Below, in pieces: positions 1 to 64,000 of a stretch of 64,000 bases of DNA; the stretch's first letter is position 1; each line of letters starts with the position of its first letter. The position numbers were made by a program, and so were the translations under genes. Below the pieces are notes generated by a model that saw only the letters and a list, made by a program, of their open reading frames with translations, was not told the origin of the DNA and made no database searches. Origin of the DNA: Streptosporangium brasiliense (lineage in GTDB: Bacteria; Actinomycetota; Actinomycetes; Streptosporangiales; Streptosporangiaceae); contig NZ_JAUSRB010000002.1 of assembly GCF_030811595.1 (NCBI RefSeq), positions 5,084,001-5,148,000 of the forward strand, given 5' to 3'.

Positions 1-551
1 CCGAGGACGTCGCCCGGGCGATCGCCCTCGCGGCCGGGAGCACGCCGGGGCCGGTCGTGGCGATCGGCCACTCGGCGGGCGGGCAGCTCGCCCTCCGCGC
101 CGCCGCCGACGACCCCCGGATCACACTGGCCGTCTCCCTGGCCGGAGTGCTCGACCTGGTGGAGGGCGACCGCAGGCAGCTCAGCTCCGGCGCGGTCGCC
201 GCGGCGCTCGGCGGGTCCGCGGCCGAGGCGCCCGAGGTCTACCGGCGTTCCAGCCCGATGGAGCGGCTCCCCCTGGGCGTGCCCCAGCTCATCGTGCAGG
301 GCGGCGGCGACGACCTCGACCTGGTCGACCTGGGCAGGCGCTACGCGCGGGCCGCCCAGGCCTCGGGTGACGAGGTGACCTACCTCGAAATGTCGGGTGA
401 CCACTTCGACGTCATCGATCCCGCCTCCCCGATCTGGCGCGCGACGGCCGGAGTGATCGCCGACCGCACGTCCCCGGACCCGCTCCGCGGGCCCGGGGAC
501 GGCCCGCGCGCCGCGCAGGCCACCGATCCCGCGCCGTCAGGCCAGGGATAG
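1..551 (+). CDS. Alpha/beta hydrolase, 3' part only
   Basis: The reading frame is open from the left edge (frame starting at base 3), so the gene begins outside the window; the GTG at 57 lies inside the protein. The visible part carries the nucleophile elbow GHSAGGQ just after a hydrophobic strand (VVAIGHSAGG), the hallmark of serine alpha/beta hydrolases, and near the C-terminus an Asp-containing strand and SGDHFDVIDP, which would supply the catalytic His. Substrate is unknown; the family includes esterases, dienelactone hydrolases and peptidases. The last 15 bases overlap the end of the convergent ferredoxin gene. Confidence 0.8.
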   Translation, partial: EDVARAIALAAGSTPGPVVAIGHSAGGQLALRAAADDPRITLAVSLAGVLDLVEGDRRQLSSGAVAAALGGSAAEAPEVYRRSSPMERLPLGVPQLIVQGGGDDLDLVDLGRRYARAAQASGDEVTYLEMSGDHFDVIDPASPIWRATAGVIADRTSPDPLRGPGDGPRAAQATDPAPSGQG

Positions 552-728
552 GGCTCCCGACGGGCACAGGTGCACGGCGCGGCGGACCGCCGCGTCCATG
601 GAGGCGGGCGGGTCGGCCTGCAGCAGGACCACGGTGCCCTCCTCCTCGCTCTGGTCGAAGACCTCCGGCACGGTGAGAGCGCACATACCGGCTCCGACGC
701 AGCGGTCGGTGTCCGCGTTGATCTTCAT
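537..728 (-). CDS. Small ferredoxin, P450 electron donor
   Basis: 63-residue ferredoxin starting MKINADTDRCVGAGMC. Cys10 and Cys16 (CVGAGMC) and Cys55 followed by Pro (CPSGAL) give the three-Cys pattern of actinobacterial ferredoxins, with Ala or Gly where a [4Fe-4S] protein would have the extra Cys, so a [3Fe-4S] cluster is likely. It starts 11 bases after the P450 stop on the same strand, so the two are almost certainly co-transcribed and this protein probably passes electrons to that P450. No ferredoxin reductase is nearby, so reduction must come from an enzyme encoded elsewhere. Confidence 0.9.
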   Translation of the reverse strand: MKINADTDRCVGAGMCALTVPEVFDQSEEEGTVVLLQADPPASMDAAVRRAVHLCPSGALSLA

Positions 729-739
729 GATCCGTTCTC

Positions 740-1939
740 CTACCAGGTGACCGGGAGCCGGTGCACGCCGTAGATGGTCATATTGGAACGCATGGGCACC
801 TCCTCCGGAGGCACCGCCAGGCGCAGGCCCGGGAAGCGGCGCAGCAGCGCCGGATAGGCGATGCGCATCTCGACCCGGGCGAGTTGCTGGCCCAGACACT
901 GGTGTATGCCGTGGCCGAAGGTGAGATGACCCGTCGGAGGCCGGGTGACGTCGAGGGTACCGGGATCGTCGAACCGCTCGGGATCGCGGTTGGCCGCCGG
1001 CAGCGAGAACGCCACCGACTCCCCGGCCTTGATCAATCGGCCGTCGAGCTCGACGTCCTCCAGCGCGGTCCGGACCGGGCCCATGTGGATGATCGTGAGA
1101 TAGCGCAGGAGCTCCTCGACGGCGCTCTCGGCCACCGCCGGGTCGTCGCGGACCAGGGCGAGCTGGTCCGGGTTGCGCAGCAGCGCGAAGGTGCCGAGCG
1201 CGAGCATGTTCGCGGTCGTCTCGTGGCCGGCGACGAGCAGGAGCACCGCGACGCCGGTGAGCTCCTCGTCGTTGAGCTCCCCGCCCGCGGCGAGGGAGCC
1301 GAGCAGGTCGTCGGCCGGTTCGGCCCGCTTGCGGAGCACCAGCCCGTGCAGGTAGGCCATGAGGTCGGCCAGCGCCGCGGCCATCTGCTCGGCCGAGGAG
1401 TCGAGGTTCAGCAGCGCCGCCGAATCCCGCTGGAACTGCTCGCGGTCGGCGTACGGCACGCCGAGCAGCTCGCAGATCACCAGGGACGGGATCGGCAGGG
1501 CGAAGGACTGCACCAGGTCGACCGGCTGGGCGCTCCCCTCCATGGCGTCCAGGCAGTCGGAGGTGATCTTCTCGATCCTGGGTTCGAGCTGCCGCATCCG
1601 CCGCACCGTGAACTGCCCGGTCAGCAGCCGCCGGTAGCGGGTGTGCTCGGGCGCGTCCATCCGCAGGAAGAATCCCGGCAGCGTCCGCCGGTCCTCCTCC
1701 TGGAACAGCGGGTGGGCGACCGGCGGATGGTTGAGCTCGGTGCGGTTGCTGAAGCGGTTGTCGGCGAGCACGGCCCGCGCGGCGGCGTTGCCGGTCACCA
1801 GCCAGCCCAGATGCCCGTCGGCGAAGGTCATCCGGTGGAGCGCGCCCTGCTGCTGCCAGCGCAGCGCCTCCCCGGGCGGGTCGAAGGGGTGTTCGCGGAC
1901 GAGGGGAAAGGTCACCGGGCGGGATGGGGCCTCGGTCAT
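740..1939 (-). CDS. Cytochrome P450
   Basis: 399-residue soluble bacterial P450 monooxygenase. Clear landmarks: I-helix oxygen-binding motif AGHETT (237-242), K-helix ExxR in EELLR (275-279), and the haem-binding loop FGHGIHQCLG (341-350) with Cys348 as thiolate ligand. Normal length for an actinobacterial CYP105/107-like enzyme; the substrate cannot be read from sequence. The start MTEAPSRP was chosen because it gives the usual length; the frame stays open upstream to 2092 into the divergent promoter region and the TetR gene. The downstream ferredoxin gene forms an operon with it and the divergent TetR gene probably controls it. Confidence 0.93.
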   Translation of the reverse strand: MTEAPSRPVTFPLVREHPFDPPGEALRWQQQGALHRMTFADGHLGWLVTGNAAARAVLADNRFSNRTELNHPPVAHPLFQEEDRRTLPGFFLRMDAPEHTRYRRLLTGQFTVRRMRQLEPRIEKITSDCLDAMEGSAQPVDLVQSFALPIPSLVICELLGVPYADREQFQRDSAALLNLDSSAEQMAAALADLMAYLHGLVLRKRAEPADDLLGSLAAGGELNDEELTGVAVLLLVAGHETTANMLALGTFALLRNPDQLALVRDDPAVAESAVEELLRYLTIIHMGPVRTALEDVELDGRLIKAGESVAFSLPAANRDPERFDDPGTLDVTRPPTGHLTFGHGIHQCLGQQLARVEMRIAYPALLRRFPGLRLAVPPEEVPMRSNMTIYGVHRLPVTW

Positions 1940-1989
1940 GGCGCAGCTCCTCGCAGGTAGACGACTGTTCTTCCATCCCCCACCAAACA

Positions 1990-2000
1990 ACATCAGATGT
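1990..2000. promoter_or_regulatory. Candidate TetR operator (palindrome)
   Basis: ACATCAGATGT is a perfect 5+1+5 palindrome in the AT-rich 109-bp gap between the divergent P450 and TetR genes, about 50 bases from each start. Position and symmetry suit an autoregulatory TetR operator that also represses the P450-ferredoxin pair. The arms are short, so this is a candidate only. Confidence 0.4.
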
Positions 2001-2048
2001 AAATTTGCAATGGGTGAAGAAAAACTCCGGATGCAGTAAAGTACGTGC

Positions 2049-2717
2049 ATGGTGGATGGTCTGGGGTTGCGGGAACGCAAGAAGCTGCGCACCCGCCGCG
2101 CGCTGATCGAGGCGGCCCTGCGCCTGTTCGAGGAGAAGGGCTACGAGGAGACCACCGTCGCCGAGATCGCCGCGGCGGCCGACATCTCGACGCGGACGTT
2201 CTTCAGTTACTTCGCCAGCAAGGAGGACGTGCTCTTCTTCGACGGCCAGGCGCGGGTCGACGCGATCATCGAGATGATCGCGCAACGGCGGGCCGAGGAG
2301 AGCGTGGTCGAGATCCTGCTCCGCGTGGCCGAGATGGGCATGCGCATGGCGGAGCGCGACGCGGTCATGGAGCTCGACCCCCTCCGCGTCCGCCTGATCA
2401 TGTCGGTCCCGGCGCTCCAGGCGCGCGCGCTGCGACTGCTGTTCGACACCCAGCTCCAGATGGCCGAGGCGCTCCACCGGGTCTACCCCGAGGACATCGA
2501 CCTCGTCGAGGCCGCCGCCGCCGTCGGCGCGCTCATCGGGGCGATGAAGCTCGCCATCATGGTCGGCCTGGACCGGGGCGACCCGCCGGCCCGGACATGG
2601 GCGGCGGCTCGCAGAGGCGTCGAGATCGCCATGCTGGGCCTGGGGTCGGTGGGCGTGCGGCCGGCCGGAGCGGGCGCCGCGGCACCGGGCCGGGAGCAGA
2701 GCCGGGCCACGGGGTGA
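2049..2717 (+). CDS. TetR family transcriptional regulator
   Basis: 222-residue regulator. The N-terminal helix-turn-helix runs from about residue 8 to 55 with the typical TetR pattern (RRALIEAALRLFEEKGYEETTVAEIA, then STRTFFSYFASKEDVLF). The C-terminal ligand-binding domain is all-helical and family-variable, so the inducer is unknown. Divergent from the P450-ferredoxin operon with a palindrome in the shared gap, which makes that operon the likely target. The ATG at 2049 has no Shine-Dalgarno and a TAAAGT box lies 6 bases upstream, so the mRNA may be leaderless. The C-terminal 25 residues are Gly/Ala-rich and probably disordered. Confidence 0.9.
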   Translation: MVDGLGLRERKKLRTRRALIEAALRLFEEKGYEETTVAEIAAAADISTRTFFSYFASKEDVLFFDGQARVDAIIEMIAQRRAEESVVEILLRVAEMGMRMAERDAVMELDPLRVRLIMSVPALQARALRLLFDTQLQMAEALHRVYPEDIDLVEAAAAVGALIGAMKLAIMVGLDRGDPPARTWAAARRGVEIAMLGLGSVGVRPAGAGAAAPGREQSRATG

Positions 2718-2860
2718 GCCGGCGCCCCGGTGCCGCGCGGGAGCCCGCCGGCGGTCCGGGCAGCGGATGAATCCGCTGGTCCGGGCGGCGAGGGTGCGCC
2801 CGCCAGGGCCGGGGAGCTGATAGGTCTGGTGGTGCCCAGTCCCCATCGGCGAGCGAGAGC

Positions 2861-3403
2861 ATGCCTGACAGCCGCGACCGTCCCGGCCCCCGCGACCTGC
2901 GGGCCGTCCTACGCCTGATCCGCCGCTACCGGCCGCCGGAGCGGCTGCTGTTCGGCGGCGTCTACGGCACGGTCCTGGCCAGCAGCGTGGCAGCCGCCCT
3001 GGACCGGGTCACCACCCCTCCCGACCCCGGATACGACGCGCTGTGGGTGCTGATCTCGGCGCTCGCGGCGGCCGCCGCCCACGGCTACGCGCACGCCATC
3101 GCCCGCCACACCGCCGCCGACGAGGCGGTCCCCGTCTACGCCGTCCGGTCGGTGCTGAAGGAGTGGCCGCTGGTCATGGCCGCCCTGCCTACCGTCGGCG
3201 CGCTGCTGGCGGCCTACGCGGGCTGGTGGCACGAGTACACCGCGGTCGACGTCATCCTGGTGTTCAACGCGCTCACGCTCTTCGGCTGGGGGGCGTGGGC
3301 CTCCCGGTCCGCAGGCGGCTCCTGGGCGAACGCGTGCCGGGTGGGATGCGTCGACATGCTGCTGGGCCTGTGCATCGTCGTCGCGAACACCCTGATCAAG
3401 TAG
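2861..3403 (+). CDS. Integral membrane protein, unknown function
   Basis: 180 residues with about four predicted membrane segments (around 28-48, 60-82, 108-128 and 158-178) and a basic N-terminus ending in RRYRPPERLLFG, suggesting a cytoplasmic start. It resembles small actinobacterial membrane proteins without assigned role; no catalytic motif is visible. It stands alone between the TetR gene and the convergent Lrp gene, only 17 bases from the latter's stop. Confidence 0.75.
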   Translation: MPDSRDRPGPRDLRAVLRLIRRYRPPERLLFGGVYGTVLASSVAAALDRVTTPPDPGYDALWVLISALAAAAAHGYAHAIARHTAADEAVPVYAVRSVLKEWPLVMAALPTVGALLAAYAGWWHEYTAVDVILVFNALTLFGWGAWASRSAGGSWANACRVGCVDMLLGLCIVVANTLIK

Positions 3404-3420
3404 GGCGGTGCCGAGGATCG

Positions 3421-3855
3421 CTAGGCGGGGGAGAGCGGGCGCCAGGGGACCGGGCTGGAGAGCACCATCATGCTCGACGGGTGACCGTACGGCGCGAGCC
3501 GGTCGATCAGCTCCTCGAAGGCCGTCATCGAGGAGGCGGCCACCCGCAGCAGGCAGCAGGTGTCGCCGGTCACCCGGTGGACCTCCAGGATCTCCGGCCA
3601 GGCCAGCGCCTGTTCGTCGCGGAGCACGCAGCGCGGCCCGTAACACGACATCCTGATCAGCGCCGCCACCCCGCGCCCGGCCAGCGCCGGGTCGACCCGC
3701 GCGTGGTAGCCGGTGATCACTCCGGTCTCCTCCAGCCGCCGCACCCGCTCGGCCACCGCCGGGGCCGACATGTGGACCCGCCGAGACAGCTCGCTGTAGG
3801 ACAGCCGCGCGTCACCCTGCAGCTCGGCCAGCAGTGCCCAGTCCATAGCGTCCAT
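3421..3855 (-). CDS. Lrp/AsnC family regulator
   Basis: 144-residue leucine-responsive-type regulator: N-terminal winged HTH (MDAMDWALLAEL, then SYSELSRRVHMSAPAVAERV) and a C-terminal RAM ligand-binding domain with the conserved HRVTGDTCCLLRV strand-turn-strand. I chose the ATG at 3855 because GGAG lies 6 bases upstream; the two upstream ATGs (3870, 3891) lack a ribosome site. It faces the tryptophan 2,3-dioxygenase gene across a 9-bp inverted repeat, so it probably senses tryptophan or another aromatic amino acid and controls that gene. This regulatory link is inference. Confidence 0.9.
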   Translation of the reverse strand: MDAMDWALLAELQGDARLSYSELSRRVHMSAPAVAERVRRLEETGVITGYHARVDPALAGRGVAALIRMSCYGPRCVLRDEQALAWPEILEVHRVTGDTCCLLRVAASSMTAFEELIDRLAPYGHPSSMMVLSSPVPWRPLSPA

Positions 3856-3929
3856 GTCACGCTCCGTCATCCCATAACCGGATCGGCCCAACGCCTTCCG
3901 TTCCGAAGGCTGGAGCCGATAAACGCCTT

Positions 3930-3962
3930 GTCCGTATTATTTCCGGACTTATCAATACGGAC
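3930..3962. promoter_or_regulatory. Inverted repeat, candidate Lrp operator
   Basis: GTCCGTATT and AATACGGAC form perfect 9-bp arms separated by 15 bases, in the gap between the divergent Lrp gene and tryptophan dioxygenase gene, ending 34 bases before the dioxygenase ATG. Lrp-type dimers bind such AT-containing dyads. A second weaker dyad (GCCTTC/GAAGGC) lies at 3893-3910. Confidence 0.6.
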
Positions 3963-3996
3963 GACCATGGAGGTGAACAACCTCAAGGAGTAACCG

Positions 3997-4851
3997 ATGA
4001 CCAGCACCAGGCAGCTCAGCGAGCGAGACCGGCAGGAACGGGCCGCGGCCAACGATGGACTGCCCACGCTCGGGTTCGACGCGGCCACGCCGTACGACGA
4101 CTACGTCGGCACCGCCACCCTCCACCGGCTCCAGCGCACCGTCACCGACGCCCCCGAGGAGCTCGCCTTCCTGGTCACCACCCAGGTGATGGAGCTCTAC
4201 TTCGGCCTGCTCCGCTCGGAGTGGCAGCTGGCCCAGCGCCAGCTCGACGATGACGACGCCGCCGCGGCGACCGTGACGATCAAGCGTACGGTCCGCCACT
4301 TCGAGGCGCTCAACGCCGCGTGGGCCTCGCTCAGCTGGCTCACTCCCGCGCAGTTCAACCAGTTCCGCGACGCGCTCGGCGAGGCGTCGGGCTTCCAGTC
4401 GGCGCTCTACCGGCACGTGGAGTTCCTGCTCGGCAACAAGTCCGAGGCGCTCATCCGCCCGCACCGCCGCAACCCCGAGGCGCACCGGGAGCTCGTCGAG
4501 GCGCTGGCCCGGCCGAGCCTGTACGACTCGGTGCTCGCCTTCCTCGCCCGGCAGGGCCACGCGATCCCGCGGGCGGTGCTGGAGCGCGACCACGCCGCCG
4601 ATTACGAGCCCCGCTCCGAGGTCGAGGCGGTCTGGGTCGAGGTGTACGGCGGGCCGCTCGCGCCGCTGGCCGACGCGCTGACCGACCTGGCCGAGCAGTT
4701 CTCCGACTGGCGTTACCGGCACCTCATGGCGGTGCGCCGGTCGATGGGGGCCAAGCCGGGCTCCGGCGGGTCGAGCGGCCTGAGCTGGCTGGAGCGGAGC
4801 ATGCGGCGGGAGATCTTCCCCGAGCTCTGGACCGCGCGCACGCTGATGTGA
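3997..4851 (+). CDS. kynA: Tryptophan 2,3-dioxygenase
   Basis: 284 residues. Haem enzyme that opens the indole ring of L-tryptophan to N-formylkynurenine, first step of the kynurenine pathway. Diagnostic blocks: LVTTQVMELYF (59-69), FNQFRDALGEASGFQS (120-135) with the substrate-binding Arg124, haem-ligand His242 in YRHLMAVRR, and GSGGSSGLSWL (256-265). The active-site His that precedes Gln in many TDOs is Thr62 here; as I recall, actinobacterial TDOs often show this. Strong ribosome site (AAGGAG) 6 bases before ATG. No kynurenine formamidase or kynureninase lies beside it, so the rest of the pathway is elsewhere. Confidence 0.92.
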   Translation: MTSTRQLSERDRQERAAANDGLPTLGFDAATPYDDYVGTATLHRLQRTVTDAPEELAFLVTTQVMELYFGLLRSEWQLAQRQLDDDDAAAATVTIKRTVRHFEALNAAWASLSWLTPAQFNQFRDALGEASGFQSALYRHVEFLLGNKSEALIRPHRRNPEAHRELVEALARPSLYDSVLAFLARQGHAIPRAVLERDHAADYEPRSEVEAVWVEVYGGPLAPLADALTDLAEQFSDWRYRHLMAVRRSMGAKPGSGGSSGLSWLERSMRREIFPELWTARTLM

Positions 4852-4908
4852 CGTGGGTGACGTGACGGCCTCCCCTCCCCGGCCGGGCGGCGGAGGCTCC
4901 ACCTGCGG

Positions 4909-5847
4909 CTACCCGGCCGTCGCCCGGCCGGTGGGCCGCGGATGACGGCCGCCGGGCAGCGAGGAGCGCAGCGCGGCGGTGAAGGCGGCGACGGCCGGGT
5001 GGGAGGCGGCCCCCCGGCGGAAGGCGACCTGGGTGCGGCGGCGCATCGGCAGCTCGGTGAGCCGGACGCCGCCGGGCGGGTCGGCCGCCCCCAGCTCCGG
5101 CACCAGCGCGACGCCCTGGCCGACCGCGACCATCGCCAGCACGGTGGCGAAGTCGTCGATGTGGTGGCGGATCCTGGGGGCGAACCCGGCGGCCTGGCAG
5201 GCCCGCACCGTCATCGCGTGGCAGAGCGTGCCGGGCTTGGCGACGATCCAGGACGCGTCGCGCCGCCGGACCAGGCAGTCGCCGGGGTCGCCGGGCGGCA
5301 ACGGGGAGTCGCCGCCGTCACCGGATGCGAGATACATGGGCTCCTCCAGCAGCGGCTCGGTGTCCAGGGCGAGGTCGGGGAGGGCGGGGACGAAGTCGTA
5401 CTCGTGGACGAGGGCGACGTCCAGGTCGCCCGTCCGGAGCCGGGGGGCCACCTCGGCGGGGTCGATCTCGTCCACCATCGGCTCCAGCCCGGGATGGTCA
5501 CGGGCCAGAGCGGCCAGGGCGGCGGGCAGGATCGTGCGGGTGGCGGTGGGGAAGGCGCCGACCCTGATGGCCCCGACCAGGCCCGTGTGCGCCGCCGCCA
5601 GCTCCGCCGAGGCCTGCTCCAGCCGTTCGAGCACGGCCTCGGCGTGCCCGACCAGCGCGACCCCCGCGGGGGTGAGCGTCACCCGGCGGCCGGTCCGCTC
5701 CAGCAGCGCCACCCCGGCCTCCCGCTCCAGCGCCGCGAGCTGCTGGGAGACGGCCGAGGGGGTGAACGTCATGGCCTCGGCGACCGCGGCGATCGTGCCC
5801 CGGTAGGACAGTTCGCGGAGCAGCCGGAGGCGTCGCACATCGAGCAT
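4909..5847 (-). CDS. LysR family regulator
   Basis: 312 residues: N-terminal winged HTH (MLDVRRLRLLRELSYRG, then TPSAVSQQLAALEREAG) and a periplasmic-binding-protein-like effector domain from about residue 88. Divergent from the DapA-like aldolase gene with 71 bases between starts, so it probably regulates that gene and itself; a GTTTC/GAAAC dyad sits in the gap. The effector is unknown. The C-terminal tail is Pro/Arg-rich. Confidence 0.9.
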   Translation of the reverse strand: MLDVRRLRLLRELSYRGTIAAVAEAMTFTPSAVSQQLAALEREAGVALLERTGRRVTLTPAGVALVGHAEAVLERLEQASAELAAAHTGLVGAIRVGAFPTATRTILPAALAALARDHPGLEPMVDEIDPAEVAPRLRTGDLDVALVHEYDFVPALPDLALDTEPLLEEPMYLASGDGGDSPLPPGDPGDCLVRRRDASWIVAKPGTLCHAMTVRACQAAGFAPRIRHHIDDFATVLAMVAVGQGVALVPELGAADPPGGVRLTELPMRRRTQVAFRRGAASHPAVAAFTAALRSSLPGGRHPRPTGRATAG

Positions 5848-5862
5848 CAGTTCAGCTTAACG

Positions 5863-5876
5863 GTTTCGGAAGAAAC
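5863..5876. promoter_or_regulatory. Candidate LysR operator
   Basis: GTTTCGGAAGAAAC, arms GTTTC/GAAAC with a 4-base centre, lies in the 71-bp gap between the divergent LysR and aldolase genes and fits the T-N11-A form of LysR recognition sites. Confidence 0.45.
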
Positions 5877-5918
5877 GGGAACTGGACCTGCACGGTCGGT
5901 GGCGGCAAGGCTTGGAGC

Positions 5919-6785
5919 ATGACATTCAGCGGTGTTTACGTTCCCCTGATCACCCCGTTCGGCGAGGACGGCGAGGTCGCCGTGGAGGCGCTGGAGGGCC
6001 TGGCGCGCGCTGTGCTCGACGAGGGGGCGGCCGGGCTGGTCGCGCTCGGCACCACCGCCGAGGTCGCCATGCTCGCCGAGGAGGAACGGCGGGCGGTCGT
6101 CGAGGTCTGCGCGAAGGTGTGCCGGGAGCGGGGGACGGCGCTGGTCGTCGGTGCCGGGTCCAGTGACACCCGCTCCTCCGTCGAGGCCCTGCGCGCGCTC
6201 AAGGACCAGGCGGACGCCGCGCTGGTCACGGTGCCGTCCTTCGTCCGCCCGTCCGAGGCCGGGGTGCTCGCCCACTTCGGCGTGCTGGCCGAGCAGAGCC
6301 CGGTGCCGTTGATCGTCTACAACATCCCCTACCGGACGGGGCAGTCGGTGGGCGCGGCCACCCTGCGCCGACTGGGAGAGCTGCCCATGGTGGCCGGGGT
6401 CAAGCACGCGGTCGGCGGCGTCGACCAGGACACCGTCACCCTGCTGGCCGACCTGCCGGAGGGCTTCGCGGTGCTCGCCGGGGACGACCCCTTCTTCTCC
6501 GCGCTGCTCGCGCTGGGCGCCTCCGGCGGCATCCTCGCCTCGGCCCACCTGCACACCGGCCGGTTCGTCGAGCTGGTGGAGGCCTGGCGCTCCGGCGACG
6601 TCGCCCACGCCCGCGCGCTGGGCCACCGGCTCTCGGTCATGTCGGCGAGCCTGTTCGCCGAGCCCAACCCAACGGTGATCAAGGGAGTGCTGCACTCCCG
6701 GGGCCTGATCCCCACCGCGTCGGTCCGGCTCCCGCTGGTCCCCGCGGGCCGAGCCTCGGTCGAGGCGGCCGCACGCCTGCTGTGA
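5919..6785 (+). CDS. DapA/NanA family aldolase-lyase
   Basis: 288-residue (beta/alpha)8 class I aldolase related to 4-hydroxy-tetrahydrodipicolinate synthase and N-acetylneuraminate lyase. Key residues: GTTAE (44-48) pyruvate-binding loop, Tyr134 in LIVYNIPY, and the Schiff-base Lys162 in VAGVKHA. The housekeeping DapA is normally encoded with lysine genes; here the gene stands alone under a LysR regulator, so a catabolic keto-acid or sugar-acid lyase is as likely as lysine synthesis. It ends directly against the stop of the convergent nei-like gene with no spacer. Confidence 0.88.
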   Translation: MTFSGVYVPLITPFGEDGEVAVEALEGLARAVLDEGAAGLVALGTTAEVAMLAEEERRAVVEVCAKVCRERGTALVVGAGSSDTRSSVEALRALKDQADAALVTVPSFVRPSEAGVLAHFGVLAEQSPVPLIVYNIPYRTGQSVGAATLRRLGELPMVAGVKHAVGGVDQDTVTLLADLPEGFAVLAGDDPFFSALLALGASGGILASAHLHTGRFVELVEAWRSGDVAHARALGHRLSVMSASLFAEPNPTVIKGVLHSRGLIPTASVRLPLVPAGRASVEAAARLL

Positions 6786-7595
6786 TCACACCGGCTGGCA
6801 GCCCGGGCACCAGAAGAGATTGCGGCCGGCGAGCACCTCGGTGCGGACCTCGGTCCCGCACAGCAGGCACGGCATGCCCGTGCGCCGGTAGACGTAGACC
6901 TCACCGCCGTGGTCGTCGACCCGGGGCGGACGCCCCATCGCCTCGGGCGTGTGCTCGGGCCTGACCGTGTCGATCCGCCCCACCCGCACGCCGTCGGCCA
7001 TCAGCGCCACCAGGTCCGCCCAGATGGCCGTCCACTGCCCGCGGGTGAGGTCGCGGCCGGCCCGGGACGGGTCGACACCCTGCCGGAACAGCGCCTCGGC
7101 GCGGTAGATGTTGCCCACGCCCGCGACCACCGACTGGTCCATCAGCAGGACGCCGATGGAGGTGCGGCTACGACTGATCCGCCGCCAGGCCGCCTCCGGG
7201 TCGGCGTCGGCGCGCAGCGGGTCGGGCCCGAGCCGGTCGTGCAACGCCCTCTTGGCCGCGGGGTCCAGCAGCTCGCAGACGTTGGGCCCGCGCAGGTCGG
7301 CGTACTCCTCGGCGTTGCTCAGGCGCAGCCGTACCGCACCCGTCGGCGGAGGCGCCGGAGCCGGGCCGAAGGGGTATCTGCCGTAGATGCCCAGGTGCAC
7401 GTGGAGCCAGCGGTCGTCGTCGAAGCCGAGCAGCAGGTGCTTGCCGTGCGCGTCCGTCTCCTGGAGCACCCGCCCGTCGATCTGGCGGGCCCCGGCGGCG
7501 AACCTGCCCTGCGGGCTCTCGGCGCGCACGGCCCCGCCGCCGAACACCTGCCGATGCTGCGCGGCCAGGCGGTGAATGGTGTGTCCTTCAGGCAT
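6786..7595 (-). CDS. nei: Fpg/Nei family DNA glycosylase (endonuclease VIII-like)
   Basis: 269 residues. Bifunctional base-excision repair enzyme removing oxidised bases and cutting the abasic site. The start MPEGHTIHRL gives the catalytic N-terminal Pro2 and Glu3 after Met removal; PEGHTIHR is typical of actinobacterial Nei rather than Fpg (PELPEVE). The helix-two-turn-helix is around NIYRAEALFRQGVDP, and the C-terminal zinc finger is CLLCG ... WCPGCQ with four Cys. The frame stays open 10 codons upstream but only the ATG at 7595 gives the catalytic N-terminus. Its start overlaps the end of the upstream DUF2809 gene by 8 bases, suggesting one operon. Confidence 0.92.
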   Translation of the reverse strand: MPEGHTIHRLAAQHRQVFGGGAVRAESPQGRFAAGARQIDGRVLQETDAHGKHLLLGFDDDRWLHVHLGIYGRYPFGPAPAPPPTGAVRLRLSNAEEYADLRGPNVCELLDPAAKRALHDRLGPDPLRADADPEAAWRRISRSRTSIGVLLMDQSVVAGVGNIYRAEALFRQGVDPSRAGRDLTRGQWTAIWADLVALMADGVRVGRIDTVRPEHTPEAMGRPPRVDDHGGEVYVYRRTGMPCLLCGTEVRTEVLAGRNLFWCPGCQPV

Positions 7596-8067
7596 GGTCT
7601 CGAAATGATACGGCCGGCCGGGCACCGGCCCGGCGTGACGGATCCGGGCGGAGGAGGGCGTGCGCCGCCGCCGCGAGAGCGGCCCCGACGGCGTAGGCGG
7701 CCAGGTCGGCGGCGCCGAACGTGCTGCCGAGCACCAGCCTGGCCAGCACGCTGGCCTCCGAGAGGGCGGCCGGGACGGGAGTGAGCTGGGCGAACTCGAC
7801 CGCCCAGCTGAACGCCAGGGCGCCGATCGCGGCGCGGACCGGCGGGACCCGGGGGAGCACCAGCACGATCAGCGTGTGGACGAGCACGGTGTAGAGGGCG
7901 TCACCGGCGTATTTGGCGAACCAGCCGCCGGTGACCGCGCGGACCGTGAGCCCCGCGGCGACGGTCGCGACGGCCGCGAGCGCGGCCGGCAGACGGCTGC
8001 GGAGAGCGGGGGACAGGCGGGTCTGGAGAGCGGGGGACACTCGCTCACGATAACGAGCGCACCGCAC
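7588..8067 (-). CDS. DUF2809-like small membrane protein
   Basis: 159 residues with about four hydrophobic segments (32-48, 60-78, 82-94, 115-140). The pattern LPRVPPVRAAIGALAFSWAVEFAQL with acidic Glu in a membrane helix matches my memory of the DUF2809/VanZ-like group; no enzyme function is known. It overlaps nei by 8 bases and is probably co-transcribed with it. The N-terminal 30 residues are encoded by short duplicated DNA (GGAGAGCGGGGGACA at 8001 and 8025), so the true start may be slightly downstream. Confidence 0.72.
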   Translation of the reverse strand: MRCARYRERVSPALQTRLSPALRSRLPAALAAVATVAAGLTVRAVTGGWFAKYAGDALYTVLVHTLIVLVLPRVPPVRAAIGALAFSWAVEFAQLTPVPAALSEASVLARLVLGSTFGAADLAAYAVGAALAAAAHALLRPDPSRRAGARPAVSFRDHA

Positions 8068-8110
8068 GCCGGGGACATCCGCTCACGATGACGAGCACAC
8101 CGCGCGGCCG
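8033..8110. repeat. Imperfect ~38-bp tandem repeat
   Basis: Two degenerate units share GGGGACAC/T, CGCTCACGAT and ACGAGC in the same order and spacing (units begin at about 8033 and 8071, with a third GGGGACAC at about 8110). The array spans the start of the DUF2809 gene and its upstream region. Confidence 0.55.
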
Positions 8111-8207
8111 GGGACACGGCGGCACCGTACGGCCGGCACGGGACGGCAGCGGCCCGGCCGGGGCGCGGTGACACCGGCCGGGAGCGCCGGGCCGGCCGGC
8201 CGACGGC

Positions 8208-8522
8208 TCAGGTGAGCCGCCAGACCGCCGGGAGGCCCTTGCCGCCGCCGTCGGCGGAGTAGTCGTGCGCGACCTCCAGCAGCTCGTCCATCCGGGCCTG
8301 CCAGGCGATGTTCACCGGCAGGCCGGCCAGCGACGCGAGCAGCGCCTCGTAGTCGTCACAGTCGATCACGTGGAAGAGCTCCAGGCCGCTGCGCCAGATC
8401 GTCCACTCGCGCGCGCCGCCCTTCTTGATCGCCTCCACCAGTTCGGGGGGCACCTCCCGGTGCGCCCGCTCGTACTCCGACTCCTTGCCCGGCCTGATCC
8501 GGGTGTGCAACGCGACGCGCAT
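8208..8522 (-). CDS. rhaM: L-rhamnose mutarotase family protein
   Basis: 104 residues, exactly the usual length of RhaM, which interconverts the alpha and beta anomers of L-rhamnose. Visible family blocks: MRVALHTRIRPGKESEYERAH at the start, then WTIWRSGLELFHVIDCDDY, and a C-terminal Trp-Arg-Leu. GGAGG precedes the ATG at 8522. No rhamnose isomerase, kinase or transporter is nearby, so it may serve a different 6-deoxy sugar or a remote pathway. The frame is open upstream to 8612, but without a ribosome site. Confidence 0.82.
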   Translation of the reverse strand: MRVALHTRIRPGKESEYERAHREVPPELVEAIKKGGAREWTIWRSGLELFHVIDCDDYEALLASLAGLPVNIAWQARMDELLEVAHDYSADGGGKGLPAVWRLT

Positions 8523-8639
8523 GCCGTGCCTCCAATGGTCGTAGCCCGTTATAGCAGTGATCCGATCTATTTCAGAAAATATCCGGATGTCGGGTCCGTC
8601 TCGCGCCGACAATCGGTGAAAGCTCCGATGAAAGGCGGG

Positions 8640-9929
8640 TCAGGGCAGTGCGGGGAGGCGGGAGCCGTACAGCCAGCCGGACAGCAGCCCCTCCAGCGGG
8701 CCGGCCGTGCGGCGCGCGACCAGGTCGGTGAACTGGCCGGTGGTGACGGAACCGTGGCGGTGGCCGGCCGTCCACTCGCGCAGCAGCGCGAAGAACGGCG
8801 CGTCGCCCATGGCGCGCCGGAGCGCGTGCAGGGTGAGCGCGCCACGCTTGTAGACGCGGTCGTCGAACAGGCGCGGGGCACCCGGGTCGGCGAGGACGAA
8901 GTCCTGGGGGAGGGCGGCGAGCCTGCGGTGCCAGCGGACCGCCAGGTCATCGGCGGTCGCGCCGCCGGAGACCTCCGACCAGATCCACTCCGCGTAGGCG
9001 GCGAACCCCTCGTGCAGCCAGATGTCGCACCAGCCGGCCGCGGTCAGGCTGTTGCCGAACCACTGGTGCGCCAGCTCGTGGGCGACCAGCCGCTCCTGTC
9101 CGCGCCGGCCGTCCACGTGGTTCACCCCGAAGATCGACATGCCCTGCGCCTCGACCGGGATCTCCAGCTCGTCGTCGACCACCACCGCGGTGTAGGAGCC
9201 GAACGGGTAGGGGCCGAACCGCTCGCTGAAGACCTCCATCATCCGGTCCTGGCGCTCGAAGTCGTGCCGGACCCGGGAGGCGAGCCTGGCGGGGAAGGCC
9301 ACCCGCGTCCCCGGTCCGAGGTCGGCCTGCCGGTAGCGTCCGATCTGGACGCTCGCCAGGTAGGAGGCCATCGGCTCGGCCTGCTCGTACACCCACGTGG
9401 TCGTCGACGCCGCCTGCCGCCTGGAGACCAGCTCCCCGTTGGCGATCACCGTGTACGGCGAGGCGGTGGTCACCGAGATCCGGTAGCCGGCCTTGTCGTC
9501 CGGCCGGTCGTTGCACGGGAACCACGACGGGGCCCCGATCGGCTGGCTGGCCACGATCACGCCGTCGGTGAGCTGCTCCCAGCCCAGCCCGCCCCAGTGG
9601 CTGGACACCGGCCGGGGGCTGCCGGAGTAGCGGACCTCGACGGTGAACGGCCCGGCCGCCAGCCGCCCCGGCGCCAGATGGAGCCTGCCCCCGCGATGGG
9701 TGAAACGGACCGCCTCGCCGTTGACCAGCACCCCGCCCACGCGGAAGGCGCCGAGGTCGAGGGCGAGGCCGTCGAGCGGCCCGGGCGCCACCGCCGACAG
9801 CCGGGCGATCCCGTCGAGCCGGTTGGCGGGGACCCGGTAGTCGAGGGACAGGTCGTAGTGCTCCACCCGGTAGCCGTCGTCGCCGTGCGCGGGGAAGTAC
9901 GGCCGGCGGGGGGTCGTGCTCACAAACAC
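8640..9929 (-). CDS. M1 family zinc aminopeptidase, partner of Pls-type synthetase
   Basis: 429 residues. Gluzincin motif HELAHQWFGN followed by LHEGFAAYAEW supplies the two His and the downstream Glu that bind zinc, plus the catalytic Glu; an N-terminal beta domain (VEHYDLSLDYRV) precedes it. Much shorter than PepN (~850) because the C-terminal ARM-like region is missing, as in many secreted or peripheral actinobacterial M1 enzymes. I chose the GTG at 9929 with GAGGA 7 bases upstream. It begins 38 bases after the Pls-type synthetase stop; in epsilon-poly-lysine producers a Zn aminopeptidase of this kind (Pld) degrades the product, so self-protection or chain trimming is the likely role. Confidence 0.9.
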   Translation of the reverse strand: MFVSTTPRRPYFPAHGDDGYRVEHYDLSLDYRVPANRLDGIARLSAVAPGPLDGLALDLGAFRVGGVLVNGEAVRFTHRGGRLHLAPGRLAAGPFTVEVRYSGSPRPVSSHWGGLGWEQLTDGVIVASQPIGAPSWFPCNDRPDDKAGYRISVTTASPYTVIANGELVSRRQAASTTTWVYEQAEPMASYLASVQIGRYRQADLGPGTRVAFPARLASRVRHDFERQDRMMEVFSERFGPYPFGSYTAVVVDDELEIPVEAQGMSIFGVNHVDGRRGQERLVAHELAHQWFGNSLTAAGWCDIWLHEGFAAYAEWIWSEVSGGATADDLAVRWHRRLAALPQDFVLADPGAPRLFDDRVYKRGALTLHALRRAMGDAPFFALLREWTAGHRHGSVTTGQFTDLVARRTAGPLEGLLSGWLYGSRLPALP

Positions 9930-9967
9930 GCTCGTTTCCTCTGCTACGTCTCGTGGGGCCGGGCCCG

Positions 9968-12900
9968 CTACCTCTCGCCGGTCCACGCCGCGATCGGATT
10001 GCCGAACCAGCGCGTGCCGGGTGGCACCGACTCGCCCCGCATGACCAGGGACGCCGGTCCGACCGTGGTGTTCTCCCCGACCGTCGCCGCGGGCAGGACG
10101 ACCCCGTGCGGGCCGAGCGTCGACCCGTCCCGCAGGACGACAGTATCGATGCTCATGACCCGATCATGGAACAGGTGCGTCTGCAGCACGCAGCCCCGGT
10201 TCACCGACACCCCGGTGCCCAGGGTGACCAGGTCGACCTCCGGCAGCCAGTAGGTCTCGCACCACACCCCCCGGCCGATCCGCGCGCCGAGCGAGCGCAG
10301 CCACAGGTTCAGCGGCGCCGTGCCCAGCCACGGCTGGGCGAACCAGGGGGCGGCCAGCACCTCCACGAAGTTGTCCGCCAGCTCGTTGCGCCACACGAAC
10401 GAGCTCCACAGCGGCCGGTCGCCGGCCGAGATCCGGCCGAGCAGGGCCCACTTGGCCACGGTGGTGACCGCCGCGGCCAGCACCCCCGCCCCGGCCAGCA
10501 CCACGCCGCTCAGCAGCACCGCGGCGGCCAGGCCGTACGATCCGGCCAGCCACTCCAGCGCGGCCGCCACCAGCACGGCGAGCGCGACCGCGCACATCGC
10601 GGGGACGACCCGGCACACCTCGACGGCGGCGCGGGCCGCCTTCAGCCGCGGCGGCGGGTCGTAGGTGCGGCTGCGGTCGCCCTCCTCGGCCGTGCGGCGC
10701 AGCTCCACCGGCGGCATGCCCAGGTAGGACGAGCCCGCCCGAGCCTTCTTCGGCGCGGCCGACAGCACCGCGACCAGGCCGTCCTTGGGCACCTTGCGGC
10801 CCGGCGCGGTCATCCCGGAGTTGCCGAGGAAGGCGCGCTTGCCGATCCGCACGTGGTCCACCCGGAACCGCCCGCCGTCCAGCTCGTACGGCGCGACCAT
10901 CGTGTCGTCGGCGAGGAACGCGCCGTCCCCGACGGAGGTCATCGACGGCAGCGCCAGCACCGTCGACAGCTCCACGTCCCGGCCGACCCGCATGCCCAGG
11001 GCGCGCAGCCACACGGGGGTGACCATGCTCGCGTACAGCGGGAACAGCCAGACCCGGGCCATCGACATCAGGTGCCCGGTGGCCCACGCCTGCCAGGCCC
11101 CGCGGCTGTGCACCGGGTGGTGGCCGGCGCGCAGGCCGACCGCCAGCAGCCGCACCAGCGCCAGGATCACCAGGGCCAGGGCGGCCATCGAGGTCACGGT
11201 GGCGAGCGGCACGCCGTACAGGAGGCCGGGCAGGGAGGTCGTGTCCCCGCGCAGGAGCACGGCGAGGCCGGGGACGGCGGCGATCGCCGGGACGAGGCTG
11301 AGCGCCAGCGCGGACAGCCCGTAGACGGCCGCCCAGCGCCGTGAGCGCGGTGGCCGGTCGGCGGCCGGCGGGCGCGCCTTGCCCGTCCTGACGGCGGGCA
11401 CACCCGCCCAGCGCTCCCCGGACGGCACCGCGCCGGCCACCGCTGCCCCCGGCGCGACCTGCGCGTTCTTCCCTATCCACGCGCCCGGGAACAGGGTGGC
11501 GCGGGCGCCGACCGTGGCGGAGGCGCCGATCTTGATCTCGCCGACATGCACCCGGTCACCGTCGATCCAGTAGCCGCTCAGGTCGACCTCGGGCTCGACG
11601 GCGGCGTTCCTGCCGAGCTTGAGCATCCCGGTGATCGGCGGCGCCGAGTGCAGATCGGCGTCGGCGCCGACCTGGGCGCCGAGCGCCCGGGCGTAGTGCG
11701 TGAGCCACGGGGCGCTGGACAGCTCGGCCACGCCGAGCCGTTCGGCGAGCCGCTCGGCGGTCCACAGCCTCAGGTGCGTCGCGCCGCCCCGGGGGTAGGT
11801 GCCCGGCTCCAGCCCCCGCAGCAGCAGCCGTGCCGCGCCCGCGCTCAGCGCGATCCGCCCGGCGGGGGAGACGAACACCACGGCGCCCAGCAGCACCCAC
11901 CACCACGAGACGGCGGGCGCCCCCGGCAGGCCGATCACGTTGTTGAGAGCGGCCAGGCCCACCAGCCAGCGCAGCGCGCCGGCGGTGAGCAGCGGCACGG
12001 TGAGGACCGCCTGCGCGATCGCCGCGCGGCGCGGCATCGGCGTGACGACCCTGCCGGTGGTCACGATCTCCGGCGTGTCCAGCGCGGCCAGGTGGCCGGC
12101 GAGCCCGCGCAGCGTCGGGTGCTCGTAGACGTCGCCGACGGTGACCGCCGGATACCGGGCCCGCAGCGCCGACACCAGCCGGGCCGCGGCGAGGCTGGTG
12201 CCGCCCTCGGCGAAGAAGTCGCCCTCGGTGTCGCCGAGGACGTCCTGCCAGCATCCGGCCACCCACGGGTCGACGCCGGGGCGCCCGGCCCCGTCGCGGC
12301 CGGGCAGCGGCCACGGCAGGGCGTCCCTGTCGATCTTCCCGGACGTGCGGGTGGGCAGCCCGTCCACCAGGGCGATCCGCGGGACCAACGCGGCGGGCAG
12401 CGCGTACCGCAGCCGGTCCTTGGCCTCCTCCGGGTCGAACCCCTCGCCGGGCACGACGTACCCGACGAGGAGCTGGTGCCCCCCGCCGGTCGTGCGCACC
12501 GCGGCCGCCGCCCCGGCGACCCCGGGCAGGGCCTGCAGGGCCGCGTCCACCTCGCCCAGCTCGATCCGGCGCCCGCCGAGCTTGATCTGCTCGTCGGCCC
12601 GCCCGACGAAGATCAGCCCCTCGGGCTCGGCCCGCACGAGGTCGCCGCTGCGGTAGGCCCGCTCCCAGCCCAGCGAGCCGAGCGGGGCGTACTTCTCGGC
12701 GTCCTTGACCGGGTCGAGGTAGCGGGCCAGACCGACCCCGCCGATGACCAGCTCGCCGGTCTCGCCCATCGCGACCGGCTCGCCGCCCGCGTCCACCACG
12801 GCCAGGTCCCAGCCGGCCAGCGGCAGCCCGATCCGCACCGGCCCGTCCCCGGTCAGCGGCGCCGCGCACGCGACCACCGTCGCCTCGGTCGGGCCGTAGG

Positions 12901-13792
12901 TGTTCCACACCTCCCGCCCCGGTACGGCCAGCCGCTCGGCCAGCTCGGGCGGGCACGCCTCGCCGCCGAAGATCAGCAGCCGCACGTCGTCGAGCGTCTC
13001 GACCGGCCAGAGCGCCGCCAGCGTCGGCACCGTCGACACGACCGTGATGCCCATCTCGACCAGCCACGGCCCCAGGTCCATGCCGGTGCGCACCAGCGCC
13101 CGGGGCGCGGCGACCAGGCAGGCGCCGTGCCGCCAGGCCAGCCACATCTCCTCGCAGGAGGCGTCGAAGGCCACCGAGAGCCCGGCCAGCACCCGGTCGC
13201 CGGGGCCGATCGGCTCCTGGGCCAGGAACAGCCCCGCCTCGGCGTCCACGAACGCCGCCGCGCTGCGGTGGGTCACCGCGACCCCCTTCGGCCTGCCGGT
13301 GGAGCCGGAGGTGAAGATGATCCACGCGTCGTCGTCCGGTACCGGCCGGCCGGCGGCTCCCGGCGTCCCGCCCTGGCCGCCGGGAACGATGATCTTCTCC
13401 CCGTCGACGATGACGGCGCGCACCCCGGCCTCGGTGAAGACCAGCTCGGCCCGCTCGTCGGGGTCGTCGGCGTCCACAGGGACGTAGGCCGCGCCGGCGG
13501 TCAGCACGGCCAGGATCGCGACGTACAGGCCGGTGGTGCCCGAGGGCACCCGCACCCCGACGCGGTCGCCGCGCCCGACCCCGGCCTGCCTCAGCTCGGC
13601 GGCCAACCGGTCGGCCTCGGCCCGCAGCTCGGTGTAGTCGAGGCGGGTCCGCCCGTCGTCGAGGGCGGGGGCGTGCGGATATCGCCGGGCCGTCCGGTCG
13701 AGCACGTCCAGCAGGGTGCGGACCCGCGGCGCGGAGCCCCCTGGCAGGAGCGCCCGCGATGTCAGAGCGGTAGCCGCTGGTGACGGGCTCAC
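9968..13792 (-). CDS. Pls/PosA-type single-module NRPS (epsilon-poly-amino-acid synthetase-like)
   Basis: 1274 residues with the full layout of epsilon-poly-L-lysine synthetase. Adenylation domain 25-500 (TSGSTGRPKG 161-170, FDASCEE 209-215, NTYGPTE 297-303, YRSGDL 380-385, Lys486). Carrier domain with phosphopantetheine Ser533 in GGTSL. Then three repeats of two membrane helices plus a left-handed beta-helix acyltransferase-like domain (helices about 591-660, 820-885, 1060-1115; tandem domains about 694-800, 914-1005, 1160-1270). There is no condensation or thioesterase domain. Manual alignment to GrsA gives pocket residues D210 A211 E214 S253 I274 G276 T298 V306 V307 K486; the acidic Glu fits a basic amino acid. 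The product is probably a cationic homopolymer at the membrane, but it is unproven. Confidence 0.92.
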   Translation of the reverse strand: MSPSPAATALTSRALLPGGSAPRVRTLLDVLDRTARRYPHAPALDDGRTRLDYTELRAEADRLAAELRQAGVGRGDRVGVRVPSGTTGLYVAILAVLTAGAAYVPVDADDPDERAELVFTEAGVRAVIVDGEKIIVPGGQGGTPGAAGRPVPDDDAWIIFTSGSTGRPKGVAVTHRSAAAFVDAEAGLFLAQEPIGPGDRVLAGLSVAFDASCEEMWLAWRHGACLVAAPRALVRTGMDLGPWLVEMGITVVSTVPTLAALWPVETLDDVRLLIFGGEACPPELAERLAVPGREVWNTYGPTEATVVACAAPLTGDGPVRIGLPLAGWDLAVVDAGGEPVAMGETGELVIGGVGLARYLDPVKDAEKYAPLGSLGWERAYRSGDLVRAEPEGLIFVGRADEQIKLGGRRIELGEVDAALQALPGVAGAAAAVRTTGGGHQLLVGYVVPGEGFDPEEAKDRLRYALPAALVPRIALVDGLPTRTSGKIDRDALPWPLPGRDGAGRPGVDPWVAGCWQDVLGDTEGDFFAEGGTSLAAARLVSALRARYPAVTVGDVYEHPTLRGLAGHLAALDTPEIVTTGRVVTPMPRRAAIAQAVLTVPLLTAGALRWLVGLAALNNVIGLPGAPAVSWWWVLLGAVVFVSPAGRIALSAGAARLLLRGLEPGTYPRGGATHLRLWTAERLAERLGVAELSSAPWLTHYARALGAQVGADADLHSAPPITGMLKLGRNAAVEPEVDLSGYWIDGDRVHVGEIKIGASATVGARATLFPGAWIGKNAQVAPGAAVAGAVPSGERWAGVPAVRTGKARPPAADRPPRSRRWAAVYGLSALALSLVPAIAAVPGLAVLLRGDTTSLPGLLYGVPLATVTSMAALALVILALVRLLAVGLRAGHHPVHSRGAWQAWATGHLMSMARVWLFPLYASMVTPVWLRALGMRVGRDVELSTVLALPSMTSVGDGAFLADDTMVAPYELDGGRFRVDHVRIGKRAFLGNSGMTAPGRKVPKDGLVAVLSAAPKKARAGSSYLGMPPVELRRTAEEGDRSRTYDPPPRLKAARAAVEVCRVVPAMCAVALAVLVAAALEWLAGSYGLAAAVLLSGVVLAGAGVLAAAVTTVAKWALLGRISAGDRPLWSSFVWRNELADNFVEVLAAPWFAQPWLGTAPLNLWLRSLGARIGRGVWCETYWLPEVDLVTLGTGVSVNRGCVLQTHLFHDRVMSIDTVVLRDGSTLGPHGVVLPAATVGENTTVGPASLVMRGESVPPGTRWFGNPIAAWTGER

Positions 13793-13940
13793 TTTTCCCC
13801 CCGGGTATCAGGTTTCCCCCACGTATCAGGTCACCCTGAAACCGGAACAGCTTACGTGGCGGAAATGAACACCCTTTGTGAAGAATCTCTGCACGTTTAG
13901 TGAATCTTGCACGTATGTCCTGGTCAGTCGGCCAGGGTCC

Positions 13941-13975
13941 GGTCGCTGGTCGCTGGTCGCTGGTCGCCGGTCGGC
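13941..13975. repeat. 7-bp tandem repeat (GGTCGCT)
   Basis: Three exact copies of GGTCGCT followed by GGTCGCC and GGTCGGC, in the 208-bp non-coding gap between the synthetase start and the DUF2332 stop. The gap also holds a direct GTATCAGGT pair near 13805-13830. No gene is visible here. Confidence 0.7.
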
Positions 13976-14000
13976 AGCAGCCGGTCGGCGGCAGTCGGCG

Positions 14001-15077
14001 TCAGGAGGTGAGGGTGCGGGCCGGGAGGCCGTGCGGGGGCGCCTCCGCCAGGACCGTCTCGGCCCCGGTGCCGAGCCGTACGGCCAGCCGGAAGCGGTGC
14101 CGCCCGCCGACCCTGCGCGGTTCGAAGGAGACATGGGCGAAGGCCGCCTCCGCCGTGCCGGCCGCCGCGAGCCGGTCCAGCTCGCCCTCGACCCGCGCCC
14201 ATTCGGCGGCCGGGACGTACTGGCGCATGATCGAGTGCCAGACGACGGTGAGCGTGCCGGGCTCCAGCCGGACACCCGAGAGGAAGTCGGCGGCGCCGAC
14301 GGCGTCGACCTCGGCCGGCACCCGGGCGGCCAGCCGCAGGGCGCCGTCCAGCCGCGCGGCGCGGGCGGTCTGGTCCGGCCAGACATAGGCGCGCAGGGCC
14401 AGCTTCCCGCCGGGCGACAGCGGATCGACGGGCGTCAGATCACAGCCGCGCCGCTCGACCACGGTCAGGGCCGGACGCCCGGCGGCGGCCTCGGCCAGCC
14501 ACGCGGGCGGGGCGCCCAGCCAGGCGTCCTGCAGCGAGACCGGCGAGTCGGCCGGGCCCCAGGCGAACCCCTCGCACGCGTAGCGGAAGTGGTCGGCGCG
14601 CAGGTTGAGCCCGGCGCTGGCGCCCAGCTCGAACAGCCTGACCGGCAGCGGGCCGGCGTGCGTGGCCTTCAGCAGGCCGGCGATCAGGAGATTGGCCCGG
14701 CCGACCTCGTTGGTCTGCGGCGGCCGGGTCAGCCAGTCGCGGACCCACTCCATCGCGGAGGCGACGGCGGCCCGGAAGGCGTGCCAGCAGGCATCCGGCC
14801 GCTCCGGGTCGAAGACGCCGCCCGTGCTGGGATAGCAGGCGGCCAGCTCGGGGGCGCGGCCGGTGAGGGCCAGCGCGTGCACCCCGCCGAGCAGTCGCAG
14901 CGCGACGGCGTCGGGCCCGGGGGCGTCCTCGTACCCGGCGAGCGCCTCCATACAGGGACCTCCCGCGCGGACGTCCTCCGCGACCCGTTCCAGCAGGAAC
15001 GCGTAGAGCGGGGAGCCGAGGTCCGCGCAGCCCCGTGCCTGATGCTCGACCATGACGGCGGCGCGCTCGCGGGACAT
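14001..15077 (-). CDS. DUF2332 domain protein
   Basis: 358 residues, the usual length of DUF2332, an uncharacterised family common in Actinomycetota. Characteristic blocks: ACADLGSPLY near the start (as HQARGCADLGSPLYAFLLE), RPPQTNEVGR in the middle, LFELGASAGLNLRADH resembling a Rossmann methyltransferase motif I, and VVWHSIMRQYV near the C-terminus. The LFELGASAGLN block suggests a SAM-dependent methyltransferase fold, but activity is not demonstrated. ATG at 15077. It stands alone; the flanking gaps are non-coding. Confidence 0.85.
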   Translation of the reverse strand: MSRERAAVMVEHQARGCADLGSPLYAFLLERVAEDVRAGGPCMEALAGYEDAPGPDAVALRLLGGVHALALTGRAPELAACYPSTGGVFDPERPDACWHAFRAAVASAMEWVRDWLTRPPQTNEVGRANLLIAGLLKATHAGPLPVRLFELGASAGLNLRADHFRYACEGFAWGPADSPVSLQDAWLGAPPAWLAEAAAGRPALTVVERRGCDLTPVDPLSPGGKLALRAYVWPDQTARAARLDGALRLAARVPAEVDAVGAADFLSGVRLEPGTLTVVWHSIMRQYVPAAEWARVEGELDRLAAAGTAEAAFAHVSFEPRRVGGRHRFRLAVRLGTGAETVLAEAPPHGLPARTLTS

Positions 15078-15329
15078 CGGGTCCTCCTCGTCCGGATACC
15101 GGCGGTCCGCTGGACCTGGGTACCGACGATCCTTCCCCCGCGGCGGCGCGCGCGGCAGGGGCGGGCCGGGTGAGCCTCGTCACGCGCCCTCCGGCGTCCG
15201 CGCGGCAGGCCACGGCGGCAGGACCGCGCCGATCCATTGAGGGTCCGGATCGCCGGCGCGGTCTCCACGGGCGCTCGGCCACGCCGGAGAGCTCCGCCCG
15301 CCGGAGCCGTGGACGACCGCTCCTGGCGC

Positions 15330-15764
15330 TCAGGGCCATGCCGTCAACCGGAACCAGACGGACTTGCCGTGGGGGTTGAGGGTCCAGCCCCAGTCGTGGG
15401 AGAGGTCCTTGACGATGGCGAGTCCTCTGCCGGACGTCTCCATGTGGGTCGCCCGCCGCATCCGGGGGATCGCCGTGCAGGAATCGTAGACCTCCACCGT
15501 CATCAGCTCCTTCTCCCTGCCGACCGTGACGCGGATGGCGCTCGTGGCGGGAACGTCCGCCGCGCCGTACACGATCGCATTGGTGACGAGTTCCGAGACC
15601 AGGAGCGCGGCGATTTCCGGGACGTCTTCGGCCGCGTTCCAGTCGGCGGCCACGTCGCGCACGAATCGGCGGACGGACGCCACGCTTTCCACCGCCCGCC
15701 GTATCCACTTCTCGCCCAGCACGGAAAGGGCGGGATCCGGCGTGCGGCGATATTCGGCCGGCAT
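15330..15764 (-). CDS. RsbW-like ATP-binding (HATPase_c) regulator
   Basis: 144 residues with a single GHKL ATPase fold of the anti-sigma-factor kinase type: N-box LLVSELVTNAIVYG and the glycine lid GRGLAIVKDLSHDWGW. It lacks a histidine-kinase dimerisation domain. Such proteins are paired with XRE/DUF397 genes in Streptomyces whiJ-type clusters, as here, where the XRE gene is divergent. I chose ATG 15764 with GAGGGG 5 bases upstream; upstream in-frame starts (15818, 16025) lack a ribosome site or enter the XRE gene. Confidence 0.82.
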   Translation of the reverse strand: MPAEYRRTPDPALSVLGEKWIRRAVESVASVRRFVRDVAADWNAAEDVPEIAALLVSELVTNAIVYGAADVPATSAIRVTVGREKELMTVEVYDSCTAIPRMRRATHMETSGRGLAIVKDLSHDWGWTLNPHGKSVWFRLTAWP

Positions 15765-15923
15765 CGCGTCCCCTCGGAGAGGGTCTTCCACGCCATCTCG
15801 CTTTTCTGCGGATTTCATACGCTCAGAGTGTCGAGGCGTGACTACGCTTGGTGGCGGAACGGTTACCAGGGCTTGGCGCTGGAATTCACGCCGCCGTCGT
15901 TGAATTCTGGCAAGGAGGGAATT

Positions 15924-16703
15924 TTGCCCAACCTCTACACGCCTCAGGCGATATGGGGCAGGGAGCTGCGCCACTACCGGAAGGCGGCGGGCCTCACCCA
16001 GGGGCAGCTCGCCCAGAGGATCCACTTCAGTGAGTCACTCATCAGCGGGGTGGAGACCGGCCAGCTTCCGGCCAGCCCGGAGTTCGCGGAGACCTGTGAC
16101 GAGACCCTCGATACGGGCGGCGCCCTGCGCCGGCTCCTCGACTGGAGGCGGGCGCAGGTCTTCCCTTCCTGGTTCGGCAAATGGCGGGACAGGGAGCAGG
16201 TGGCGACCGCTCTTCGGACGTATCAGCCCCTGGTGATTCCCGGTCTGCTCCAGACGGAGGAATACGCCCGCGTGCTGCTGCGCGGCAACGAAGCGGCCGT
16301 GGAGGGGCGTCTGGACCGTCAGACGATCCTTACTCGTGAGGATCCTCGCCCGCCGGCCTTCCGGTGTGTGATCGACGAGGCGGTTCTCTACCGTCCGATC
16401 GGCGGCCCGAAAGTGATGCGGAAGCAGCTGGAACACCTCGTTTCGGTGATTCACCCCAGGCTGAGCGTTCAGGTGGTCCCGCACGGAATGCATTCGGGCT
16501 TGATGGGCGGGTTCGCGATCGCCACGCTGGACGGAGGGAGCGACGTACTGTATGCGGAGACGGCCGTACGAGGTATCACCACAAGTGACCAAGAAGACGT
16601 CGCCGTGGCCGTGGAGCGTTTCGAGGCCATTCGGAGCGAAGCGTTGCCGATAAGTATGTCCATCGATCTCATCCAGAAGGCGGTAGCGGAAAAATGGACC
16701 TGA
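15924..16703 (+). CDS. XRE/DUF5753 regulator (WhiJ-like)
   Basis: 259 residues starting at TTG 15924 behind AAGGAGG (5-base spacing). N-terminal XRE helix-turn-helix (ELRHYRKAAGLTQGQLAQRI, then SESLISGVETG) followed by the DUF5753 domain from about residue 85 (RTYQPLVIPGLLQTEEYARVLL is its signature, ending in SIDLIQKA). Such regulators (WhiJ and paralogues in Streptomyces) are paired with a small DUF397 protein that modulates DNA binding and act in development and antibiotic control. The downstream DUF397 gene overlaps it by 10 bases. Confidence 0.92.
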   Translation: MPNLYTPQAIWGRELRHYRKAAGLTQGQLAQRIHFSESLISGVETGQLPASPEFAETCDETLDTGGALRRLLDWRRAQVFPSWFGKWRDREQVATALRTYQPLVIPGLLQTEEYARVLLRGNEAAVEGRLDRQTILTREDPRPPAFRCVIDEAVLYRPIGGPKVMRKQLEHLVSVIHPRLSVQVVPHGMHSGLMGGFAIATLDGGSDVLYAETAVRGITTSDQEDVAVAVERFEAIRSEALPISMSIDLIQKAVAEKWT

Positions 16704-16933
16704 GTAACGCCGAGTGGCTCAAGTCGAGTTTCTCCGGAGATAACGGCGGTGACTGCGTTGAGGTCGCGGAGCTCAAAGACGTCACCAACAGCCCCGGTCA
16801 CAAAGCCGGGCACACCGATCTGATCGCCGTACGCGATTCGAAGGACCCCGACGGTCCCAAACTGTTCTTCACCCCCGCCGAGTGGGACGCCTTCGTCAAG
16901 GGTGTGAAGGCCGACGAGTTCGACCGCGGCTGA
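16694..16933 (+). CDS. DUF397 domain protein
   Basis: 79 residues with the DUF397 pattern: NAEWLKSSFSGDNGGDCVEVAEL, then IAVRDSKDPDGPKLFFTPAEWDAFVKGVK. Members act as partners of the adjacent XRE/DUF5753 DNA-binding protein, and some relieve its repression. The start overlaps the end of the XRE gene by 10 bases, so translation is coupled. A strong hairpin follows 9 bases after the stop. Confidence 0.9.
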   Translation: MDLSNAEWLKSSFSGDNGGDCVEVAELKDVTNSPGHKAGHTDLIAVRDSKDPDGPKLFFTPAEWDAFVKGVKADEFDRG

Positions 16934-16942
16934 AGCGACGCG

Positions 16943-16977
16943 GCCGGCCGCCATGGTGACGATCCATGGCGGCCGGC
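16943..16977 (+). terminator. Hairpin terminator after DUF397
   Basis: GCCGGCCGCCATGG and its complement form a perfect 14-bp stem with a 7-base loop, starting 9 bases after the DUF397 stop and followed by GGCTGCTTTCCC. There is no long U-tract, as is common in actinobacterial terminators. Confidence 0.7.
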
Positions 16978-17103
16978 TGCTTTCCCGGGCCCGGATTCAA
17001 AAGGCGGCTTGAAGTCACGGCGATGACGTTGAAGGCCATTGGGACGACAGGGGAGCACGGTCGCCGCGAGGATTGAACTCCCTTCCCGTCCCCCGGAGGC
17101 CAG

Positions 17104-17523
17104 GTGTCTGCTCCGCACACGCCGTCAGAGCCGAACACGGTCGGTCGCATGCCCCGTGAGGTCAGGGCCGCCCGGCTGATCATGTGGATACAGGCGGCTC
17201 TCGCGACGCTGGAACTGCTCTCCTTTCTCGCCGCCCTTGTCCTCAGCGGCATGCCCGGGCTCTGGGTCCTGCCGTGGCCCTTCTACGTCGTCGTCGCGTC
17301 CGTGCTGCTGATGAGCCCGTTGGCGGCCGGCTTCGGCTCCCGGAGACAGTGGGTGCGCATCGCGGGCATCGCGACGGAGGCGATCCTGATCCTGGGGTCC
17401 GGCTACAGCCTGCTCGCGCCGGTCCTCGGCCCGAGCATTCCCACGCTGCTCAACCTTGTCCTGGCCGTCATTGTGCTCGTCAAGCTGTCCGGATCCGCCG
17501 CGACCCGCTGGTTCGGGCGATGA
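17104..17523 (+). CDS. Small membrane protein, unknown
   Basis: 139 residues starting at GTG with GGAGG 5 bases upstream. Four hydrophobic segments (about 27-50, 53-73, 83-103, 108-130) with a soluble basic N-terminus; the terminal segment LLNLVLAVIVLVKLSGSA is typical of small actinobacterial four-helix membrane proteins. No motif points to a function. Isolated gene; the next gene is on the other strand. Confidence 0.72.
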   Translation: MSAPHTPSEPNTVGRMPREVRAARLIMWIQAALATLELLSFLAALVLSGMPGLWVLPWPFYVVVASVLLMSPLAAGFGSRRQWVRIAGIATEAILILGSGYSLLAPVLGPSIPTLLNLVLAVIVLVKLSGSAATRWFGR

Positions 17524-17651
17524 GGGCGACCTGATGGCACCGGCTGCCGTGAGCAGGCCGGCCACCCCGGTCCAGCGGTTGGTCGAGCCCGCGGAACTCG
17601 GCCAGGAACCCTTGGTCCTGTGTCGCGCCTGGCCCTGTGCCGCGCCGCGTG

Positions 17652-17993
17652 TCAGGCGACGTAGCGGCAGACCAGGGCCTCCGTGGGATGGCGGAAGGCG
17701 CTGACCACCACCCGCGTCGGCTCGTGGTAGGCGCACGCGGAGAGCGGGTTCGCCGGTATGACCGCTCCTGTGGTCAGCATGCAGACGTACCCCGTGGTCT
17801 TGTAGAGAGCCACGACCGTACGCGGATCGATGTGCGTCATGCAGTAGCCGGCCCCGGATACCGGCCCGTAGACGATGTCGACGGTGCTGTTCGGCGCTGC
17901 CGTGACGTTCACTGGGGTGGCCTGTGCAGGAGCCGCTGTGAGCGCGCCGGCCAGCAGCGCGCCGGCGGCCAGGACGAGAGCGCGACGGAGCAT
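17652..17993 (-). CDS. Small secreted Cys-containing protein
   Basis: 113 residues with a clear Sec signal peptide (MLRRALVLAAGALLAGALTA, cleavage after AQA about residue 25). The mature ~88-residue part has four Cys (in GYCM, YVCM, SACAY and LVCRY) that could form two disulfides. I do not recognise the family. Upstream at 18167-18179 is an AGGAA/TTCCT dyad that may control it. The 128 bases downstream, to 17524, hold no gene that I can support. Confidence 0.7.
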   Translation of the reverse strand: MLRRALVLAAGALLAGALTAAPAQATPVNVTAAPNSTVDIVYGPVSGAGYCMTHIDPRTVVALYKTTGYVCMLTTGAVIPANPLSACAYHEPTRVVVSAFRHPTEALVCRYVA

Positions 17994-18166
17994 GGGGAAC
18001 CTCCTCGATAGCAGGGGGTGCGTACGGTCTGTCTGATGCGGACGGTGACCTCGAAGGCAGCACGGATGAGCGACCTTGAGGCGGAGCCGGGCCGGCTGGG
18101 TGCGTGCCTACACCGCATCGGCCAAGGAAAACAGGAGGGCTGGAGCTGCTTCTCGCAGTATTAAAT

Positions 18167-18179
18167 AGGAAACCTTCCT
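18167..18179. promoter_or_regulatory. AGGAA-ACC-TTCCT dyad
   Basis: AGGAAACCTTCCT has 5-bp arms around an ACC centre, 174 bases upstream of the small secreted protein gene. It shares its ACC centre with the larger dyad at 18423. Confidence 0.35.
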
Positions 18180-18194
18180 GTGCAATAGCGTGTT

Positions 18195-18244
18195 GTCGCT
18201 GACCTCTCACCAGTTCTGAGTCGCTGACCTATCGCCAGTTCTGA
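18195..18244. repeat. 25-bp tandem repeat, two units
   Basis: Two adjacent 25-base units (18195-18219 and 18220-18244) differ at only two positions; each starts GTCGCTGACCT and ends CCAGTTCTGA. Not part of a coding sequence; origin unknown. Confidence 0.8.
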
Positions 18245-18422
18245 ACGGTGTCGTCCCTTCTGTGCGCAGGGGTGGGGTGCCTCTTGGGGCACTTGCCTGG
18301 GCTTCGGGCGGGTGGGGCCCTGCCGCTGCGGCCCGGGGATGGGGCGGGGTCCGGCGATGTTCTCGGTGGATGGTCCGGGATTCCGGGGCGGTGGCTGATC
18401 GACGCACATATACCGCCTTCTT

Positions 18423-18441
18423 TTTTGTTTACCAAACAAAA
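18423..18441. promoter_or_regulatory. Candidate operator TTTTGTTTACCAAACAAAA
   Basis: Perfect 8-bp arms around an ACC centre, in an AT-rich island about 50 bases upstream of the hydrolase promoter. The symmetry and length suit a dimeric repressor or activator. Confidence 0.5.
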
Positions 18442-18489
18442 CTCGCGATTCATGGCGAATCTCTGGCGGTAATGCCGGATTGGCGCGAG

Positions 18490-18518
18490 TTCAACGTTAG
18501 ATCTTGCTGCTATATGAT
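18490..18518 (+). promoter_or_regulatory. Promoter of the hydrolase-lipoprotein pair
   Basis: TTCAAC at 18490-18495 and TATGAT at 18513-18518, spacing 17, resemble a housekeeping-sigma promoter. Transcription would start about 15 bases before the GTG at 18541, leaving a short leader without an obvious ribosome site. Confidence 0.5.
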
Positions 18519-18540
18519 CCGTGTGAGATTCTGACGCGTT

Positions 18541-20523
18541 GTGGCGGCGAATACGACGGCGGAATTAGAGGCGGCGTTATCGCGGGTCGCGCGGCTCGGG
18601 GAAGGCCATGCTGGATTACTGGATCCGTGTGCGCGGTGCATGGTGGCGCACGCGTGGGTCGGCGGGGGAGCCCCGATGTTCAGCCAGGCGCTCGCGCACC
18701 GGCGCGGGGCCCTGCAACTGGCTTTCCAGTCGGCGGCCGAGCTGATGGCGCAGCGGATCAGGCAGCTCGGCGGTCAGGCACACGTGCCGTCGTTCTCGAC
18801 GTCGGTCAGCGTGATGGCCACGACGCCGGCCCCCTTCTCCGGGATTGACGTCGCCGCCATGGACCGCCTGGTCGCTGATCTGCAACGGGCCGGGCAGGAG
18901 TTGCCCGAGGCCGGCCGGCGGCTGAGCGCTGAACTGTCGGCGCTCTGCCTTCCCGCCCCCTCCGGACGGCAGGTCGCCGACGCCGGGGTCTGGGCGGAGG
19001 AGCAGGCGCGGGACCTGCGGCGGCGGCTGGTCACGATCCGGCGGCAGCACGATTTCGGCGCGGCCTCCCAGGCGACGGCCGGTTTCGGGCTGTTCGGTGG
19101 ACACGCCCCTGATCCGGTCGGGATCGGGCAGCTGACGGCCGCCGCGGGCAGCGGGGATGTCGTGGCGTTGAAGGCACTGCTGGACCTGCAACGGGCCGGC
19201 AAGGACGCGACCCTGGCCGCCCGGCTCAACGCATGGTGGCGGCAACTGGACCCGGCCGCCCAGGATCGCTTGATCGCCGTCTCCCCGGCCCTGGTCGGCG
19301 GCCTGAACGGCCTCCCGGCCACAGTCCGCGACCAGGCGAACCGGAGACATCTGGCCGACCAGAAGACCGCGACCTCCACAGAGCTGGAGCGGTTGCGTAA
19401 AAGCTGGGCGGAGGTGGACAGACTGATAAAAGGGCTGGAGCTGAGCAGGATCGGCGGCCTTACCGGCCGGGCGACCGGGGTCACCGCGGAGCTGGAGCGG
19501 CTGCTTGGATCATCGGCGGACACGGAGGAAGCGATCGAAGCACTGGAACTGAAGATGCGGCAGATCGCCGCGGTGGAGAAGGGGCTGGCGCTCGGCGGGC
19601 AGAACGGCCGTCCTCCGGCGCTCCTGCTCCAACTGGAGCTGGGCGGTCCGGGCAAGACCGCCATCTCGTTCGGAGATCCCGACGAGGCCGACAACCTGGT
19701 CGCCTACGTCCCCGGCACCGGCACCACGCTGGAAGGTTTCGCCGGAGACGCCAACCGCGCGGCCGTCATATGGGACCAGTCGCACAAGTTCCAGCCGGAC
19801 AAGAAGATCGCTTCCATTGCCTGGCTCGGCTACGAGGCCCCGCAGTGGGGTGCGACTCTGAGCCTGACCAGGACGGTCGCCAACATGAACGCCGCCCAGG
19901 AGGGCGCTCCGATGCTGGCTGGCTTCGCCGACGGCCTGCGCGCCGCGCACCGGGCGGCCTCCGATGCCCGGTTCACCGTGCTGGGGCACAGCTACGGATC
20001 GACCGTCACCGGCCTGGCGGCCCAGCAGCGCCCGGGCGCCTTCGCCGATCAGGTGATCTTCGTGGGGAGCCCCGGTGTGGGCGCCGTGAAAGCCGGGGAC
20101 CTGGGCGTCGGCTCGGTGTGGGTGGGGGAGGCGCCCAATGATCCGGTGGGAGATGTCGGTTCCGTCCCTCTCCAGCTCACCGGGACCCTCAACGACCACG
20201 CGCCCTATCTCCCGGAAGTGAGCGGCCCGCTCGGCATCGACCCCAGCGCTGCTGAATTCGGCGCCCGGCAGTTCCATGTGGAAGATACCGGAGATCCCGC
20301 GTACACCTTCAAAGCTCACTCAAGCTACTGGGACCCTGCCTCCGTATCGCTCAAAAATATCGCACGCCTGGTCAACGGCCAATTTGTCAATTTGGACCCA
20401 TTTCCTAAACCGGAGGCGACTCGGCCGCTCCCTGCCGCTCTGTCCTCCGTATCGCCGCAACCGGCGCCGAGCGGGAGCCCATCGTCCCATCCGTTGCCTT
20501 CGCCTATGCCGGTTGGAGAATAG
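18541..20523 (+). CDS. DUF1023-type alpha/beta serine hydrolase with long helical N-domain
   Basis: 660 residues. The catalytic half (about 375-605) is an alpha/beta hydrolase of the DUF1023 type: LVAYVPGTGT (387-395), nucleophile Ser484 in LGHSYGS, candidate acid Asp534 or Asp538 in APNDPVGD, and candidate His593 in KAHSSYW. The first 350 residues are mostly helical and charged, resembling WXG100/ESX-like spacer helices, with a coiled-coil-prone stretch at 275-345. The C-terminal 45 residues are Pro/Ser-rich. No signal peptide is apparent, so export, if any, would be by another route. The lipoprotein gene starts directly after its stop, so they form an operon. Confidence 0.8.
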   Translation: MAANTTAELEAALSRVARLGEGHAGLLDPCARCMVAHAWVGGGAPMFSQALAHRRGALQLAFQSAAELMAQRIRQLGGQAHVPSFSTSVSVMATTPAPFSGIDVAAMDRLVADLQRAGQELPEAGRRLSAELSALCLPAPSGRQVADAGVWAEEQARDLRRRLVTIRRQHDFGAASQATAGFGLFGGHAPDPVGIGQLTAAAGSGDVVALKALLDLQRAGKDATLAARLNAWWRQLDPAAQDRLIAVSPALVGGLNGLPATVRDQANRRHLADQKTATSTELERLRKSWAEVDRLIKGLELSRIGGLTGRATGVTAELERLLGSSADTEEAIEALELKMRQIAAVEKGLALGGQNGRPPALLLQLELGGPGKTAISFGDPDEADNLVAYVPGTGTTLEGFAGDANRAAVIWDQSHKFQPDKKIASIAWLGYEAPQWGATLSLTRTVANMNAAQEGAPMLAGFADGLRAAHRAASDARFTVLGHSYGSTVTGLAAQQRPGAFADQVIFVGSPGVGAVKAGDLGVGSVWVGEAPNDPVGDVGSVPLQLTGTLNDHAPYLPEVSGPLGIDPSAAEFGARQFHVEDTGDPAYTFKAHSSYWDPASVSLKNIARLVNGQFVNLDPFPKPEATRPLPAALSSVSPQPAPSGSPSSHPLPSPMPVGE

Positions 20524-21024
20524 ATGTCGCGCTTCATCATGATGGTCATTGTGCTTGCCGCCGTTGCCGCAGGCTGTACTGAAGGGAGAGGCGTGGACGG
20601 ACCCACGATGACTCAGGCACAGGCGCTCGCCCGTGTCGAGCAGCTCATCAAAGAGACAGCTGGGGTGATCACGCCGAAGCCCCGTCTCGATCTCTACCGC
20701 CCCAGTCTCAACCTCTACAGTTGCCTCGATCCCACCGACGGTGGCTCCGAGGACCGCGTCGTGGTGAATCGCTCCTACTACCTACGTGATATTCCTAAGG
20801 ACCAAATCGGGGAAGTGGCCAGGCAGGTCAGGCAATACTGGGAACAGCAAGGTCATTACATTCAAGTAACCTCCAAGAATGGCCTTGATGTCTCAGGACG
20901 CTCTCGGCCTGATGATTTCCTGCTTTCGCTCGCGCCGACCGGCGATAACGATGTGCTGAATCTGGAGGCTACATCTCCCTGTATCTGGCCGAACGGGACG
21001 CCGGGGCCCTCCACCACCACCTGA
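20524..21024 (+). CDS. Lipoprotein paired with hydrolase
   Basis: 166 residues. Signal sequence with lipobox AAGC (Cys18) predicts a membrane-anchored lipoprotein. The mature part has a helix (ALARVEQLIKET), then LYSCLDPTDGGSEDRV and a beta-rich region with QVRQYWEQQGHYI, the arrangement of small actinobacterial lipoproteins that accompany DUF1023 hydrolases. Cys71 and Cys154 could pair. The ATG follows the hydrolase stop with no spacer, so the two are translationally coupled and probably work together at the cell surface. Confidence 0.8.
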   Translation: MSRFIMMVIVLAAVAAGCTEGRGVDGPTMTQAQALARVEQLIKETAGVITPKPRLDLYRPSLNLYSCLDPTDGGSEDRVVVNRSYYLRDIPKDQIGEVARQVRQYWEQQGHYIQVTSKNGLDVSGRSRPDDFLLSLAPTGDNDVLNLEATSPCIWPNGTPGPSTTT

Positions 21025-21241
21025 TCGGCACCATCCTTCCGATGCTCCTCACACCCCGGTGACGTTGCTGCCGGCAGGTGCCGGCGGGGCAGGTGACGGG
21101 CGTGTCCGGGCGGGGTGCCCGGGCGGTCGCCGCCGCATGTCCTGGTAAATCATTCCTTGACATGTAGTGCACCGATGTGGTCGGCTTTGCGCTTTCTTGA
21201 TTATCGGCCGACGCGATCCGATCCCCGGGGGAAAGCCACTC

Positions 21242-24200
21242 ATGCCGCGGCGTCACCGGCACGCTCTGACCTGTCTGTCCGTCTCCGTGGCCGGCGCGCT
21301 GCTCGTGGGGGTCCCCGCGCCGGCGCACGCCGGTGGGCACGCCGCGGTGTCCAGGCCGAGGATCGATCCTGTGCCGGAGGTCCCCGTCCCGGCGAGCGGG
21401 TCGGCCGGCGTGCCGCTGGAGCCGTCGCCGGCGTCCCGGCCGGTGCCGGAACGGCCCGTCGGCCCCGAACCGCCCCCGGTGACCACCCCGGCGGGTCCCA
21501 CCCTGGTCAACGGGATCGTCGCGGACGCCGAGCGGCGGTTGGCGGCGGAGGGGGCGGGGCGCACGGCGCCTGCGGTCCGGAAGCTGCTGCCCGCGGCCGA
21601 CCAGGCGTCGATCCTGGAGGTCTCCAGGCCGGCGGCGAGAGCGCTCGGCCGGATCAAGGAGCTCGCGGGCGTCTCGAAGGGCGTCCCGCTGCTCACCTAC
21701 CGGCTCTGCGCGGAGAGCGCCGGCCGCCCGGCGTCCTGTTCGGCGCCGCAGCCGCCGGCCACGCCGGTGCAGGCCGATGTGACCGGCGACGGCACGGCCG
21801 ACGTGCTCGCGAGCCTCGTGCCGCAGAAGGTGAAGGGCTCGGACGCGGTGGGGGTCGGCCTGGCGAGCGCCAGGCTGCCCGGCAGCGAGACCCACGACGG
21901 GCCGCTGAAGGCGCAGGTGTGGGCACAGTACGACATCCCCGGCAAGGACGGCGAGGTCAGGCGGCTGTCGGTCGGCTTCGACGGATACCGGCGCGGTTCC
22001 TCGCTGTCCGGGCTCGACTGGGGTGTCTTCACCGTCGACCTGGCCGCACAGGCCGCAGGCGTGGTCGACGTGCGGGCGGACGTGCGGAGGTCCGACCCCG
22101 GAGCCTCGGCCGCGGTGGTGGCGGGTCTCGACGGCGAGACGCTGATCAGCCTGAGACAGGCCCCCGCGGCCGCGAGGTTCACCGCCCGTGCCAGGTCCGA
22201 CGGCGAGCGGAGCAGGCTGGGCGTCACGTCCTCGGCGCCGGCCGAGCTCGACGCGCTGGTCGTGACCGACCGGCGGAGGTTCACCCGGATGCTGGCCGAC
22301 GAGATGCGGACCCGGTTGAGCATGGAACTGACCCGCTCCGGAGGCGTCGCCGACGTCCACTTCACCAGCCCCGCCCCGATCGGCAGAGCGCAGTTCCACG
22401 ACTACGTCTACCGTGACGGGCTGCTGGCGAAGGCCGCCGGCCTCTCGATCACGAGGCTGCCGTCCGACTTCCGCGCGCGCTACGCCTCGGCGGCGGGCAC
22501 CCAGGCGCTGACCGTGACCTCGGGGGCGCCCCGGGCGGAGGCCGCCGACGTGCTCTACTTCGACAGGGCGGCGGACAGGACCGTCGTCCAGGCCGCGCTC
22601 ACCGGCCTGCCGGCCCGGGTCAGGCTTGTCAACGACCTCGCCGCCCACCGGGTGACGCACACGGCCAGCTCGGCGATCGGCGGTCTCGAGGTGATCCTCC
22701 AGCGCAACGAGGGGGCGATCTCGACCCCCCGGGGCGGCCACGTCACCATGATCAAGGACGGCGGCCGGCTCGGTGTCTCGGGCCGCCTGTCCCAGGTGGC
22801 CGGGGCCGACGTCACCTACGGCGGCGTGCCGCGGATCCGGTTGGAGCTCGGCCCGAGCGGCCGCCCGTTCCTCGGCGCGGCCAGCATCGACCGGACCCAT
22901 CTGGTCCGGCTGGAGCTGTCCAACACCCCCGCCAGGATCAGGGCGGAGCTTGATCCGGGCGCGGGCCGGGCCGAATACGGGGCGAGCGGGGTGATCGACA
23001 GGCTGCGCGCCGCCTACGCCCACACCAGGACCGGCCCGACGGTCGACGGCAGCCTCTACGGCCTCCGCTCGACCGTCAGGGCGTCCTGGCGGCTCGGCGA
23101 GCGGACCGCCGTCGACGTGGCGACCACGTCGAACCTCAAGAAGGTCGGGCTCTACGCCGCCAGGAGCTATCTGACGCGGGTCGGCCCGGCCGGCGGCGAG
23201 GACGTGCAGGCGGCCGTGGAAGGCGTGCGCGGGCACGTCACCGCCGTGGTCGACACGCGGGACAGCCGCCTGGACTGGACCGCCGACCGCCCGGTGGCCT
23301 CGGTGACCGCCGTCGCCAGGGCCGGCGTCCAGGGCCGCGCCTTCAGGCTGGCGGCGAGCGCGACCGGTGTCCCCGCCCGCTTCGACGCCTCATGGGCGGC
23401 GCGGACCCCTCGCTTCCGCGGCCTGTCCGGGCCGATCGGCTCGGCGGCGATCGCCGTCACCAACCACGCGGGCGCCCGGGCTCCCGCGGGGCCGCACCTG
23501 GCCGCGCACTACGTCGAGGCCACCGGCGACTTCGACGCCAGCGTCAGGATCGACGGGCTCAAGCACGCGGAGTTCACCCCCACCGGCAGCGGGTTCAAGG
23601 CCGACGTCCGGGCGGCGCGGCAGACCGTCGCCCTCGACGCCGACATCCGGCCGGCCGGGGATCTCCGGTTCGGAGTGCTCGGCCGCCTCGGGCCCGTTCC
23701 GGGCGGCATCGCGGTCTCCGCGGCGGCGGGCGGCCCCGTCACCTATGACGCGGGCGGCCGGCGGCTGGACCTGAGGGCCCAGGTCTGGCTGGGCAAGGCC
23801 GCGGCCCTCGACGCCATCAAGGCCGTCCCGCACGTGCCCGGCGGTCTCTCCCTGGTCGACGCCGGCTGCGACGGCTGCGGCACCGGCCAGGGCCCGTTCT
23901 GCACGGCGGAGCGCGGCTGCTTCGGCCTCAAGGGATCCGTCGACGTCACCGGCCTGCCGTCCAAGGTCACGGTGGACCCCGCCAGGCAGACGTTCGCCTT
24001 CACCGGCTACCGGCCCGCCTCCGGCAGGCTCGGCCTGTACCTCGACAGCACCGTCCTCGCCCCCGCGCCGGTCAGGGCGCTCGCCACCCTGACCGGGCTG
24101 CCCCGGTCGATCACCCGCATGTCCGTCGGCCCGTTCGGCATCGCCAGGGGCAAGGACGACGAAGGCCGCGACACCGGCGTGGTCACCGCCAACTACAGGC

Positions 24201-25384
24201 TGGAGCCCGCCGCGACGGTCGGTTCGCTGGAGGTGCTGGCCGAGACCGACGCGGGAGGCGGATACGGCCGCGTGCGCGGCCAGGTCGCCCTGGACCCGGT
24301 CCCCGCCGCCGTCGCGGTCAGCGGCGCGTACGGCAGGCGGACGCGGATCCGGGTCCACAACTCCACCCCCGTCCGGAGGCTGCAGGCGAAGGTGACCGCG
24401 CTGGGCGGCGACCGCGGGCCCGGGACCGGCCTGCTCCGGTTCACCGACGTGCCGGCCGTGTTCGGCATCGACGCCGACGCCGCGGACACCGGACTCCAGC
24501 TGCCCGCCTTCACCTACAAGGCGGGCGCCGGCACCCTCGACGGGCTCTTCGCCGTCGAGGGCGCGCTGATCGAGAGGGTCTACCGGCCGCGGGAGGGCGA
24601 GCTGCTCGACACCTCCTTCGCCGTCGAGGACCTGGCCGCCGACACCACCGCCAAGGTGAATCCCGACCTGTCCGTCGAACTCGTGTCCAGGCCGGCGCCG
24701 ACCAGGCTGCTGGAGGTGCACACCGGCCTGTCCCTGGCGCCGGTCGCCGCCCAGCGGGTCTCCGCCCGCAAGGACGTCCCACGCACCGGGGGATTCCTCG
24801 CATACCGGCTGGGCGGCGAATTCGGGCTCGGGCGCAGCAGGATCGGGGACCTGTCGCTCACCGTGCACCGGATGTCGTGGCTGAGGATCCGTCCCGGCCG
24901 GATCCCGTTCGGGATCGCGGCACCGAAGGCGCTCGGCTATCTCACGCCCGGCTTCGAGGGCGGCTACGACCGCCTCGACCTGCGCGCGGACGGGGTCGAC
25001 CTGCGTCCCGACGTGAAGCTGAACGTCAAGGTCAGCAGGAGCGTCGGGGCCGATGTCTTCAACCAGGACGTGCGGCTCGGACCGGTCAGGTCACTTGCGT
25101 TCCGCCACTACGACCAGCGGATGCGCCCCATCGGCGGCAGGCAGACGATCAAGGCGGCCGATCTGCCGCTGGCCTGCGTGACGGTCGGCACCAGGCCGGG
25201 GCTCGTCTCCGCGCGGGCACGGGACTCGATCACCCTGCGCGGAGCCGCAGGCCCGCAGATGGTCTCGCTGCTCGACCAGGGAGGGCAGGTGCCCGGCTAC
25301 GCCGTCGACCTGCTGTCCCACTTCATGTCACCCTTCCCCGGAGCGGACTGGAAGATCTCCGCCGTCGACCCCGGCCGCTGCTAG
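21242..25384 (+). CDS. Large secreted protein with repeated beta-rich units, unknown family
   Basis: 1380 residues; I do not recognise the family. A Sec signal peptide (1-30, cleavage after AHA) and a Pro-rich linker (40-88) precede a region with ADVTGDGTADVLA (178-190), a calcium-loop motif like FG-GAP/VCBS modules. From about 400 to 1300 a short motif recurs: a small or hydrophobic residue, then [L/V/T]-Pro, two residues, then alternating hydrophobics, at about 405, 455, 528, 561, 709, 818, 904, 952, 1019, 1041 and 1069. Between copies the chain alternates strand-like segments, suggesting a long beta-sheet or solenoid. A Cys cluster (CDGCG ... FCTAERGC, 875-893) may form disulfides. ATG at 21242 chosen for the signal peptide and GGGGGA upstream. 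Confidence 0.78.
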   Translation: MPRRHRHALTCLSVSVAGALLVGVPAPAHAGGHAAVSRPRIDPVPEVPVPASGSAGVPLEPSPASRPVPERPVGPEPPPVTTPAGPTLVNGIVADAERRLAAEGAGRTAPAVRKLLPAADQASILEVSRPAARALGRIKELAGVSKGVPLLTYRLCAESAGRPASCSAPQPPATPVQADVTGDGTADVLASLVPQKVKGSDAVGVGLASARLPGSETHDGPLKAQVWAQYDIPGKDGEVRRLSVGFDGYRRGSSLSGLDWGVFTVDLAAQAAGVVDVRADVRRSDPGASAAVVAGLDGETLISLRQAPAAARFTARARSDGERSRLGVTSSAPAELDALVVTDRRRFTRMLADEMRTRLSMELTRSGGVADVHFTSPAPIGRAQFHDYVYRDGLLAKAAGLSITRLPSDFRARYASAAGTQALTVTSGAPRAEAADVLYFDRAADRTVVQAALTGLPARVRLVNDLAAHRVTHTASSAIGGLEVILQRNEGAISTPRGGHVTMIKDGGRLGVSGRLSQVAGADVTYGGVPRIRLELGPSGRPFLGAASIDRTHLVRLELSNTPARIRAELDPGAGRAEYGASGVIDRLRAAYAHTRTGPTVDGSLYGLRSTVRASWRLGERTAVDVATTSNLKKVGLYAARSYLTRVGPAGGEDVQAAVEGVRGHVTAVVDTRDSRLDWTADRPVASVTAVARAGVQGRAFRLAASATGVPARFDASWAARTPRFRGLSGPIGSAAIAVTNHAGARAPAGPHLAAHYVEATGDFDASVRIDGLKHAEFTPTGSGFKADVRAARQTVALDADIRPAGDLRFGVLGRLGPVPGGIAVSAAAGGPVTYDAGGRRLDLRAQVWLGKAAALDAIKAVPHVPGGLSLVDAGCDGCGTGQGPFCTAERGCFGLKGSVDVTGLPSKVTVDPARQTFAFTGYRPASGRLGLYLDSTVLAPAPVRALATLTGLPRSITRMSVGPFGIARGKDDEGRDTGVVTANYRLEPAATVGSLEVLAETDAGGGYGRVRGQVALDPVPAAVAVSGAYGRRTRIRVHNSTPVRRLQAKVTALGGDRGPGTGLLRFTDVPAVFGIDADAADTGLQLPAFTYKAGAGTLDGLFAVEGALIERVYRPREGELLDTSFAVEDLAADTTAKVNPDLSVELVSRPAPTRLLEVHTGLSLAPVAAQRVSARKDVPRTGGFLAYRLGGEFGLGRSRIGDLSLTVHRMSWLRIRPGRIPFGIAAPKALGYLTPGFEGGYDRLDLRADGVDLRPDVKLNVKVSRSVGADVFNQDVRLGPVRSLAFRHYDQRMRPIGGRQTIKAADLPLACVTVGTRPGLVSARARDSITLRGAAGPQMVSLLDQGGQVPGYAVDLLSHFMSPFPGADWKISAVDPGRC

Positions 25385-25908
25385 GGCGGGCCCGGCGTCC
25401 GGACGCCCACGGCGGGGGGCGCCGCCCGCTGTGCGGGACGGCGCCCTCGCGCGTCGCCGGGCGGAACGGTTACGCGGGTCTCCCCACGAGGGCGACCGCG
25501 GTGCTCGACGGGGCGGACCCTGCCGCCGCCCGCGTCGGTGAGCCGGAACAGACCGGTGCCCGCGGTGCCGACGCGCAGCGAGCCGTCGGTGTGGACGTGC
25601 AGGCAGCCCGCGCCGCCCGGGTCCTTCAGCGCGAGCTGCCCGTCGCCGCGGTCCTCCGGGGTGACGGCGAGGCCGGTCGCCGGCGGGGTGGCCGAGGCGC
25701 GCACGCCGCCGTCGCCGCCGGTGGACAGGTACGGCCAGGCGCCGTCGGCCCGCAGGGTGAAGGGGCCGGAGGGGACGACCGGCTGCCCCTGCGCGGCCTT
25801 GACGGCGAAGTAGCCGAAGTCGGCGGTGACCGGGGTGCCGTGCTGCGCCGAGAGAGCGAAGAGGCCAACCCCTCCGGCCACGCCAGGGACGGCACGCTCG
25901 GCGGCCAC
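25381..25908 (-). CDS. Probable fascin/beta-trefoil-like gene, likely frameshifted
   Basis: Strong third-position GC and protein-like pattern from 25908 to about 25530: GYFAVKAAQGQ, FTLRADGAWPYLSTGG, GDGQLALKD, HVHTDGSLRVG, GLFRLTDA. These phi-x-L-(R/K)-x-x-x-G spacings resemble fascin or ricin-type beta-trefoil carbohydrate-binding modules. After TDAGGG the annotated frame becomes Arg/Pro-rich, while the neighbouring frame keeps coding character and stops at TAA (25470-25472), so a one-base shift near 25520-25530 is likely. The N-terminus lacks a convincing start or signal peptide, so the gene may be a truncated remnant. It is convergent with the large secreted protein, overlapping its stop. 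Confidence 0.45.
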   Translation of the reverse strand: MAAERAVPGVAGGVGLFALSAQHGTPVTADFGYFAVKAAQGQPVVPSGPFTLRADGAWPYLSTGGDGGVRASATPPATGLAVTPEDRGDGQLALKDPGGAGCLHVHTDGSLRVGTAGTGLFRLTDAGGGRVRPVEHRGRPRGETRVTVPPGDARGRRPAQRAAPPAVGVRTPGPP

Positions 25909-25977
25909 ACCTCATGGGCCCCGGCATGGGCCCCGGCGGGCGGTTTCACCCGGGCCCGCGGTGGAAAGTTCACCGGC

Positions 25978-27138
25978 GTGGACGAGGTGTGGGATCTGGT
26001 GATCGTCGGCGGCGGCCCCGCGGGCTCCGCGGCGGCGCTGCGCGCCAAGCAGCTCCGGCCGCAGGCGCGGGTGCTCCTGCTCGACAGGGCGGACTTCCCC
26101 CGTGACAAGGCGTGCGGCGACGGCATCGCCGCCCACGGCCGCGACGAGCTCGCCCTGCTCGGCGTCCCCGACCTCATCGCCGACTACCGGCCGACCCGGC
26201 GTCTGTCGGTGATCTCACCCGGAGGCGCGCACGTCTGCGCCACCGTCGCCCGTCCCCACCACGTCGTCCCCCGCGTGGTCTTCGACGCCCGGCTCGTCGA
26301 CGCGGCCCGGGCCCGCGGCGTCGAGGTCCGCCGCCACCGCGTCCGCACGCTCGCCGTACACCCCGGCCACGTCGTCCTCGACGGCACCGTCACCGCCCGC
26401 GCCGTCGTCGCCGCAGACGGGGCCAACTCGGCCGTGCGCCGCCTCATCGGTGTCGCCCCCGCTCCCGACAGGCACACCGCGATCGCCGTCCGCGGCTACG
26501 CCGACCTGCCCGCCGACGACGACGTCCAGCTCATCGCCATGCAGAAGGAGGGCTGGCCCGCGTACGCGTGGTCGTTCCCGATCGGCGACGGCACCGCCAA
26601 CGTCGGCTTCGGGATGCTCCTGCCCCGGCTGCGCGCCACCGGGCTGCCCGGCCGGGAGGTGCTCCACGGCCGGCTCGCCGCGCTGCTGCCCCACCTGCCC
26701 GCCCGGGACCTGCGCGCCCACCACCTGCCCCTGTCGCCCGGCCGCCCGGTGCCCGGAGCCGGGCGGGTGATGCTCGCCGGTGACGCTGCCGGCCTCGTCA
26801 ACCCGCTCACCGGCGAGGGCATCTACTACGCCCTGCTGTCCGGCCGGCTCGCCGGCGCCGCCGCCGTCCAGGCCGCCGGCGACCCGCTGCCCGCCTACCG
26901 GCGCGCGCTGGGGAAGGCCCTCGGACGGCACCTGCGCACCACCGACGTGCTCGCCCGCGCCGCCCAGGCGCCCGGGTTCATCGACGCCGCGATCGGCACC
27001 GCGGCCCGGCGCAAGGAGGTCTTCGACCTGCTCGTCGACGTGGGGCTCGGCGCGGGCACGGTGCCGCTGGGGCTCGGGTGCGCGGTGGCCGGCCGCTGGC
27101 TGCTGAACGGCCTGCGGGGAAGGGGTAGGGGAGGATGA
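25978..27138 (+). CDS. Geranylgeranyl reductase-family FAD oxidoreductase
   Basis: 386 residues starting at GTG 25978. FAD-binding GGGPAGSAAA at the N-terminus, PRDKACGDG (the CxG motif of the family that shapes the active site), a central VVAADGANSAVRRLIG, and LAGDAAGLVNPLTGEGIYYAL, the second FAD motif typical of geranylgeranyl/digeranylgeranyl reductases. These enzymes saturate isoprenoid double bonds, for example in menaquinone side chains in actinobacteria, so a respiratory-quinone or isoprenoid-lipid role is likely. It stands alone; the flanking genes do not define the substrate. Confidence 0.88.
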   Translation: MDEVWDLVIVGGGPAGSAAALRAKQLRPQARVLLLDRADFPRDKACGDGIAAHGRDELALLGVPDLIADYRPTRRLSVISPGGAHVCATVARPHHVVPRVVFDARLVDAARARGVEVRRHRVRTLAVHPGHVVLDGTVTARAVVAADGANSAVRRLIGVAPAPDRHTAIAVRGYADLPADDDVQLIAMQKEGWPAYAWSFPIGDGTANVGFGMLLPRLRATGLPGREVLHGRLAALLPHLPARDLRAHHLPLSPGRPVPGAGRVMLAGDAAGLVNPLTGEGIYYALLSGRLAGAAAVQAAGDPLPAYRRALGKALGRHLRTTDVLARAAQAPGFIDAAIGTAARRKEVFDLLVDVGLGAGTVPLGLGCAVAGRWLLNGLRGRGRGG

Positions 27139-27253
27139 GGCGCCGGTCCGGTGCCGATGAACGGCCCGCGGGGAGGGGGCGGGGCGCCGGCTCCGCCGCG
27201 GGGCCGCGTCCGGTCCGGTCGCGTCCGGCCCCGCCGTGCAGCAGAGTGATGGG

Positions 27254-27835
27254 GTGACACGTCGCCTCCCGCCGATGCTCCTGGCCGTGGCCCTGCTGTC
27301 CGGCTGCGGCTCCGAGGGCACGCTCAGCCAGGCCGCGCTGGATCAGGCGCGGGCCCAGGGCGTGGCCCCGGACCTGATCTACGTGGTCGACCTGCCGGGA
27401 TACGAGCCGGCCGAGCAGTCGGTCGGCGTGGTCGGGGAGGAGGGCTTCGGGGCCTTCTACGTCTCGCCGGAGGGCCGGCAGGTGGAGCTCCGGATCGACC
27501 GCGGCACGTTCAGCGACGCCCTGTGCGCCGACTCGCCCCTCAGCGGGGCCGAGCCGCCGGCGCCGGTCCGGTGCGAGCGTGACGAGGTCGGCTGGTACCG
27601 CACGGCAGGAGGCCGTCACGAATACACGGCGCTCAACGGTGACCACTACGTCCGGCTGAACGGCCGCGTCGGAGAGGTGGACCGGGCCGCGCTGAAGGCG
27701 GCCGTGGCCGGGGCGCGGCCGGTGAGCGGGGAGGGCCCCGGGACGCCCTCGCCGCCGCCCGGTCCGGTGGACCGCGGCGACCTGCCGACCAACGGCGACG
27801 GCGCGCCGGACAACGGTGTGGGCCCCGGCGGCTGA
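27254..27835 (+). CDS. Lipoprotein, unknown function
   Basis: 193 residues. The start VTRRLPPMLLAVALLSGCGS (GTG at 27254) gives a signal sequence with lipobox LSGC. The mature domain has strand-rich segments (LIYVVDLPGY, GFGAFYVSPEGRQVELRI) and two Cys (LCADS, VRCERDE) that may pair; the last 40 residues are Gly/Pro-rich and disordered. No known domain is recognised. A GTG 18 bases upstream is also in frame but has no ribosome site. Confidence 0.7.
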   Translation: MTRRLPPMLLAVALLSGCGSEGTLSQAALDQARAQGVAPDLIYVVDLPGYEPAEQSVGVVGEEGFGAFYVSPEGRQVELRIDRGTFSDALCADSPLSGAEPPAPVRCERDEVGWYRTAGGRHEYTALNGDHYVRLNGRVGEVDRAALKAAVAGARPVSGEGPGTPSPPPGPVDRGDLPTNGDGAPDNGVGPGG

Positions 27836-27908
27836 CCTGGATCCGCCGGCCGGCGGGAGGTCTCGACGGGCCGGTCCGGCGGGCGCGGCGGGCGCGTGGG
27901 CCGGGGGA

Positions 27909-28511
27909 TCAGCCGGCGTCGCCGCCGGCCGTGGCGCCGATGACCTGCGCGAGATCCGCCGGCACCGGGTAGGGGCGCTCGGCCGGGAGCAGTCCGGTCA
28001 CGTCCCGGCCGCTCCGGAGGGCGGCGTGGAGGTCGCGGACCCGGCCGGTGATGTCGGTGATCGCCAGGGTCCACCCGTCGAGATAGCGGTCGACGGCCTC
28101 GCCGGACAGGCCGATCTGGATGGACCGGTGCGGCAGCGCGTTGTGGTGCGGATCACGTTCGGGGTCCCACTGGATCCGGACCGGGCTGTGCCGCAGCCGC
28201 TCGGCCCACCCGGCGCGGTCGCCGTCCGGCCCGTGGTGGCTGAGGCAGGAGTGGGCCAGCGCCCACTCGAAGCCCTCGCGGGTGATGTCGACGGCCAGGA
28301 CGCGGGTCTGGCCGGGCTTGGTGGCCCAGCCGCAGCGGTACATCATCCAGCGGAACGACGGTTTGATCCAGGTCATCCGCTCCCGTTTGAACGGCGCGAC
28401 GAACCGCTGGGCCGCGACGGCGGGGCCGGCGATCACCGGATCGTAGGCCTGGTAGACGGTGATCGACTCCTCGGTGTAGGTGGCACGGATCTGCCGGTAG
28501 GGCACGTTCAT
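27909..28511 (-). CDS. DUF4291 protein
   Basis: 200 residues matching DUF4291: YRQIRATYTEESITVYQAY at the start, then MTWIKPSFRWMMYRCGWATK and ITREGFEWALAHSCLSHH. A widespread uncharacterised family of bacteria and fungi without known catalytic role; the conserved Arg, Trp and His residues suggest an enzyme or nucleotide-binding fold. I used the ATG at 28511; the frame is open 12 codons further. It faces the ABC-F gene divergently. Confidence 0.85.
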   Translation of the reverse strand: MNVPYRQIRATYTEESITVYQAYDPVIAGPAVAAQRFVAPFKRERMTWIKPSFRWMMYRCGWATKPGQTRVLAVDITREGFEWALAHSCLSHHGPDGDRAGWAERLRHSPVRIQWDPERDPHHNALPHRSIQIGLSGEAVDRYLDGWTLAITDITGRVRDLHAALRSGRDVTGLLPAERPYPVPADLAQVIGATAGGDAG

Positions 28512-28652
28512 GACGCCCAGGGTGGCGGGCCGGGCCCTGCCGGGCAACCGGATTAACCGGGTGGGACGCGGGCGGGACGGCCGCTGACCTGCGGATCACG
28601 GTGACAGGCCGCCGGCGGGAGGGCGGTGGCGGACCCGCACGCCGAGCCCGGG

Positions 28653-28676
28653 GCACCGGCCGGAAAAAGCCGGTGC
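28653..28676 (+). promoter_or_regulatory. Hairpin upstream of the ABC-F leader
   Basis: GCACCGGC and GCCGGTGC form a perfect 8-bp stem with a CGGAAAAA loop, ending 33 bases before the short upstream ORF. It may be a 5'-leader structure, a terminator for upstream reading, or lie upstream of the transcription start. Confidence 0.45.
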
Positions 28677-28709
28677 GCGCCGTGGCGGGGGGCGGGTAGG
28701 CTGCCCGGC

Positions 28710-28733
28710 ATGTCCACACCCCGGATCTCTTAG
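28710..28733 (+). CDS. Putative 7-codon leader peptide of the ABC-F gene
   Basis: ATG TCC ACA CCC CGG ATC TCT TAG encodes MSTPRIS, 58 bases upstream of the ABC-F start, with AGG about 9 bases before its ATG. Its stop codon overlaps the first base of the hairpin at 28732. Short upstream ORFs that stall ribosomes in the presence of antibiotics control many resistance-type ABC-F genes, so this may be such a leader. No expression evidence is possible from sequence. Confidence 0.45.
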   Translation: MSTPRIS

Positions 28734-28774
28734 CTCGGACACCCGCTTCCACGCCACCCTTGTGTCCTTGAGCT
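28732..28774 (+). promoter_or_regulatory. Candidate attenuator hairpin before ABC-F
   Basis: AGCTC-GGACAC (28732-28742) pairs with GTGTCC-TT-GAGCT (28762-28774): 11 pairs with a TT bulge and a 19-base loop. The 5' arm can instead pair through GGACA with TGTCC inside the upstream ORF (28711-28715), so two exclusive structures exist. The 3' arm ends 4 bases before the GGAG ribosome site at 28779. Confidence 0.55.
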
Positions 28775-28791
28775 ATCCGGAGTGCGATCAA

Positions 28792-30390
28792 ATGATCACT
28801 GTCCGTGGTGTCGACGTGCGCGTCGGCGCCCGCCTGCTGCTGTCCGACATCTCCTTCCACATCTCCCCGGGCCACCGGGTCGGCCTGGTCGGCCGTAACG
28901 GCGCCGGCAAGACCACCCTGCTGAGCGTCCTCGCCGGGCAGGCGCAGCCGGCGGCCGGCACCGTCACCCGTACCGGTCCGGTCGGCTACCTCCCGCAGGA
29001 CTCCCGGGCCGGCGATCCCGCCGCCACCGCCACCGAGCGCGTCCTGTCGGCCCGCGGCATGGACCGCGCGGTGCGCGCGCTGCGCGCCGCCGAGGCCGCG
29101 ATGGCCGGGGCCGCCGGGGCGGCCCAGGACCGGGCGATGCGCGCCTACACCCGCGCGGAGGCGGAGTTCCTGGCCCGCGGCGGGTACGCCGCCGAGGCGG
29201 AGGCGGCGCGGGTCGCCGCCGGGCTGGGCCTGCCCGAGCAGGTCATGACCCGGCCGCTGGGCACCCTGTCCGGCGGGCAGCGGCGCCGTGTCGAGCTGGC
29301 CCGCATCCTGTTCGCCGACCACGGAACCCTGCTGCTGGACGAGCCCACCAACCATCTCGACGCCGACTCGGTCGCCTGGCTGCGCGTCTTCCTGACCGCC
29401 CACCAGGGTGGCCTGGTCCTGATCAGCCACGACACCGACCTGCTGGCGGCCACCGTCAACCGGGTCTTCCACCTCGACGCTCACCGCGCGGCCATCGACG
29501 TCCACAACACCGGATGGGAGGCCTACCTCGCCCAGCGCGAGGCCGACGAGCGGCGCCGCGTCCGCGAGCGCGCCGGCGCCGAGCGCAAGGCCGAGGCGCT
29601 GCGGACGCAGGCCGACAAGATGCGGGCCCGTGTCAAGACCGCCGTCGCGGCCAAGAACATGGCCCGCCGGGCCGACCGCATGCTGGCCGAGCTGGAACCC
29701 GTCCGCCGCGCCGACAAGGTCGCCAGGATCCGGCTGCCCGAACCGGCTCCGTGCGGCCGGATCCCGCTGGCCGCGATCAGCCTCACCAAGTCGTACGGCC
29801 CCTTGAAGGTGCTCACCGGAGTCGACCTCGCCGTCGACCGGGGCAGCCGCATCGTGGTCCTCGGCCTCAACGGCGCGGGCAAGACCACCCTGCTGCGGAC
29901 CCTCGCCGGGCATGAGCGTCCCGACGCGGGCCGGGTCGTGCCCGGGCACGGGCTGCGGCTGGGCTACTTCGCCCAGGAGCACGAGACGCTGGACGGCGCC
30001 CGCACGGTCCGGCAGAACCTGGCGTCGGCCGCGCCGCACCTGACCGACGGCGAGGCCCGGACCATCCTCGGGTCGTTCCTGTTCTCCGGCGACGACGCCG
30101 ACAAGCCTGCCGGGGTGCTGTCCGGCGGTGAGCGGACCCGCCTGGCGCTGGCGACCCTGGTCTGCTCCGGGGCCAACGTGCTCCTGCTCGACGAGCCCAC
30201 CAACAACCTCGACCCGGCCTCGCGCGGTGAGGTCCTCGCCGCGGTGGGCGCCTACCCGGGGGCGGTGGTGATGGTCACGCACGACGAGGGCGCGGTCGAG
30301 GCGCTGCGGCCGGACCGGGTGCTGCTGCTGCCCGACGGCGTCGAGGACCACTGGAGTCCCGGCTACGCCGGCCTGGTGCCGCTCGCCTGA
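28792..30390 (+). CDS. ABC-F family ATPase (ribosome-associated, resistance type)
   Basis: 532 residues with two ABC domains and no membrane segment. Domain 1: Walker A GRNGAGKTT (about 37-45), signature LSGGQRRRVELARI, Walker B LLLDEPTNHLD. Domain 2: GLNGAGKTT, LSGGERTRLALATL, LLLDEPTNNLD. A charged helical linker (ERRRVRERAGAERKAEALR, then KNMARRADRML) joins them, the region that reaches the ribosomal tunnel in ABC-F proteins. Such proteins act on ribosomes and many protect against macrolides, lincosamides or pleuromutilins; Streptomyces examples lie in antibiotic clusters. The ATG at 28792 has GGAG 9 bases upstream; an upstream GTG (28762) is also in frame but lies in the hairpin. Confidence 0.9.
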   Translation: MITVRGVDVRVGARLLLSDISFHISPGHRVGLVGRNGAGKTTLLSVLAGQAQPAAGTVTRTGPVGYLPQDSRAGDPAATATERVLSARGMDRAVRALRAAEAAMAGAAGAAQDRAMRAYTRAEAEFLARGGYAAEAEAARVAAGLGLPEQVMTRPLGTLSGGQRRRVELARILFADHGTLLLDEPTNHLDADSVAWLRVFLTAHQGGLVLISHDTDLLAATVNRVFHLDAHRAAIDVHNTGWEAYLAQREADERRRVRERAGAERKAEALRTQADKMRARVKTAVAAKNMARRADRMLAELEPVRRADKVARIRLPEPAPCGRIPLAAISLTKSYGPLKVLTGVDLAVDRGSRIVVLGLNGAGKTTLLRTLAGHERPDAGRVVPGHGLRLGYFAQEHETLDGARTVRQNLASAAPHLTDGEARTILGSFLFSGDDADKPAGVLSGGERTRLALATLVCSGANVLLLDEPTNNLDPASRGEVLAAVGAYPGAVVMVTHDEGAVEALRPDRVLLLPDGVEDHWSPGYAGLVPLA

Positions 30391-30394
30391 GACT

Positions 30395-30420
30395 CGGAGG
30401 CGGCGGATCCGCCGCCTCCG
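30395..30420 (+). terminator. 26-bp perfect palindrome after ABC-F
   Basis: A perfect palindrome, CGGAGGCGGCGGA followed by its complement, 4 bases after the ABC-F stop. It forms a very stable stem without a U-tract and probably terminates the ABC-F transcript together with the next hairpin. Confidence 0.65.
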
Positions 30421-30439
30421 GCCCGCCGATCAGCGTGAC

Positions 30440-30475
30440 GGGGCGCCCGCACGGCTCACGCCGTGCGGGCGCCCC
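30440..30475. terminator. 16-bp hairpin between ABC-F and the tRNA operon
   Basis: GGGGCGCCCGCACGGC pairs perfectly with its complement around a TCAC loop. With the palindrome at 30395 it makes a double terminator insulating the convergent ABC-F and tRNA transcripts. Confidence 0.6.
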
Positions 30476-30523
30476 GGCCGCGGGAGTGCGGGGGAGAAAC
30501 GGCGGTGAGAAAGGCGAGAAATG

Positions 30524-30555
30524 GAAAAAAGAATCCCCAGGTCACTGACCTGGGG
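30524..30555 (-). terminator. Rho-independent terminator of the tRNA operon
   Basis: On the minus strand CCCCAGGTCA and TGACCTGGGG form a 10-bp stem followed by ATTCTTTTTT, ten bases after the tRNA-Val gene. It is the clearest classic terminator in the window. Confidence 0.88.
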
Positions 30556-30564
30556 ACTGTGTGG

Positions 30565-30636
30565 TGGACGATACAGGGATTGAACCTGTGACCTCTTCCG
30601 TGTCAGGGAAGCGCTCTCCCGCTGAGCTAATCGTCC
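30565..30636 (-). tRNA. tRNA-Val (GAC)
   Basis: The minus strand folds as a cloverleaf: acceptor GGACGAT/ATCGTCC, D-arm AGCTCAGCGGGAGAGC, anticodon arm CTTCCCTGACACGGAAG with anticodon GAC, T-arm ACAGGTTCAATCCCTGT. CCA is not encoded. It is last in the Gly-Cys-Val operon. Confidence 0.95.
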
Positions 30637-30649
30637 TCGCTGAAACCAG

Positions 30650-30720
30650 AGGTGGAGACGGGATTTGAACCCGTGTACACGGCTTTGCAGGCCGTTGCCT
30701 CGCCTCTCGGCCACTCCACC
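30650..30720 (-). tRNA. tRNA-Cys (GCA)
   Basis: Acceptor GGTGGAG/CTCCACC, D-arm TGGCCGAGAGGCGAGGCA, anticodon arm ACGGCCTGCAAAGCCGT with anticodon GCA, T-arm CGGGTTCAAATCCCG. Discriminator U73, required by cysteinyl-tRNA synthetase, is present. CCA is not encoded. Confidence 0.95.
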
Positions 30721-30747
30721 GGAGTGAGAGCCCTGAAAGCCCTTCCG

Positions 30748-30819
30748 AGCGGAAGACGGGATTCGAACCCGCGACCCTCACCTTGGCAAGGTGATGCTCT
30801 ACCACTGAGCCACTTCCGC
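30748..30819 (-). tRNA. tRNA-Gly (GCC)
   Basis: Acceptor GCGGAAG/CTTCCGC, D-arm GGCTCAGTGGTAGAGC, anticodon arm ATCACCTTGCCAAGGTGAG with anticodon GCC, T-arm CGCGGGTTCGAATCCCG. First gene of the tRNA operon, 76 bases downstream of the ACT-domain gene. The Gly-Cys-Val order is common in actinomycetes. Confidence 0.95.
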
Positions 30820-30895
30820 GTGTTTTCGCCGGGTGTTCTCCCTGCGGCAACGAGAGAACTCTAGCGGGTTTTCCGAGTGGTTGCGTAACCGTCGG

Positions 30896-31546
30896 TCAGC
30901 CGGGGAGGCGGAGGCGGCGGGCGACCCCGCGTTCCACCGCGGGCAGGGTGAGGAAGATCTCCAGGATCCGGGTGAGGCGGTGCACCTCGATGCGGTGGAA
31001 GGCGGGGCCGTCGGCGCGGGCCAGCAGGAGCGTCAGGGCCAGCGGGGGGAGGGGCGCGGAGATCACGTGGAGGCCGGAGTCGAGGGTGACGGCCGTCGGC
31101 CGGCCCGGGGTGTCGGCGGGGAAGGGGATCTCGGCCGGGGCGCGCCAGCTGGAGTGGACGACCGCGCGCGGGTCCTCCTCCGTCCCGGCCGCCGCCCAGT
31201 CGGCGCTGAACAGCACCGGCATGGAGTCGAGCAGCGTGGCCAGCGCGCGGTCTCCCGCCGTGGTGATGTATTTGAGGATCTCCAGCTCCGGATAGGTGCC
31301 CGGCGCCTCCCGCGTGCCCCACACGCCCTCGACGCTCACCCCCGGGATGTCCAGCAGGCTCTCGACGAGCGGCTTCCGGGGAGCGGAGTCGGGCCAGTAG
31401 ACGGTGATGTCGTCGACCGCCCGGCCCTCGCCGCGCTCCAGCACGACGAGCTGGGTGATGTCGGCTCCGGCGGCGCCGAGGACATGGGTGATCCTGCCCA
31501 GGGAACCCGGCTGGTCGGGCAGTGTGATCCGCAGTCGCAGAAGCAT
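30896..31546 (-). CDS. ACT-domain protein
   Basis: 216 residues. The N-terminal ACT domain (LLRLRITLPDQPGSLGRI, then HVLGAAGADITQLVVLE) is an amino-acid sensing fold. A second domain from about residue 75 has LEILKYITTAGDRALATLLDSMPVLFSADWAA and HSSWRAPAEIPF, which I do not assign. It resembles actinobacterial amino-acid-binding ACT proteins encoded near tRNA genes; role unknown, perhaps allosteric sensing. It lies upstream of the tRNA-Gly gene on the same strand and diverges from dusB. Confidence 0.82.
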   Translation of the reverse strand: MLLRLRITLPDQPGSLGRITHVLGAAGADITQLVVLERGEGRAVDDITVYWPDSAPRKPLVESLLDIPGVSVEGVWGTREAPGTYPELEILKYITTAGDRALATLLDSMPVLFSADWAAAGTEEDPRAVVHSSWRAPAEIPFPADTPGRPTAVTLDSGLHVISAPLPPLALTLLLARADGPAFHRIEVHRLTRILEIFLTLPAVERGVARRLRLPG

Positions 31547-31639
31547 CCGTGGCCTCCGGTGTCACGTCTGGCTACGCCAAGGACAACCCTACCCAGCGGT
31601 GATTCGTCCCGCCGCGCCCCGTACGGTAGAAACAACCAG

Positions 31640-32761
31640 GTGGAGTCGTTGAAACTCGGATCGCTCGAGGTCTGGCCGCCCGTCGTCCTCGCCCCCATGG
31701 CCGGGATCACCAACGCGCCCTTCCGGACCCTCTGCCGCGAGCAGGGCGGCGGCCTGTTCGTCTGCGAGATGATCACGACGCGGGCGCTGGTGGAGCGCAA
31801 CGCCAAGACGCTGAAGATGATCCGGTTCGACCCGGCGGAGCAGCCCCGCAGCATCCAGCTCTACGGGGTCGACCCGGTGACCGTCGGCAGGGCCGTCCGC
31901 ATGATCGCCGAGGAGGACCTGGCCGACCACGTCGACCTCAACTTCGGCTGCCCGGTGCCCAAGGTGACCCGGCGCGGCGGCGGTTCCGCCCTGCCGTACA
32001 AGCGCAACCTGCTCCGGGCCATCCTGCGCGAGGCGGTGCGCAACGCCGGGACGCTGCCGGTGACCATGAAGATGCGCAAGGGCATCGACGACGACCACCT
32101 GACCTACCTCGACGCGGGGCGGATCGCGGTGGAGGAGGGCGTCTCCGCGGTCGCCCTGCACGGCCGCACGGCCGTCCAGCACTACGGCGGCACCGCCGAC
32201 TGGGAGGCCATCGCCCGCCTCAAGGAGGCGGTGACGGAGATCCCGGTGCTCGGCAACGGCGACATCTGGAGCGCCGCCGACGCGCTGCGGATGATGGACG
32301 AGACCGGATGCGACGGCGTCGTCGTGGGCCGGGGCTGCCTCGGGCGCCCATGGCTGTTCAGGGACCTGGCGGCCGCGTGCGAGGGGAGCCCGGAGCGCGC
32401 CCGGCCGTTGCTGGGGGAGGTCGCCGCGACCATGGACCGGCACGCCACGCTGCTGACGGAGTGCTTCGGCAGCGAGCCGCACGCCGTGGCCGACTTCCGC
32501 AAGCACGTCGGCTGGTATCTCAAGGGCTTCACCGTCGGGGCCGACCTCCGCCGCCGCCTGGCCACCTCCGCCGACCTGGCCTCCCTGCGGGAGGGGCTCG
32601 CCGAGCTCGATCCCGCCCAGCCCTGGCCCGACGGCGTCGACGCGCCCCGCGGCAAGACCCATCCGCGCGACCGGGTCCACCTGCCCGCCGGCTGGCTGGA
32701 CGACCCCTACGACCTCGCCGTCCCCGGCGCCGAGGCCGAGCTCGACACCTCGGGCGGCTGA
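31640..32761 (+). CDS. dusB: tRNA-dihydrouridine synthase DusB
   Basis: 373 residues. Reduces uridine to dihydrouridine in the D-loop of tRNAs with FMN and NADPH. Landmarks: VVLAPMAGITNAPFR (FMN phosphate region), LNFGCPVPKVTRRGGGSAL with the catalytic Cys, KMRKGIDDDH, ALHGRTAVQHYGG, and NGDIWSAADALRM. The C-terminal helical domain continues to the usual length. Start assigned to GTG 31640; there is no clear ribosome site and TACGGT lies 12 bases upstream, so a leaderless mRNA is possible; a TTG at 31649 is the alternative. Confidence 0.93.
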   Translation: MESLKLGSLEVWPPVVLAPMAGITNAPFRTLCREQGGGLFVCEMITTRALVERNAKTLKMIRFDPAEQPRSIQLYGVDPVTVGRAVRMIAEEDLADHVDLNFGCPVPKVTRRGGGSALPYKRNLLRAILREAVRNAGTLPVTMKMRKGIDDDHLTYLDAGRIAVEEGVSAVALHGRTAVQHYGGTADWEAIARLKEAVTEIPVLGNGDIWSAADALRMMDETGCDGVVVGRGCLGRPWLFRDLAAACEGSPERARPLLGEVAATMDRHATLLTECFGSEPHAVADFRKHVGWYLKGFTVGADLRRRLATSADLASLREGLAELDPAQPWPDGVDAPRGKTHPRDRVHLPAGWLDDPYDLAVPGAEAELDTSGG

Positions 32762-32818
32762 GGCGCCCGGCGGAGGGCGGGCCGGGCTCGCGCAATCGCG
32801 ATCAGAATGTGATCCCCT

Positions 32819-32861
32819 TCTGACGGGACGATGTCAGCCTCCTGGGTAACTTCCCGTCAGA
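32819..32861. promoter_or_regulatory. Inverted repeat upstream of the TRAP transporter
   Basis: TCTGACGGGA and TCCCGTCAGA are perfect 10-bp arms around 23 bases, 29 bases before the TRAP permease start. An operator or a leader stem; also near the end of dusB, so it could serve as a weak terminator. Confidence 0.45.
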
Positions 32862-32890
32862 GACCGGCGGCTCACACGTGGAGACGGCGT

Positions 32891-34813
32891 TTGACGGAGA
32901 CCACATCACCCGATGATCTGATCGCGGAGTTCGACGCCGAGCGGCCCGCCCGGCGGCTGTCGGGCCGGGTGGCGGCGGCCGTCACCCTGGTCGCCCTCGG
33001 GCTCTCCCTCTACGTGCTCTACTGGGCCTTCCGCCCCGGTCCCGTGCTCCCGTACCGGATGACCTTCCTGGCGGTCGTGCTGCCGCTGGTCTTCGTCTGC
33101 TACAGGCCGGGGCGGCGGGGCGGCGACCGTCCGGGCGCCGCCGACTGGGCGCTGGCCGGGCTGTCGCTCGCGGTGTGCCTCTACCCGCTGGCCGTCTTCG
33201 ACGACTTCATCCGGCGGGCGTTCGACCCGACGGCCCTCGACGTGGCCGCCGGCGTGGTCATCTCCCTGCTGGTGCTGGAGGCGTGCCGGCGCACCGTCGG
33301 CTGGATCCTGCCCGCGGTCTGCCTGGTGTTCGTCGCTTACGCCTACTACGGCGGCTACCTGCCCTTCGACTGGGTCGTCGGGCACCGCGGCTACGACATC
33401 AGCCGGATCGTGGTCTCGTTCGTGATGGGCACCGACGGCGTGTACGGCGTGCCGCTCGACGTGGCGGCCACCTACATCATCCTGTTCACCGTCTACGGGG
33501 CGGTCCTCGACCACTCCGGCGCCGGGAAGTTCTTCGTGGACGTCTCCCTGGCCGCCTTCCGCCGCTCGCGTTCGGCGCCCGGCCGTACGGTCACCCTCGC
33601 CGGGTTCCTCCTCGGCACGGTCAGCGGATCGGGCGTCGCGACGACGGTGAGCGTGGGCAGCGTCGCCTGGCCGATCCTGCGCCGGGCCGGCTACCCCCGT
33701 GAGCAGGGCGGGGGAGTGCTGGCGGCGGCGGGCATCGGCGCGATCCTGTCGCCCCCCACGCTGGGCGCGGCGGCGTTCATCATCGCCGAATACCTGCGGG
33801 TCGGATACCTCACCGTGCTGGTCTACGCCCTGATCCCCACGGTCCTGTACTACCTGGGCATCTTCCTGGCCATCGAGATCGACGCCCGCAAGTACGGCAC
33901 GCGGTCGGTCGAGGTGGACGCGCCGAGGTTCTGGCCGCTGCTCAGGCGGTCCGGCTACCACTTCAGCTCGCTGTTCGTGATCGTCATCCTGATGGCGCTG
34001 GGCCAGTCGCCGTTCCGGGCGGTGGTCTACGCCACGCTGCTGGCCTTCGCGCTGTCCTTCCTCGACCCCGCCCACCGGCTCACCCCCCGCCGGGCGGTGC
34101 GGGCGCTGGCCGCGGGGACGACGGGGGTGCTGCCGGTCGCGGCCACCTGCGCCGCCGCCGGAATGATCGTCGCCGTCGTCACCCTCACCGGCCTGGGACT
34201 GAAGGCGAGCTCGCTGATCGTCGGGGCCTCGGGCGGGATCCTGCCCGTCACCGCGCTGCTGTGCGCGCTGGCGGTGCTGCTGCTGGGCCTCGCCGTGCCC
34301 GTGACGGCCTCGTTCGTCATCGCGGCGGTCATCATCGGGCCCGCGCTGACCGACCTGGGAGTCAGCCAGGCCGAGGCGTACATGTTCATCTTCTACTACG
34401 CGGTGCTGTCGGAGGTCAGCCCGCCCACGGCGCTGTCGGCCTTCGCGGCCTCGGCCATCACCGGCGGCAACGCCTACCGGACCATGATGGCCACCTGGAA
34501 ATACACGCTGCCGGCGTTCCTGGTGCCCTTCGCCCTGGTGCTGACCCCCGCCGGCTCCGCGCTGCTCGCCCAGGGGCCGGTGGGGGAGATCCTCGCGGCC
34601 ACGGCGGTCTCGGCGCTCGCGGTGGCGGCGCTCGCCGCCGCCACCGGCGGCCGGCTGCTCGCTCCCGCGGGGGCGGTCGAGCGGGTGCTGTGCGCCGCCG
34701 CCGCCGTCCTGCTGCTGTTCCTGTCGCCCGTCCCGGTCCTCGTCGGGGCGGGCGTCCTGGCCCTGGCCATCGCGGTGCATCTGGTTACGCGGACACGAGA
34801 GGCACGATCATGA
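32891..34813 (+). CDS. TRAP transporter fused 4TM/12TM permease
   Basis: 640 residues; fuses the small (DctQ-like) and large (DctM-like) permease parts. About 16 membrane segments; the large subunit has FLLGTVSGSGVATTVSVGSVAWPI (conserved ion/substrate-motif region) and ILSPPTLGAAAFIIAEY, and the second half repeats as SEVSPPTALSAFAASAI. TRAP systems use sodium-coupled import. The start TTG 32891 has GGAG 7 bases upstream; the frame is open to 32831. The downstream TAXI binding-protein gene overlaps by ATGA, so they form one transporter. Confidence 0.92.
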   Translation: MTETTSPDDLIAEFDAERPARRLSGRVAAAVTLVALGLSLYVLYWAFRPGPVLPYRMTFLAVVLPLVFVCYRPGRRGGDRPGAADWALAGLSLAVCLYPLAVFDDFIRRAFDPTALDVAAGVVISLLVLEACRRTVGWILPAVCLVFVAYAYYGGYLPFDWVVGHRGYDISRIVVSFVMGTDGVYGVPLDVAATYIILFTVYGAVLDHSGAGKFFVDVSLAAFRRSRSAPGRTVTLAGFLLGTVSGSGVATTVSVGSVAWPILRRAGYPREQGGGVLAAAGIGAILSPPTLGAAAFIIAEYLRVGYLTVLVYALIPTVLYYLGIFLAIEIDARKYGTRSVEVDAPRFWPLLRRSGYHFSSLFVIVILMALGQSPFRAVVYATLLAFALSFLDPAHRLTPRRAVRALAAGTTGVLPVAATCAAAGMIVAVVTLTGLGLKASSLIVGASGGILPVTALLCALAVLLLGLAVPVTASFVIAAVIIGPALTDLGVSQAEAYMFIFYYAVLSEVSPPTALSAFAASAITGGNAYRTMMATWKYTLPAFLVPFALVLTPAGSALLAQGPVGEILAATAVSALAVAALAAATGGRLLAPAGAVERVLCAAAAVLLLFLSPVPVLVGAGVLALAIAVHLVTRTREARS

Positions 34814-35768
34814 GCATCAGACACGTGGCGGTCCTGCTGGCGGCGGGGGCGCTGCTGCTCGCCGGCTGCGGCGGCGACCGATCCGCCGGACAGGGCGCGG
34901 GCCAGAGCTCCGCGGGCAAGCGGCTGTCGATCGCCACCGGCAACACCACCGGCGTCTACTACGTCCTCGGCGGCGCCCTGGCCGACCAGATCGGCAAGAA
35001 CATCCCCGGCTACCAGGCGACGGCCGAGGCGACCGGCGCGTCGGTGGAGAACATCCAGCGGGTCGTCAGGGGCGACTCCGACCTCGCCTTCACCCTGGCC
35101 GACTCCGCCGCCGACGCCGTCGCGGGCAAGGGCGCCTTCACCGCGCCCCAGCCGATCCGCGCCGTCGCCCGGCTGTATGACAACTACACCCAGGTGGTGG
35201 CCACCACCGGGTCGGGCGTGAAGTCCGTCGCCGACCTCAAGGGCAAGCGGGTCTCCACCGGGTCGCCGAACTCCGGCACCGAGGTCATCGCGCTGCGCCT
35301 GCTGAAGGCGGCCGGGCTCGACCCGGACAAGGACGTCAGCCGCCAGGCGCTGGGCCTGCCCGAGAGCGTGCAGGGCATCAAGGACGGCAACCTCGACGCC
35401 CTCGTCTGGTCCGGGGGGCTGCCCACCCCGGGCATCACCGACCTGGTGACCTCGCTGCGGGGCGGGGTCGCCTTCGTCCCGCTGGACGGGGTGCTGGCCC
35501 AGGTCCGGAGCGAGCACGGCCAGGTCTACACCGAGGGCACGATCGCCAAGGACGTCTACGCCACCCCCGCCGACGTCCCCACGATCGCGGTGCCCAACCT
35601 GCTGGTGGTGAACGAGAAGATGGATCCCGCCCTCGCGGGCGACCTCGCGAAGCTGATCTTCGACCGCAAGGCGGACCTGGCGAAGGTCCACCCCGCGGCC
35701 AGGGGCATCACCCGCGAGAACGCCCCGAAGACCGACCCGGTCCCGCTCCACGACGGCGCCCGGAAGTA

Positions 35769-35778
<10 letters not shown>
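34810..35778 (+). CDS. TRAP transporter TAXI-family solute receptor
   Basis: 322 residues. Lipoprotein signal (LLLAGCGG, Cys at about 19) followed by a periplasmic-binding fold of the TAXI family: RLSIATGNTTGVYYVLGGALADQI, GASVENIQRVVRGDSDLAFT, VSTGSPNSGTEVIALRLLKAAGLD. These receptors deliver glutamate, alpha-ketoglutarate or similar acids to the fused permease; the ligand here is unknown. Start overlaps the permease stop (ATGA). The last 10 bases overlap the convergent uvrA-like gene. Confidence 0.92.
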
Positions 35779-38021
<2,243 letters not shown>

Positions 38022-38084
38022 GAATCCGACGCTAGCCTCGGTTTAGGCCAGTTTCCGGCCGCAATTGGTGGCATCGTGGACGCC

Positions 38085-39041
38085 ATGGCAGACACCACGG
38101 CACGGGTGCTCCGGCTGCTGTCGCTGCTCCAGGCGCACCGGGAGTGGCCGGGGCCCGAGCTCGCCGAGCGGCTGGAGGTCAGCCCGCGCACGCTCCGCCG
38201 CGACATCGACCGGCTCCGGGAGCTGGGCTACCCGGTCCACGCGACGACCGGCCCGGCCGGGGGATACCGGCTGGAGGCGGGGGCCGCGATGCCGCCGCTG
38301 CTGCTCGACGACGAGGAGGCCGTGGCCATCGCGGTGGGCCTGCGCACGGCGGCCGCCGGCTCGGTGACCGGGATCGAGGAGACCTCCCTGCGGGCCCTGG
38401 CCAAGCTGGAGCAGGTCCTGCCCTCCCGGCTGCGCCGCCGGGTCAACACCCTGCAGACCCAGACCGTCACGGTGCGCGGCCGATGGCCGACCGTGGACCC
38501 GGACACCCTGGCGCTGCTGGCGCAGGCGAGCCGGGACCACGAGCGGCTGCGCTTCGGCTACCGCCGCCGCGACGGCACGCGGAGCGCCCGCCTGGTCGAG
38601 CCGTACCGGCTGGCCTCCACCGGGCGGCGCTGGTATCTCGTCGGATGGGACGTCGAGCGGGAGGACTGGCGGACCTTCCGGGTGGACCGGCTCGCCGCGC
38701 CGCTGGCCACCGGCGTCCGGTCCGGCCCGCGCGAGCCGCCGCCCGGCTACGTCGAGGAGTCCGTGGTCGCCCCCATCAGCCGGTATCGGGCGGTGGTCAC
38801 CGTGCACGCGCCCCTGGCCGTGGTCGCCGAGCGCTTCTCCGGGCCCGGCTGGGTCCTGGAGGACCTGGACGGGCGGAGCTGCCTGCTGCGCACCGGCGGT
38901 GACTCGCTGGAGTGGCTGGCCTTCTCCGTCGGGCTGCTCGGCCTGGACTTCACCGTCCACGAGCCGCCCGAGCTGGTCGACCACATCCGGCTGCTCGTCA
39001 CCCGGCTTCAGGCGTCGACGGAGCCGCCGCTGCGCCAGTAG
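38085..39041 (+). CDS. YafY-type HTH/WYL regulator
   Basis: 318 residues. N-terminal HTH_11 (LLSLLQAHREWPGPELAERLEVSPRTLRRDIDRLRELGYPV), then a WYL domain around 165-215 (RRWYLVGWDVEREDWRTFRVDRL, with the WYL triad as WYL in RRWYLV) and a WCX C-terminal extension. WYL regulators sense nucleic-acid or nucleotide ligands and several respond to DNA damage. Divergent from the UvrA paralogue with 63 bases between starts, a sensible partner. ATG 38085 chosen; upstream codons lie in the uvrA promoter. It overlaps the convergent DUF2087 gene by 34 bases. Confidence 0.9.
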   Translation: MADTTARVLRLLSLLQAHREWPGPELAERLEVSPRTLRRDIDRLRELGYPVHATTGPAGGYRLEAGAAMPPLLLDDEEAVAIAVGLRTAAAGSVTGIEETSLRALAKLEQVLPSRLRRRVNTLQTQTVTVRGRWPTVDPDTLALLAQASRDHERLRFGYRRRDGTRSARLVEPYRLASTGRRWYLVGWDVEREDWRTFRVDRLAAPLATGVRSGPREPPPGYVEESVVAPISRYRAVVTVHAPLAVVAERFSGPGWVLEDLDGRSCLLRTGGDSLEWLAFSVGLLGLDFTVHEPPELVDHIRLLVTRLQASTEPPLRQ

Positions 39042-39523
39042 ACGTTGTTCTCCCGGCTCAGCAGCCCGTCGTCGACCAGATAACGGCGGAGCGCCGCGTA
39101 GTCGTCGTGGAAGGCGCGCAGCGCGGTGTCGACCTCCTTCTCCGGATAGCGGATCCCGGGCTCGAAGACCTGGGCGATGTAGTTCAGCACGACCAGCTGC
39201 TTGTCGCGCTTGGTGGGGATCGCCCGCAGCCGCCCCTCGACGAGGAAGGACTGCAGCACCTTCTCCTCCGGCGAGACCGGGACGGCGGGCCGGGCCGTGG
39301 CGTGCAGCAGCTCGCGGAAGCGCTCCCGCCGCGCCTGCCACCGGCCGTCGTCGTCCCGTACGGCCAGCCCGCCGCGCTCCAGCCGGTCCAGTGCCCGCCG
39401 TGTCGCGTCCCGCTCAAGCCCGGCCCCCTCGGGCGTACCGCTCAGCACCAGCGCCGCCAGCACCCGTAACGTGTCCTCCTGATAGAGCAGGCCGAGCACC
39501 TGCCGCATCGCGTCGTCGTTCAT
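39008..39523 (-). CDS. DUF2087 domain protein
   Basis: 171 residues. N-terminal winged-helix-like segment (LRVLAALVLSGTPEGAGLERD ... RALDRLERGGLAV) and C-terminal DUF2087 (LVEGRLRAIPTKRDKQLVVLNYIAQVFEPG, RYPEKEVDTALRAFHDDYAALRRYLVDDGLLSR). DUF2087 is found on HTH proteins and suggests a transcription regulator, but the target is unknown. Convergent with the WYL gene, overlapping its 3' end. Confidence 0.85.
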   Translation of the reverse strand: MNDDAMRQVLGLLYQEDTLRVLAALVLSGTPEGAGLERDATRRALDRLERGGLAVRDDDGRWQARRERFRELLHATARPAVPVSPEEKVLQSFLVEGRLRAIPTKRDKQLVVLNYIAQVFEPGIRYPEKEVDTALRAFHDDYAALRRYLVDDGLLSRENNVYWRSGGSVDA

Positions 39524-39637
39524 GCCCTCTATTTTGTCGGGCCTGTCCGGTGCTTCTCGCACCGCGGACGCCCAGGGCGCGGGGCCCGGCCGCCTCTTCC
39601 TGCGACAGGACCGGCCGGTCCCGACTTTCCTGGCATC

Positions 39638-40327
39638 ATGGGGCGCATGCTCAGAAAGATCATTTTTGCCGCGACGCTCGTCGCCGGCACGGCCCTCGCC
39701 GGGATGCCCCCCGCCTCGGCCGCCGCCCCCGCGGTCCCCAAGGGCTTCCTGCTGCACGACAGGGAGGTGGCCGCCGACCAGGCCAAGAAGGACGAGCCGG
39801 CCGACGCCGAGAACGTCTGGTGGGCCAGCGCCAAGGCCGGGGAGCGGTTCGCCGCCGACCCCTGCGCCCACAGCGCGGTGGCCGCCGCCCAGCGGAAGGA
39901 CCCCAAGGTCGGCCAGGCCGGCCGGACGGCGGCCCGGACGGCCTACTTCGAGGTCGAGGGCGAGATCGAGACCATCGAGCAGGTGATCCTCTACAGCTCG
40001 GAGCGGGCCGCGCGGTCGGCCCTGCAGCAGTTCCGGGCGGGCGTGCAGAAGTGCAGGCAGTCGGAGGGCTGGAAGAACGGCTCCTTCAACCGGAGCCTGG
40101 CCAGGGTCTCCCTCGGGGACGAGGCGTGGAAGAGCAGCGCCCGGGCCTACGAGGACGGCCGGCCCGTCACCGGGGACGACGTCGTGATCGCGCGCCGGGC
40201 CAACGCGGTCACCGTCTACCTCGCCTCCGCCTCCGCCAAGCCGGCCGCCAGGAGCCACACCCAGCAGCTCGCGCACACCAGGCAGATGCTCGCCAAGATC
40301 TGCCAGATCGCCGCCTGCGCCTCGTAG
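39638..40327 (+). CDS. Secreted PknH-like sensor-domain protein
   Basis: 229 residues. A signal peptide (ASA cleavage about residue 29) precedes a domain with FAADPCAHSAVAAAQ, TAYFEVEGEIETIEQVILYSSERAARSALQQF and QKCRQSEGW, which resembles the extracellular PknH_C sensor domain; Cys in these blocks may pair with the C-terminal CQIAAC. There is no kinase domain, so it is a stand-alone secreted or surface sensor-like protein. An internal ATG at 39647 is equally possible as start. Confidence 0.75.
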   Translation: MGRMLRKIIFAATLVAGTALAGMPPASAAAPAVPKGFLLHDREVAADQAKKDEPADAENVWWASAKAGERFAADPCAHSAVAAAQRKDPKVGQAGRTAARTAYFEVEGEIETIEQVILYSSERAARSALQQFRAGVQKCRQSEGWKNGSFNRSLARVSLGDEAWKSSARAYEDGRPVTGDDVVIARRANAVTVYLASASAKPAARSHTQQLAHTRQMLAKICQIAACAS

Positions 40328-40392
40328 CGGCAGGGGGGGCGGGGCCGGCCCGGACCGCGGATGATCGCGCGTCCGGGCCGGCCCCGGCGGGG

Positions 40393-42885
40393 TCAGAGGC
40401 GGTTCAGGCCGACGACGTGGAGCACGGCGCGGCCCTCCTCGTCGGAGGCGGCCAGATCCACCTGGGCGTCGATGCCCCAGTCGCCGTCGCCCGCCGGGTC
40501 GGCGATGACCTGGCGGACCTTCCAGAACTCCTTCTCCTCCTCGATGCGGAGCAGTCCCGGCCCGCGGGCGTCGGGGCCGGTGCCGATCTCCTCGTGGTCG
40601 TCGTAGTAGGCGTCGAGGGCGGCGCCCCAGTCCACGTCCGGTGCCAGCTCGGCCAGCTCCTCCTCCTTCTCCAGGGAGGAGAGCTCGACCAGGCGGAACA
40701 TCGCGTTGCGGACCAGCACCCGGAAGGCGCGGCTGTTGGCGGTGACCGGCTTGGTCTTCTCCTCCAGGGAGGGCGTCTCCAGCTCGCCGGTCGGGTTCTG
40801 CAGCTGCTCCCACTCGTCCAGGAGGCTGGAGTCGACCTGTCGGACCAGCTCGCCGAGCCACTCGATGAGGTCGATGAGGTCTTCGGTCTTGAGGTGCTCG
40901 GGGATGGTCCGCGACAGGGTGCGGTAGGCGTCGGCGAGGTAGCGCAGGACGGTGCCCTCGGACCGGGCCAGCTCGTAGAACTGGACGTAGTCGGCGAAGG
41001 TCATCGCCCGTTCGTACATGTCCCGGACGACGGTCTTGGGACTGACGGTGTAGTCGCCGACCCAGGGGTGACCCCGGCGGTAGGTCTCGTAGGCGCCCAG
41101 CAGCAGGTCGGCCAGCGGCATCGGGTAGGTGATCTCGTTGAGGAGCTCCATCCGCTCCTCGTATTCGATGCCGTCGGCCTTCATCTGCGCCACGGCTTCG
41201 CCGCGTGCCTTGTTGAGCTGCGCGGACAGGATCTGGCGGGGGTCGTCGAGGATGGACTCGATGATCGAGACCATGTCGAGAGCGTAGGTCGGCGACTCCA
41301 TGTCCAGCAGTTCGAGGGTGGCCAGCGCGAAGGTGGACAGCGCCTGGTTGAGCGCGAAGTCCTCCTGGAGGTCGACGGTCAGGCGGGCCATCCGGCCCTG
41401 CTCGTCGGGCTCGGTGAGCTTCTCCACCACGCCGCCGGCCAGCAGCGAGCGGTAGATCGCGATGGCCTGGCTGATGTGCCGCCGCTGCCACTTGCGGTCC
41501 TCGTGGTTGTCGGTGAGCAGGTGCTTCATCGCCGCGTAGCAGTCGCCGGGGCGGTTGATCACCGCGAGCAGCATCGCGTTGCTGACCTTGAACCGGGAGT
41601 TGAGCGGCTCGGGCTCGGCGCCCTGCAGCTTCTCGAAGGTCTCCTCGCTCCAGCCGACGAAGCCCTCCGGCGGCTTCTTGCGGGCGTAACCGCGCCGCCG
41701 CTTGGGGTCGTCGCCGATCTTGGCCAGCGCCTTCTCGTTCTCGACGACGTGGTCGGGGGCCTGGCAGACGACGTAGCCGATGGTGTCGAAGCCCGCCCGC
41801 CCGGCCCGTCCGGCGATCTGGTGGAACTCGCGGGCGCGCAGCCGCCGGACCTTGCTGCCGTCGTATTTCGACAGCGCGGTGAACAGCACGGTCCTGATCG
41901 GCACGTTGACGCCGACGCCGAGCGTGTCGGTGCCGCAGATGACCTTCAGCAGGCCGGCCTGGGCCAGCCGCTCCACCAGGCGGCGGTATTTCGGGAGCAT
42001 CCCGGCGTGGTGCACGCCGATGCCGTGCCGTACGAGGCGGGACAGCGCCCGGCCGAACCTGGTGGTGAACCGGAAGTTGCCGATGAGGGAGGCGATGGCC
42101 TCCTTCTCGGCCTTGGTGGACATGTTGATGCTCATCAGCGCCTGGGCCCGCTCCATGGCCGCGGCCTGGGTGAAGTGGACGACGTAGACGGGCGCCTGGT
42201 TGGTGGTGAGCATCTCCTCCAGGGTCTCGTGGAGGGGGGTGAGGCGGTAGGAGTAGACCAGCGGGACGGGGCGTTCGGCGTTCTTGACCACGGCGGTCGG
42301 CCTGCCGGTGCGCCGGGTCAGGTCCTCCTCGAACCGGCTCACGTCGCCCAACGTCGCCGACATCAGGATGAACTGCACGTTCGGCAGCTCCAGCAGCGGC
42401 ACCTGCCAGGCCCATCCCCGGTCGGGCTCGGCGTAGAAGTGGAACTCGTCCATCACGACCTGGCCGATGTCGGCCTGGGCGCCGTCGCGCAGCGCGACGT
42501 TGGCGAGGATCTCGGCGGTGCAGCAGATGATCGGCGCGCCGGGGTTCACGCTGGCGTCACCGGTCATCATGCCGACGTTCTCGGTGCCGAACAGCGCGCA
42601 CAGGTCGAAGAACTTCTCCGACACCAGCGCCTTGATCGGCGCGGTGTAGAAGGTGCGCACGTCCCGGGTCAGCGCGGTGAAGTGGGCTCCGGCCGCGACC
42701 AGGCTCTTGCCCGACCCGGTGGGGGTGGCCAGGATCAGGTTGTTCCCGGAGACGACCTCGATCAGCGCCTCCTCCTGGGCAGGATAGAGAGTGAGCCCTC
42801 GCTCGGAGTTCCACTCGACGAACGCGTCGAAGATGGCATCTGGATCGGCGTCGATCTCTTCTGGCAGGCGATCTACAAGGCTCAC
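40393..42885 (-). CDS. DEAD/DEAH helicase with DUF3516 (Ski2-like)
   Basis: 830 residues. Superfamily 2 helicase core: Walker A ATPTGSGKS (53-61), DEFH box in VMDEFHFYAEPDRGW, SAT in LMSATLGD, TDTLGVGVNVPIRTV, and HQIAGRAGRAGFD. The C-terminal half is the DUF3516 domain. Related to archaeal and eukaryal Ski2/Mtr4 helicases, and a conserved actinobacterial protein likely working on RNA turnover or structured RNA. The 97-bp upstream gap holds its promoter; the nearest upstream gene is on the same strand but separate. Confidence 0.92.
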   Translation of the reverse strand: MSLVDRLPEEIDADPDAIFDAFVEWNSERGLTLYPAQEEALIEVVSGNNLILATPTGSGKSLVAAGAHFTALTRDVRTFYTAPIKALVSEKFFDLCALFGTENVGMMTGDASVNPGAPIICCTAEILANVALRDGAQADIGQVVMDEFHFYAEPDRGWAWQVPLLELPNVQFILMSATLGDVSRFEEDLTRRTGRPTAVVKNAERPVPLVYSYRLTPLHETLEEMLTTNQAPVYVVHFTQAAAMERAQALMSINMSTKAEKEAIASLIGNFRFTTRFGRALSRLVRHGIGVHHAGMLPKYRRLVERLAQAGLLKVICGTDTLGVGVNVPIRTVLFTALSKYDGSKVRRLRAREFHQIAGRAGRAGFDTIGYVVCQAPDHVVENEKALAKIGDDPKRRRGYARKKPPEGFVGWSEETFEKLQGAEPEPLNSRFKVSNAMLLAVINRPGDCYAAMKHLLTDNHEDRKWQRRHISQAIAIYRSLLAGGVVEKLTEPDEQGRMARLTVDLQEDFALNQALSTFALATLELLDMESPTYALDMVSIIESILDDPRQILSAQLNKARGEAVAQMKADGIEYEERMELLNEITYPMPLADLLLGAYETYRRGHPWVGDYTVSPKTVVRDMYERAMTFADYVQFYELARSEGTVLRYLADAYRTLSRTIPEHLKTEDLIDLIEWLGELVRQVDSSLLDEWEQLQNPTGELETPSLEEKTKPVTANSRAFRVLVRNAMFRLVELSSLEKEEELAELAPDVDWGAALDAYYDDHEEIGTGPDARGPGLLRIEEEKEFWKVRQVIADPAGDGDWGIDAQVDLAASDEEGRAVLHVVGLNRL

Positions 42886-42982
42886 GGTTCAATACTGCCG
42901 AAGAACTGGTGGTGGTCGGACCGGCTCGGGCGACAGATGTGATCGCATCGTGCCCAGGACAGATTACCTGGCGCGAATATAT

Positions 42983-44314
42983 CTACCTAAACCCCATCAA
43001 ACCATGATCAAGGGGACTGGGGGACGGCTGCGCCGCCGGCCGGGACCGGGCGGGCGACCAGGTGAGCGCCAGCCCCGCCAGGAGCATCCCCGCGCCGAGC
43101 ACCGGCGCCCGCCCCGGGACGAAACCGATCGCCGTGAGGACGAGCAGGCCCGACCCGGCCAGCGCCAGGGCCACCACGATCCGGGCCATGCCTCCGGCGT
43201 ACGGCGCGGCCCGCGGCGGCGTCTCGAACCGGGTGAAGCAGCGCATCAGCGGGAACATGGCCAGCACGAGCATCAGCAGCCAGTGCGGCCAGCCCGACAG
43301 CCATGCCTGGCTGCCCGGCTCCGGGGTGGAGATGCCCAGCCCCACCACGACCACCGAGGTGACGGCCGCCAGGGCGCTCATGTGCCACAGGTAGACGGTC
43401 ATCATCCGGGGGGCGGCCCAGGCCAGCAGCCGCGACACCCCCGGCCACCCCACGAGGGCGACGATCCACCGGCGCAGCGCCAGCGCCAGCCCGATCTGGC
43501 CGATCGCCACCGCCAGCAGCGCGATCGTGGGCGGGGCCATGTTGGAGACGGCCGCGCCCGGCATCCCGATCATGCTGCCCGGGTAGGGGCCGGCCGCCAC
43601 CAGCGCCGCGGCCAGGCCGTACCCGACCAGGGCCATGGCCCAGGGGCGGCCCAGCCGGCCGTCGGCGTACAGGAAGCCGAGCTGGTGCACCGCAAGCCAG
43701 ACCAGCGCGATGTTGAGGAAGCCGACGACCTCCAGGCCGCTGGTGAAGCGGGCGACGTCCACCACGACGGCCCCCGCCGTCAGCACCGCGGGCACCCGCC
43801 AGCCGTAGCGCATGTTGAGCCGGAGCATCGGCGGGGTCACCACCACCGCGGCCAGGTAGACGGCCAGGAACCACAGCAGCTGCCCGGCCAGGCGCGAGGC
43901 GGTGACCACCGGCTGCTCGGGCACGCCGAGGGCCGTCAGCAGGTGGGGCAGGGGCACCCACACCGCCGCCAGCGGCAGCACCGGCCAGACCAGGCGGCGC
44001 AGCCGCGCCGCCAGCCAGGCGGGAGCCGCGCCGCCGCGCCGTACCGACCCCCGCCAGCTGATCGCGTTGGCCGCGCCGCCCGCGAAGAAGACCAGCGGCA
44101 TCACCTGGCTGATCCAGGTGATCACCCACGCGCCGCCGGTCGCCAGCGCGTTGCCGGTGGAGATCCGCCCGCCGGCGAAGGACAGCACCGGCATGCTCCA
44201 GTGCTGCAGCACCACCAGGGCCATGCCGAACAGGCGCAGCGCGTCGATGAACACGTCACGGCCCGGTGGCGCGGGCGTCGCGGGGGCTGCCGGGCGGGAC
44301 AGGACGGCGGTCAT
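42983..44314 (-). CDS. Membrane acyltransferase (acyltransferase-3/OpgC-like)
   Basis: 443 residues with 10-12 membrane segments. The first segment has IDALRLFGMALVVLQHWSM, matching the acyltransferase-3 start with the essential His, followed by FFAGGAANAISWRGSV. The middle contains MTVYLWHMSA, and the C-terminal part runs to more helices. Such proteins O-acylate glycans or lipids at the cell surface; the substrate is unknown. Divergent from a two-component system, whose regulator may control it through the inverted repeat in the gap. Confidence 0.85.
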   Translation of the reverse strand: MTAVLSRPAAPATPAPPGRDVFIDALRLFGMALVVLQHWSMPVLSFAGGRISTGNALATGGAWVITWISQVMPLVFFAGGAANAISWRGSVRRGGAAPAWLAARLRRLVWPVLPLAAVWVPLPHLLTALGVPEQPVVTASRLAGQLLWFLAVYLAAVVVTPPMLRLNMRYGWRVPAVLTAGAVVVDVARFTSGLEVVGFLNIALVWLAVHQLGFLYADGRLGRPWAMALVGYGLAAALVAAGPYPGSMIGMPGAAVSNMAPPTIALLAVAIGQIGLALALRRWIVALVGWPGVSRLLAWAAPRMMTVYLWHMSALAAVTSVVVVGLGISTPEPGSQAWLSGWPHWLLMLVLAMFPLMRCFTRFETPPRAAPYAGGMARIVVALALAGSGLLVLTAIGFVPGRAPVLGAGMLLAGLALTWSPARSRPAAQPSPSPLDHGLMGFR

Positions 44315-44417
44315 GGGGGTCTCGATTCGTCGGGGAGCGGTGTTCCGACCCTCCCGCACGCGCCCCGGCCGGCGCAGTCACGCCCGCGGCCCTCTTCCGG
44401 TCAAGGCCGCACCCTTA

Positions 44418-44445
44418 CCGGGGGTAGGGCCAGCCCTACCCCCGG
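44418..44445. promoter_or_regulatory. 28-bp near-perfect dyad, candidate response-regulator site
   Basis: CCGGGGGTAGGGC and GCCCTACCCCCGG, 13-bp arms with a CA centre, in the 184-bp gap between the divergent acyltransferase and sensor-kinase genes, 53 bases before the kinase ATG. It is the longest perfect dyad in any promoter gap here and a likely autoregulatory NarL-type site. Confidence 0.65.
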
Positions 44446-44498
44446 AAGGCGGCACGCAGGGTCGAGAACCGGTCCCGTGAGCTCATAGCGTTGGCGGC

Positions 44499-45746
44499 AT
44501 GAGATCCCTCCTGCGCCGTATCGGCACCGACAGCCGTTACCTGATCGCCGGCTTCCCGCTCGCCGTCGTCTTCTTCGTCCTGATGGTGGTCGGTTTCGCC
44601 GCCGGGGTCGGCACGGCGATCGTATGGGTGGGCCTGCCGATCCTGGCGACCACGCTGCTGATGGCCCGGGGGCTGGCCGATGTGGAACGGCGGATGCTGC
44701 CCGAGGTGCTCGGCCGCACGCTGCCCCGGCCCCGCTACCGGCCGGCGCCGGAGACCGCCGGCTGGGTGCGCCGCATGGTGAACCCCCTGACCAGCGGTCA
44801 GTCGTGGCTCGACCTGCTCTACGGGATCGTGGCCTTCCCGATCTCCATCCTGACGTTCGTCTTCACGGTGACCTGGTGGGCCGGGACGATCCTGGGCCTG
44901 ACCAGCCCGATCTACGGGTGGATCACCGCGGCGATCCCCGGCAACCACGGCCTGGCCTACCTGCTCGGTTTCGACGACAAGGTCTGGATCGACGTCCTCG
45001 TCAACACCTGCATCGGCGTGCTGTTCGCGCTCACCCTGCCGCTGGTCGTGCGCGCCGGGGCGCTGATCCGGGCCGGGCTCGGCCGGGCCATGCTGACCGG
45101 CGTCGCCGAGCTGCACGAGCGCATCGACGACCTGGCCGAGGGCCGGGCCGCCGCGGTGTCGGCCGAGGCCAACGCGCTGCGGCGGCTGGAGCGCGACATC
45201 CACGACGGGCCGCAGCAGCGCCTGGTCTCCCTGGCGATGGACCTGTCGCGGGCCCAGCGCCAGCTCAAGCGCGACCCGCAGATGGTCGAGGAGATGCTCA
45301 GCCAGGCCATCACCTCGACCCGCGACACCCTGGACGAGCTGCGCGCGCTCTCGCGTGGCATCGCGCCGCCGATCCTGACCGACCGCGGCCTGGCCCCGGC
45401 GCTCGCCGCGCTGGCCAGCCGCTGCACGGTCCCCGTCGAGCTGGACGTGCAGATCACCGGCCGCTTCGCGGCGGCGGTGGAGAACACCGTCTACTTCGTG
45501 GTCGCCGAGAGCCTGACCAACGTCGCCAAGCACAGCCACGCCACCGTCTGCACGGTGTCGCTGAGCAGGACCGGCGGCGTCCTCATGCTGACGATCGGGG
45601 ATGATGGGGTCGGCGGCGCACACGTCGCCAAGGGACATGGCCTGTCCGGCCTCGCCGACCGCCTGAAGGCGGTCGACGGGGAGATCGCGGTGGACTCACC
45701 GGTGGGCGGGCCGACGGTGATCGTGGCGGAGGTGCCGTGCGGGTAG
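44499..45746 (+). CDS. Sensor histidine kinase (HisKA_3, DesK/NarX type)
   Basis: 415 residues. Several N-terminal membrane segments (about 17-60, 108-135, 165-190) form the sensor. HisKA_3 box with phospho-acceptor His235 in RDIHDGPQQRLVSLAMDL, then a HATPase_c domain (TNVAKHSHA, GDDGVGGAHVAKGHGLSGLADRL). Overlaps its response regulator by 10 bases. The signal is unknown; kinases with this layout often sense membrane state or envelope stress. Confidence 0.93.
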   Translation: MRSLLRRIGTDSRYLIAGFPLAVVFFVLMVVGFAAGVGTAIVWVGLPILATTLLMARGLADVERRMLPEVLGRTLPRPRYRPAPETAGWVRRMVNPLTSGQSWLDLLYGIVAFPISILTFVFTVTWWAGTILGLTSPIYGWITAAIPGNHGLAYLLGFDDKVWIDVLVNTCIGVLFALTLPLVVRAGALIRAGLGRAMLTGVAELHERIDDLAEGRAAAVSAEANALRRLERDIHDGPQQRLVSLAMDLSRAQRQLKRDPQMVEEMLSQAITSTRDTLDELRALSRGIAPPILTDRGLAPALAALASRCTVPVELDVQITGRFAAAVENTVYFVVAESLTNVAKHSHATVCTVSLSRTGGVLMLTIGDDGVGGAHVAKGHGLSGLADRLKAVDGEIAVDSPVGGPTVIVAEVPCG

Positions 45747-46384
45747 TCGTGGCCGACGACGCAGTGTTGATCAGAGAGGGCCTGATCCGGCTGCTCGAGG
45801 AGTTCGGCTGCGAGGTGGTCGCGGCGGTGGGGGACGGCGACAGCCTGGTGGAGGCCGTCGCCGAGCATCGGCCCGACGTCTCGGTGGTCGACGTCCGGAT
45901 GCCGCCCAGCTTCACCGACGAGGGGCTGCGGGCGGCGGTCGAGGCGCGCCGACGGGTGCCGGGCGCGCCGGTGCTGATCCTGTCGCAGTATGTGGAGGTC
46001 TCCTATGCCGACGACCTGCTCGCCGACGCCAGGGGCGCGGTGGGCTACCTGCTCAAGGACCGGGTCGTGGACGTCGACGACTTCATGGGGGGCCTGCGCA
46101 CCGTCGCGGCCGGCGGGACGGTCTTCGACCCGCAGGTGGTGGCCCAGCTGATGGTACGGCGCCGCCGCGACGATCCGCTGGCCCTGCTCACCCCGCGGGA
46201 GCGGGAGGTGCTCGGCCTGATGGCGGAGGGCAGGTCCAACCCGGCCATCGGCCGCCAGCTCGTGGTCAGCGACGGCGCCGTGGAGAAGCACATCCGGAGC
46301 ATCTTCGCCAAGCTCGGCCTGTACGCCGAGGACGGCGACCAGCACCGCCGCGTCCTGGCCGTCCTCGCCTACCTGCGCTCCTGA
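45737..46384 (+). CDS. LuxR/NarL-type response regulator
   Basis: 215 residues. Receiver domain with acidic pair Asp7/Asp8 and phospho-acceptor Asp52 in VVDVRMPP; C-terminal LuxR helix-turn-helix (LTPREREVLGLMAEGRSNPAIGRQL, AVEKHIRSIFAKLGL). Starts at GTG overlapping the kinase stop, so the two are translated together. Likely binds the dyad at 44418 and regulates itself and the divergent acyltransferase. Confidence 0.93.
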   Translation: MRVVVADDAVLIREGLIRLLEEFGCEVVAAVGDGDSLVEAVAEHRPDVSVVDVRMPPSFTDEGLRAAVEARRRVPGAPVLILSQYVEVSYADDLLADARGAVGYLLKDRVVDVDDFMGGLRTVAAGGTVFDPQVVAQLMVRRRRDDPLALLTPREREVLGLMAEGRSNPAIGRQLVVSDGAVEKHIRSIFAKLGLYAEDGDQHRRVLAVLAYLRS

Positions 46385-46394
46385 GGCCCGTACG

Positions 46395-46500
46395 GCGGGG
46401 CCGGCGGACGGCGGGGCCTGGACGGGGCCGAGACGGCGGGGTCGGGCGGACGGCGGAGCCTGGACGGCGGGGCGGGGCCGAGACGGCGGGACGGGGGCGG
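46395..46500. repeat. Degenerate GC-rich direct repeats
   Basis: Two ~45-base units share CGGACGGCGG, GCCTGGACGG and GGCCGAGACGGCGGG in the same order, in the gap between the response regulator and the MFS gene. Slippage-type repeat; no coding support. Confidence 0.5.
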
Positions 46501-46552
46501 GCAGGTGCCGCGCGGACGGCGCGGGGCGCGGAGGCGGCGCGTGCCAGGCCCG

Positions 46553-46635
46553 CGAGGTCACGGTCCCCGAGGTCACGGTCCCCGAGGTCACGGTCCCCGA
46601 GGTCACGGTCTGCGAGGTCCGGTCCGCGAGGTCAT
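46553..46635. repeat. 15-bp tandem repeat (CGAGGTCACGGTCCC)
   Basis: Three exact copies (46553-46597), one copy ending CTG instead of CCC, and two more degenerate units. The last unit reaches the stop codon of the MFS gene (46632). Such arrays expand by slippage; a regulatory role is unproven. Confidence 0.8.
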
Positions 46636-47885
46636 GACCTGCGGGCGGCTGTGTCGGAGCGGCGGGCCAGGAGCAGCAGGGCGCCGGCGCCGGCGGTCAG
46701 GGCGAGTGAGACGACGGTCACGTCGGACCACCCCCCGACCTGCCACCGGTGCGCCGCCATCGCGCCGAACACGGAGCTGCCCAGGTAGTAGGCCAGCAGA
46801 TACAGCCCGGACGCCTGCCCGACGCCGACGTCGACCCGGTGGGCCCGGTCCGACACCCAGCCGCTGACCAGCGAGTGCGTGCCCAGGAACGCGAAGGTGA
46901 GCACGCCGAGGCCGGTGACGATCAGCGGCAGCTGGGGCGCGGCGGCCAGCAGCACCCCGGCGAGCAGGAGCGCGACGCCGATCAGCGCGCCGGAGCCGCG
47001 CCCGACCCGGGCGGCGGCGCGCCCGGCGACGAGCGGCGCGAAGACGCCCACCGGGTAGGCCAGGAACACCAGGGCGGCCGCGCCGCCCAGCAGGTAGGGG
47101 GCGGCCTCCAGGCGGAAGGCCATGGCGTTGTACAGGCCGACGAACGCTCCCATGGTGGCCGCCCCAACCAGGCAGAGCGCGACGAGGGCCGGATCCCGCA
47201 GGGTCAGCCGGGTGTTGCGCAGGATGCTGCCCGGCCGGGGGCTGGAGCGTGCGAACCGCCGGGACGGCGGCACCAGGATCCACAGGCCGGCCGCGCAGAC
47301 CAGGGTGAGGCCGCCGGTGACCAGGGCGGCGCCCGGCCAGCCCCACAGCGCGTCGAGCGGCCCCGGGAGCAGCCGCCCGGCCGCCCCGCCCAGCGCCGTG
47401 CCCGTGATGTAGGCGGCGTTGGCGCGCAGGTGCGCCGAGGGGTGCACCTCCTCGCGCAGGTAGGCCAGGGCCACCGCCGGCAGGCCGGCCAGCGCGACGC
47501 CCTCGAGGCCCCTGACGGCCAGCAGGCTGTGCCAGGTGGGCGCGGCGGCGGAGGCGATCCCCAGCACCGCCGTACCGGCCAGGGAGATCCGCATGATCGC
47601 CACGCGCCCGACCGCGTCCGAGATCGGCCCCACGAACACCAGCGCGACCGCCATGGTGACCGTGGACAGCGACAGCACCGCCGTCGACGCGGCCGCCGAC
47701 ACCTGGAAGTGCCTGGCGACGCCGGGCAGCAGCGGCTGGACGTAGTACAGCGCCATGAAGTTCGCGAGCCCGCCGAGTCCCAGCCCGTAGACGATCCGCC
47801 GGTAGGCGGGTTCACCGGGCCGGTGCCCGGCGTGGGGCCGGGCGGTTCCGGGGAGGGGGGCCGGGTGAGGAAGGGTCGAGGTCAT
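46632..47885 (-). CDS. MFS transporter (drug/metabolite efflux type)
   Basis: 417 residues with 12 predicted membrane segments. The loop 2/3 motif is seen as FVGPISDAVGRVAIMRIS, variant of motif A, and the N-terminus is MTSTLPHP (ATG at 47885). It is close to YnfM-like exporters (LPGVARHFQVSAAAS). Divergent from a LysR regulator with an operator-like dyad between, so it is probably induced by that regulator's ligand and exports it or a related compound. Confidence 0.9.
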   Translation of the reverse strand: MTSTLPHPAPLPGTARPHAGHRPGEPAYRRIVYGLGLGGLANFMALYYVQPLLPGVARHFQVSAAASTAVLSLSTVTMAVALVFVGPISDAVGRVAIMRISLAGTAVLGIASAAAPTWHSLLAVRGLEGVALAGLPAVALAYLREEVHPSAHLRANAAYITGTALGGAAGRLLPGPLDALWGWPGAALVTGGLTLVCAAGLWILVPPSRRFARSSPRPGSILRNTRLTLRDPALVALCLVGAATMGAFVGLYNAMAFRLEAAPYLLGGAAALVFLAYPVGVFAPLVAGRAAARVGRGSGALIGVALLLAGVLLAAAPQLPLIVTGLGVLTFAFLGTHSLVSGWVSDRAHRVDVGVGQASGLYLLAYYLGSSVFGAMAAHRWQVGGWSDVTVVSLALTAGAGALLLLARRSDTAARRS

Positions 47886-47939
47886 CACCCGATGGTGCTC
47901 CACCGGCTGTGATGCTCAAAATGCAGTAATTGACACTAT

Positions 47940-47958
47940 TGATGCACAGAACGCATCA
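47940..47958. promoter_or_regulatory. LysR operator dyad
   Basis: TGATGCACAGAACGCATCA has perfect 6-bp arms (TGATGC/GCATCA) with a 7-base centre, in the 80-bp gap between the divergent MFS and LysR genes. A further TGATGC half-site lies at 47910, 30 bases away, matching the usual two-site LysR arrangement. Confidence 0.6.
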
Positions 47959-47965
47959 TCGCCGG

Positions 47966-48859
47966 ATGGACCTGCAGACGCTGCGCTGGTTCCTCTCGCT
48001 GTGCGAGACGGAGAACATGCGGGACACGGCCGCGATCGAAGGAGTCAACCAGTCGACGCTGTCGCGCTCGCTCGCGCGGCTGGAGGCCGACCTCGGCGTG
48101 GAGCTGTTCCACCGGCACGGGCGCAGGCTCGCCGTCAACCGGTTCGGCGCCCTGTTCCGCGACCACGCGGGCCGGGCCGTCGGCGACCTGGAGGCGGCAC
48201 GCCGCCGCATCGACGCCCTGGCCAACCCCGACACCGGGCTGATCCGGCTGGGGTTCCTGCACTCCGTGGGACGCTGGCTCGTCCCGGAGGTGCTGCGCGA
48301 CTACCGCAACGTCACCCCGGGCATCAGGTTCGAGCTGCACCAGGGTTTCGCCCGGGAGCTGTTCACCTGGCTGCACCACGGGGACATCGACGCCGCCCTG
48401 GTCACCCCGCCGCCGGAGGGGACCGACGCGCGCTGGCACCGGCTGCGCGAGCAGCAGCTGTGCATCGCGCTGGCCGCCGACCACCGGCTCGCCGGCACGC
48501 CCGGGCTCGCGCTCGGGGACGTGCGGGACGAGCCGTTCATCGCCTTCGCCCGCACCACGGACCTGCGCCGGGTCATCGACGGGCTCTGCCGCGAGGCCGG
48601 GTTCGAACCCGTCATCGCCTTCGAGAGCGAGGAGATCGCCACCGTGCGGGGGCTGATCGGCGCCGGCCTCGGGGTGGGCATCCTGCCCCGCCCGGCCGTG
48701 CTGGAGCACGACGATCCCGTCTACCGTCCGCTCGGCCCGGCCCAGCAGCGGCCGATCGGCCTGGCCTGGCATCCGAGGGCGGTCCCCACGGCGGCGACCG
48801 CGCGCTTCGTCGAGCACCTGAGCGGGGACGGGCGCGTGCGGGCCGACCCCCCGGTGTGA
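47966..48859 (+). CDS. LysR family regulator
   Basis: 297 residues: N-terminal HTH (MDLQTLRWFLSLCETENMRDTAAI, then NQSTLSRSLARLEADLGVELF) and LysR substrate domain from about residue 85 (LIRLGFLHSVGRWLVPEVLRDY). The protein resembles YnfL/CynR-type regulators that control an adjacent MFS exporter. ATG 47966 used because it places the HTH at the usual position; the frame stays open upstream. A strong hairpin spans its stop. Confidence 0.9.
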   Translation: MDLQTLRWFLSLCETENMRDTAAIEGVNQSTLSRSLARLEADLGVELFHRHGRRLAVNRFGALFRDHAGRAVGDLEAARRRIDALANPDTGLIRLGFLHSVGRWLVPEVLRDYRNVTPGIRFELHQGFARELFTWLHHGDIDAALVTPPPEGTDARWHRLREQQLCIALAADHRLAGTPGLALGDVRDEPFIAFARTTDLRRVIDGLCREAGFEPVIAFESEEIATVRGLIGAGLGVGILPRPAVLEHDDPVYRPLGPAQQRPIGLAWHPRAVPTAATARFVEHLSGDGRVRADPPV

Positions 48860-48879
48860 GCCCCGGGGGGTCGGCCCGC
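48838..48879 (+). terminator. 17-bp hairpin spanning the LysR stop
   Basis: GCGGGCCGACCCCCCGG (48838-48854) pairs perfectly with 48863-48879 around an 8-base loop that contains the TGA stop codon. Very stable; terminates the LysR transcript. Short direct CTCCCGGGACTCA repeats follow at about 48926-48952. Confidence 0.7.
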
Positions 48880-49026
48880 ACGGGACTCACACCGGGGACT
48901 CGCGCCGGGGACTTGATCCCGGCTTTCACTCCCGGGACTCACTCCCGGGACTCACGCTGGGGCGGCCCGCCCCCTCCACAGCCCGCCGGACCGTGGGAGG
49001 GCGGCGCCGTTCACGCCGGGGGCCGC

Positions 49027-49818
49027 TCAGTTCGACGGCTGCAGATATCCGTTGGCGACCAGCCACTCCACCGACACTTCCGCGGAGGTCTGGGGCGCCT
49101 CGGGAATGTGCTTGCTGACCAGGTGGTACTGCCGTCCCTCGCCTTCCTGCTGGAACGCCGCGGCGGCCGGACCGCCGTCCACTTTGAACTCCTTCACCAC
49201 CTTGTAGGTGTGGTAGCTGCATATGTATTTCGGAGCCGCCGGGAAGGTGTTGAGATTGTTCGGGGGCAGGGCACGCCCGACGTAGGAGGCGCCGAGCGGG
49301 GAGACGAAGGAGCCCTTCTCGCCGCCGAAGCGGTCGAGGGCCGTGCCCACCGGCAGCGTCACGGTCCTGATCAGCGGCCTGCCGTTGGAGTAGCCGCCGG
49401 AGTGGGCGAAGCCGTAGTCCGGCGGATAGCGCCACCCGCCGGCGGCCTCGTCCCAGTAGCGGTCGACGAACTCCTGCGGGGAGGTCCCGTTCAGCGGCCT
49501 GTAGTCACGCAGGATCCTGCCGAGCGGCCCGTCCTTCGGCAGGTACTTCGGACCCAGGATCGGGTCGTCGTCCAGGTAGGGCGGCCCGCAGACCTGCCTG
49601 CCGGGCTTGTCGTCCCCGGTGGGGGCCGTCCGCCCGGTGGCCGCCGCCGGGGTGGCGGGGGGCGCCGCTCCGCCGGCCGCAGGGGCGGCGGCGGCCGGCG
49701 GCTCGGGCGGACCGGAGGCCGCGAACGCGCCGGTGCCGGCCTGGGCCGCGACGCCGGTGAAGGCAGCGGTGACGATGCCGACGGCGGCCAGTGGTGCGCG
49801 TCGTCGAAAATGCCGCAC
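49027..49818 (-). CDS. Secreted TNT-domain NADase
   Basis: 263 residues starting at GTG 49818 with AGGAGG 4 bases upstream. Signal peptide (about 1-34, FAASG), a Pro/Ala-rich linker, a conserved entry (LGPKYLPKDGPLGRILRDYRP and FVDRYWDEAAGGWRYPPDYGF), then the TNT fold: TLPVGTALDRFGGEKGSFVSPLG, ALPPNNLNTF, YHTYKVVKEF, and a C-terminal VEWLVANGYL. In the tuberculosis necrotizing toxin this domain hydrolyses NAD to nicotinamide and ADP-ribose. Two Cys may pair. No immunity gene is adjacent; export should protect the host. Divergent from the LacI/ADP-ribosylglycohydrolase operon. Confidence 0.85.
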   Translation of the reverse strand: MRHFRRRAPLAAVGIVTAAFTGVAAQAGTGAFAASGPPEPPAAAAPAAGGAAPPATPAAATGRTAPTGDDKPGRQVCGPPYLDDDPILGPKYLPKDGPLGRILRDYRPLNGTSPQEFVDRYWDEAAGGWRYPPDYGFAHSGGYSNGRPLIRTVTLPVGTALDRFGGEKGSFVSPLGASYVGRALPPNNLNTFPAAPKYICSYHTYKVVKEFKVDGGPAAAAFQQEGEGRQYHLVSKHIPEAPQTSAEVSVEWLVANGYLQPSN

Positions 49819-50269
49819 GGATCCTCCTGATGAACTCACGCGGAGCTGGATCGGATGTCTGGGGTCGAGCTGCGGACCGGCGTGGGCGGGCCCGGAGGCG
49901 GATGCCTCCTCTCCGCCCGGGGCGTTCTCGTACGGATCCGGTCGGTCCAGGGCGGAAAGCGGGAGAAGCGCCGCCCGCCCGGAAACGGAATTGCCGATCC
50001 AGGCGTACCCGGCCTTCTTTTCCGTGCCACCGGGAAAGAGTTAATCGAATGACAAAAACGGAACGACAAAAGGCGTGGAAGTGCGCATCGTTAATTGCGT
50101 TCAGAAATGCGGTCGACCGACATTCATTGTCGATATAGGGCATTTATCCGACGATTGAGCCCATCGGTCCGGCGGGCGACGCGCCCGCCCGTCGGGGCGG
50201 CTTCCGGGCGCGGCCCGATCGGGGCGCCCCGCCGCCGGCCCCTTTAACGTGCTGTTACTCGATCGTGAC

Positions 50270-50299
50270 TTGACGTTGCCAGTTACGGGCGAGTTACAT
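50270..50299 (+). promoter_or_regulatory. Promoter of the LacI/ADP-ribosylglycohydrolase operon
   Basis: TTGACG at 50270-50275 and TTACAT at 50294-50299, spacing 18. The predicted start of transcription falls near 50306, directly before the first operator. Confidence 0.6.
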
Positions 50300-50311
50300 G
50301 TCCCTAACCCC

Positions 50312-50323
50312 GTAAACGTTTTC
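50312..50323. promoter_or_regulatory. LacI operator 1 (GTAAACGTTTTC)
   Basis: One mismatch from the perfect site at 50344 and 32 bases from it, about three helical turns. Located at the predicted transcription start, so binding would block the promoter. Confidence 0.75.
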
Positions 50324-50343
50324 AGTAAATCACCAAGATCGCG

Positions 50344-50355
50344 GTAAACGTTTAC
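50344..50355. promoter_or_regulatory. LacI operator 2 (GTAAACGTTTAC)
   Basis: Perfect 12-bp palindrome with the central CG typical of LacI-family sites, 17 bases upstream of the LacI start at 50373. With operator 1 it can support cooperative repression and autoregulation. Confidence 0.8.
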
Positions 50356-50372
50356 AGAAAGGTGTGGTCTCT

Positions 50373-51386
50373 GTGAGCGACGGGCCGACGATCACCACGA
50401 TCGCGGAGCGGGCGGGTGTCTCGATCGCCTCGGTCTCCCGCGTGCTCAACGGGCTGCCGACCCGCGAGGACACCGTGCGCCGGGTGCTCAGCGCCGCCGA
50501 CGAGCTGGGATACGTCCCCAACTCGGTGGCCCGGTCGCTGAAGTCGCGCCGGACCAACCAGGTGGCCTTCGCGATGGCCGACATCGGCAACCCGGTCTAC
50601 CTGACGATGATCCGCGAGATCCAGCCGGTGCTGAAGGCGGCGGGATACCGCCTCGTGCTGCACTCCACGGACGCGGACGTGGCCGAGGAGATCGACGTGC
50701 TCCGCAGCCTCGGAGAGCGCTACGTGGACGGGCTCATCATGATCCCGCTGCGGGTGAGCGAGGCGCACCTGAAGGCCGTCGAGGCCGCCCGGGCCCCCGT
50801 CGTCATCATCGGCTCGGTGCCCGACAGCACGCGGGTGGACAACGTCCGCACCGACTCGCGCACCGGCGTACGGCTGGCGCTGGACCACCTCCACTCCCTG
50901 GGACGCCGCCGCATCGGGTTCGTCAACGGCCCCCTGGACACCGTCCCCGGCTCGGCCCGCTCCACGGCCTACGCCGAGGGCCTCGCCGACCTCGGCCTGC
51001 CCTACGACGAGAACCTGGTGGAGATCGGGGACTTCTCCCGCTCCGAGGGGGCGCGGGCCGTGAGCCGGCTGCTGTCCAGGGTCCCCGACCTGGACGCGAT
51101 CATGTGCGCCAACGACCTGATCGCCCTCGGCGCCCTGGACGTCCTGCGCCGGGCGGGCAGGCGGGTGCCGCAGGACGTGGCGGTGGTCGGCATGGACGAC
51201 ATCGACCAGGCCGCCGTCGCCTGGCCCGCCCTGACCAGCATCTCCCTCGGCTCGGCCGAGCGCGGCCGGATGGCGGCGGAGCTGCTCCTGGACCGGCTGG
51301 GCGACGGCGACCGGGACCCCAAGGTGATCACCGTTCCGCCCCGCCTGGTGGTCAGAGCATCGACCGTGGGAGAGGAGACGCCGTGA
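50373..51386 (+). CDS. LacI family regulator of the ADP-ribosylglycohydrolase operon
   Basis: 337 residues. N-terminal LacI helix-turn-helix and hinge (TITTIAERAGVSIASVSRVLNGLP, then YVPNSVARSLKS) and sugar-binding domain (VAFAMADIGNPVYLTMIREI, VVIIGSVPD, IMCANDLIALGALDVLRRAG, VGMDDIDQAAV). GTG 50373 chosen with AAAGG about 10 bases upstream; GTG 50364 is in frame but too close to it. First gene of a tightly coupled operon (GTGA overlap with the next gene), so it probably represses it and is released by the transported sugar or ribosyl compound. Confidence 0.93.
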   Translation: MSDGPTITTIAERAGVSIASVSRVLNGLPTREDTVRRVLSAADELGYVPNSVARSLKSRRTNQVAFAMADIGNPVYLTMIREIQPVLKAAGYRLVLHSTDADVAEEIDVLRSLGERYVDGLIMIPLRVSEAHLKAVEAARAPVVIIGSVPDSTRVDNVRTDSRTGVRLALDHLHSLGRRRIGFVNGPLDTVPGSARSTAYAEGLADLGLPYDENLVEIGDFSRSEGARAVSRLLSRVPDLDAIMCANDLIALGALDVLRRAGRRVPQDVAVVGMDDIDQAAVAWPALTSISLGSAERGRMAAELLLDRLGDGDRDPKVITVPPRLVVRASTVGEETP

Positions 51387-52294
51387 CCCTCACCGCCGAC
51401 CGGCCGGCCAGGACGGTGACGCCGAACCGGCCCCGCAGGGGCGGGCGGCAGGGGCGCGAGACGCTGCTGCTGATGCTGCCCGCCCTGGTGCCCGTGCTGG
51501 TCTTCAGCGTGGGGCCGCTGCTGTACGGGATCTTCCTGGCGTTCACCGACGCGCGCTCCGGGCGCAACGCGGTCACCTCGTTCGTCGGGCTGTCGAACTT
51601 CGGCGACCTGCTGGCCGACGGGGACTTCTGGGCCTCCTTCCGGATCGGGATGATCTGGGCCGTCTCGGTGACCGTGCTGCAGTTCCTGGCCTCGCTGGGG
51701 CTGGCGCTGCTGCTCAACCAGGATCTGCGCTTCCGGGGGTTCGCCCGGGTGCTGGCGGTGGTGCCCTGGGCGATGCCACCGGTGGTCATCGGACTGATGT
51801 GGCGGCTGGTCTACCACCCGGACGCCGGGATCCTCAACGGCATGCTGGGCACCGAGATCGACTGGCTCAACGACTTCTCCGTCGCGCTGCCCGCGGTGAT
51901 CGTCGTCGGGATCTGGACCGGAATGCCGCAGACCACGGTGGTGCTGCTGGCCGGCCTGCAGAGCGTCCCCAAGGAGCTCTACGAGGCGGTCGAGGTGGAC
52001 GGCGCGGGCGTCTGGCGCAAGTTCTGGAACATCACCCTGCCCCAGCTCCGCCCGGTCATCGTGGCCATCACCTCGCTGGACTTCGTCTGGAACATCAACC
52101 AGTTCGGGCTGGTCTACGTCCTGACCCAGGGCGGCCCCGGCGGGCAGACGCGCCTGCCCATGCTCTTCGCCTACGAGGAGGCCTTCCGCTACGGCTTCTT
52201 CGGCTACGCGGCCACCCTGGGCGTGGCGATCGTGATCGTCGTGCTGGCCGTGCTCGGCGTCTATCTCTGGCGGCAGATGCGGGAGGCGAGCTGA
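51383..52294 (+). CDS. ABC sugar permease, MalF type
   Basis: 303 residues, six predicted membrane segments after a basic N-terminus (PNRPRRGGRQ). EAA loop EAVEVDGAGVWRKFWNITLPQLRP, the site for ATPase docking in carbohydrate uptake (CUT1) importers. Starts GTG 51383 overlapping the LacI stop; ribosome site GAGGAG. Works with the MalG-type permease directly downstream. Confidence 0.92.
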   Translation: MTLTADRPARTVTPNRPRRGGRQGRETLLLMLPALVPVLVFSVGPLLYGIFLAFTDARSGRNAVTSFVGLSNFGDLLADGDFWASFRIGMIWAVSVTVLQFLASLGLALLLNQDLRFRGFARVLAVVPWAMPPVVIGLMWRLVYHPDAGILNGMLGTEIDWLNDFSVALPAVIVVGIWTGMPQTTVVLLAGLQSVPKELYEAVEVDGAGVWRKFWNITLPQLRPVIVAITSLDFVWNINQFGLVYVLTQGGPGGQTRLPMLFAYEEAFRYGFFGYAATLGVAIVIVVLAVLGVYLWRQMREAS

Positions 52295-52295
52295 C

Positions 52296-53114
52296 ATGGG
52301 CAAGGCACTGCGTTATCTGGCCCTGGCCGGCTACGTCGTCTTCCTGGCGTTCCCGCTGCTCTGGCTGCTGTCCACGGCGCTGAAGACGCCGCAGGAGATG
52401 GCCAGCCTGCACCCGACGTGGATCCCGCGCGCGCCGACGCTGACCAACTTCGCCGACGCCTTCGGCGAGCAGGACCTGGTCGGCAGCGGGCTGCGCAGCC
52501 TCGTGGTGGCGGTGGCCACGGCGGTGCTCACCGTGGTCCTGGCGCTGCCGGCGGCCTACGCCCTCGCCCGCTACCGCTCGATGATCAACCGGATCGCGCT
52601 CGGCTGGGTGCTGGTCAGCCAGGTCTTCCCGTTCATCCTGATCATCATCCCGCTGTTCATGGTGCTGCGCAGGCTGGAGCTGTCGAACACGCTGCCCGGC
52701 CTGACCCTCGTGCACGTCACCTTCGTGCTGCCGTTCGCGCTGTGGATGCTCCAGGGATACGTGCGCGCCGTACCCCGTGAGCTGGAGGAGGCCGCGGCGG
52801 TGGACGGCGCAGGCCGGGTGCGCTCGCTGCTGAGCGTCGTCGCCCCGCTGCTCGCCCCGGGAGTGGTGGCGACGCTGCTGTTCGCGTTCATCTCCTCCTG
52901 GAACGAGTTCCTGTTCGCCCTGATCGTCCTGAAGGACCCGGACGTGGCGACCCTGCCGCTGACGCTGGTGAAGTTCACCGGCGCCGAGGGGGTCGTACGG
53001 CTCGGGCCGCTGGCGGCCGCCTCGCTCCTGGCGACGGTCCCGAGTCTCGTGTTCTTCGCAGTCATCCAGCGGCGGCTGAGGTCCGGCCTGATGGCCGGGG
53101 CCGTCAAGGGATAG
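52296..53114 (+). CDS. ABC sugar permease, MalG type
   Basis: 272 residues with six membrane segments and the EAA loop EEAAAVDGAGRVRSLLSVVAPLLAP. Begins 1 base after the MalF-type stop, so translation is coupled. No ATP-binding subunit follows; many actinobacterial CUT1 importers share MsiK-type ATPases. Confidence 0.92.
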   Translation: MGKALRYLALAGYVVFLAFPLLWLLSTALKTPQEMASLHPTWIPRAPTLTNFADAFGEQDLVGSGLRSLVVAVATAVLTVVLALPAAYALARYRSMINRIALGWVLVSQVFPFILIIIPLFMVLRRLELSNTLPGLTLVHVTFVLPFALWMLQGYVRAVPRELEEAAAVDGAGRVRSLLSVVAPLLAPGVVATLLFAFISSWNEFLFALIVLKDPDVATLPLTLVKFTGAEGVVRLGPLAAASLLATVPSLVFFAVIQRRLRSGLMAGAVKG

Positions 53115-53140
53115 CCCCACCCCCCGATAGGAGAAGTCAT

Positions 53141-54433
53141 ATGCGTAAGAAGGTCGCGCTGGCCGCAGGTCTCCTCGTGCTGGCCGCCGGATGCGCCTCG
53201 GAGCCGCCCGCGGCCGCCCCCGACGGACCGGTGAAGATCAAGTTCCAGAGCCTCGCCTGGCAGAAGGAGTCGATCGCGGCCAACAAGGAGCTGGTCGACG
53301 AGTGGAACAAGGCCAACCCCAAGATCCAGGTCGAATACGTCCAGGGGAGCTGGGACAACGTCAACGACCAGCTCGTCACCTCCTTCGAGGCGGGTGACCC
53401 GCCGGACGTCATCCACGACGACTCCCCGGCCCTGTCCGGCTTCGCCAGCCGCGGCTATCTGCTGGACCTCAAGGACAAGGTCCCGGCCGAGCTGAAGAGC
53501 GACATCCCCCAGGCGGCCTGGGACACCGTCACCTTCGCCGACGGCAAGGGCGGGCAGGGCGTGTACGGCGTGCCGTTCCTGCAGGAGTCGCAGGTCATCA
53601 TCGGCAACAAGAAGCTGCTCGACAAGGCCGGCGTGCGGCTCCCGACCCCGGACAGCCCGTGGACGTGGGACGAGTTCGCCGAGGTCTCCAAGAAGCTCAC
53701 CAAGGGCGACTCCTACGGCGTCGCCTGGCCGATGAAGTCGCCGGTCAACAAGGTGCTCAACCTGGGCCTCAACTTCGGGGGCACCTTCTTCCGGACCGAC
53801 GGCGGCAAGACGACGGTCAAGGTCGAGGCGGGGGAGCGCGAGGTGCTCCAGCGCATCCACGACCAGCTCTACAAGGACAAGTCCGCCGACCCGGCCGCGC
53901 TCGGCATGGGCGCCGCCGACCCGCTGCCCGGCTTCTACGCCGGCAAGTACGCGATGCTGCCCGTCGGCGTCTACCTGCGCCAGCAGGTCGTGGAGCAGGC
54001 GCCGGACGGCTTCGAGTGGATCACCCTGCCGCCGCTGAAGGGCGCCACCGCCGAGCAGGGCGCGGTCTCGCAGACCCTGTCGGTCGCGGCCGACAGCAAG
54101 TATCCCGAGCAGTCGCTGAAGTTCATGTCCTTCTTCCTGAACGGCTCCAACCAGGTCAAGCTCGCCAAGGGCGACTGGCTGCTGCCGACCTCGGTCAAGG
54201 CCGCGGGCGACCCCGCCATGACGACCGAGGAGAACGGCTGGAACGTGGCGACCGCCTCGGTCAAGAACCTCGTGGTCGCGCCCTTCCTGAAGGTCAACGG
54301 CTTCGACGAGTGGAAGAGCAAGGTGGCCACGCCGACGCTGCAGCAGTTCTTCGCCAACAAGATCACCCTTGACGACGCGGCGAAGAAGCTGGTCGACGAG
54401 GGCAACAAGGTGCTGGAGCGGTACAACCAGTGA
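53141..54433 (+). CDS. ABC transporter sugar-binding lipoprotein
   Basis: 430 residues. Lipoprotein signal with LAAGC (Cys18), then an extracellular solute-binding fold: IKFQSLAWQKESIAANKELVDEWNK, VQGSWDNVNDQLVTSFEAGDPPDVIHDD, YGVPFLQESQVIIGNKKLLDKAG, and WTWDEFAEVSKKL. Strong GATAGGAG ribosome site. This is the receptor for the two permeases upstream; the ligand is unknown. Overlaps the next gene's start. Confidence 0.92.
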   Translation: MRKKVALAAGLLVLAAGCASEPPAAAPDGPVKIKFQSLAWQKESIAANKELVDEWNKANPKIQVEYVQGSWDNVNDQLVTSFEAGDPPDVIHDDSPALSGFASRGYLLDLKDKVPAELKSDIPQAAWDTVTFADGKGGQGVYGVPFLQESQVIIGNKKLLDKAGVRLPTPDSPWTWDEFAEVSKKLTKGDSYGVAWPMKSPVNKVLNLGLNFGGTFFRTDGGKTTVKVEAGEREVLQRIHDQLYKDKSADPAALGMGAADPLPGFYAGKYAMLPVGVYLRQQVVEQAPDGFEWITLPPLKGATAEQGAVSQTLSVAADSKYPEQSLKFMSFFLNGSNQVKLAKGDWLLPTSVKAAGDPAMTTEENGWNVATASVKNLVVAPFLKVNGFDEWKSKVATPTLQQFFANKITLDDAAKKLVDEGNKVLERYNQ

Positions 54434-55404
54434 CCGTGACGCATCGGGGGCGCGCCCGGGGGTGTCTGCTCGGCCTCGCGGCCGGCGACGCCCTCGGGCG
54501 CCCGGCGGAGAACCTCTCGCCCGAACAGATCGCCGCCCGCTGGGGCAGGCTGACCGAGATCGACGGCGGCGGCACCGACGACACCGAATACACCATCTTC
54601 GCGGCGTCCCTGATCGTACGGCACGGGCACGCGCTGACCCCGCAGGACGTCGCCCGGGCCTACCGCGAGGAGATCCTCCCCCTGGCCGAGGGGCCGATGA
54701 AGGGCGCCGGCTTCTCCGAACTCGGCGCCGTCCAGGCGCTCAGGCAGGGCCTCGAACCGCCGCTGACCGGCCGGTGGCACCGGCACGGCTGGTCGGACGG
54801 CCTGGCCATGCGCGCGGCGCCGTACGGCGTCTTCGCCGCGGGAGACCCCGGCGAGGCCGCCCGCCTGGTGGAGGTCGACGGCAGCGTGAGCAACGCGGGC
54901 GAGGGCATCCTCGGCGGCCGCGCCGTCGCCGGCGCGGTGGCCGCCGCGATGACGGGCGCCTCCCCGGAGGAGGTGGTCGCGGCCGGGCTCGGCGTGATCC
55001 CCGACGACTCCTGGACCGCCCGCAACCTCAACCGCGCCCGGGACGTCGTCCGCCACGCCGGCTCCTCCGGACCGGACGAGGTCGCCGCGCGGTTGCACGG
55101 GGCGGTCGTGGTCCGGCACTACCCGTGGACGGACCTGGCCCCCGAGGCCGTCGCCCTCGCCTTCGCCGCCTACCTGCTGGGCGGGGGAGAGGTCGAGGAG
55201 TCCGTGGTGGTCGCGGCGAACCTGGGACGCGACGCCGACACCACCGCTGCCATCGCGGGCGCCCTCGCCGGGGCGGGGCGCGGCGAGGCGGCGGTGCCGG
55301 AGCGGTGGGCACGGCAGATCGGCCCGGTCGAGGGGCGCTGCCTGCCGGTGACCGCGGGACGGCACGTGCTAGAGGTGGCCGATCAGCTCGTGGAAGGGGC
55401 GTAG
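54430..55404 (+). CDS. ADP-ribosylglycohydrolase family, first of four
   Basis: 324 residues of the DraG/ARH fold. GCLLGLAAGDALGRPAE (11-27), metal-binding TDDTEYT (49-55), NAGEGILGG (155-163) and GRDADTTAA (266-274) are intact, so both Mg sites that activate water should form. ARH enzymes cleave ADP-ribosyl N- or O-glycosidic bonds (arginine, serine, phosphate). The start overlaps the binding-protein stop by 4 bases. Whether the substrate is a macromolecule or an imported small ribosyl compound is unknown; the operon suggests the latter. Confidence 0.92.
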   Translation: MTVTHRGRARGCLLGLAAGDALGRPAENLSPEQIAARWGRLTEIDGGGTDDTEYTIFAASLIVRHGHALTPQDVARAYREEILPLAEGPMKGAGFSELGAVQALRQGLEPPLTGRWHRHGWSDGLAMRAAPYGVFAAGDPGEAARLVEVDGSVSNAGEGILGGRAVAGAVAAAMTGASPEEVVAAGLGVIPDDSWTARNLNRARDVVRHAGSSGPDEVAARLHGAVVVRHYPWTDLAPEAVALAFAAYLLGGGEVEESVVVAANLGRDADTTAAIAGALAGAGRGEAAVPERWARQIGPVEGRCLPVTAGRHVLEVADQLVEGA

Positions 55405-55407
55405 GCG

Positions 55408-56373
55408 ATGATGTCGGGGGACAGGATCCTGGGGGCGTTCGCCGGGCTGGCGATCGGCGACGCGGCGGGCTGGCCGTCGTCGCGGCACCGGGCCGGGGTG
55501 CACGCGCCGTGGAGCAGGCGGCTCCACCGCGAGCTCGACGCCTTCGCCGAGGAGCACCGGGTGACCACGCTGCCGGTGCCGTTCGCGCTCAACCAGCCGG
55601 TCGCGCCGCTGGCCGTCGGCCCGTCCGACGACGCCGAATGGCTCGCCTGGACCGTGCTCACCGTCGACCAGGAGCGCGCGGCGGCCTTCGCCGCCCTGAC
55701 CGGAAGAGACGACATCAGGGCGCGGATCTCGGTGCGGACCGCGCTGGACAACCTCGCGCGCGGCCTCGGACCGCCGGCCAGCGGCCACGACAACCCGCAC
55801 TTCTTCGACGACGCCGCGGTCGTGCGGGCGGTCGCCTTCGGCGCCGCGGGGCTGGACCCCACGGCCGACGCCCAGGTCACCAACGCCGGTGACGGCGTGC
55901 TCGGGGCGGTCGCGATGGCCCGGGCGATCAGTGTCCTGGTGGGCGGCGGGGCGATGGGCGAGGCCGTGGAGGCCGCGCTGGAGGCGCTCCCCGAGGACAC
56001 CGTCATCGGCCGCGCGACCCGTGTCGCGCTCGCGGTCACGAGGGGGGCCGGCGACCCGTTCGAAGCGGTGCCCGCCCTGGACGCGGCGCTGTTCGACCAC
56101 GTCTACAGCTACGGGGTCGCCGCCGCCGAGACGTTCCCGGTGGCGCTCGCGCTGGCCGAGGCCGCCGGCGGCTCGCCGCGCACCGCCGTGCCGGCCGCCG
56201 CCTGCCTGAGCGCCGCGGCGGACTCCGCGCCGGCCCTGACCGGCGCGCTGACCGGCGCCTTCACCGGCCACGACGCGCTGCCGCGCGGGTGGAGCACCGT
56301 TCTGACCGGCTGCTGCCTGCCGGAGCTGGCGGGCACTGATCTACTGGACATCGCGAGGGGATGGATTTCATGA
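55408..56373 (+). CDS. ADP-ribosylglycohydrolase family, second of four, degenerate metal site
   Basis: 321 residues. The helix-1 motif ILGAFAGLAIGDAAG is intact and NAGDGVLGA (159-167) matches paralogue 1. The first metal motif is SDDAEW (73-78), missing the second Thr. The C-terminal GRDADT motif is replaced by SAAADS (268-273), losing the first Asp. Activity is therefore altered or lost, or another residue substitutes. Starts 4 bases after paralogue 1. As I see it, it is the most divergent of the set, perhaps a specialised or regulatory subunit. Confidence 0.85.
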   Translation: MMSGDRILGAFAGLAIGDAAGWPSSRHRAGVHAPWSRRLHRELDAFAEEHRVTTLPVPFALNQPVAPLAVGPSDDAEWLAWTVLTVDQERAAAFAALTGRDDIRARISVRTALDNLARGLGPPASGHDNPHFFDDAAVVRAVAFGAAGLDPTADAQVTNAGDGVLGAVAMARAISVLVGGGAMGEAVEAALEALPEDTVIGRATRVALAVTRGAGDPFEAVPALDAALFDHVYSYGVAAAETFPVALALAEAAGGSPRTAVPAAACLSAAADSAPALTGALTGAFTGHDALPRGWSTVLTGCCLPELAGTDLLDIARGWIS

Positions 56374-57584
56374 GCGCAGCAGGTGAAGCGGCGGCCCGGC
56401 CGTCGGGCACGGGCGGGGACGCTCCGGTGAGCGCGGGCAGGGGGACCCTGGAGGACAGGGCCGTCGGATGCGTGACGGGCGCCGCCGTCGGCGACGCCCT
56501 CGGCGGCGCCACCGAGGGCTGGACGCCCGAGCAGATCCACGGGCGTTACGGCGGGCACGTCGAGGGCCTGGTCCCGCCGTTCTTCGAGGACTGGCGCAAC
56601 GCCCGGCCCATCGCCCCCTACCACAAGGGCGACGGCCACATCACCGACGACACCCTGATGACGCACGCGCTGATCAGGGTCTACGAGCGGGCCGGGAGCC
56701 ACCTGGACGCCTACGCGGCGGCCGAGCACCTGGTCCCGGAGATGATGGGCGAGAAGCGCTGGATCCCGGAGCTGGAGACCGAGGCGCTGCCGCTGCACCG
56801 GGTCTTCCTGGCGGAGAAGTGGCTGGTGCTGCGGCTGCACTACGGCCACGTCGACCCGCGTGAGGCCGGGACGGGCAACATCGTCAACTGCGGCGCGGCG
56901 ATGTACATGGCGCCGGTCGGCGTGGTGAACGCCGCCGACCCCGACGCCGCCTACGCCGAGGCGATCGACCTGGCCGGCGCCCACCAGTCCAGCTACGGCC
57001 GCGAGGCGGCCGGGGTGCTCGCCGCCGCGGTGGCCGAGGCCATGCGCCCGGGCGCGACGGCCGACTCGGTGGTGGCCACCTGCCTCCGGCTCGCCAAGGA
57101 CGGCACGGCGGCGGCCATCGACGCGGTCTGCTCGGTGGCCCGCGGCCTCGGCCACTGGGACGGCTCCTTCGAGCGGCTGCGCGCCGCCATGAAGCCCTAC
57201 GACACCGTCGCCGACACCTACCGCGACCAGGGGCTCGGCGCCCGCCGCCCGAGCCGCCTGCACAGCATCGAGGAGCTCCCGCTCGCCCTGGCGTTCCTGC
57301 TGATCGCCAAGGGCGACTACCGCGACACCGTCCTCGGCGGCGTCAACTACGGCCGCGACGCCGACTCCATCGCCTCCATGGGCGGCGCCATCGCCGGCGC
57401 CCTCGGCGGGCGCGAGGCCGTCCCCGCCGACTGGGTCGACCAGATCTCCACCGCCAGCCGCACCGACCTCGTCACCCCCGGCCTGGACCTGGCCCGCGTC
57501 GCGCGCCGCATCCACGCCGCCGACCTGGAGCGCCGCCGGGCCCACGAGTCCGCCTTCGCCGCGCTCCTCGGGGACGCCGGATGA
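56370..57584 (+). CDS. ADP-ribosylglycohydrolase family, third of four
   Basis: 404 residues, about 25 longer at the N-terminus than the family core. Intact sites: GCVTGAAVGDALGGATEG (33-50), ITDDTLMT (91-98), GRDADSIA (328-335), and the C-terminal acidic SMGGAIAGALGG. A central extra region (NARPIAPYHKGDG to YHVDPREAGTGNIVN) is unlike paralogue 1, so substrate may differ. ATG 56370 overlaps the previous stop (ATGA) with GAGGGG 9 bases upstream; ATG 56361 has no ribosome site. Confidence 0.92.
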   Translation: MSAAGEAAARPSGTGGDAPVSAGRGTLEDRAVGCVTGAAVGDALGGATEGWTPEQIHGRYGGHVEGLVPPFFEDWRNARPIAPYHKGDGHITDDTLMTHALIRVYERAGSHLDAYAAAEHLVPEMMGEKRWIPELETEALPLHRVFLAEKWLVLRLHYGHVDPREAGTGNIVNCGAAMYMAPVGVVNAADPDAAYAEAIDLAGAHQSSYGREAAGVLAAAVAEAMRPGATADSVVATCLRLAKDGTAAAIDAVCSVARGLGHWDGSFERLRAAMKPYDTVADTYRDQGLGARRPSRLHSIEELPLALAFLLIAKGDYRDTVLGGVNYGRDADSIASMGGAIAGALGGREAVPADWVDQISTASRTDLVTPGLDLARVARRIHAADLERRRAHESAFAALLGDAG

Positions 57585-58978
57585 TCCGCCTGACCTGGGT
57601 GCAGCCGGAGGATCTGGTCGGCCACGAGCTGCGCCAGGCGGCCGAGGACGGCCGCGAGGTGACGGAGATCGCCGCGCGCTGGCACGCCGCGGGAGGACAC
57701 GACGCCCCGCCCCGGGCGGGGGCCTCGCCCGAGATCCCCCCGGCCCGGCTGCGTGGCCTGGCCGAGGAGCTGCTCGACGAGCTCGCCGCGCTCCCGTCCC
57801 CGCTCCCCGAGCCCTCCACCCTGGCCGGGATCGTCGCGGCCTGCCCGCGGTGGCCGGCCGCCCGGCGACCGGCGGGCGCCCCGTCCCCGCAGGCCACGGA
57901 CCGGATGCTGGGGGCGTGGCTCGGCCGGGCGGCGGGATGCGTGCTGGGCAAGCCCGTGGAGAAGATCCCCCGGGAGGGGATCAGGGCCATCGCCGAGGCG
58001 ACCGGGAACTGGCCGATCCGGGGATGGTTCACCGCGCGGGGCCTGCCCGCCGAGATCGGCGCGCGCTGGCCGTGGAACCGGCGCAGCGCGGTCAACAGCC
58101 TCGCCGAGAACATCGACGGCGTCCCCGAGGACGACGACCTCAACTTCGCGCTGCTGGCCCTGGCCCTGCTCGAACGGCGGGGCCGCGCCTTCACCACCGA
58201 CGACGTCGCGCAGCTCTGGCTGGACGAGCTGCCCGGCGGCCGGGTGTTCACCGCCGAGCGCGCCGCCTACCGCAACCTGCTGACGGGCCTGGAGCCGCCC
58301 TCCCCGGAGGGCGGGCCGGAGCCGGACGGGGCCGCCCCCGTCTCCACGGCGACCTTCCGCAACCCCTTCAGGGAGTGGATCGGGGCGCTGATCAGGGCTG
58401 ACGTCTACGGCTGGGCCAACCCCGGCGACCCGGCGACGGCCGCCGAGTTCGCCTGGCGCGACGCCAGGCTCAGCCACACCGCCAACGGGATCTACGGCTC
58501 CATGTTCGTGGCCGCGATGTGCGCCACGGCACTGGTGGCCTCCTCCGCCGAGGAGGTGGTCGCCGCGGGTCTCGCCGTGATCCCGCCGCGGTCCCGGCTG
58601 GCCGCCGCCGTACGGCTGGCCGCCGAGGACGCGCGCGAGGAGGAGGACTTCGAGCGGGTCGTCGACCGCCTCCACGGACGCCACGGGGCCCTGCACTGGG
58701 TCCACACGATCAACAACGCCGCGCTGATCACGGCCGCGCTGGTCCACGGCCGGGGCGACTTCACCGCCTCGATCGCCGGGGCCGTGGCGGGCGGCTGGGA
58801 CACCGACTCGGCGGGGGCGACCGTGGGCTCCATCGCCGGCGCGCTGCGCGGCGCGTCCGCGATCCCGCCGCAGTGGTCGTTGAAGAACCGGCTGGCCAGC
58901 AGTATCACCGGCTTCGACGGCATCGGCCTGGACGAGCTGGCGGCCCGCACACTGGCCCTGGCGACGGAGGAACCATGA
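57581..58978 (+). CDS. ADP-ribosylglycohydrolase family, fourth of four
   Basis: 465 residues. A ~100-residue N-terminal extension (EDLVGHELRQAAEDGREV ... RLRGLAEELLDELAALP) precedes the hydrolase domain. MLGAWLGRAAGCVLGKPVE (109-127) has Cys-Val-Leu where others have Asp-Ala-Leu; the metal motif is EDDDLNF (183-189), and GGWDTDSAGA (404-413) is intact. These Glu/Asp variants are typical of a distinct bacterial ARH subgroup, so it may be active on a different glycosidic bond. Overlaps both neighbours by 4 bases (ATGA). Confidence 0.9.
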   Translation: MIRLTWVQPEDLVGHELRQAAEDGREVTEIAARWHAAGGHDAPPRAGASPEIPPARLRGLAEELLDELAALPSPLPEPSTLAGIVAACPRWPAARRPAGAPSPQATDRMLGAWLGRAAGCVLGKPVEKIPREGIRAIAEATGNWPIRGWFTARGLPAEIGARWPWNRRSAVNSLAENIDGVPEDDDLNFALLALALLERRGRAFTTDDVAQLWLDELPGGRVFTAERAAYRNLLTGLEPPSPEGGPEPDGAAPVSTATFRNPFREWIGALIRADVYGWANPGDPATAAEFAWRDARLSHTANGIYGSMFVAAMCATALVASSAEEVVAAGLAVIPPRSRLAAAVRLAAEDAREEEDFERVVDRLHGRHGALHWVHTINNAALITAALVHGRGDFTASIAGAVAGGWDTDSAGATVGSIAGALRGASAIPPQWSLKNRLASSITGFDGIGLDELAARTLALATEEP

Positions 58979-59874
58979 TCTCGGTATTCGGCAGTGTCAA
59001 CATGGACCTGGTGGCCTACGTCGAGGCCGCCCCCGGCCTCGGCGAGACCGTGACCGGCCGCGCGTTCCGCACGGTCCCCGGTGGCAAGGGCGCCAACCAG
59101 GCCATCGCCGCCGCCCGCGCCGGAGCCGAGGTCGCCTTCCTCGGCGCCGTCGGCGACGACGCCTTCGGCCCCGAGCTGCGCCGGACGCTGGCCGGGGCCG
59201 GAGTCGACGTCAGCGGTCTGCGCACCGTGCCCGGCCCCTCCGGCATCGCCCAGATCGTCGTCGACGACCAGGGCGGCAACTCCATCATCGTGGTCCCCGG
59301 CGCCAACGGCGCGGTGAGCGCGCCCTCCGAGGCCGAGCTGGAGGTCATCGCCCGCTCCGACGTCCTGCTCCTGCAGCTCGAACTCCCCATCGGGGCGGTC
59401 ACCGCCGCGGCCCGCGCGGCGCGGGCCGCGGGGACCACGGTGATCCTCACCCCCGCCCCCGTCCAGCCGCTCCCCGACGAGCTGCTGGAGGCCGTGGACG
59501 TGCTCGTCGCCAACGAGCACGAGGCCGCGGCGATCACCGGGCGCGCCGACCACGAGGAGGCGGTGCGGGAGCTGCGGACCAGGGTCGACTGGGTGATCAT
59601 CACCCTGGGGTCGCGCGGCGCGCTCAGCGCCGGACCCGGCACCGCCCCGGCCCTGCGCGTCCAGGCGCCCAAGGTGCGGGCGGTGGACACCACGGCGGCG
59701 GGCGACACGTTCGTGGGGGCGCTCGCCGCCGCCCTCGTCGAGCGGCAGCTCCCCGACCGGGCGGTCCGGTTCGCCGGCGCCGCCGCGGCCCTGTCCGTCC
59801 AGCGGGAGGGGGCCAGCACCTCCATGCCCGCCCGTGCCGAGATCGACCGGAGCCTCGCCGGCTCCGACGCCTGA
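58975..59874 (+). CDS. Ribokinase-like PfkB kinase
   Basis: 299 residues. PfkB sugar-kinase fold: N-terminal FGSVNMDLVAYVEAAPGLGET, GGKGANQA (36-43), and C-terminal anion-hole/catalytic motif VDTTAAGDTFVGALA with the catalytic Asp. The GGKGANQ/AGDTF pair is closest to ribokinase, so it would make ribose-5-phosphate from ribose. Starts at ATG overlapping the stop of paralogue four (ATGA). Last gene of the uninterrupted run; it links the hydrolases to the pentose-phosphate pathway. Confidence 0.92.
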   Translation: MISVFGSVNMDLVAYVEAAPGLGETVTGRAFRTVPGGKGANQAIAAARAGAEVAFLGAVGDDAFGPELRRTLAGAGVDVSGLRTVPGPSGIAQIVVDDQGGNSIIVVPGANGAVSAPSEAELEVIARSDVLLLQLELPIGAVTAAARAARAAGTTVILTPAPVQPLPDELLEAVDVLVANEHEAAAITGRADHEEAVRELRTRVDWVIITLGSRGALSAGPGTAPALRVQAPKVRAVDTTAAGDTFVGALAAALVERQLPDRAVRFAGAAAALSVQREGASTSMPARAEIDRSLAGSDA

Positions 59875-60185
59875 CAGCCGCCGTACGGCCCGCCGGACCC
59901 GCACCCGCCGCCCGGCGGCGCCGGGCGGCGCCGGGCGGCCCGCCGTACCGGCGCCACGGGGGAGCCCCAGGCATGAACGGCGCGCCGGACGGCCGGCGGC
60001 CGGGCCACGGCCGGTCGGCCCGTCGGCCCCGGTGCCGCCGGAGCGGGGGGGGCCACGTCATGTCATGGGTGCGAGCGGTGCGCCGGCGTGGGGCCCGTGC
60101 CCCCCGGACACACTGTGAAGCCCCTGTGCACCCACCCCGACCTCGAACGGTCGCCGACGATCGGCTCGCGCCGCATGGAGGAGAT
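59875..60185. other. 311-bp gap after ribokinase
   Basis: Very GC-rich non-coding DNA. It holds a hairpin at 59908-59928 and a repeated GCGCCGGGCG, then a stretch before the CoA-transferase ribosome site GGAGGAG. No gene is supported. Confidence 0.6.
59908..59928 (+). terminator. Possible terminator of the operon
   Basis: CCGCCCGGC pairs with GCCGGGCGG around GGC, 33 bases after the ribokinase stop. No U-tract. It may end the LacI operon before the CoA-transferase gene. Confidence 0.4.
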
Positions 60186-61346
60186 ATGAAGGCCCTGGAC
60201 GGTGTCCGCGTGCTGGACCTGGCGACCCTGTTCGCCGGTCCCATGGCGGCGATGCTGCTCGGCGACTACGGAGCCGAGGTGATCAAGGTCGAGCACCCCG
60301 CCAAACCCGACCCCTCGCGCGGCCACGGCCCGGAGGGGTTGTGGTGGAAGATGCTCGGCCGCAACAAGCGCGCGATCACGCTCGACCTGTCCACGGCCGA
60401 GGGCCAGGACCTGCTGGTGGAGCTGGTGCGCGAGGCCGACGTGGTGATCGAGAACTTCCGTCCGGGGACGCTGGAGCGGTGGAACCTCTCCTACGAGCGG
60501 CTCAGCGCGGCAAACCCCGACCTGGTGCTGGCCAGGGTGACCGGGTTCGGGCAGTTCGGCCCCTACGCGAAGCGGCCCGGGTTCGGCACGCTCGCCGAGG
60601 CGATGAGCGGCTTCGCGGCGATGACCGGCGAGCCGGACGGCCCGCCGACGCTGCCGCCGTTCGGCCTGGCCGACGGCATCTGCGCCCTCGCCACCGCCTT
60701 CGCGGTGATGACCGCGCTGCGCTCGGGCCGGGGACAGGTGGTCGACCTGTCCATCATCGAGCCGATCCTGACCGTGCTCGGCGCCCAGCCCACCATCTAC
60801 GACCAGCTCGGCACCGTCCCGCCGCGCACCGGCAACCGCTCGGTCAACAATGCCCCCCGCAACACCTACCGCTGCAAGGACGGCTCCTGGGTCGCGGTCT
60901 CCACCTCGGCCCAGAACATCGCCGAGCGGGTGATGCGCCTGGTCGGCCGCCCGGAGGTGATCGGCGAGCCGTGGTTCGCCAGCGGATCGGGCCGGGTCGC
61001 GCACGCCGACGAGCTGGACGGCGCCGTGGCGGCCTGGGTGGCCGAGCACACCCGCGAGGAGGTCCTGGCCGCCTTCGAGCAGGCCCAGGCCGCCGTCGCC
61101 CCCATCTACGACGTGCGCGACATCATGGCCGACCCGCAGCTCGCGGCCCTGGACGCGATCACGACCGTCGAGGACCCCGAGCTCGGCCCGGTGCGGATGC
61201 AGAACGTCATGTTCCGGCTCACCGGCACCCCCGGTGAGATCCGCTGGACCGGCCGCCCGCACGGCGCGGACACCGGCGAGGTCCTCGGCGCCCTCGGCCT
61301 GACCGCCGAGGACCTCGCCGCCCTGCGGGACAAGGGGGTCATCTAG
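60186..61346 (+). CDS. CoA-transferase family III (CaiB/BaiF)
   Basis: 386 residues starting ATG 60186 with GGAGGAG. Family III signature LDGVRVLDLATLFAGPMAAMLLGDYGAEVIKVEHP, GHGPEGLWWKMLGRNKRAITLDL, ENFRPGTLERW, GFGQFGPYAKRPGF, and the helical C-terminal half with NTYRCKDGSWVAVS. Such enzymes exchange CoA between short acids such as formate, oxalate, succinate or carnitine derivatives; the catalytic Asp is in the EAMSGFAAMTG region. It lies 311 bases after the ribokinase, so it may or may not belong to that operon. Its stop overlaps a small antisense gene. Confidence 0.88.
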   Translation: MKALDGVRVLDLATLFAGPMAAMLLGDYGAEVIKVEHPAKPDPSRGHGPEGLWWKMLGRNKRAITLDLSTAEGQDLLVELVREADVVIENFRPGTLERWNLSYERLSAANPDLVLARVTGFGQFGPYAKRPGFGTLAEAMSGFAAMTGEPDGPPTLPPFGLADGICALATAFAVMTALRSGRGQVVDLSIIEPILTVLGAQPTIYDQLGTVPPRTGNRSVNNAPRNTYRCKDGSWVAVSTSAQNIAERVMRLVGRPEVIGEPWFASGSGRVAHADELDGAVAAWVAEHTREEVLAAFEQAQAAVAPIYDVRDIMADPQLAALDAITTVEDPELGPVRMQNVMFRLTGTPGEIRWTGRPHGADTGEVLGALGLTAEDLAALRDKGVI

Positions 61347-61486
61347 CCGTCGATCAGCGACGTGCCGGACAGCGTGATCAGGAACGCGCCGGCCGCGAGC
61401 AGCGCCACCGGCCAGGACCGGCCGATGGCGGCCCAGATCGCGGCGGCCAGGAAGCAGACCAGGGCGAGCAGCACGAGAACGTTCAC
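61343..61486 (-). CDS. 47-residue membrane peptide
   Basis: Starts at GTG 61486 with GGAGG and a 5-base spacer, and stops at 61343, overlapping the CoA-transferase stop by 3 bases on the other strand. The sequence is two hydrophobic segments (MNVLVLLALVCFLAAAIWAA, then VALLAAGAFLITLSG) joined by IGRSWP, so a small two-helix membrane protein. Codon usage is GC3-rich and coding-like. I do not recognise a family. Confidence 0.7.
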   Translation of the reverse strand: MNVLVLLALVCFLAAAIWAAIGRSWPVALLAAGAFLITLSGTSLIDG

Positions 61487-61614
61487 GGGATCCTCCACGG
61501 AGTGGGACCGGTCAGGCGATCACCGCCTGGGGCAGGGACGCCTCTGCCCCACCGGCAACGGAGGTAACACGGCGATCACCGGTCCGGTGGGGCGGGGCCG
61601 CGGCGGCCGCCCCC

Positions 61615-61708
61615 GAGCCCGGCGCCGGTCTGTTTCCGGAGCCCGGCGGAGGTCTGTTTCCGGAGCCCGGCGGAGGTCTGCTTCCGTAAGCCCGGCGGTC
61701 TGCTTCCG
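61615..61708. repeat. 24-bp tandem repeat, about four units
   Basis: Three 24-base units (61615, 61639, 61663), all ending TTCCG and containing GCCCGGCG, differ at 1-3 positions; a fourth 22-base unit follows at 61687 and a partial one at 61709. Non-coding, between the small membrane gene and the GlcG/HbpS-like gene. Confidence 0.85.
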
Positions 61709-61756
61709 TAAGCCCGGTGGCCCGCCGCCGGGCCTTCCCGGGCGGCGGTCGGTGGC

Positions 61757-62158
61757 CTACGCCCCGTCCCAGAGCGCGGCGGCCGCCTCGGCGCAGGCCA
61801 CGTCCTGGGCCACGGTGCCACCGCTGACCCCGACCGCGCCCACCACCCTGCGGCCCTCGCCTCGGTCCCAGAGCGGGATGCCGCCGCCGAAGCACACGTA
61901 CCGGTCACCGGCCAGGCCGTACAGGTCTCCGCCCGGCGCGACCAGGGGCGCGAGGTCGGCGGTGGGCATCCGGTGGGCCACCGCGGTGTAGGCCTTGCCG
62001 GGGGCCAGCGCCGGCCCGGCGATCTCCGCGCCGTCCATCCGCTGGAAGGCGACCAGGTGGCCGCCCGCGTCGACCACCGCCACCGAGACGAGGGCCCCTT
62101 CACGCCCGGCCTGTTTCACCGAGGCCTCACACATGCGCAGCGCGAGTTCGAGGTTCAA
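61757..62158 (-). CDS. GlcG/HbpS-like (DUF336) protein
   Basis: 133 residues, whole-family length. LALRMCEASVKQAGREG, VSVAVVDAGGHLVAFQRMDGA and GGTVAQDVACAEAAAALW match the GlcG/HbpS fold. HbpS of Streptomyces is a secreted haem-binding sensor partner; GlcG is found in glycolate operons. No signal peptide is present here, so a cytoplasmic role is likely. TTG 62158 chosen with AAAGGAG 5 bases upstream. Divergent from the phosphotransferase. Confidence 0.85.
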   Translation of the reverse strand: MNLELALRMCEASVKQAGREGALVSVAVVDAGGHLVAFQRMDGAEIAGPALAPGKAYTAVAHRMPTADLAPLVAPGGDLYGLAGDRYVCFGGGIPLWDRGEGRRVVGAVGVSGGTVAQDVACAEAAAALWDGA

Positions 62159-62278
62159 CCGGGCTCCTTTAAGCCTTTGGGGCCTTAGCAGTGGACAATT
62201 CGGTTTGTATCCGCCGCCGACCGGTGGTGCAAGATCTCATATGAGATCCGGGGTTCCGCCCACGCGAACGGAGAATTC

Positions 62279-63352
62279 ATGCAGGCCCACGATCTGTCCG
62301 CCGGGGGCGACGTGCAGGCCCATGATCTGTCCGCCGGGGGTGACGTGCTGGCCCGCGTGCACGAGGCCGCCCGCGCGGCGGTGCGGATCCACGGGCTGCC
62401 GGACGCCGAGGTCACGCTGGTCAACGTGTCGGAGAACGCCACCTACCGGGTGGACGACCCGGCCACCGGGGCCCGGTCCATCCTGCGGGTGCACCGCCTC
62501 GGCTACCACGCCACCCCGGCGATCCTGTCCGAGCTCGCCTGGCTGGAGGCGCTCCGCGAGGAGGCCGGGATCCGGACGCCCCGGGTGCTGCCGGCGCCGG
62601 ACGGGTCCCGGGTGCTGACCGTCCCGGGCCCGCAGCCCCGTGACTGCGTGATGTTCGAGTTCCTGCCCGGGACCGAGCCGCCGCAGGACCGGCTGGTGCC
62701 CGGCTTCGAGCGGCTCGGCGCGATCACCGCCCGGATGCACCGGCACGCGCGGAGCTGGCCGCGCCCCACGGGGTTCACCCGCTTCCACTGGGACTACGAC
62801 GCCGCTCTCGGCGCCCGGTCGCGGTGGGGCCGCTGGCAGGACGGCGTGGGGATGGACCCGCAGGCGCGGGCCGTGCTGGAGCGGCTCGACGGGGAACTGC
62901 GCGCCCGGCTCCGCCGCTTCGGCCGGGGCGCAGGCCGCTACGGCCTCATCCACGCCGACCTGCGCCTGGCCAACCTGCTGGTGGTGGGCGACGGGCCGCC
63001 CAGCGTCATCGACTTCGACGACTGCGGCTTCGGCTGGTACCTCTACGACCTGGCCGCCGCGCTCAGCTTCATCGAGCACCATCCCCAGGTCCCCGAGATG
63101 GTCGACTCCTGGGTGCGGGGCTACCGTACGGTCCTCGACCTGCCGGCCGAGGACGAGGCCGAGATCTGGACCTTCATCATGTTCCGCCGCCTGCTGCTGG
63201 TCGCCTGGATCGGCACGCACACCGGCGTCGACATCGCCGCCGAGCTCGGCGCCGGCTACACCGAGGGCACCTGCGAGCTGGCCGAGCGGTTCCTGTCGGG
63301 CGGCGGGGGCGGCGGACGGCGCAGGCCGCCACTCCCGGCGACATCCCTTTGA
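62279..63352 (+). CDS. Aminoglycoside phosphotransferase-fold kinase
   Basis: 357 residues of the APH/choline kinase fold. LIHADLRLANLLV (catalytic loop, HxDxxxxN) and SVIDFDDCGFGWYLYDLA (metal-binding DFD) are clear; the N-lobe glycine-loop region is VSENATYRV with VHRL later. The substrate is not predictable: family members phosphorylate aminoglycosides, homoserine, choline or macrolides. Residues 2-12 and 13-23 are an exact repeat, QAHDLSAGGDV, encoded by a 33-bp tandem duplication. The C-terminal Gly/Arg-rich tail is disordered. Confidence 0.88.
   Translation: MQAHDLSAGGDVQAHDLSAGGDVLARVHEAARAAVRIHGLPDAEVTLVNVSENATYRVDDPATGARSILRVHRLGYHATPAILSELAWLEALREEAGIRTPRVLPAPDGSRVLTVPGPQPRDCVMFEFLPGTEPPQDRLVPGFERLGAITARMHRHARSWPRPTGFTRFHWDYDAALGARSRWGRWQDGVGMDPQARAVLERLDGELRARLRRFGRGAGRYGLIHADLRLANLLVVGDGPPSVIDFDDCGFGWYLYDLAAALSFIEHHPQVPEMVDSWVRGYRTVLDLPAEDEAEIWTFIMFRRLLLVAWIGTHTGVDIAAELGAGYTEGTCELAERFLSGGGGGGRRRPPLPATSL
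62282..62347. repeat. 33-bp in-frame tandem duplication
   Basis: Bases 62282-62314 and 62315-62347 differ at two third positions only and encode QAHDLSAGGDV twice at the N-terminus of the phosphotransferase. A recent duplication in frame. Confidence 0.85.
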
Positions 63353-63431
63353 GTAACAATTCTGTCACTCTCGGCTATCATCGCATCGCCGACAAGATCA
63401 CCAGGAGCGCAGCCCTGGCCCCGGGGGAGAC

Positions 63432-64000
63432 ATGCACAACAACAACCGCGCCAGCATCGTCCACCAGATCAGATATGCCCTCGGCCACCCCGGCCGGATC
63501 TCGCCGCACCTGAGAAGGCTGACCAGGAACACCTGGCTGCGCCTGCGCACCCGCGACCACATCGGCTACTACCGGGCCGTGATGAGATCCGACACCGCCC
63601 GCGGCTCGGAGTCGGCCGTGGGCAGCAGGTCGCACGAGCGCTGGCTGGCCATGGGCCGGCTGCAGTTCGACTACCTCGTACGGCACGGCCTGCGGCCCGA
63701 CCACCGCCTGCTGGAGATCGGCTGCGGCAACCTGCGGGCCGGACGCCTGTTCATCGACTATCTGGACACCGGCAACTACTACGGCGTCGACATCTCTCCC
63801 GACATCCTGATCGCCGCCCAGGACACGATCGTCGGCCATGGCCTGCGCGACAAGCTCCCGCATCTCATGCCGGTCGGCGACCTGCGCCTGGCCGCCCTGC
63901 CCGACAGGGCCTTCGACGTGGTCCACGCCCACAGCGTCTTCTCCCACTCCCCGCGCCACGTGATCGAGGAGTGCTTCCAGCACGTCGGCCGGATCATGAA
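63432..64000 (+). CDS. SAM-dependent methyltransferase, 5' part
   Basis: ATG at 63432 behind GGGGGAG, open to the right edge, so the 3' end is missing. Class I Rossmann methyltransferase: motif I LLEIGCGNLRAG at about residues 97-108, YYGVDISPDIL as motif post-I, and AFDVVHAHSVFSHSP containing motif II. The N-terminal 55 residues are basic (HLRRLTRNTWLRLRTR) and look like a substrate-binding or membrane-proximal extension. The substrate is unknown; neighbours give no clue. Confidence 0.85.
   Translation, partial: MHNNNRASIVHQIRYALGHPGRISPHLRRLTRNTWLRLRTRDHIGYYRAVMRSDTARGSESAVGSRSHERWLAMGRLQFDYLVRHGLRPDHRLLEIGCGNLRAGRLFIDYLDTGNYYGVDISPDILIAAQDTIVGHGLRDKLPHLMPVGDLRLAALPDRAFDVVHAHSVFSHSPRHVIEECFQHVGRIM

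What the first reader, a model, noticed from the sequence alone, without database searches (positions are those of the whole stretch)
50312..59874. Operon with four paralogous ADP-ribosylglycohydrolases, a sugar ABC importer and a ribokinase
LacI regulator, two CUT1 permeases, a binding lipoprotein, four consecutive ARH-family genes and a PfkB ribokinase are joined by overlaps of 1-4 bases. Each ARH has a different variant of the metal motifs, so they are not simple copies. The combination suggests import of ribosyl-containing compounds and stepwise release of ribose, which ribokinase sends to the pentose-phosphate pathway. I know of no characterised system of this layout; the family is otherwise known for removing ADP-ribose from proteins or DNA.
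Basis: partly seen in the sequence, partly recalled or inferred. Interest (0 to 1): 0.87.

Follow-up and report, generated by a model that had tools for sequence, protein, structure and literature searches.

The report
Riboside-scavenging operon with four ADP-ribosylglycohydrolase-family enzymes
A sugar-type uptake operon, kept intact across many soil actinomycetes and echoed in rhizobia and Deinococcus, uses enzymes of a family known for removing ADP-ribose from proteins, apparently as ordinary glycosidases that free ribose (and probably an acid) for food; its exact substrate is unknown.

Summary
In detail: LacI, two CUT1 permeases, a binding lipoprotein, four PF03747 proteins and a ribokinase lie at 50364-59874 behind two LacI operators. 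All eight genes LacI to ArhD keep one order in 30 of 39 fetched family loci, and variants occur in Streptomyces, Microbacteriaceae, Jiangellaceae, alphaproteobacterial plasmids and Deinococcus. The four paralogues are old, separate lineages; ArhB has lost one metal-binding aspartate. Best explanation: an inducible importer plus intracellular ARH-fold glycosidases that release ribose, phosphorylated by RbsK, and an acid that is activated and cleaved as a CoA ester. Regulation, import and catabolic purpose are well supported by conservation; ribose rests on the ribokinase, which some loci lack; the acid and the substrate are inferred; no activity was tested. E. coli yegTUV (transporter, ARH, PfkB kinase) is the closest described layout, so the principle is not wholly new; the full design was not found in ten searches of an open-access library.

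The parts
50312..50323 (.). LacI-type operator O1, GTAAACGTTTTC
   Evidence: Sites with up to 2 mismatches stand upstream of the operon's LacI in 88 of 90 loci (71 with two or more; the 90 contain repeats); one mononucleotide shuffle of each upstream had none in 90
50344..50355 (.). LacI-type operator O2, GTAAACGTTTAC, perfect palindrome
   Evidence: One of only two exact copies in the 10.49 Mb genome; conserved as above
50364..51386 (+). LacI-family regulator
   Evidence: PF00356, PF13377; median 78% identity in 30 family loci
51383..52294 (+). CUT1 permease A
   Evidence: PF00528; median 84% identity in 30 loci
52296..53114 (+). CUT1 permease B
   Evidence: PF00528; median 84% identity in 30 loci
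53141..54433 (+). solute-binding lipoprotein
   Evidence: PF01547; model pLDDT 90.9; Foldseek best hits are oligosaccharide-binding proteins, first 5f7v with cycloalternan, 25% identity
54430..55404 (+). ArhA, ARH-family hydrolase, complete metal motif
   Evidence: PF03747 192 bits; GTDDTEY and GRD.DT conserved in 37 rows
55408..56373 (+). ArhB, ARH-family, one metal-ligand Asp replaced
   Evidence: PF03747 83 bits; SDDAEW and AAADS; four distant relatives keep TDDTE but have Q(S/T)DS
56361..57584 (+). ArhC, ARH-family core enzyme; the start may lie further in (56427)
   Evidence: PF03747 162 bits; median 85% identity in 30 loci; TDDT and GRD.DS conserved in 32 rows
57581..58978 (+). ArhD, ARH-family core enzyme with an N-terminal extension of about 110 residues
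   Evidence: PF03747 173 bits; DDD and G.DTDS conserved in 37 rows
58975..59874 (+). RbsK ribokinase
   Evidence: TIGR02152 305.2 bits, over the cut-off 299.65
60186..61346 (+). CoA-transferase family III (CaiB-type), next gene of the conserved operon; in the window separated from RbsK by 311 bases
   Evidence: PF02515 405 bits; present in 44 of 63 named loci; in the loci it overlaps the gene before it in 32 of 50 RbsK-CaiB and 15 of 20 ArhD-CaiB junctions; no terminator-like site found in 59700-60300

Best explanation
An inducible scavenging operon for a ribofuranosyl-containing small glycoside. Supported by sequence and conservation: LacI with paired operators in front of one operon; a CUT1 importer with a binding lipoprotein. 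No ATPase gene is in the operon; a shared ATPase is assumed. Inferred: in the cytosol the ARH-fold proteins act as metal-dependent O- or N-glycosidases rather than as protein de-ADP-ribosylases. ArhC and ArhD do the core cleavage, ArhA (and perhaps ArhB, which may be a one-metal or non-catalytic partner) extends the range of linkages. RbsK turns the freed ribose into ribose 5-phosphate. Inferred, weaker: the aglycone is a hydroxy-dicarboxylic-type acid, activated by the CaiB-type CoA-transferase and split by a CitE-like lyase where that gene is present, as in malyl- or citramalyl-CoA cleavage.
For: Order conserved in 30 of 39 family loci; SBP only with ArhD, 33 of 33; operator in 88 of 90, and no such site in the whole fetched stretch (16-21 kb) of 16 Streptomyces-type loci that lack LacI and SBP; RbsK over the ribokinase cut-off. 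A gene annotated ribokinase lies with ARH genes also in Deinococcus L164 (51% to RbsK), Agrobacterium L159 (43%) and Mycolicibacterium L163 (36%). An ARH is fused to an alpha-galactosidase-type NPCBM_assoc domain in L062; an inosine-uridine nucleoside hydrolase lies beside an ArhD relative in L060. In Sphingopyxis L170 a PfkB kinase, c31 (the gene that stands in RbsK's place in L052 and L058) and a CoA-transferase sit with a GH127-type furanosidase and no ARH. CaiB and CitE are present in 44 and 41 of 63 named loci; Ensifer and Sinorhizobium carry a CoA transferase and CoA ester lyase at the end of a LacI-CUT1-ARH operon. Operon CaiBs fall on one side of a branch, 1 change against 13.6 shuffled, though branch support is only 58/81.
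Against: RbsK is missing in 19 of 63 full-flank named loci, so ribose is not proven as the constant product. CaiB and CitE are missing in 15 of 63 loci that otherwise have LacI, importer, ArhA, ArhB and RbsK, all 15 Nonomuraea (names). The same CaiB type occurs in 22 of 150 family genomes without an ArhD match. In 17 stand-alone CaiB loci fetched (10 from genomes without ArhD, 7 from genomes with it) it lies near MmgE/PrpD and cyclase genes in 12 and an amidohydrolase gene in 9, so it may be a portable module. The window lacks the CitE gene at the site, and its CaiB stands 311 bases from RbsK. The binding protein's best fold matches bind oligosaccharides, largely of glucose. No ARH-family member is known to me as a general ribosidase (recalled).
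Confidence: 0.52

Rival explanations
1. The same catabolic design, but the sugar is not ribose: the ARHs cleave another glycoside with a cis-diol (for example apiose, lyxose or an arabinofuranose), and the ribokinase-like protein, where present, acts on a side product or another pentose.
For: RbsK absent in 19 of 63 full-flank loci; c31 in its place in L052, L058 and the Microbacteriaceae loci (L114 and L134 have both); GH127-type protein (named for beta-L-arabinofuranosidase) in the Sphingopyxis variant; binding protein nearest to oligosaccharide binders, AbnE for arabino-oligosaccharides at rank 11
Against: RbsK passes the curated ribokinase model, and genes annotated ribokinase recur with ARHs in three other lineages
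Confidence: 0.27
2. Scavenging of ADP-ribose, NAD breakdown products or ADP-ribosylated peptides from outside.
For: Known chemistry of the family (relatives are DraG, ARH3, Tri1); a TNT-domain (NAD-glycohydrolase type, recalled) gene stands upstream in the window; one solved family of such binding proteins holds a dinucleotide
Against: None of the four reaches the DraG or Tri1 cut-offs (best 64.5 of 337 and 47.3 of 490). No nucleotide-processing gene among the operon genes. The TNT gene has no relative in any of 128 related loci searched. CUT1 importers are usual for sugars (recalled)
Confidence: 0.11
3. Intracellular reversal of protein or DNA ADP-ribosylation that happens to sit beside sugar genes.
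For: Family name and solved relatives
Against: Conserved, operator-preceded co-operonic layout with importer, kinase and CoA enzymes in several families; four paralogues; no ADP-ribosyltransferase among the operon genes
Confidence: 0.03

Closest known systems
E. coli yegTUV with GgaR (YegW)
   Same: ARH-family gene next to a PfkB kinase and a transporter, under one dedicated repressor (PMC10819704, passages seen)
   Different: MFS symporter and GntR regulator instead of CUT1 and LacI; one ARH; YegU only 24-26% identical over most of its length to ArhA-C, with only short matches to ArhD; no CoA enzymes beside it; that paper links it to ADP-glucose and glycogen
DraG, ARH3 and Tri1 ADP-ribosyl hydrolases
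   Same: Sequence family and most metal-binding motifs
   Different: Below the curated cut-offs for DraG and Tri1; genetic setting is catabolic; ArhB lacks one metal ligand
LacI-CUT1 sugar utilisation operons of actinomycetes (recalled)
   Same: Regulator, importer and intracellular hydrolases in one operon
   Different: The hydrolases are ARH-family and not a classical glycoside hydrolase family; CoA-transferase and CitE-like lyase at the end
Itaconate/citramalate degradation (RipC/Ccl) and CaiB-type CoA-transferases
   Same: The lyase of L036 is nearest to RipC_Ccl (173.9 bits) and the window's transferase to CaiB-type succinate-glutarate CoA-transferase (228.7 bits)
   Different: Both far below the equivalog cut-offs (375 and 750); attached to an ARH operon

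Membership tests
ADP-ribosylglycohydrolase family PF03747 | profile score over Pfam's cut-off | tested here: met
   All four, 83-192 bits against 26.2
ADP-ribosylglycohydrolase family PF03747 | complete metal-binding motifs (Glu, TDD, DxDT/S; roles recalled) | tested here: inconclusive
   Met in ArhA and ArhC; ArhD has DDD and DTDS; not met in ArhB, which has AAADS
DraG equivalog TIGR02662 | score over 337.05 | tested here: not met
   Best 64.5, ArhA
Tri1 equivalog NF041672 | score over 490 | tested here: not met
   Best 47.3, ArhC
ADP-ribosyl hydrolases (function) | hydrolysis of ADP-ribosyl substrates | not testable with these tools
   No assay possible
CUT1 ABC importer | SBP_bac_1 protein plus two BPD_transp_1 permeases | tested here: met
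CUT1 ABC importer | own ATPase gene in the operon | tested here: not met
   None among the operon genes; alphaproteobacterial versions carry ugpC
Ribokinase TIGR02152 | score over 299.65 | tested here: met
   305.2, a narrow margin; NF008353 is not met (274 of 341)
E. coli yegTUV system | ARH plus PfkB in one operon | tested here: met
   Window genes
E. coli yegTUV system | orthologous ARH, MFS transporter and GntR regulator | tested here: not met
   24-26% identity to ArhA-C; CUT1 and LacI instead
CoA-transferase family III | PF02515 over the cut-off | tested here: met
   404.9 of 23.3
CitE-like lyase partner | PF03328 gene directly after CaiB | tested here: not met
   Met in relatives such as L036 and L058, but no such gene follows CaiB in the window (the next genes are HbpS-like and APH); nearest match in the genome lies about 170 kb away, 50% identical and with a stop inside

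The most novel reading that the evidence does not exclude
The ARH fold has been recruited as a set of general furanosidases for nutrition: a widespread bacterial pathway, shared by actinomycetes, rhizobia and deinococci, that imports an unrecognised class of environmental ribosides of organic acids and splits them into ribose 5-phosphate and, through a CoA-transferase and a CitE-like lyase, acetyl-CoA plus a 2-oxo acid.
Probability: 0.33. Interest if true: 0.8.

Novelty: new variant of a known kind. Interest (0 to 1): 0.62.

Why it matters
The ARH family is studied almost wholly as a reverser of ADP-ribosylation (recalled), and many genes carry that name by default. A conserved, repressor-controlled nutrient operon with four ARH lineages would show that part of the family are glycosidases, give a testable function to E. 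coli YegU and relatives, and point to a class of ribosides (perhaps of organic acids) in soil that may not have been catalogued. The substrate can be sought by ordinary ligand screens on one binding protein.

Tried and rejected
Literature: ten library searches. Only search listings were seen except PMC10819704 and PMC10434189, seen as passages. None of the listings described an ARH-CUT1-ribokinase operon; most papers of subscription journals are not in that library, so this is not proof of absence.

Recent tandem duplication of the ARHs: rejected. Paralogues are 25-33% identical where BLAST aligns them, and ArhC-ArhD gave no match at E<=1, against orthologue medians of 69-85%.

Conserved regulon beyond the operon: the exact operator occurs once more in the genome, just upstream of a secreted-looking PF00756 esterase gene (L067); not pursued, since many LacI proteins share such sites (recalled).

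Fold of c31: predicted with 7 rows, mean pLDDT 54.9, too poor to use. Its PDB sequence matches cover only the FGE-like C-terminal part.

Binding-protein ligand from fold: the 50 matches listed are 17-25% identical and mostly oligosaccharide binders.

Active-site reading of the adenosine-binding part of the ARHs: no model coordinates were available, and I did not base a claim on it.

CaiB as operon-specific marker: rejected, 22 of 150 family genomes have it without an ArhD match.

Caveats on counts: genes outside the window were found by a simple G+C-based caller, and some calls merge or miss genes (ArhC missed in L121, L124, L150), so presence counts for ArhA and ArhB are lower bounds; RbsK was labelled by BLAST best match, and one of the 44 (L141) is only 43% identical. 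Loci L027-L065 and L079-L158 overlap in content (L027 and L079 look like one contig), so the counts contain repeats.
Full report
Where it is. The window is G000:C2:5084001-5148000 of a 10.49 Mb actinomycete genome. The nearest named locus is Streptosporangium minutum (ArhC 92%), and its contig has the same length (9928 bases) as the fetched contig of the same-genus genome G071, so the window is most likely Streptosporangium (inference).

Observation. LacI, two CUT1 permeases, a binding lipoprotein, four PF03747 proteins and a PfkB kinase lie on the + strand from 50364 to 59874. The kinase passes the ribokinase model TIGR02152 narrowly (305.2 against 299.65). Four of the eight junctions overlap by 4 bases, one by 13, three have gaps of 1, 26 and 3. 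The genome has one more ARH-family gene elsewhere. Two LacI-type palindromes stand at 50312 and 50344.

Is it conserved? ArhD relatives occur in 38 of 150 sampled genomes of the family, the window's own included, at E<=1e-20. I fetched 39 neighbourhoods. In 30 of 39 all eight genes LacI-PermA-PermB-SBP-ArhA-ArhB-ArhC-ArhD are present in this order; RbsK follows in 22 of those 30. The other nine are an incomplete set without LacI, importer and ArhC (L054), a minimal form with only ArhC and ArhD (L058), and seven divergent loci (L059-L065). The SBP orthologue is found in 33 of 150 genomes, all 33 among the 38 with ArhD (Fisher p 3e-28, ignoring relatedness). ArhC occurs in 10 of 396 genomes drawn from the phylum, the window's own included; the other nine share one genus, which by comparison is probably Streptomyces.

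Wider distribution. Of these 80, 63 had full flanks and an ArhC gene call; among the 63: ArhD 62, ArhA 55, ArhB 51, LacI and all importer genes 48 each, RbsK 44, CaiB 44, CitE 41, c31 6. Of the 17 left out, three lacked an ArhC call because of my gene caller and 14 lacked flanks. Fifteen of the 63, all Nonomuraea, have LacI, importer, ArhA-D and RbsK but no CaiB or CitE.

The operon is often longer than reported. Directly after RbsK, or after ArhD where RbsK is absent, comes a family III CoA-transferase, then a HpcH/HpaI (CitE-like) lyase. The junctions are tight: the genes overlap in 32 of 50 RbsK-CaiB, 15 of 20 ArhD-CaiB and 48 of 69 CaiB-CitE junctions (locus set with some repeats). The window has the CoA-transferase at 60186-61346, 311 bases behind RbsK with no terminator-like site found between, but no lyase after it; the best match elsewhere in the genome is 50% identical with a stop inside. 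The lyase (of L036) is nearest to RipC/Ccl and CitE, and the transferase to CaiB-type succinate-glutarate and formyl-CoA transferases, all below equivalog cut-offs (PDB relatives). Operon CoA-transferases sort apart from stand-alone ones on a 45-row tree (1 change, shuffled mean 13.6), but the branch has only 58/81 support. The same transferase type exists in 22 of 150 family genomes without an ArhD match. In 17 stand-alone loci that I fetched (10 from genomes without ArhD, 7 from genomes with it) a CitE-like gene is near in 17, MmgE/PrpD and cyclase genes in 12, an amidohydrolase in 9. So the pair looks like a portable acid-catabolism module that became attached to the ARH operon (inference).

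Regulation. GTAAACGTTTAC with up to two mismatches stands upstream of the operon's LacI in 88 of 90 loci, twice or more in 71; one shuffled copy of each had none (the 90 contain repeats, and the shuffle keeps base content only). Sixteen loci of the Streptomyces type without LacI and SBP have no such site in the whole fetched stretch; nor have the nine divergent or plasmid loci checked, except for one two-mismatch hit in L160. LacI is thus very likely a local repressor (inference).

The ARHs. Within the window the paralogues are 25-33% identical where BLAST aligns them (ArhC-ArhD not at all at E<=1); orthologues have medians of 73 (A), 69 (B), 85 (C) and 74% (D). Metal motifs are complete in ArhA and ArhC and present in ArhD with DDD in place of TDD; ArhB has AAADS where the others have (R/W)DxDS/T, and four distant relatives have Q there. 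Profiles match MJ1187 and Tri1 (ArhC, at E<=1e-10), these and DraG (ArhD), and DraG, Tri1 and ARH3 (ArhA, ArhB) in the PDB, but none reaches the DraG or Tri1 equivalog cut-off.

Variants that bear on function. Alphaproteobacterial plasmids: in 6 of 6 annotated regions with an ArhC relative the order is LacI-permease-permease-SBP-ArhC-like; 5 of 6 add a 700-residue ARH whose C-terminal half has no Pfam match, 2 of 6 a CoA transferase and CoA ester lyase (L160, L165), 1 of 6 a ribokinase (L159). An archaeal relative (29%, Halalkalicoccus L166) has no LacI or CUT1 importer beside it. Three further regions had no annotation and were not read; in Agrobacterium L167 the long ARH stands with ugpC only. 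Deinococcus L164: LacI, permeases, SBP, ArhD-like, ribokinase (51% to RbsK), 700-residue ARH. Mycolicibacterium L163: LacI, ArhD-like, SBP, permeases, ribokinase. L060: ArhD-like beside importer genes, a nucleoside hydrolase, ThuA, PhyH and sugar dehydrogenase/isomerase-type genes. L062: ARH fused to an alpha-galactosidase-type NPCBM_assoc domain. Sphingopyxis L170: a PfkB kinase, c31, a GH127-type protein and a CoA-transferase, with a PEP-mutase-family lyase nearby, so a classical furanosidase family stands where the ARH stands elsewhere.

Binding protein. The model is good (pLDDT 90.9). Foldseek's 50 listed matches are mostly oligosaccharide-binding proteins of 17-25% identity; a dinucleotide-binding family also appears. 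This fits a glycoside-like ligand but does not identify it.

Interpretation. A repressor-controlled importer with intracellular hydrolases and a kinase is a nutrient pathway; that part I hold at about 0.85. That the ARHs cleave a ribosyl bond rests on the family's ribose chemistry (recalled) and on the recurrent ribokinase; about 0.5. That an acid is the second product rests on the CaiB-CitE attachment; about 0.4. Protein de-ADP-ribosylation is unlikely here.

Known or new. E. coli yegTUV is the closest described layout (PMC10819704 passages). The full combination was not found in ten searches of the open-access library. I rate it a new variant of a known kind, a sugar or riboside utilisation operon with an unexpected enzyme family.

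Noticed in passing
window 49027-49839 (-): Divergent upstream neighbour has a TNT domain (PF14021; NAD-glycohydrolase type, recalled) and a secretion-like N-terminus; no relative in 128 related loci.
   Followed up: partly
L067:10003-12138 (G000:C2 near 3796000): The only other exact GTAAACGTTTAC in the genome stands about 20 bases upstream of a PF00756 esterase plus beta-propeller-repeat protein, possibly co-regulated.
   Followed up: partly
L178-L194: CaiB-CitE pair recurs away from ARHs with MmgE/PrpD, putative cyclase, hydantoinase-like amidohydrolase, IclR, TRAP or branched-chain ABC genes: looks like a separate acid or cyclic-amide pathway.
   Followed up: partly
L059:1467-8592: ArhA-ArhB-RbsK variant runs into UPF0261, PEP_hydrolase (PF09370), xylose isomerase-like and Gfo/Idh genes; the first two are the halves of the plant Tm-1 type protein (recalled).
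   Followed up: partly
L052:14096-16174, L058:10487-12457, L170:3298-5433: c31: about 650-710 residues, no Pfam match in the N-terminal part, C-terminal FGE-sulfatase-like domain; stands in RbsK's place in some operons. Fold prediction failed (pLDDT 55).
   Followed up: partly
L175 (G000:C2:4967738-4968583): CitE-like match at 50% identity with one TGA inside, about 170 kb from the operon that lacks the lyase gene.
   Followed up: no
L168:7951-12410: Clinical Enterobacter hormaechei plasmid record carries LacI, a 711-residue ARH and a solute-binding protein between chiQ/chiP and glnS-nag genes.
   Followed up: no
L070-L078: Streptomyces-type loci carry ARH, CaiB and CitE genes (RbsK in some) without LacI and SBP; in L070 beside VIT1, lgt and trp-type genes. 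How the substrate enters there is unknown.
   Followed up: partly
window 62279-63352 (+), 61757-62158 (-): APH-family phosphotransferase and HbpS-like protein downstream; no link to the operon seen.
   Followed up: no
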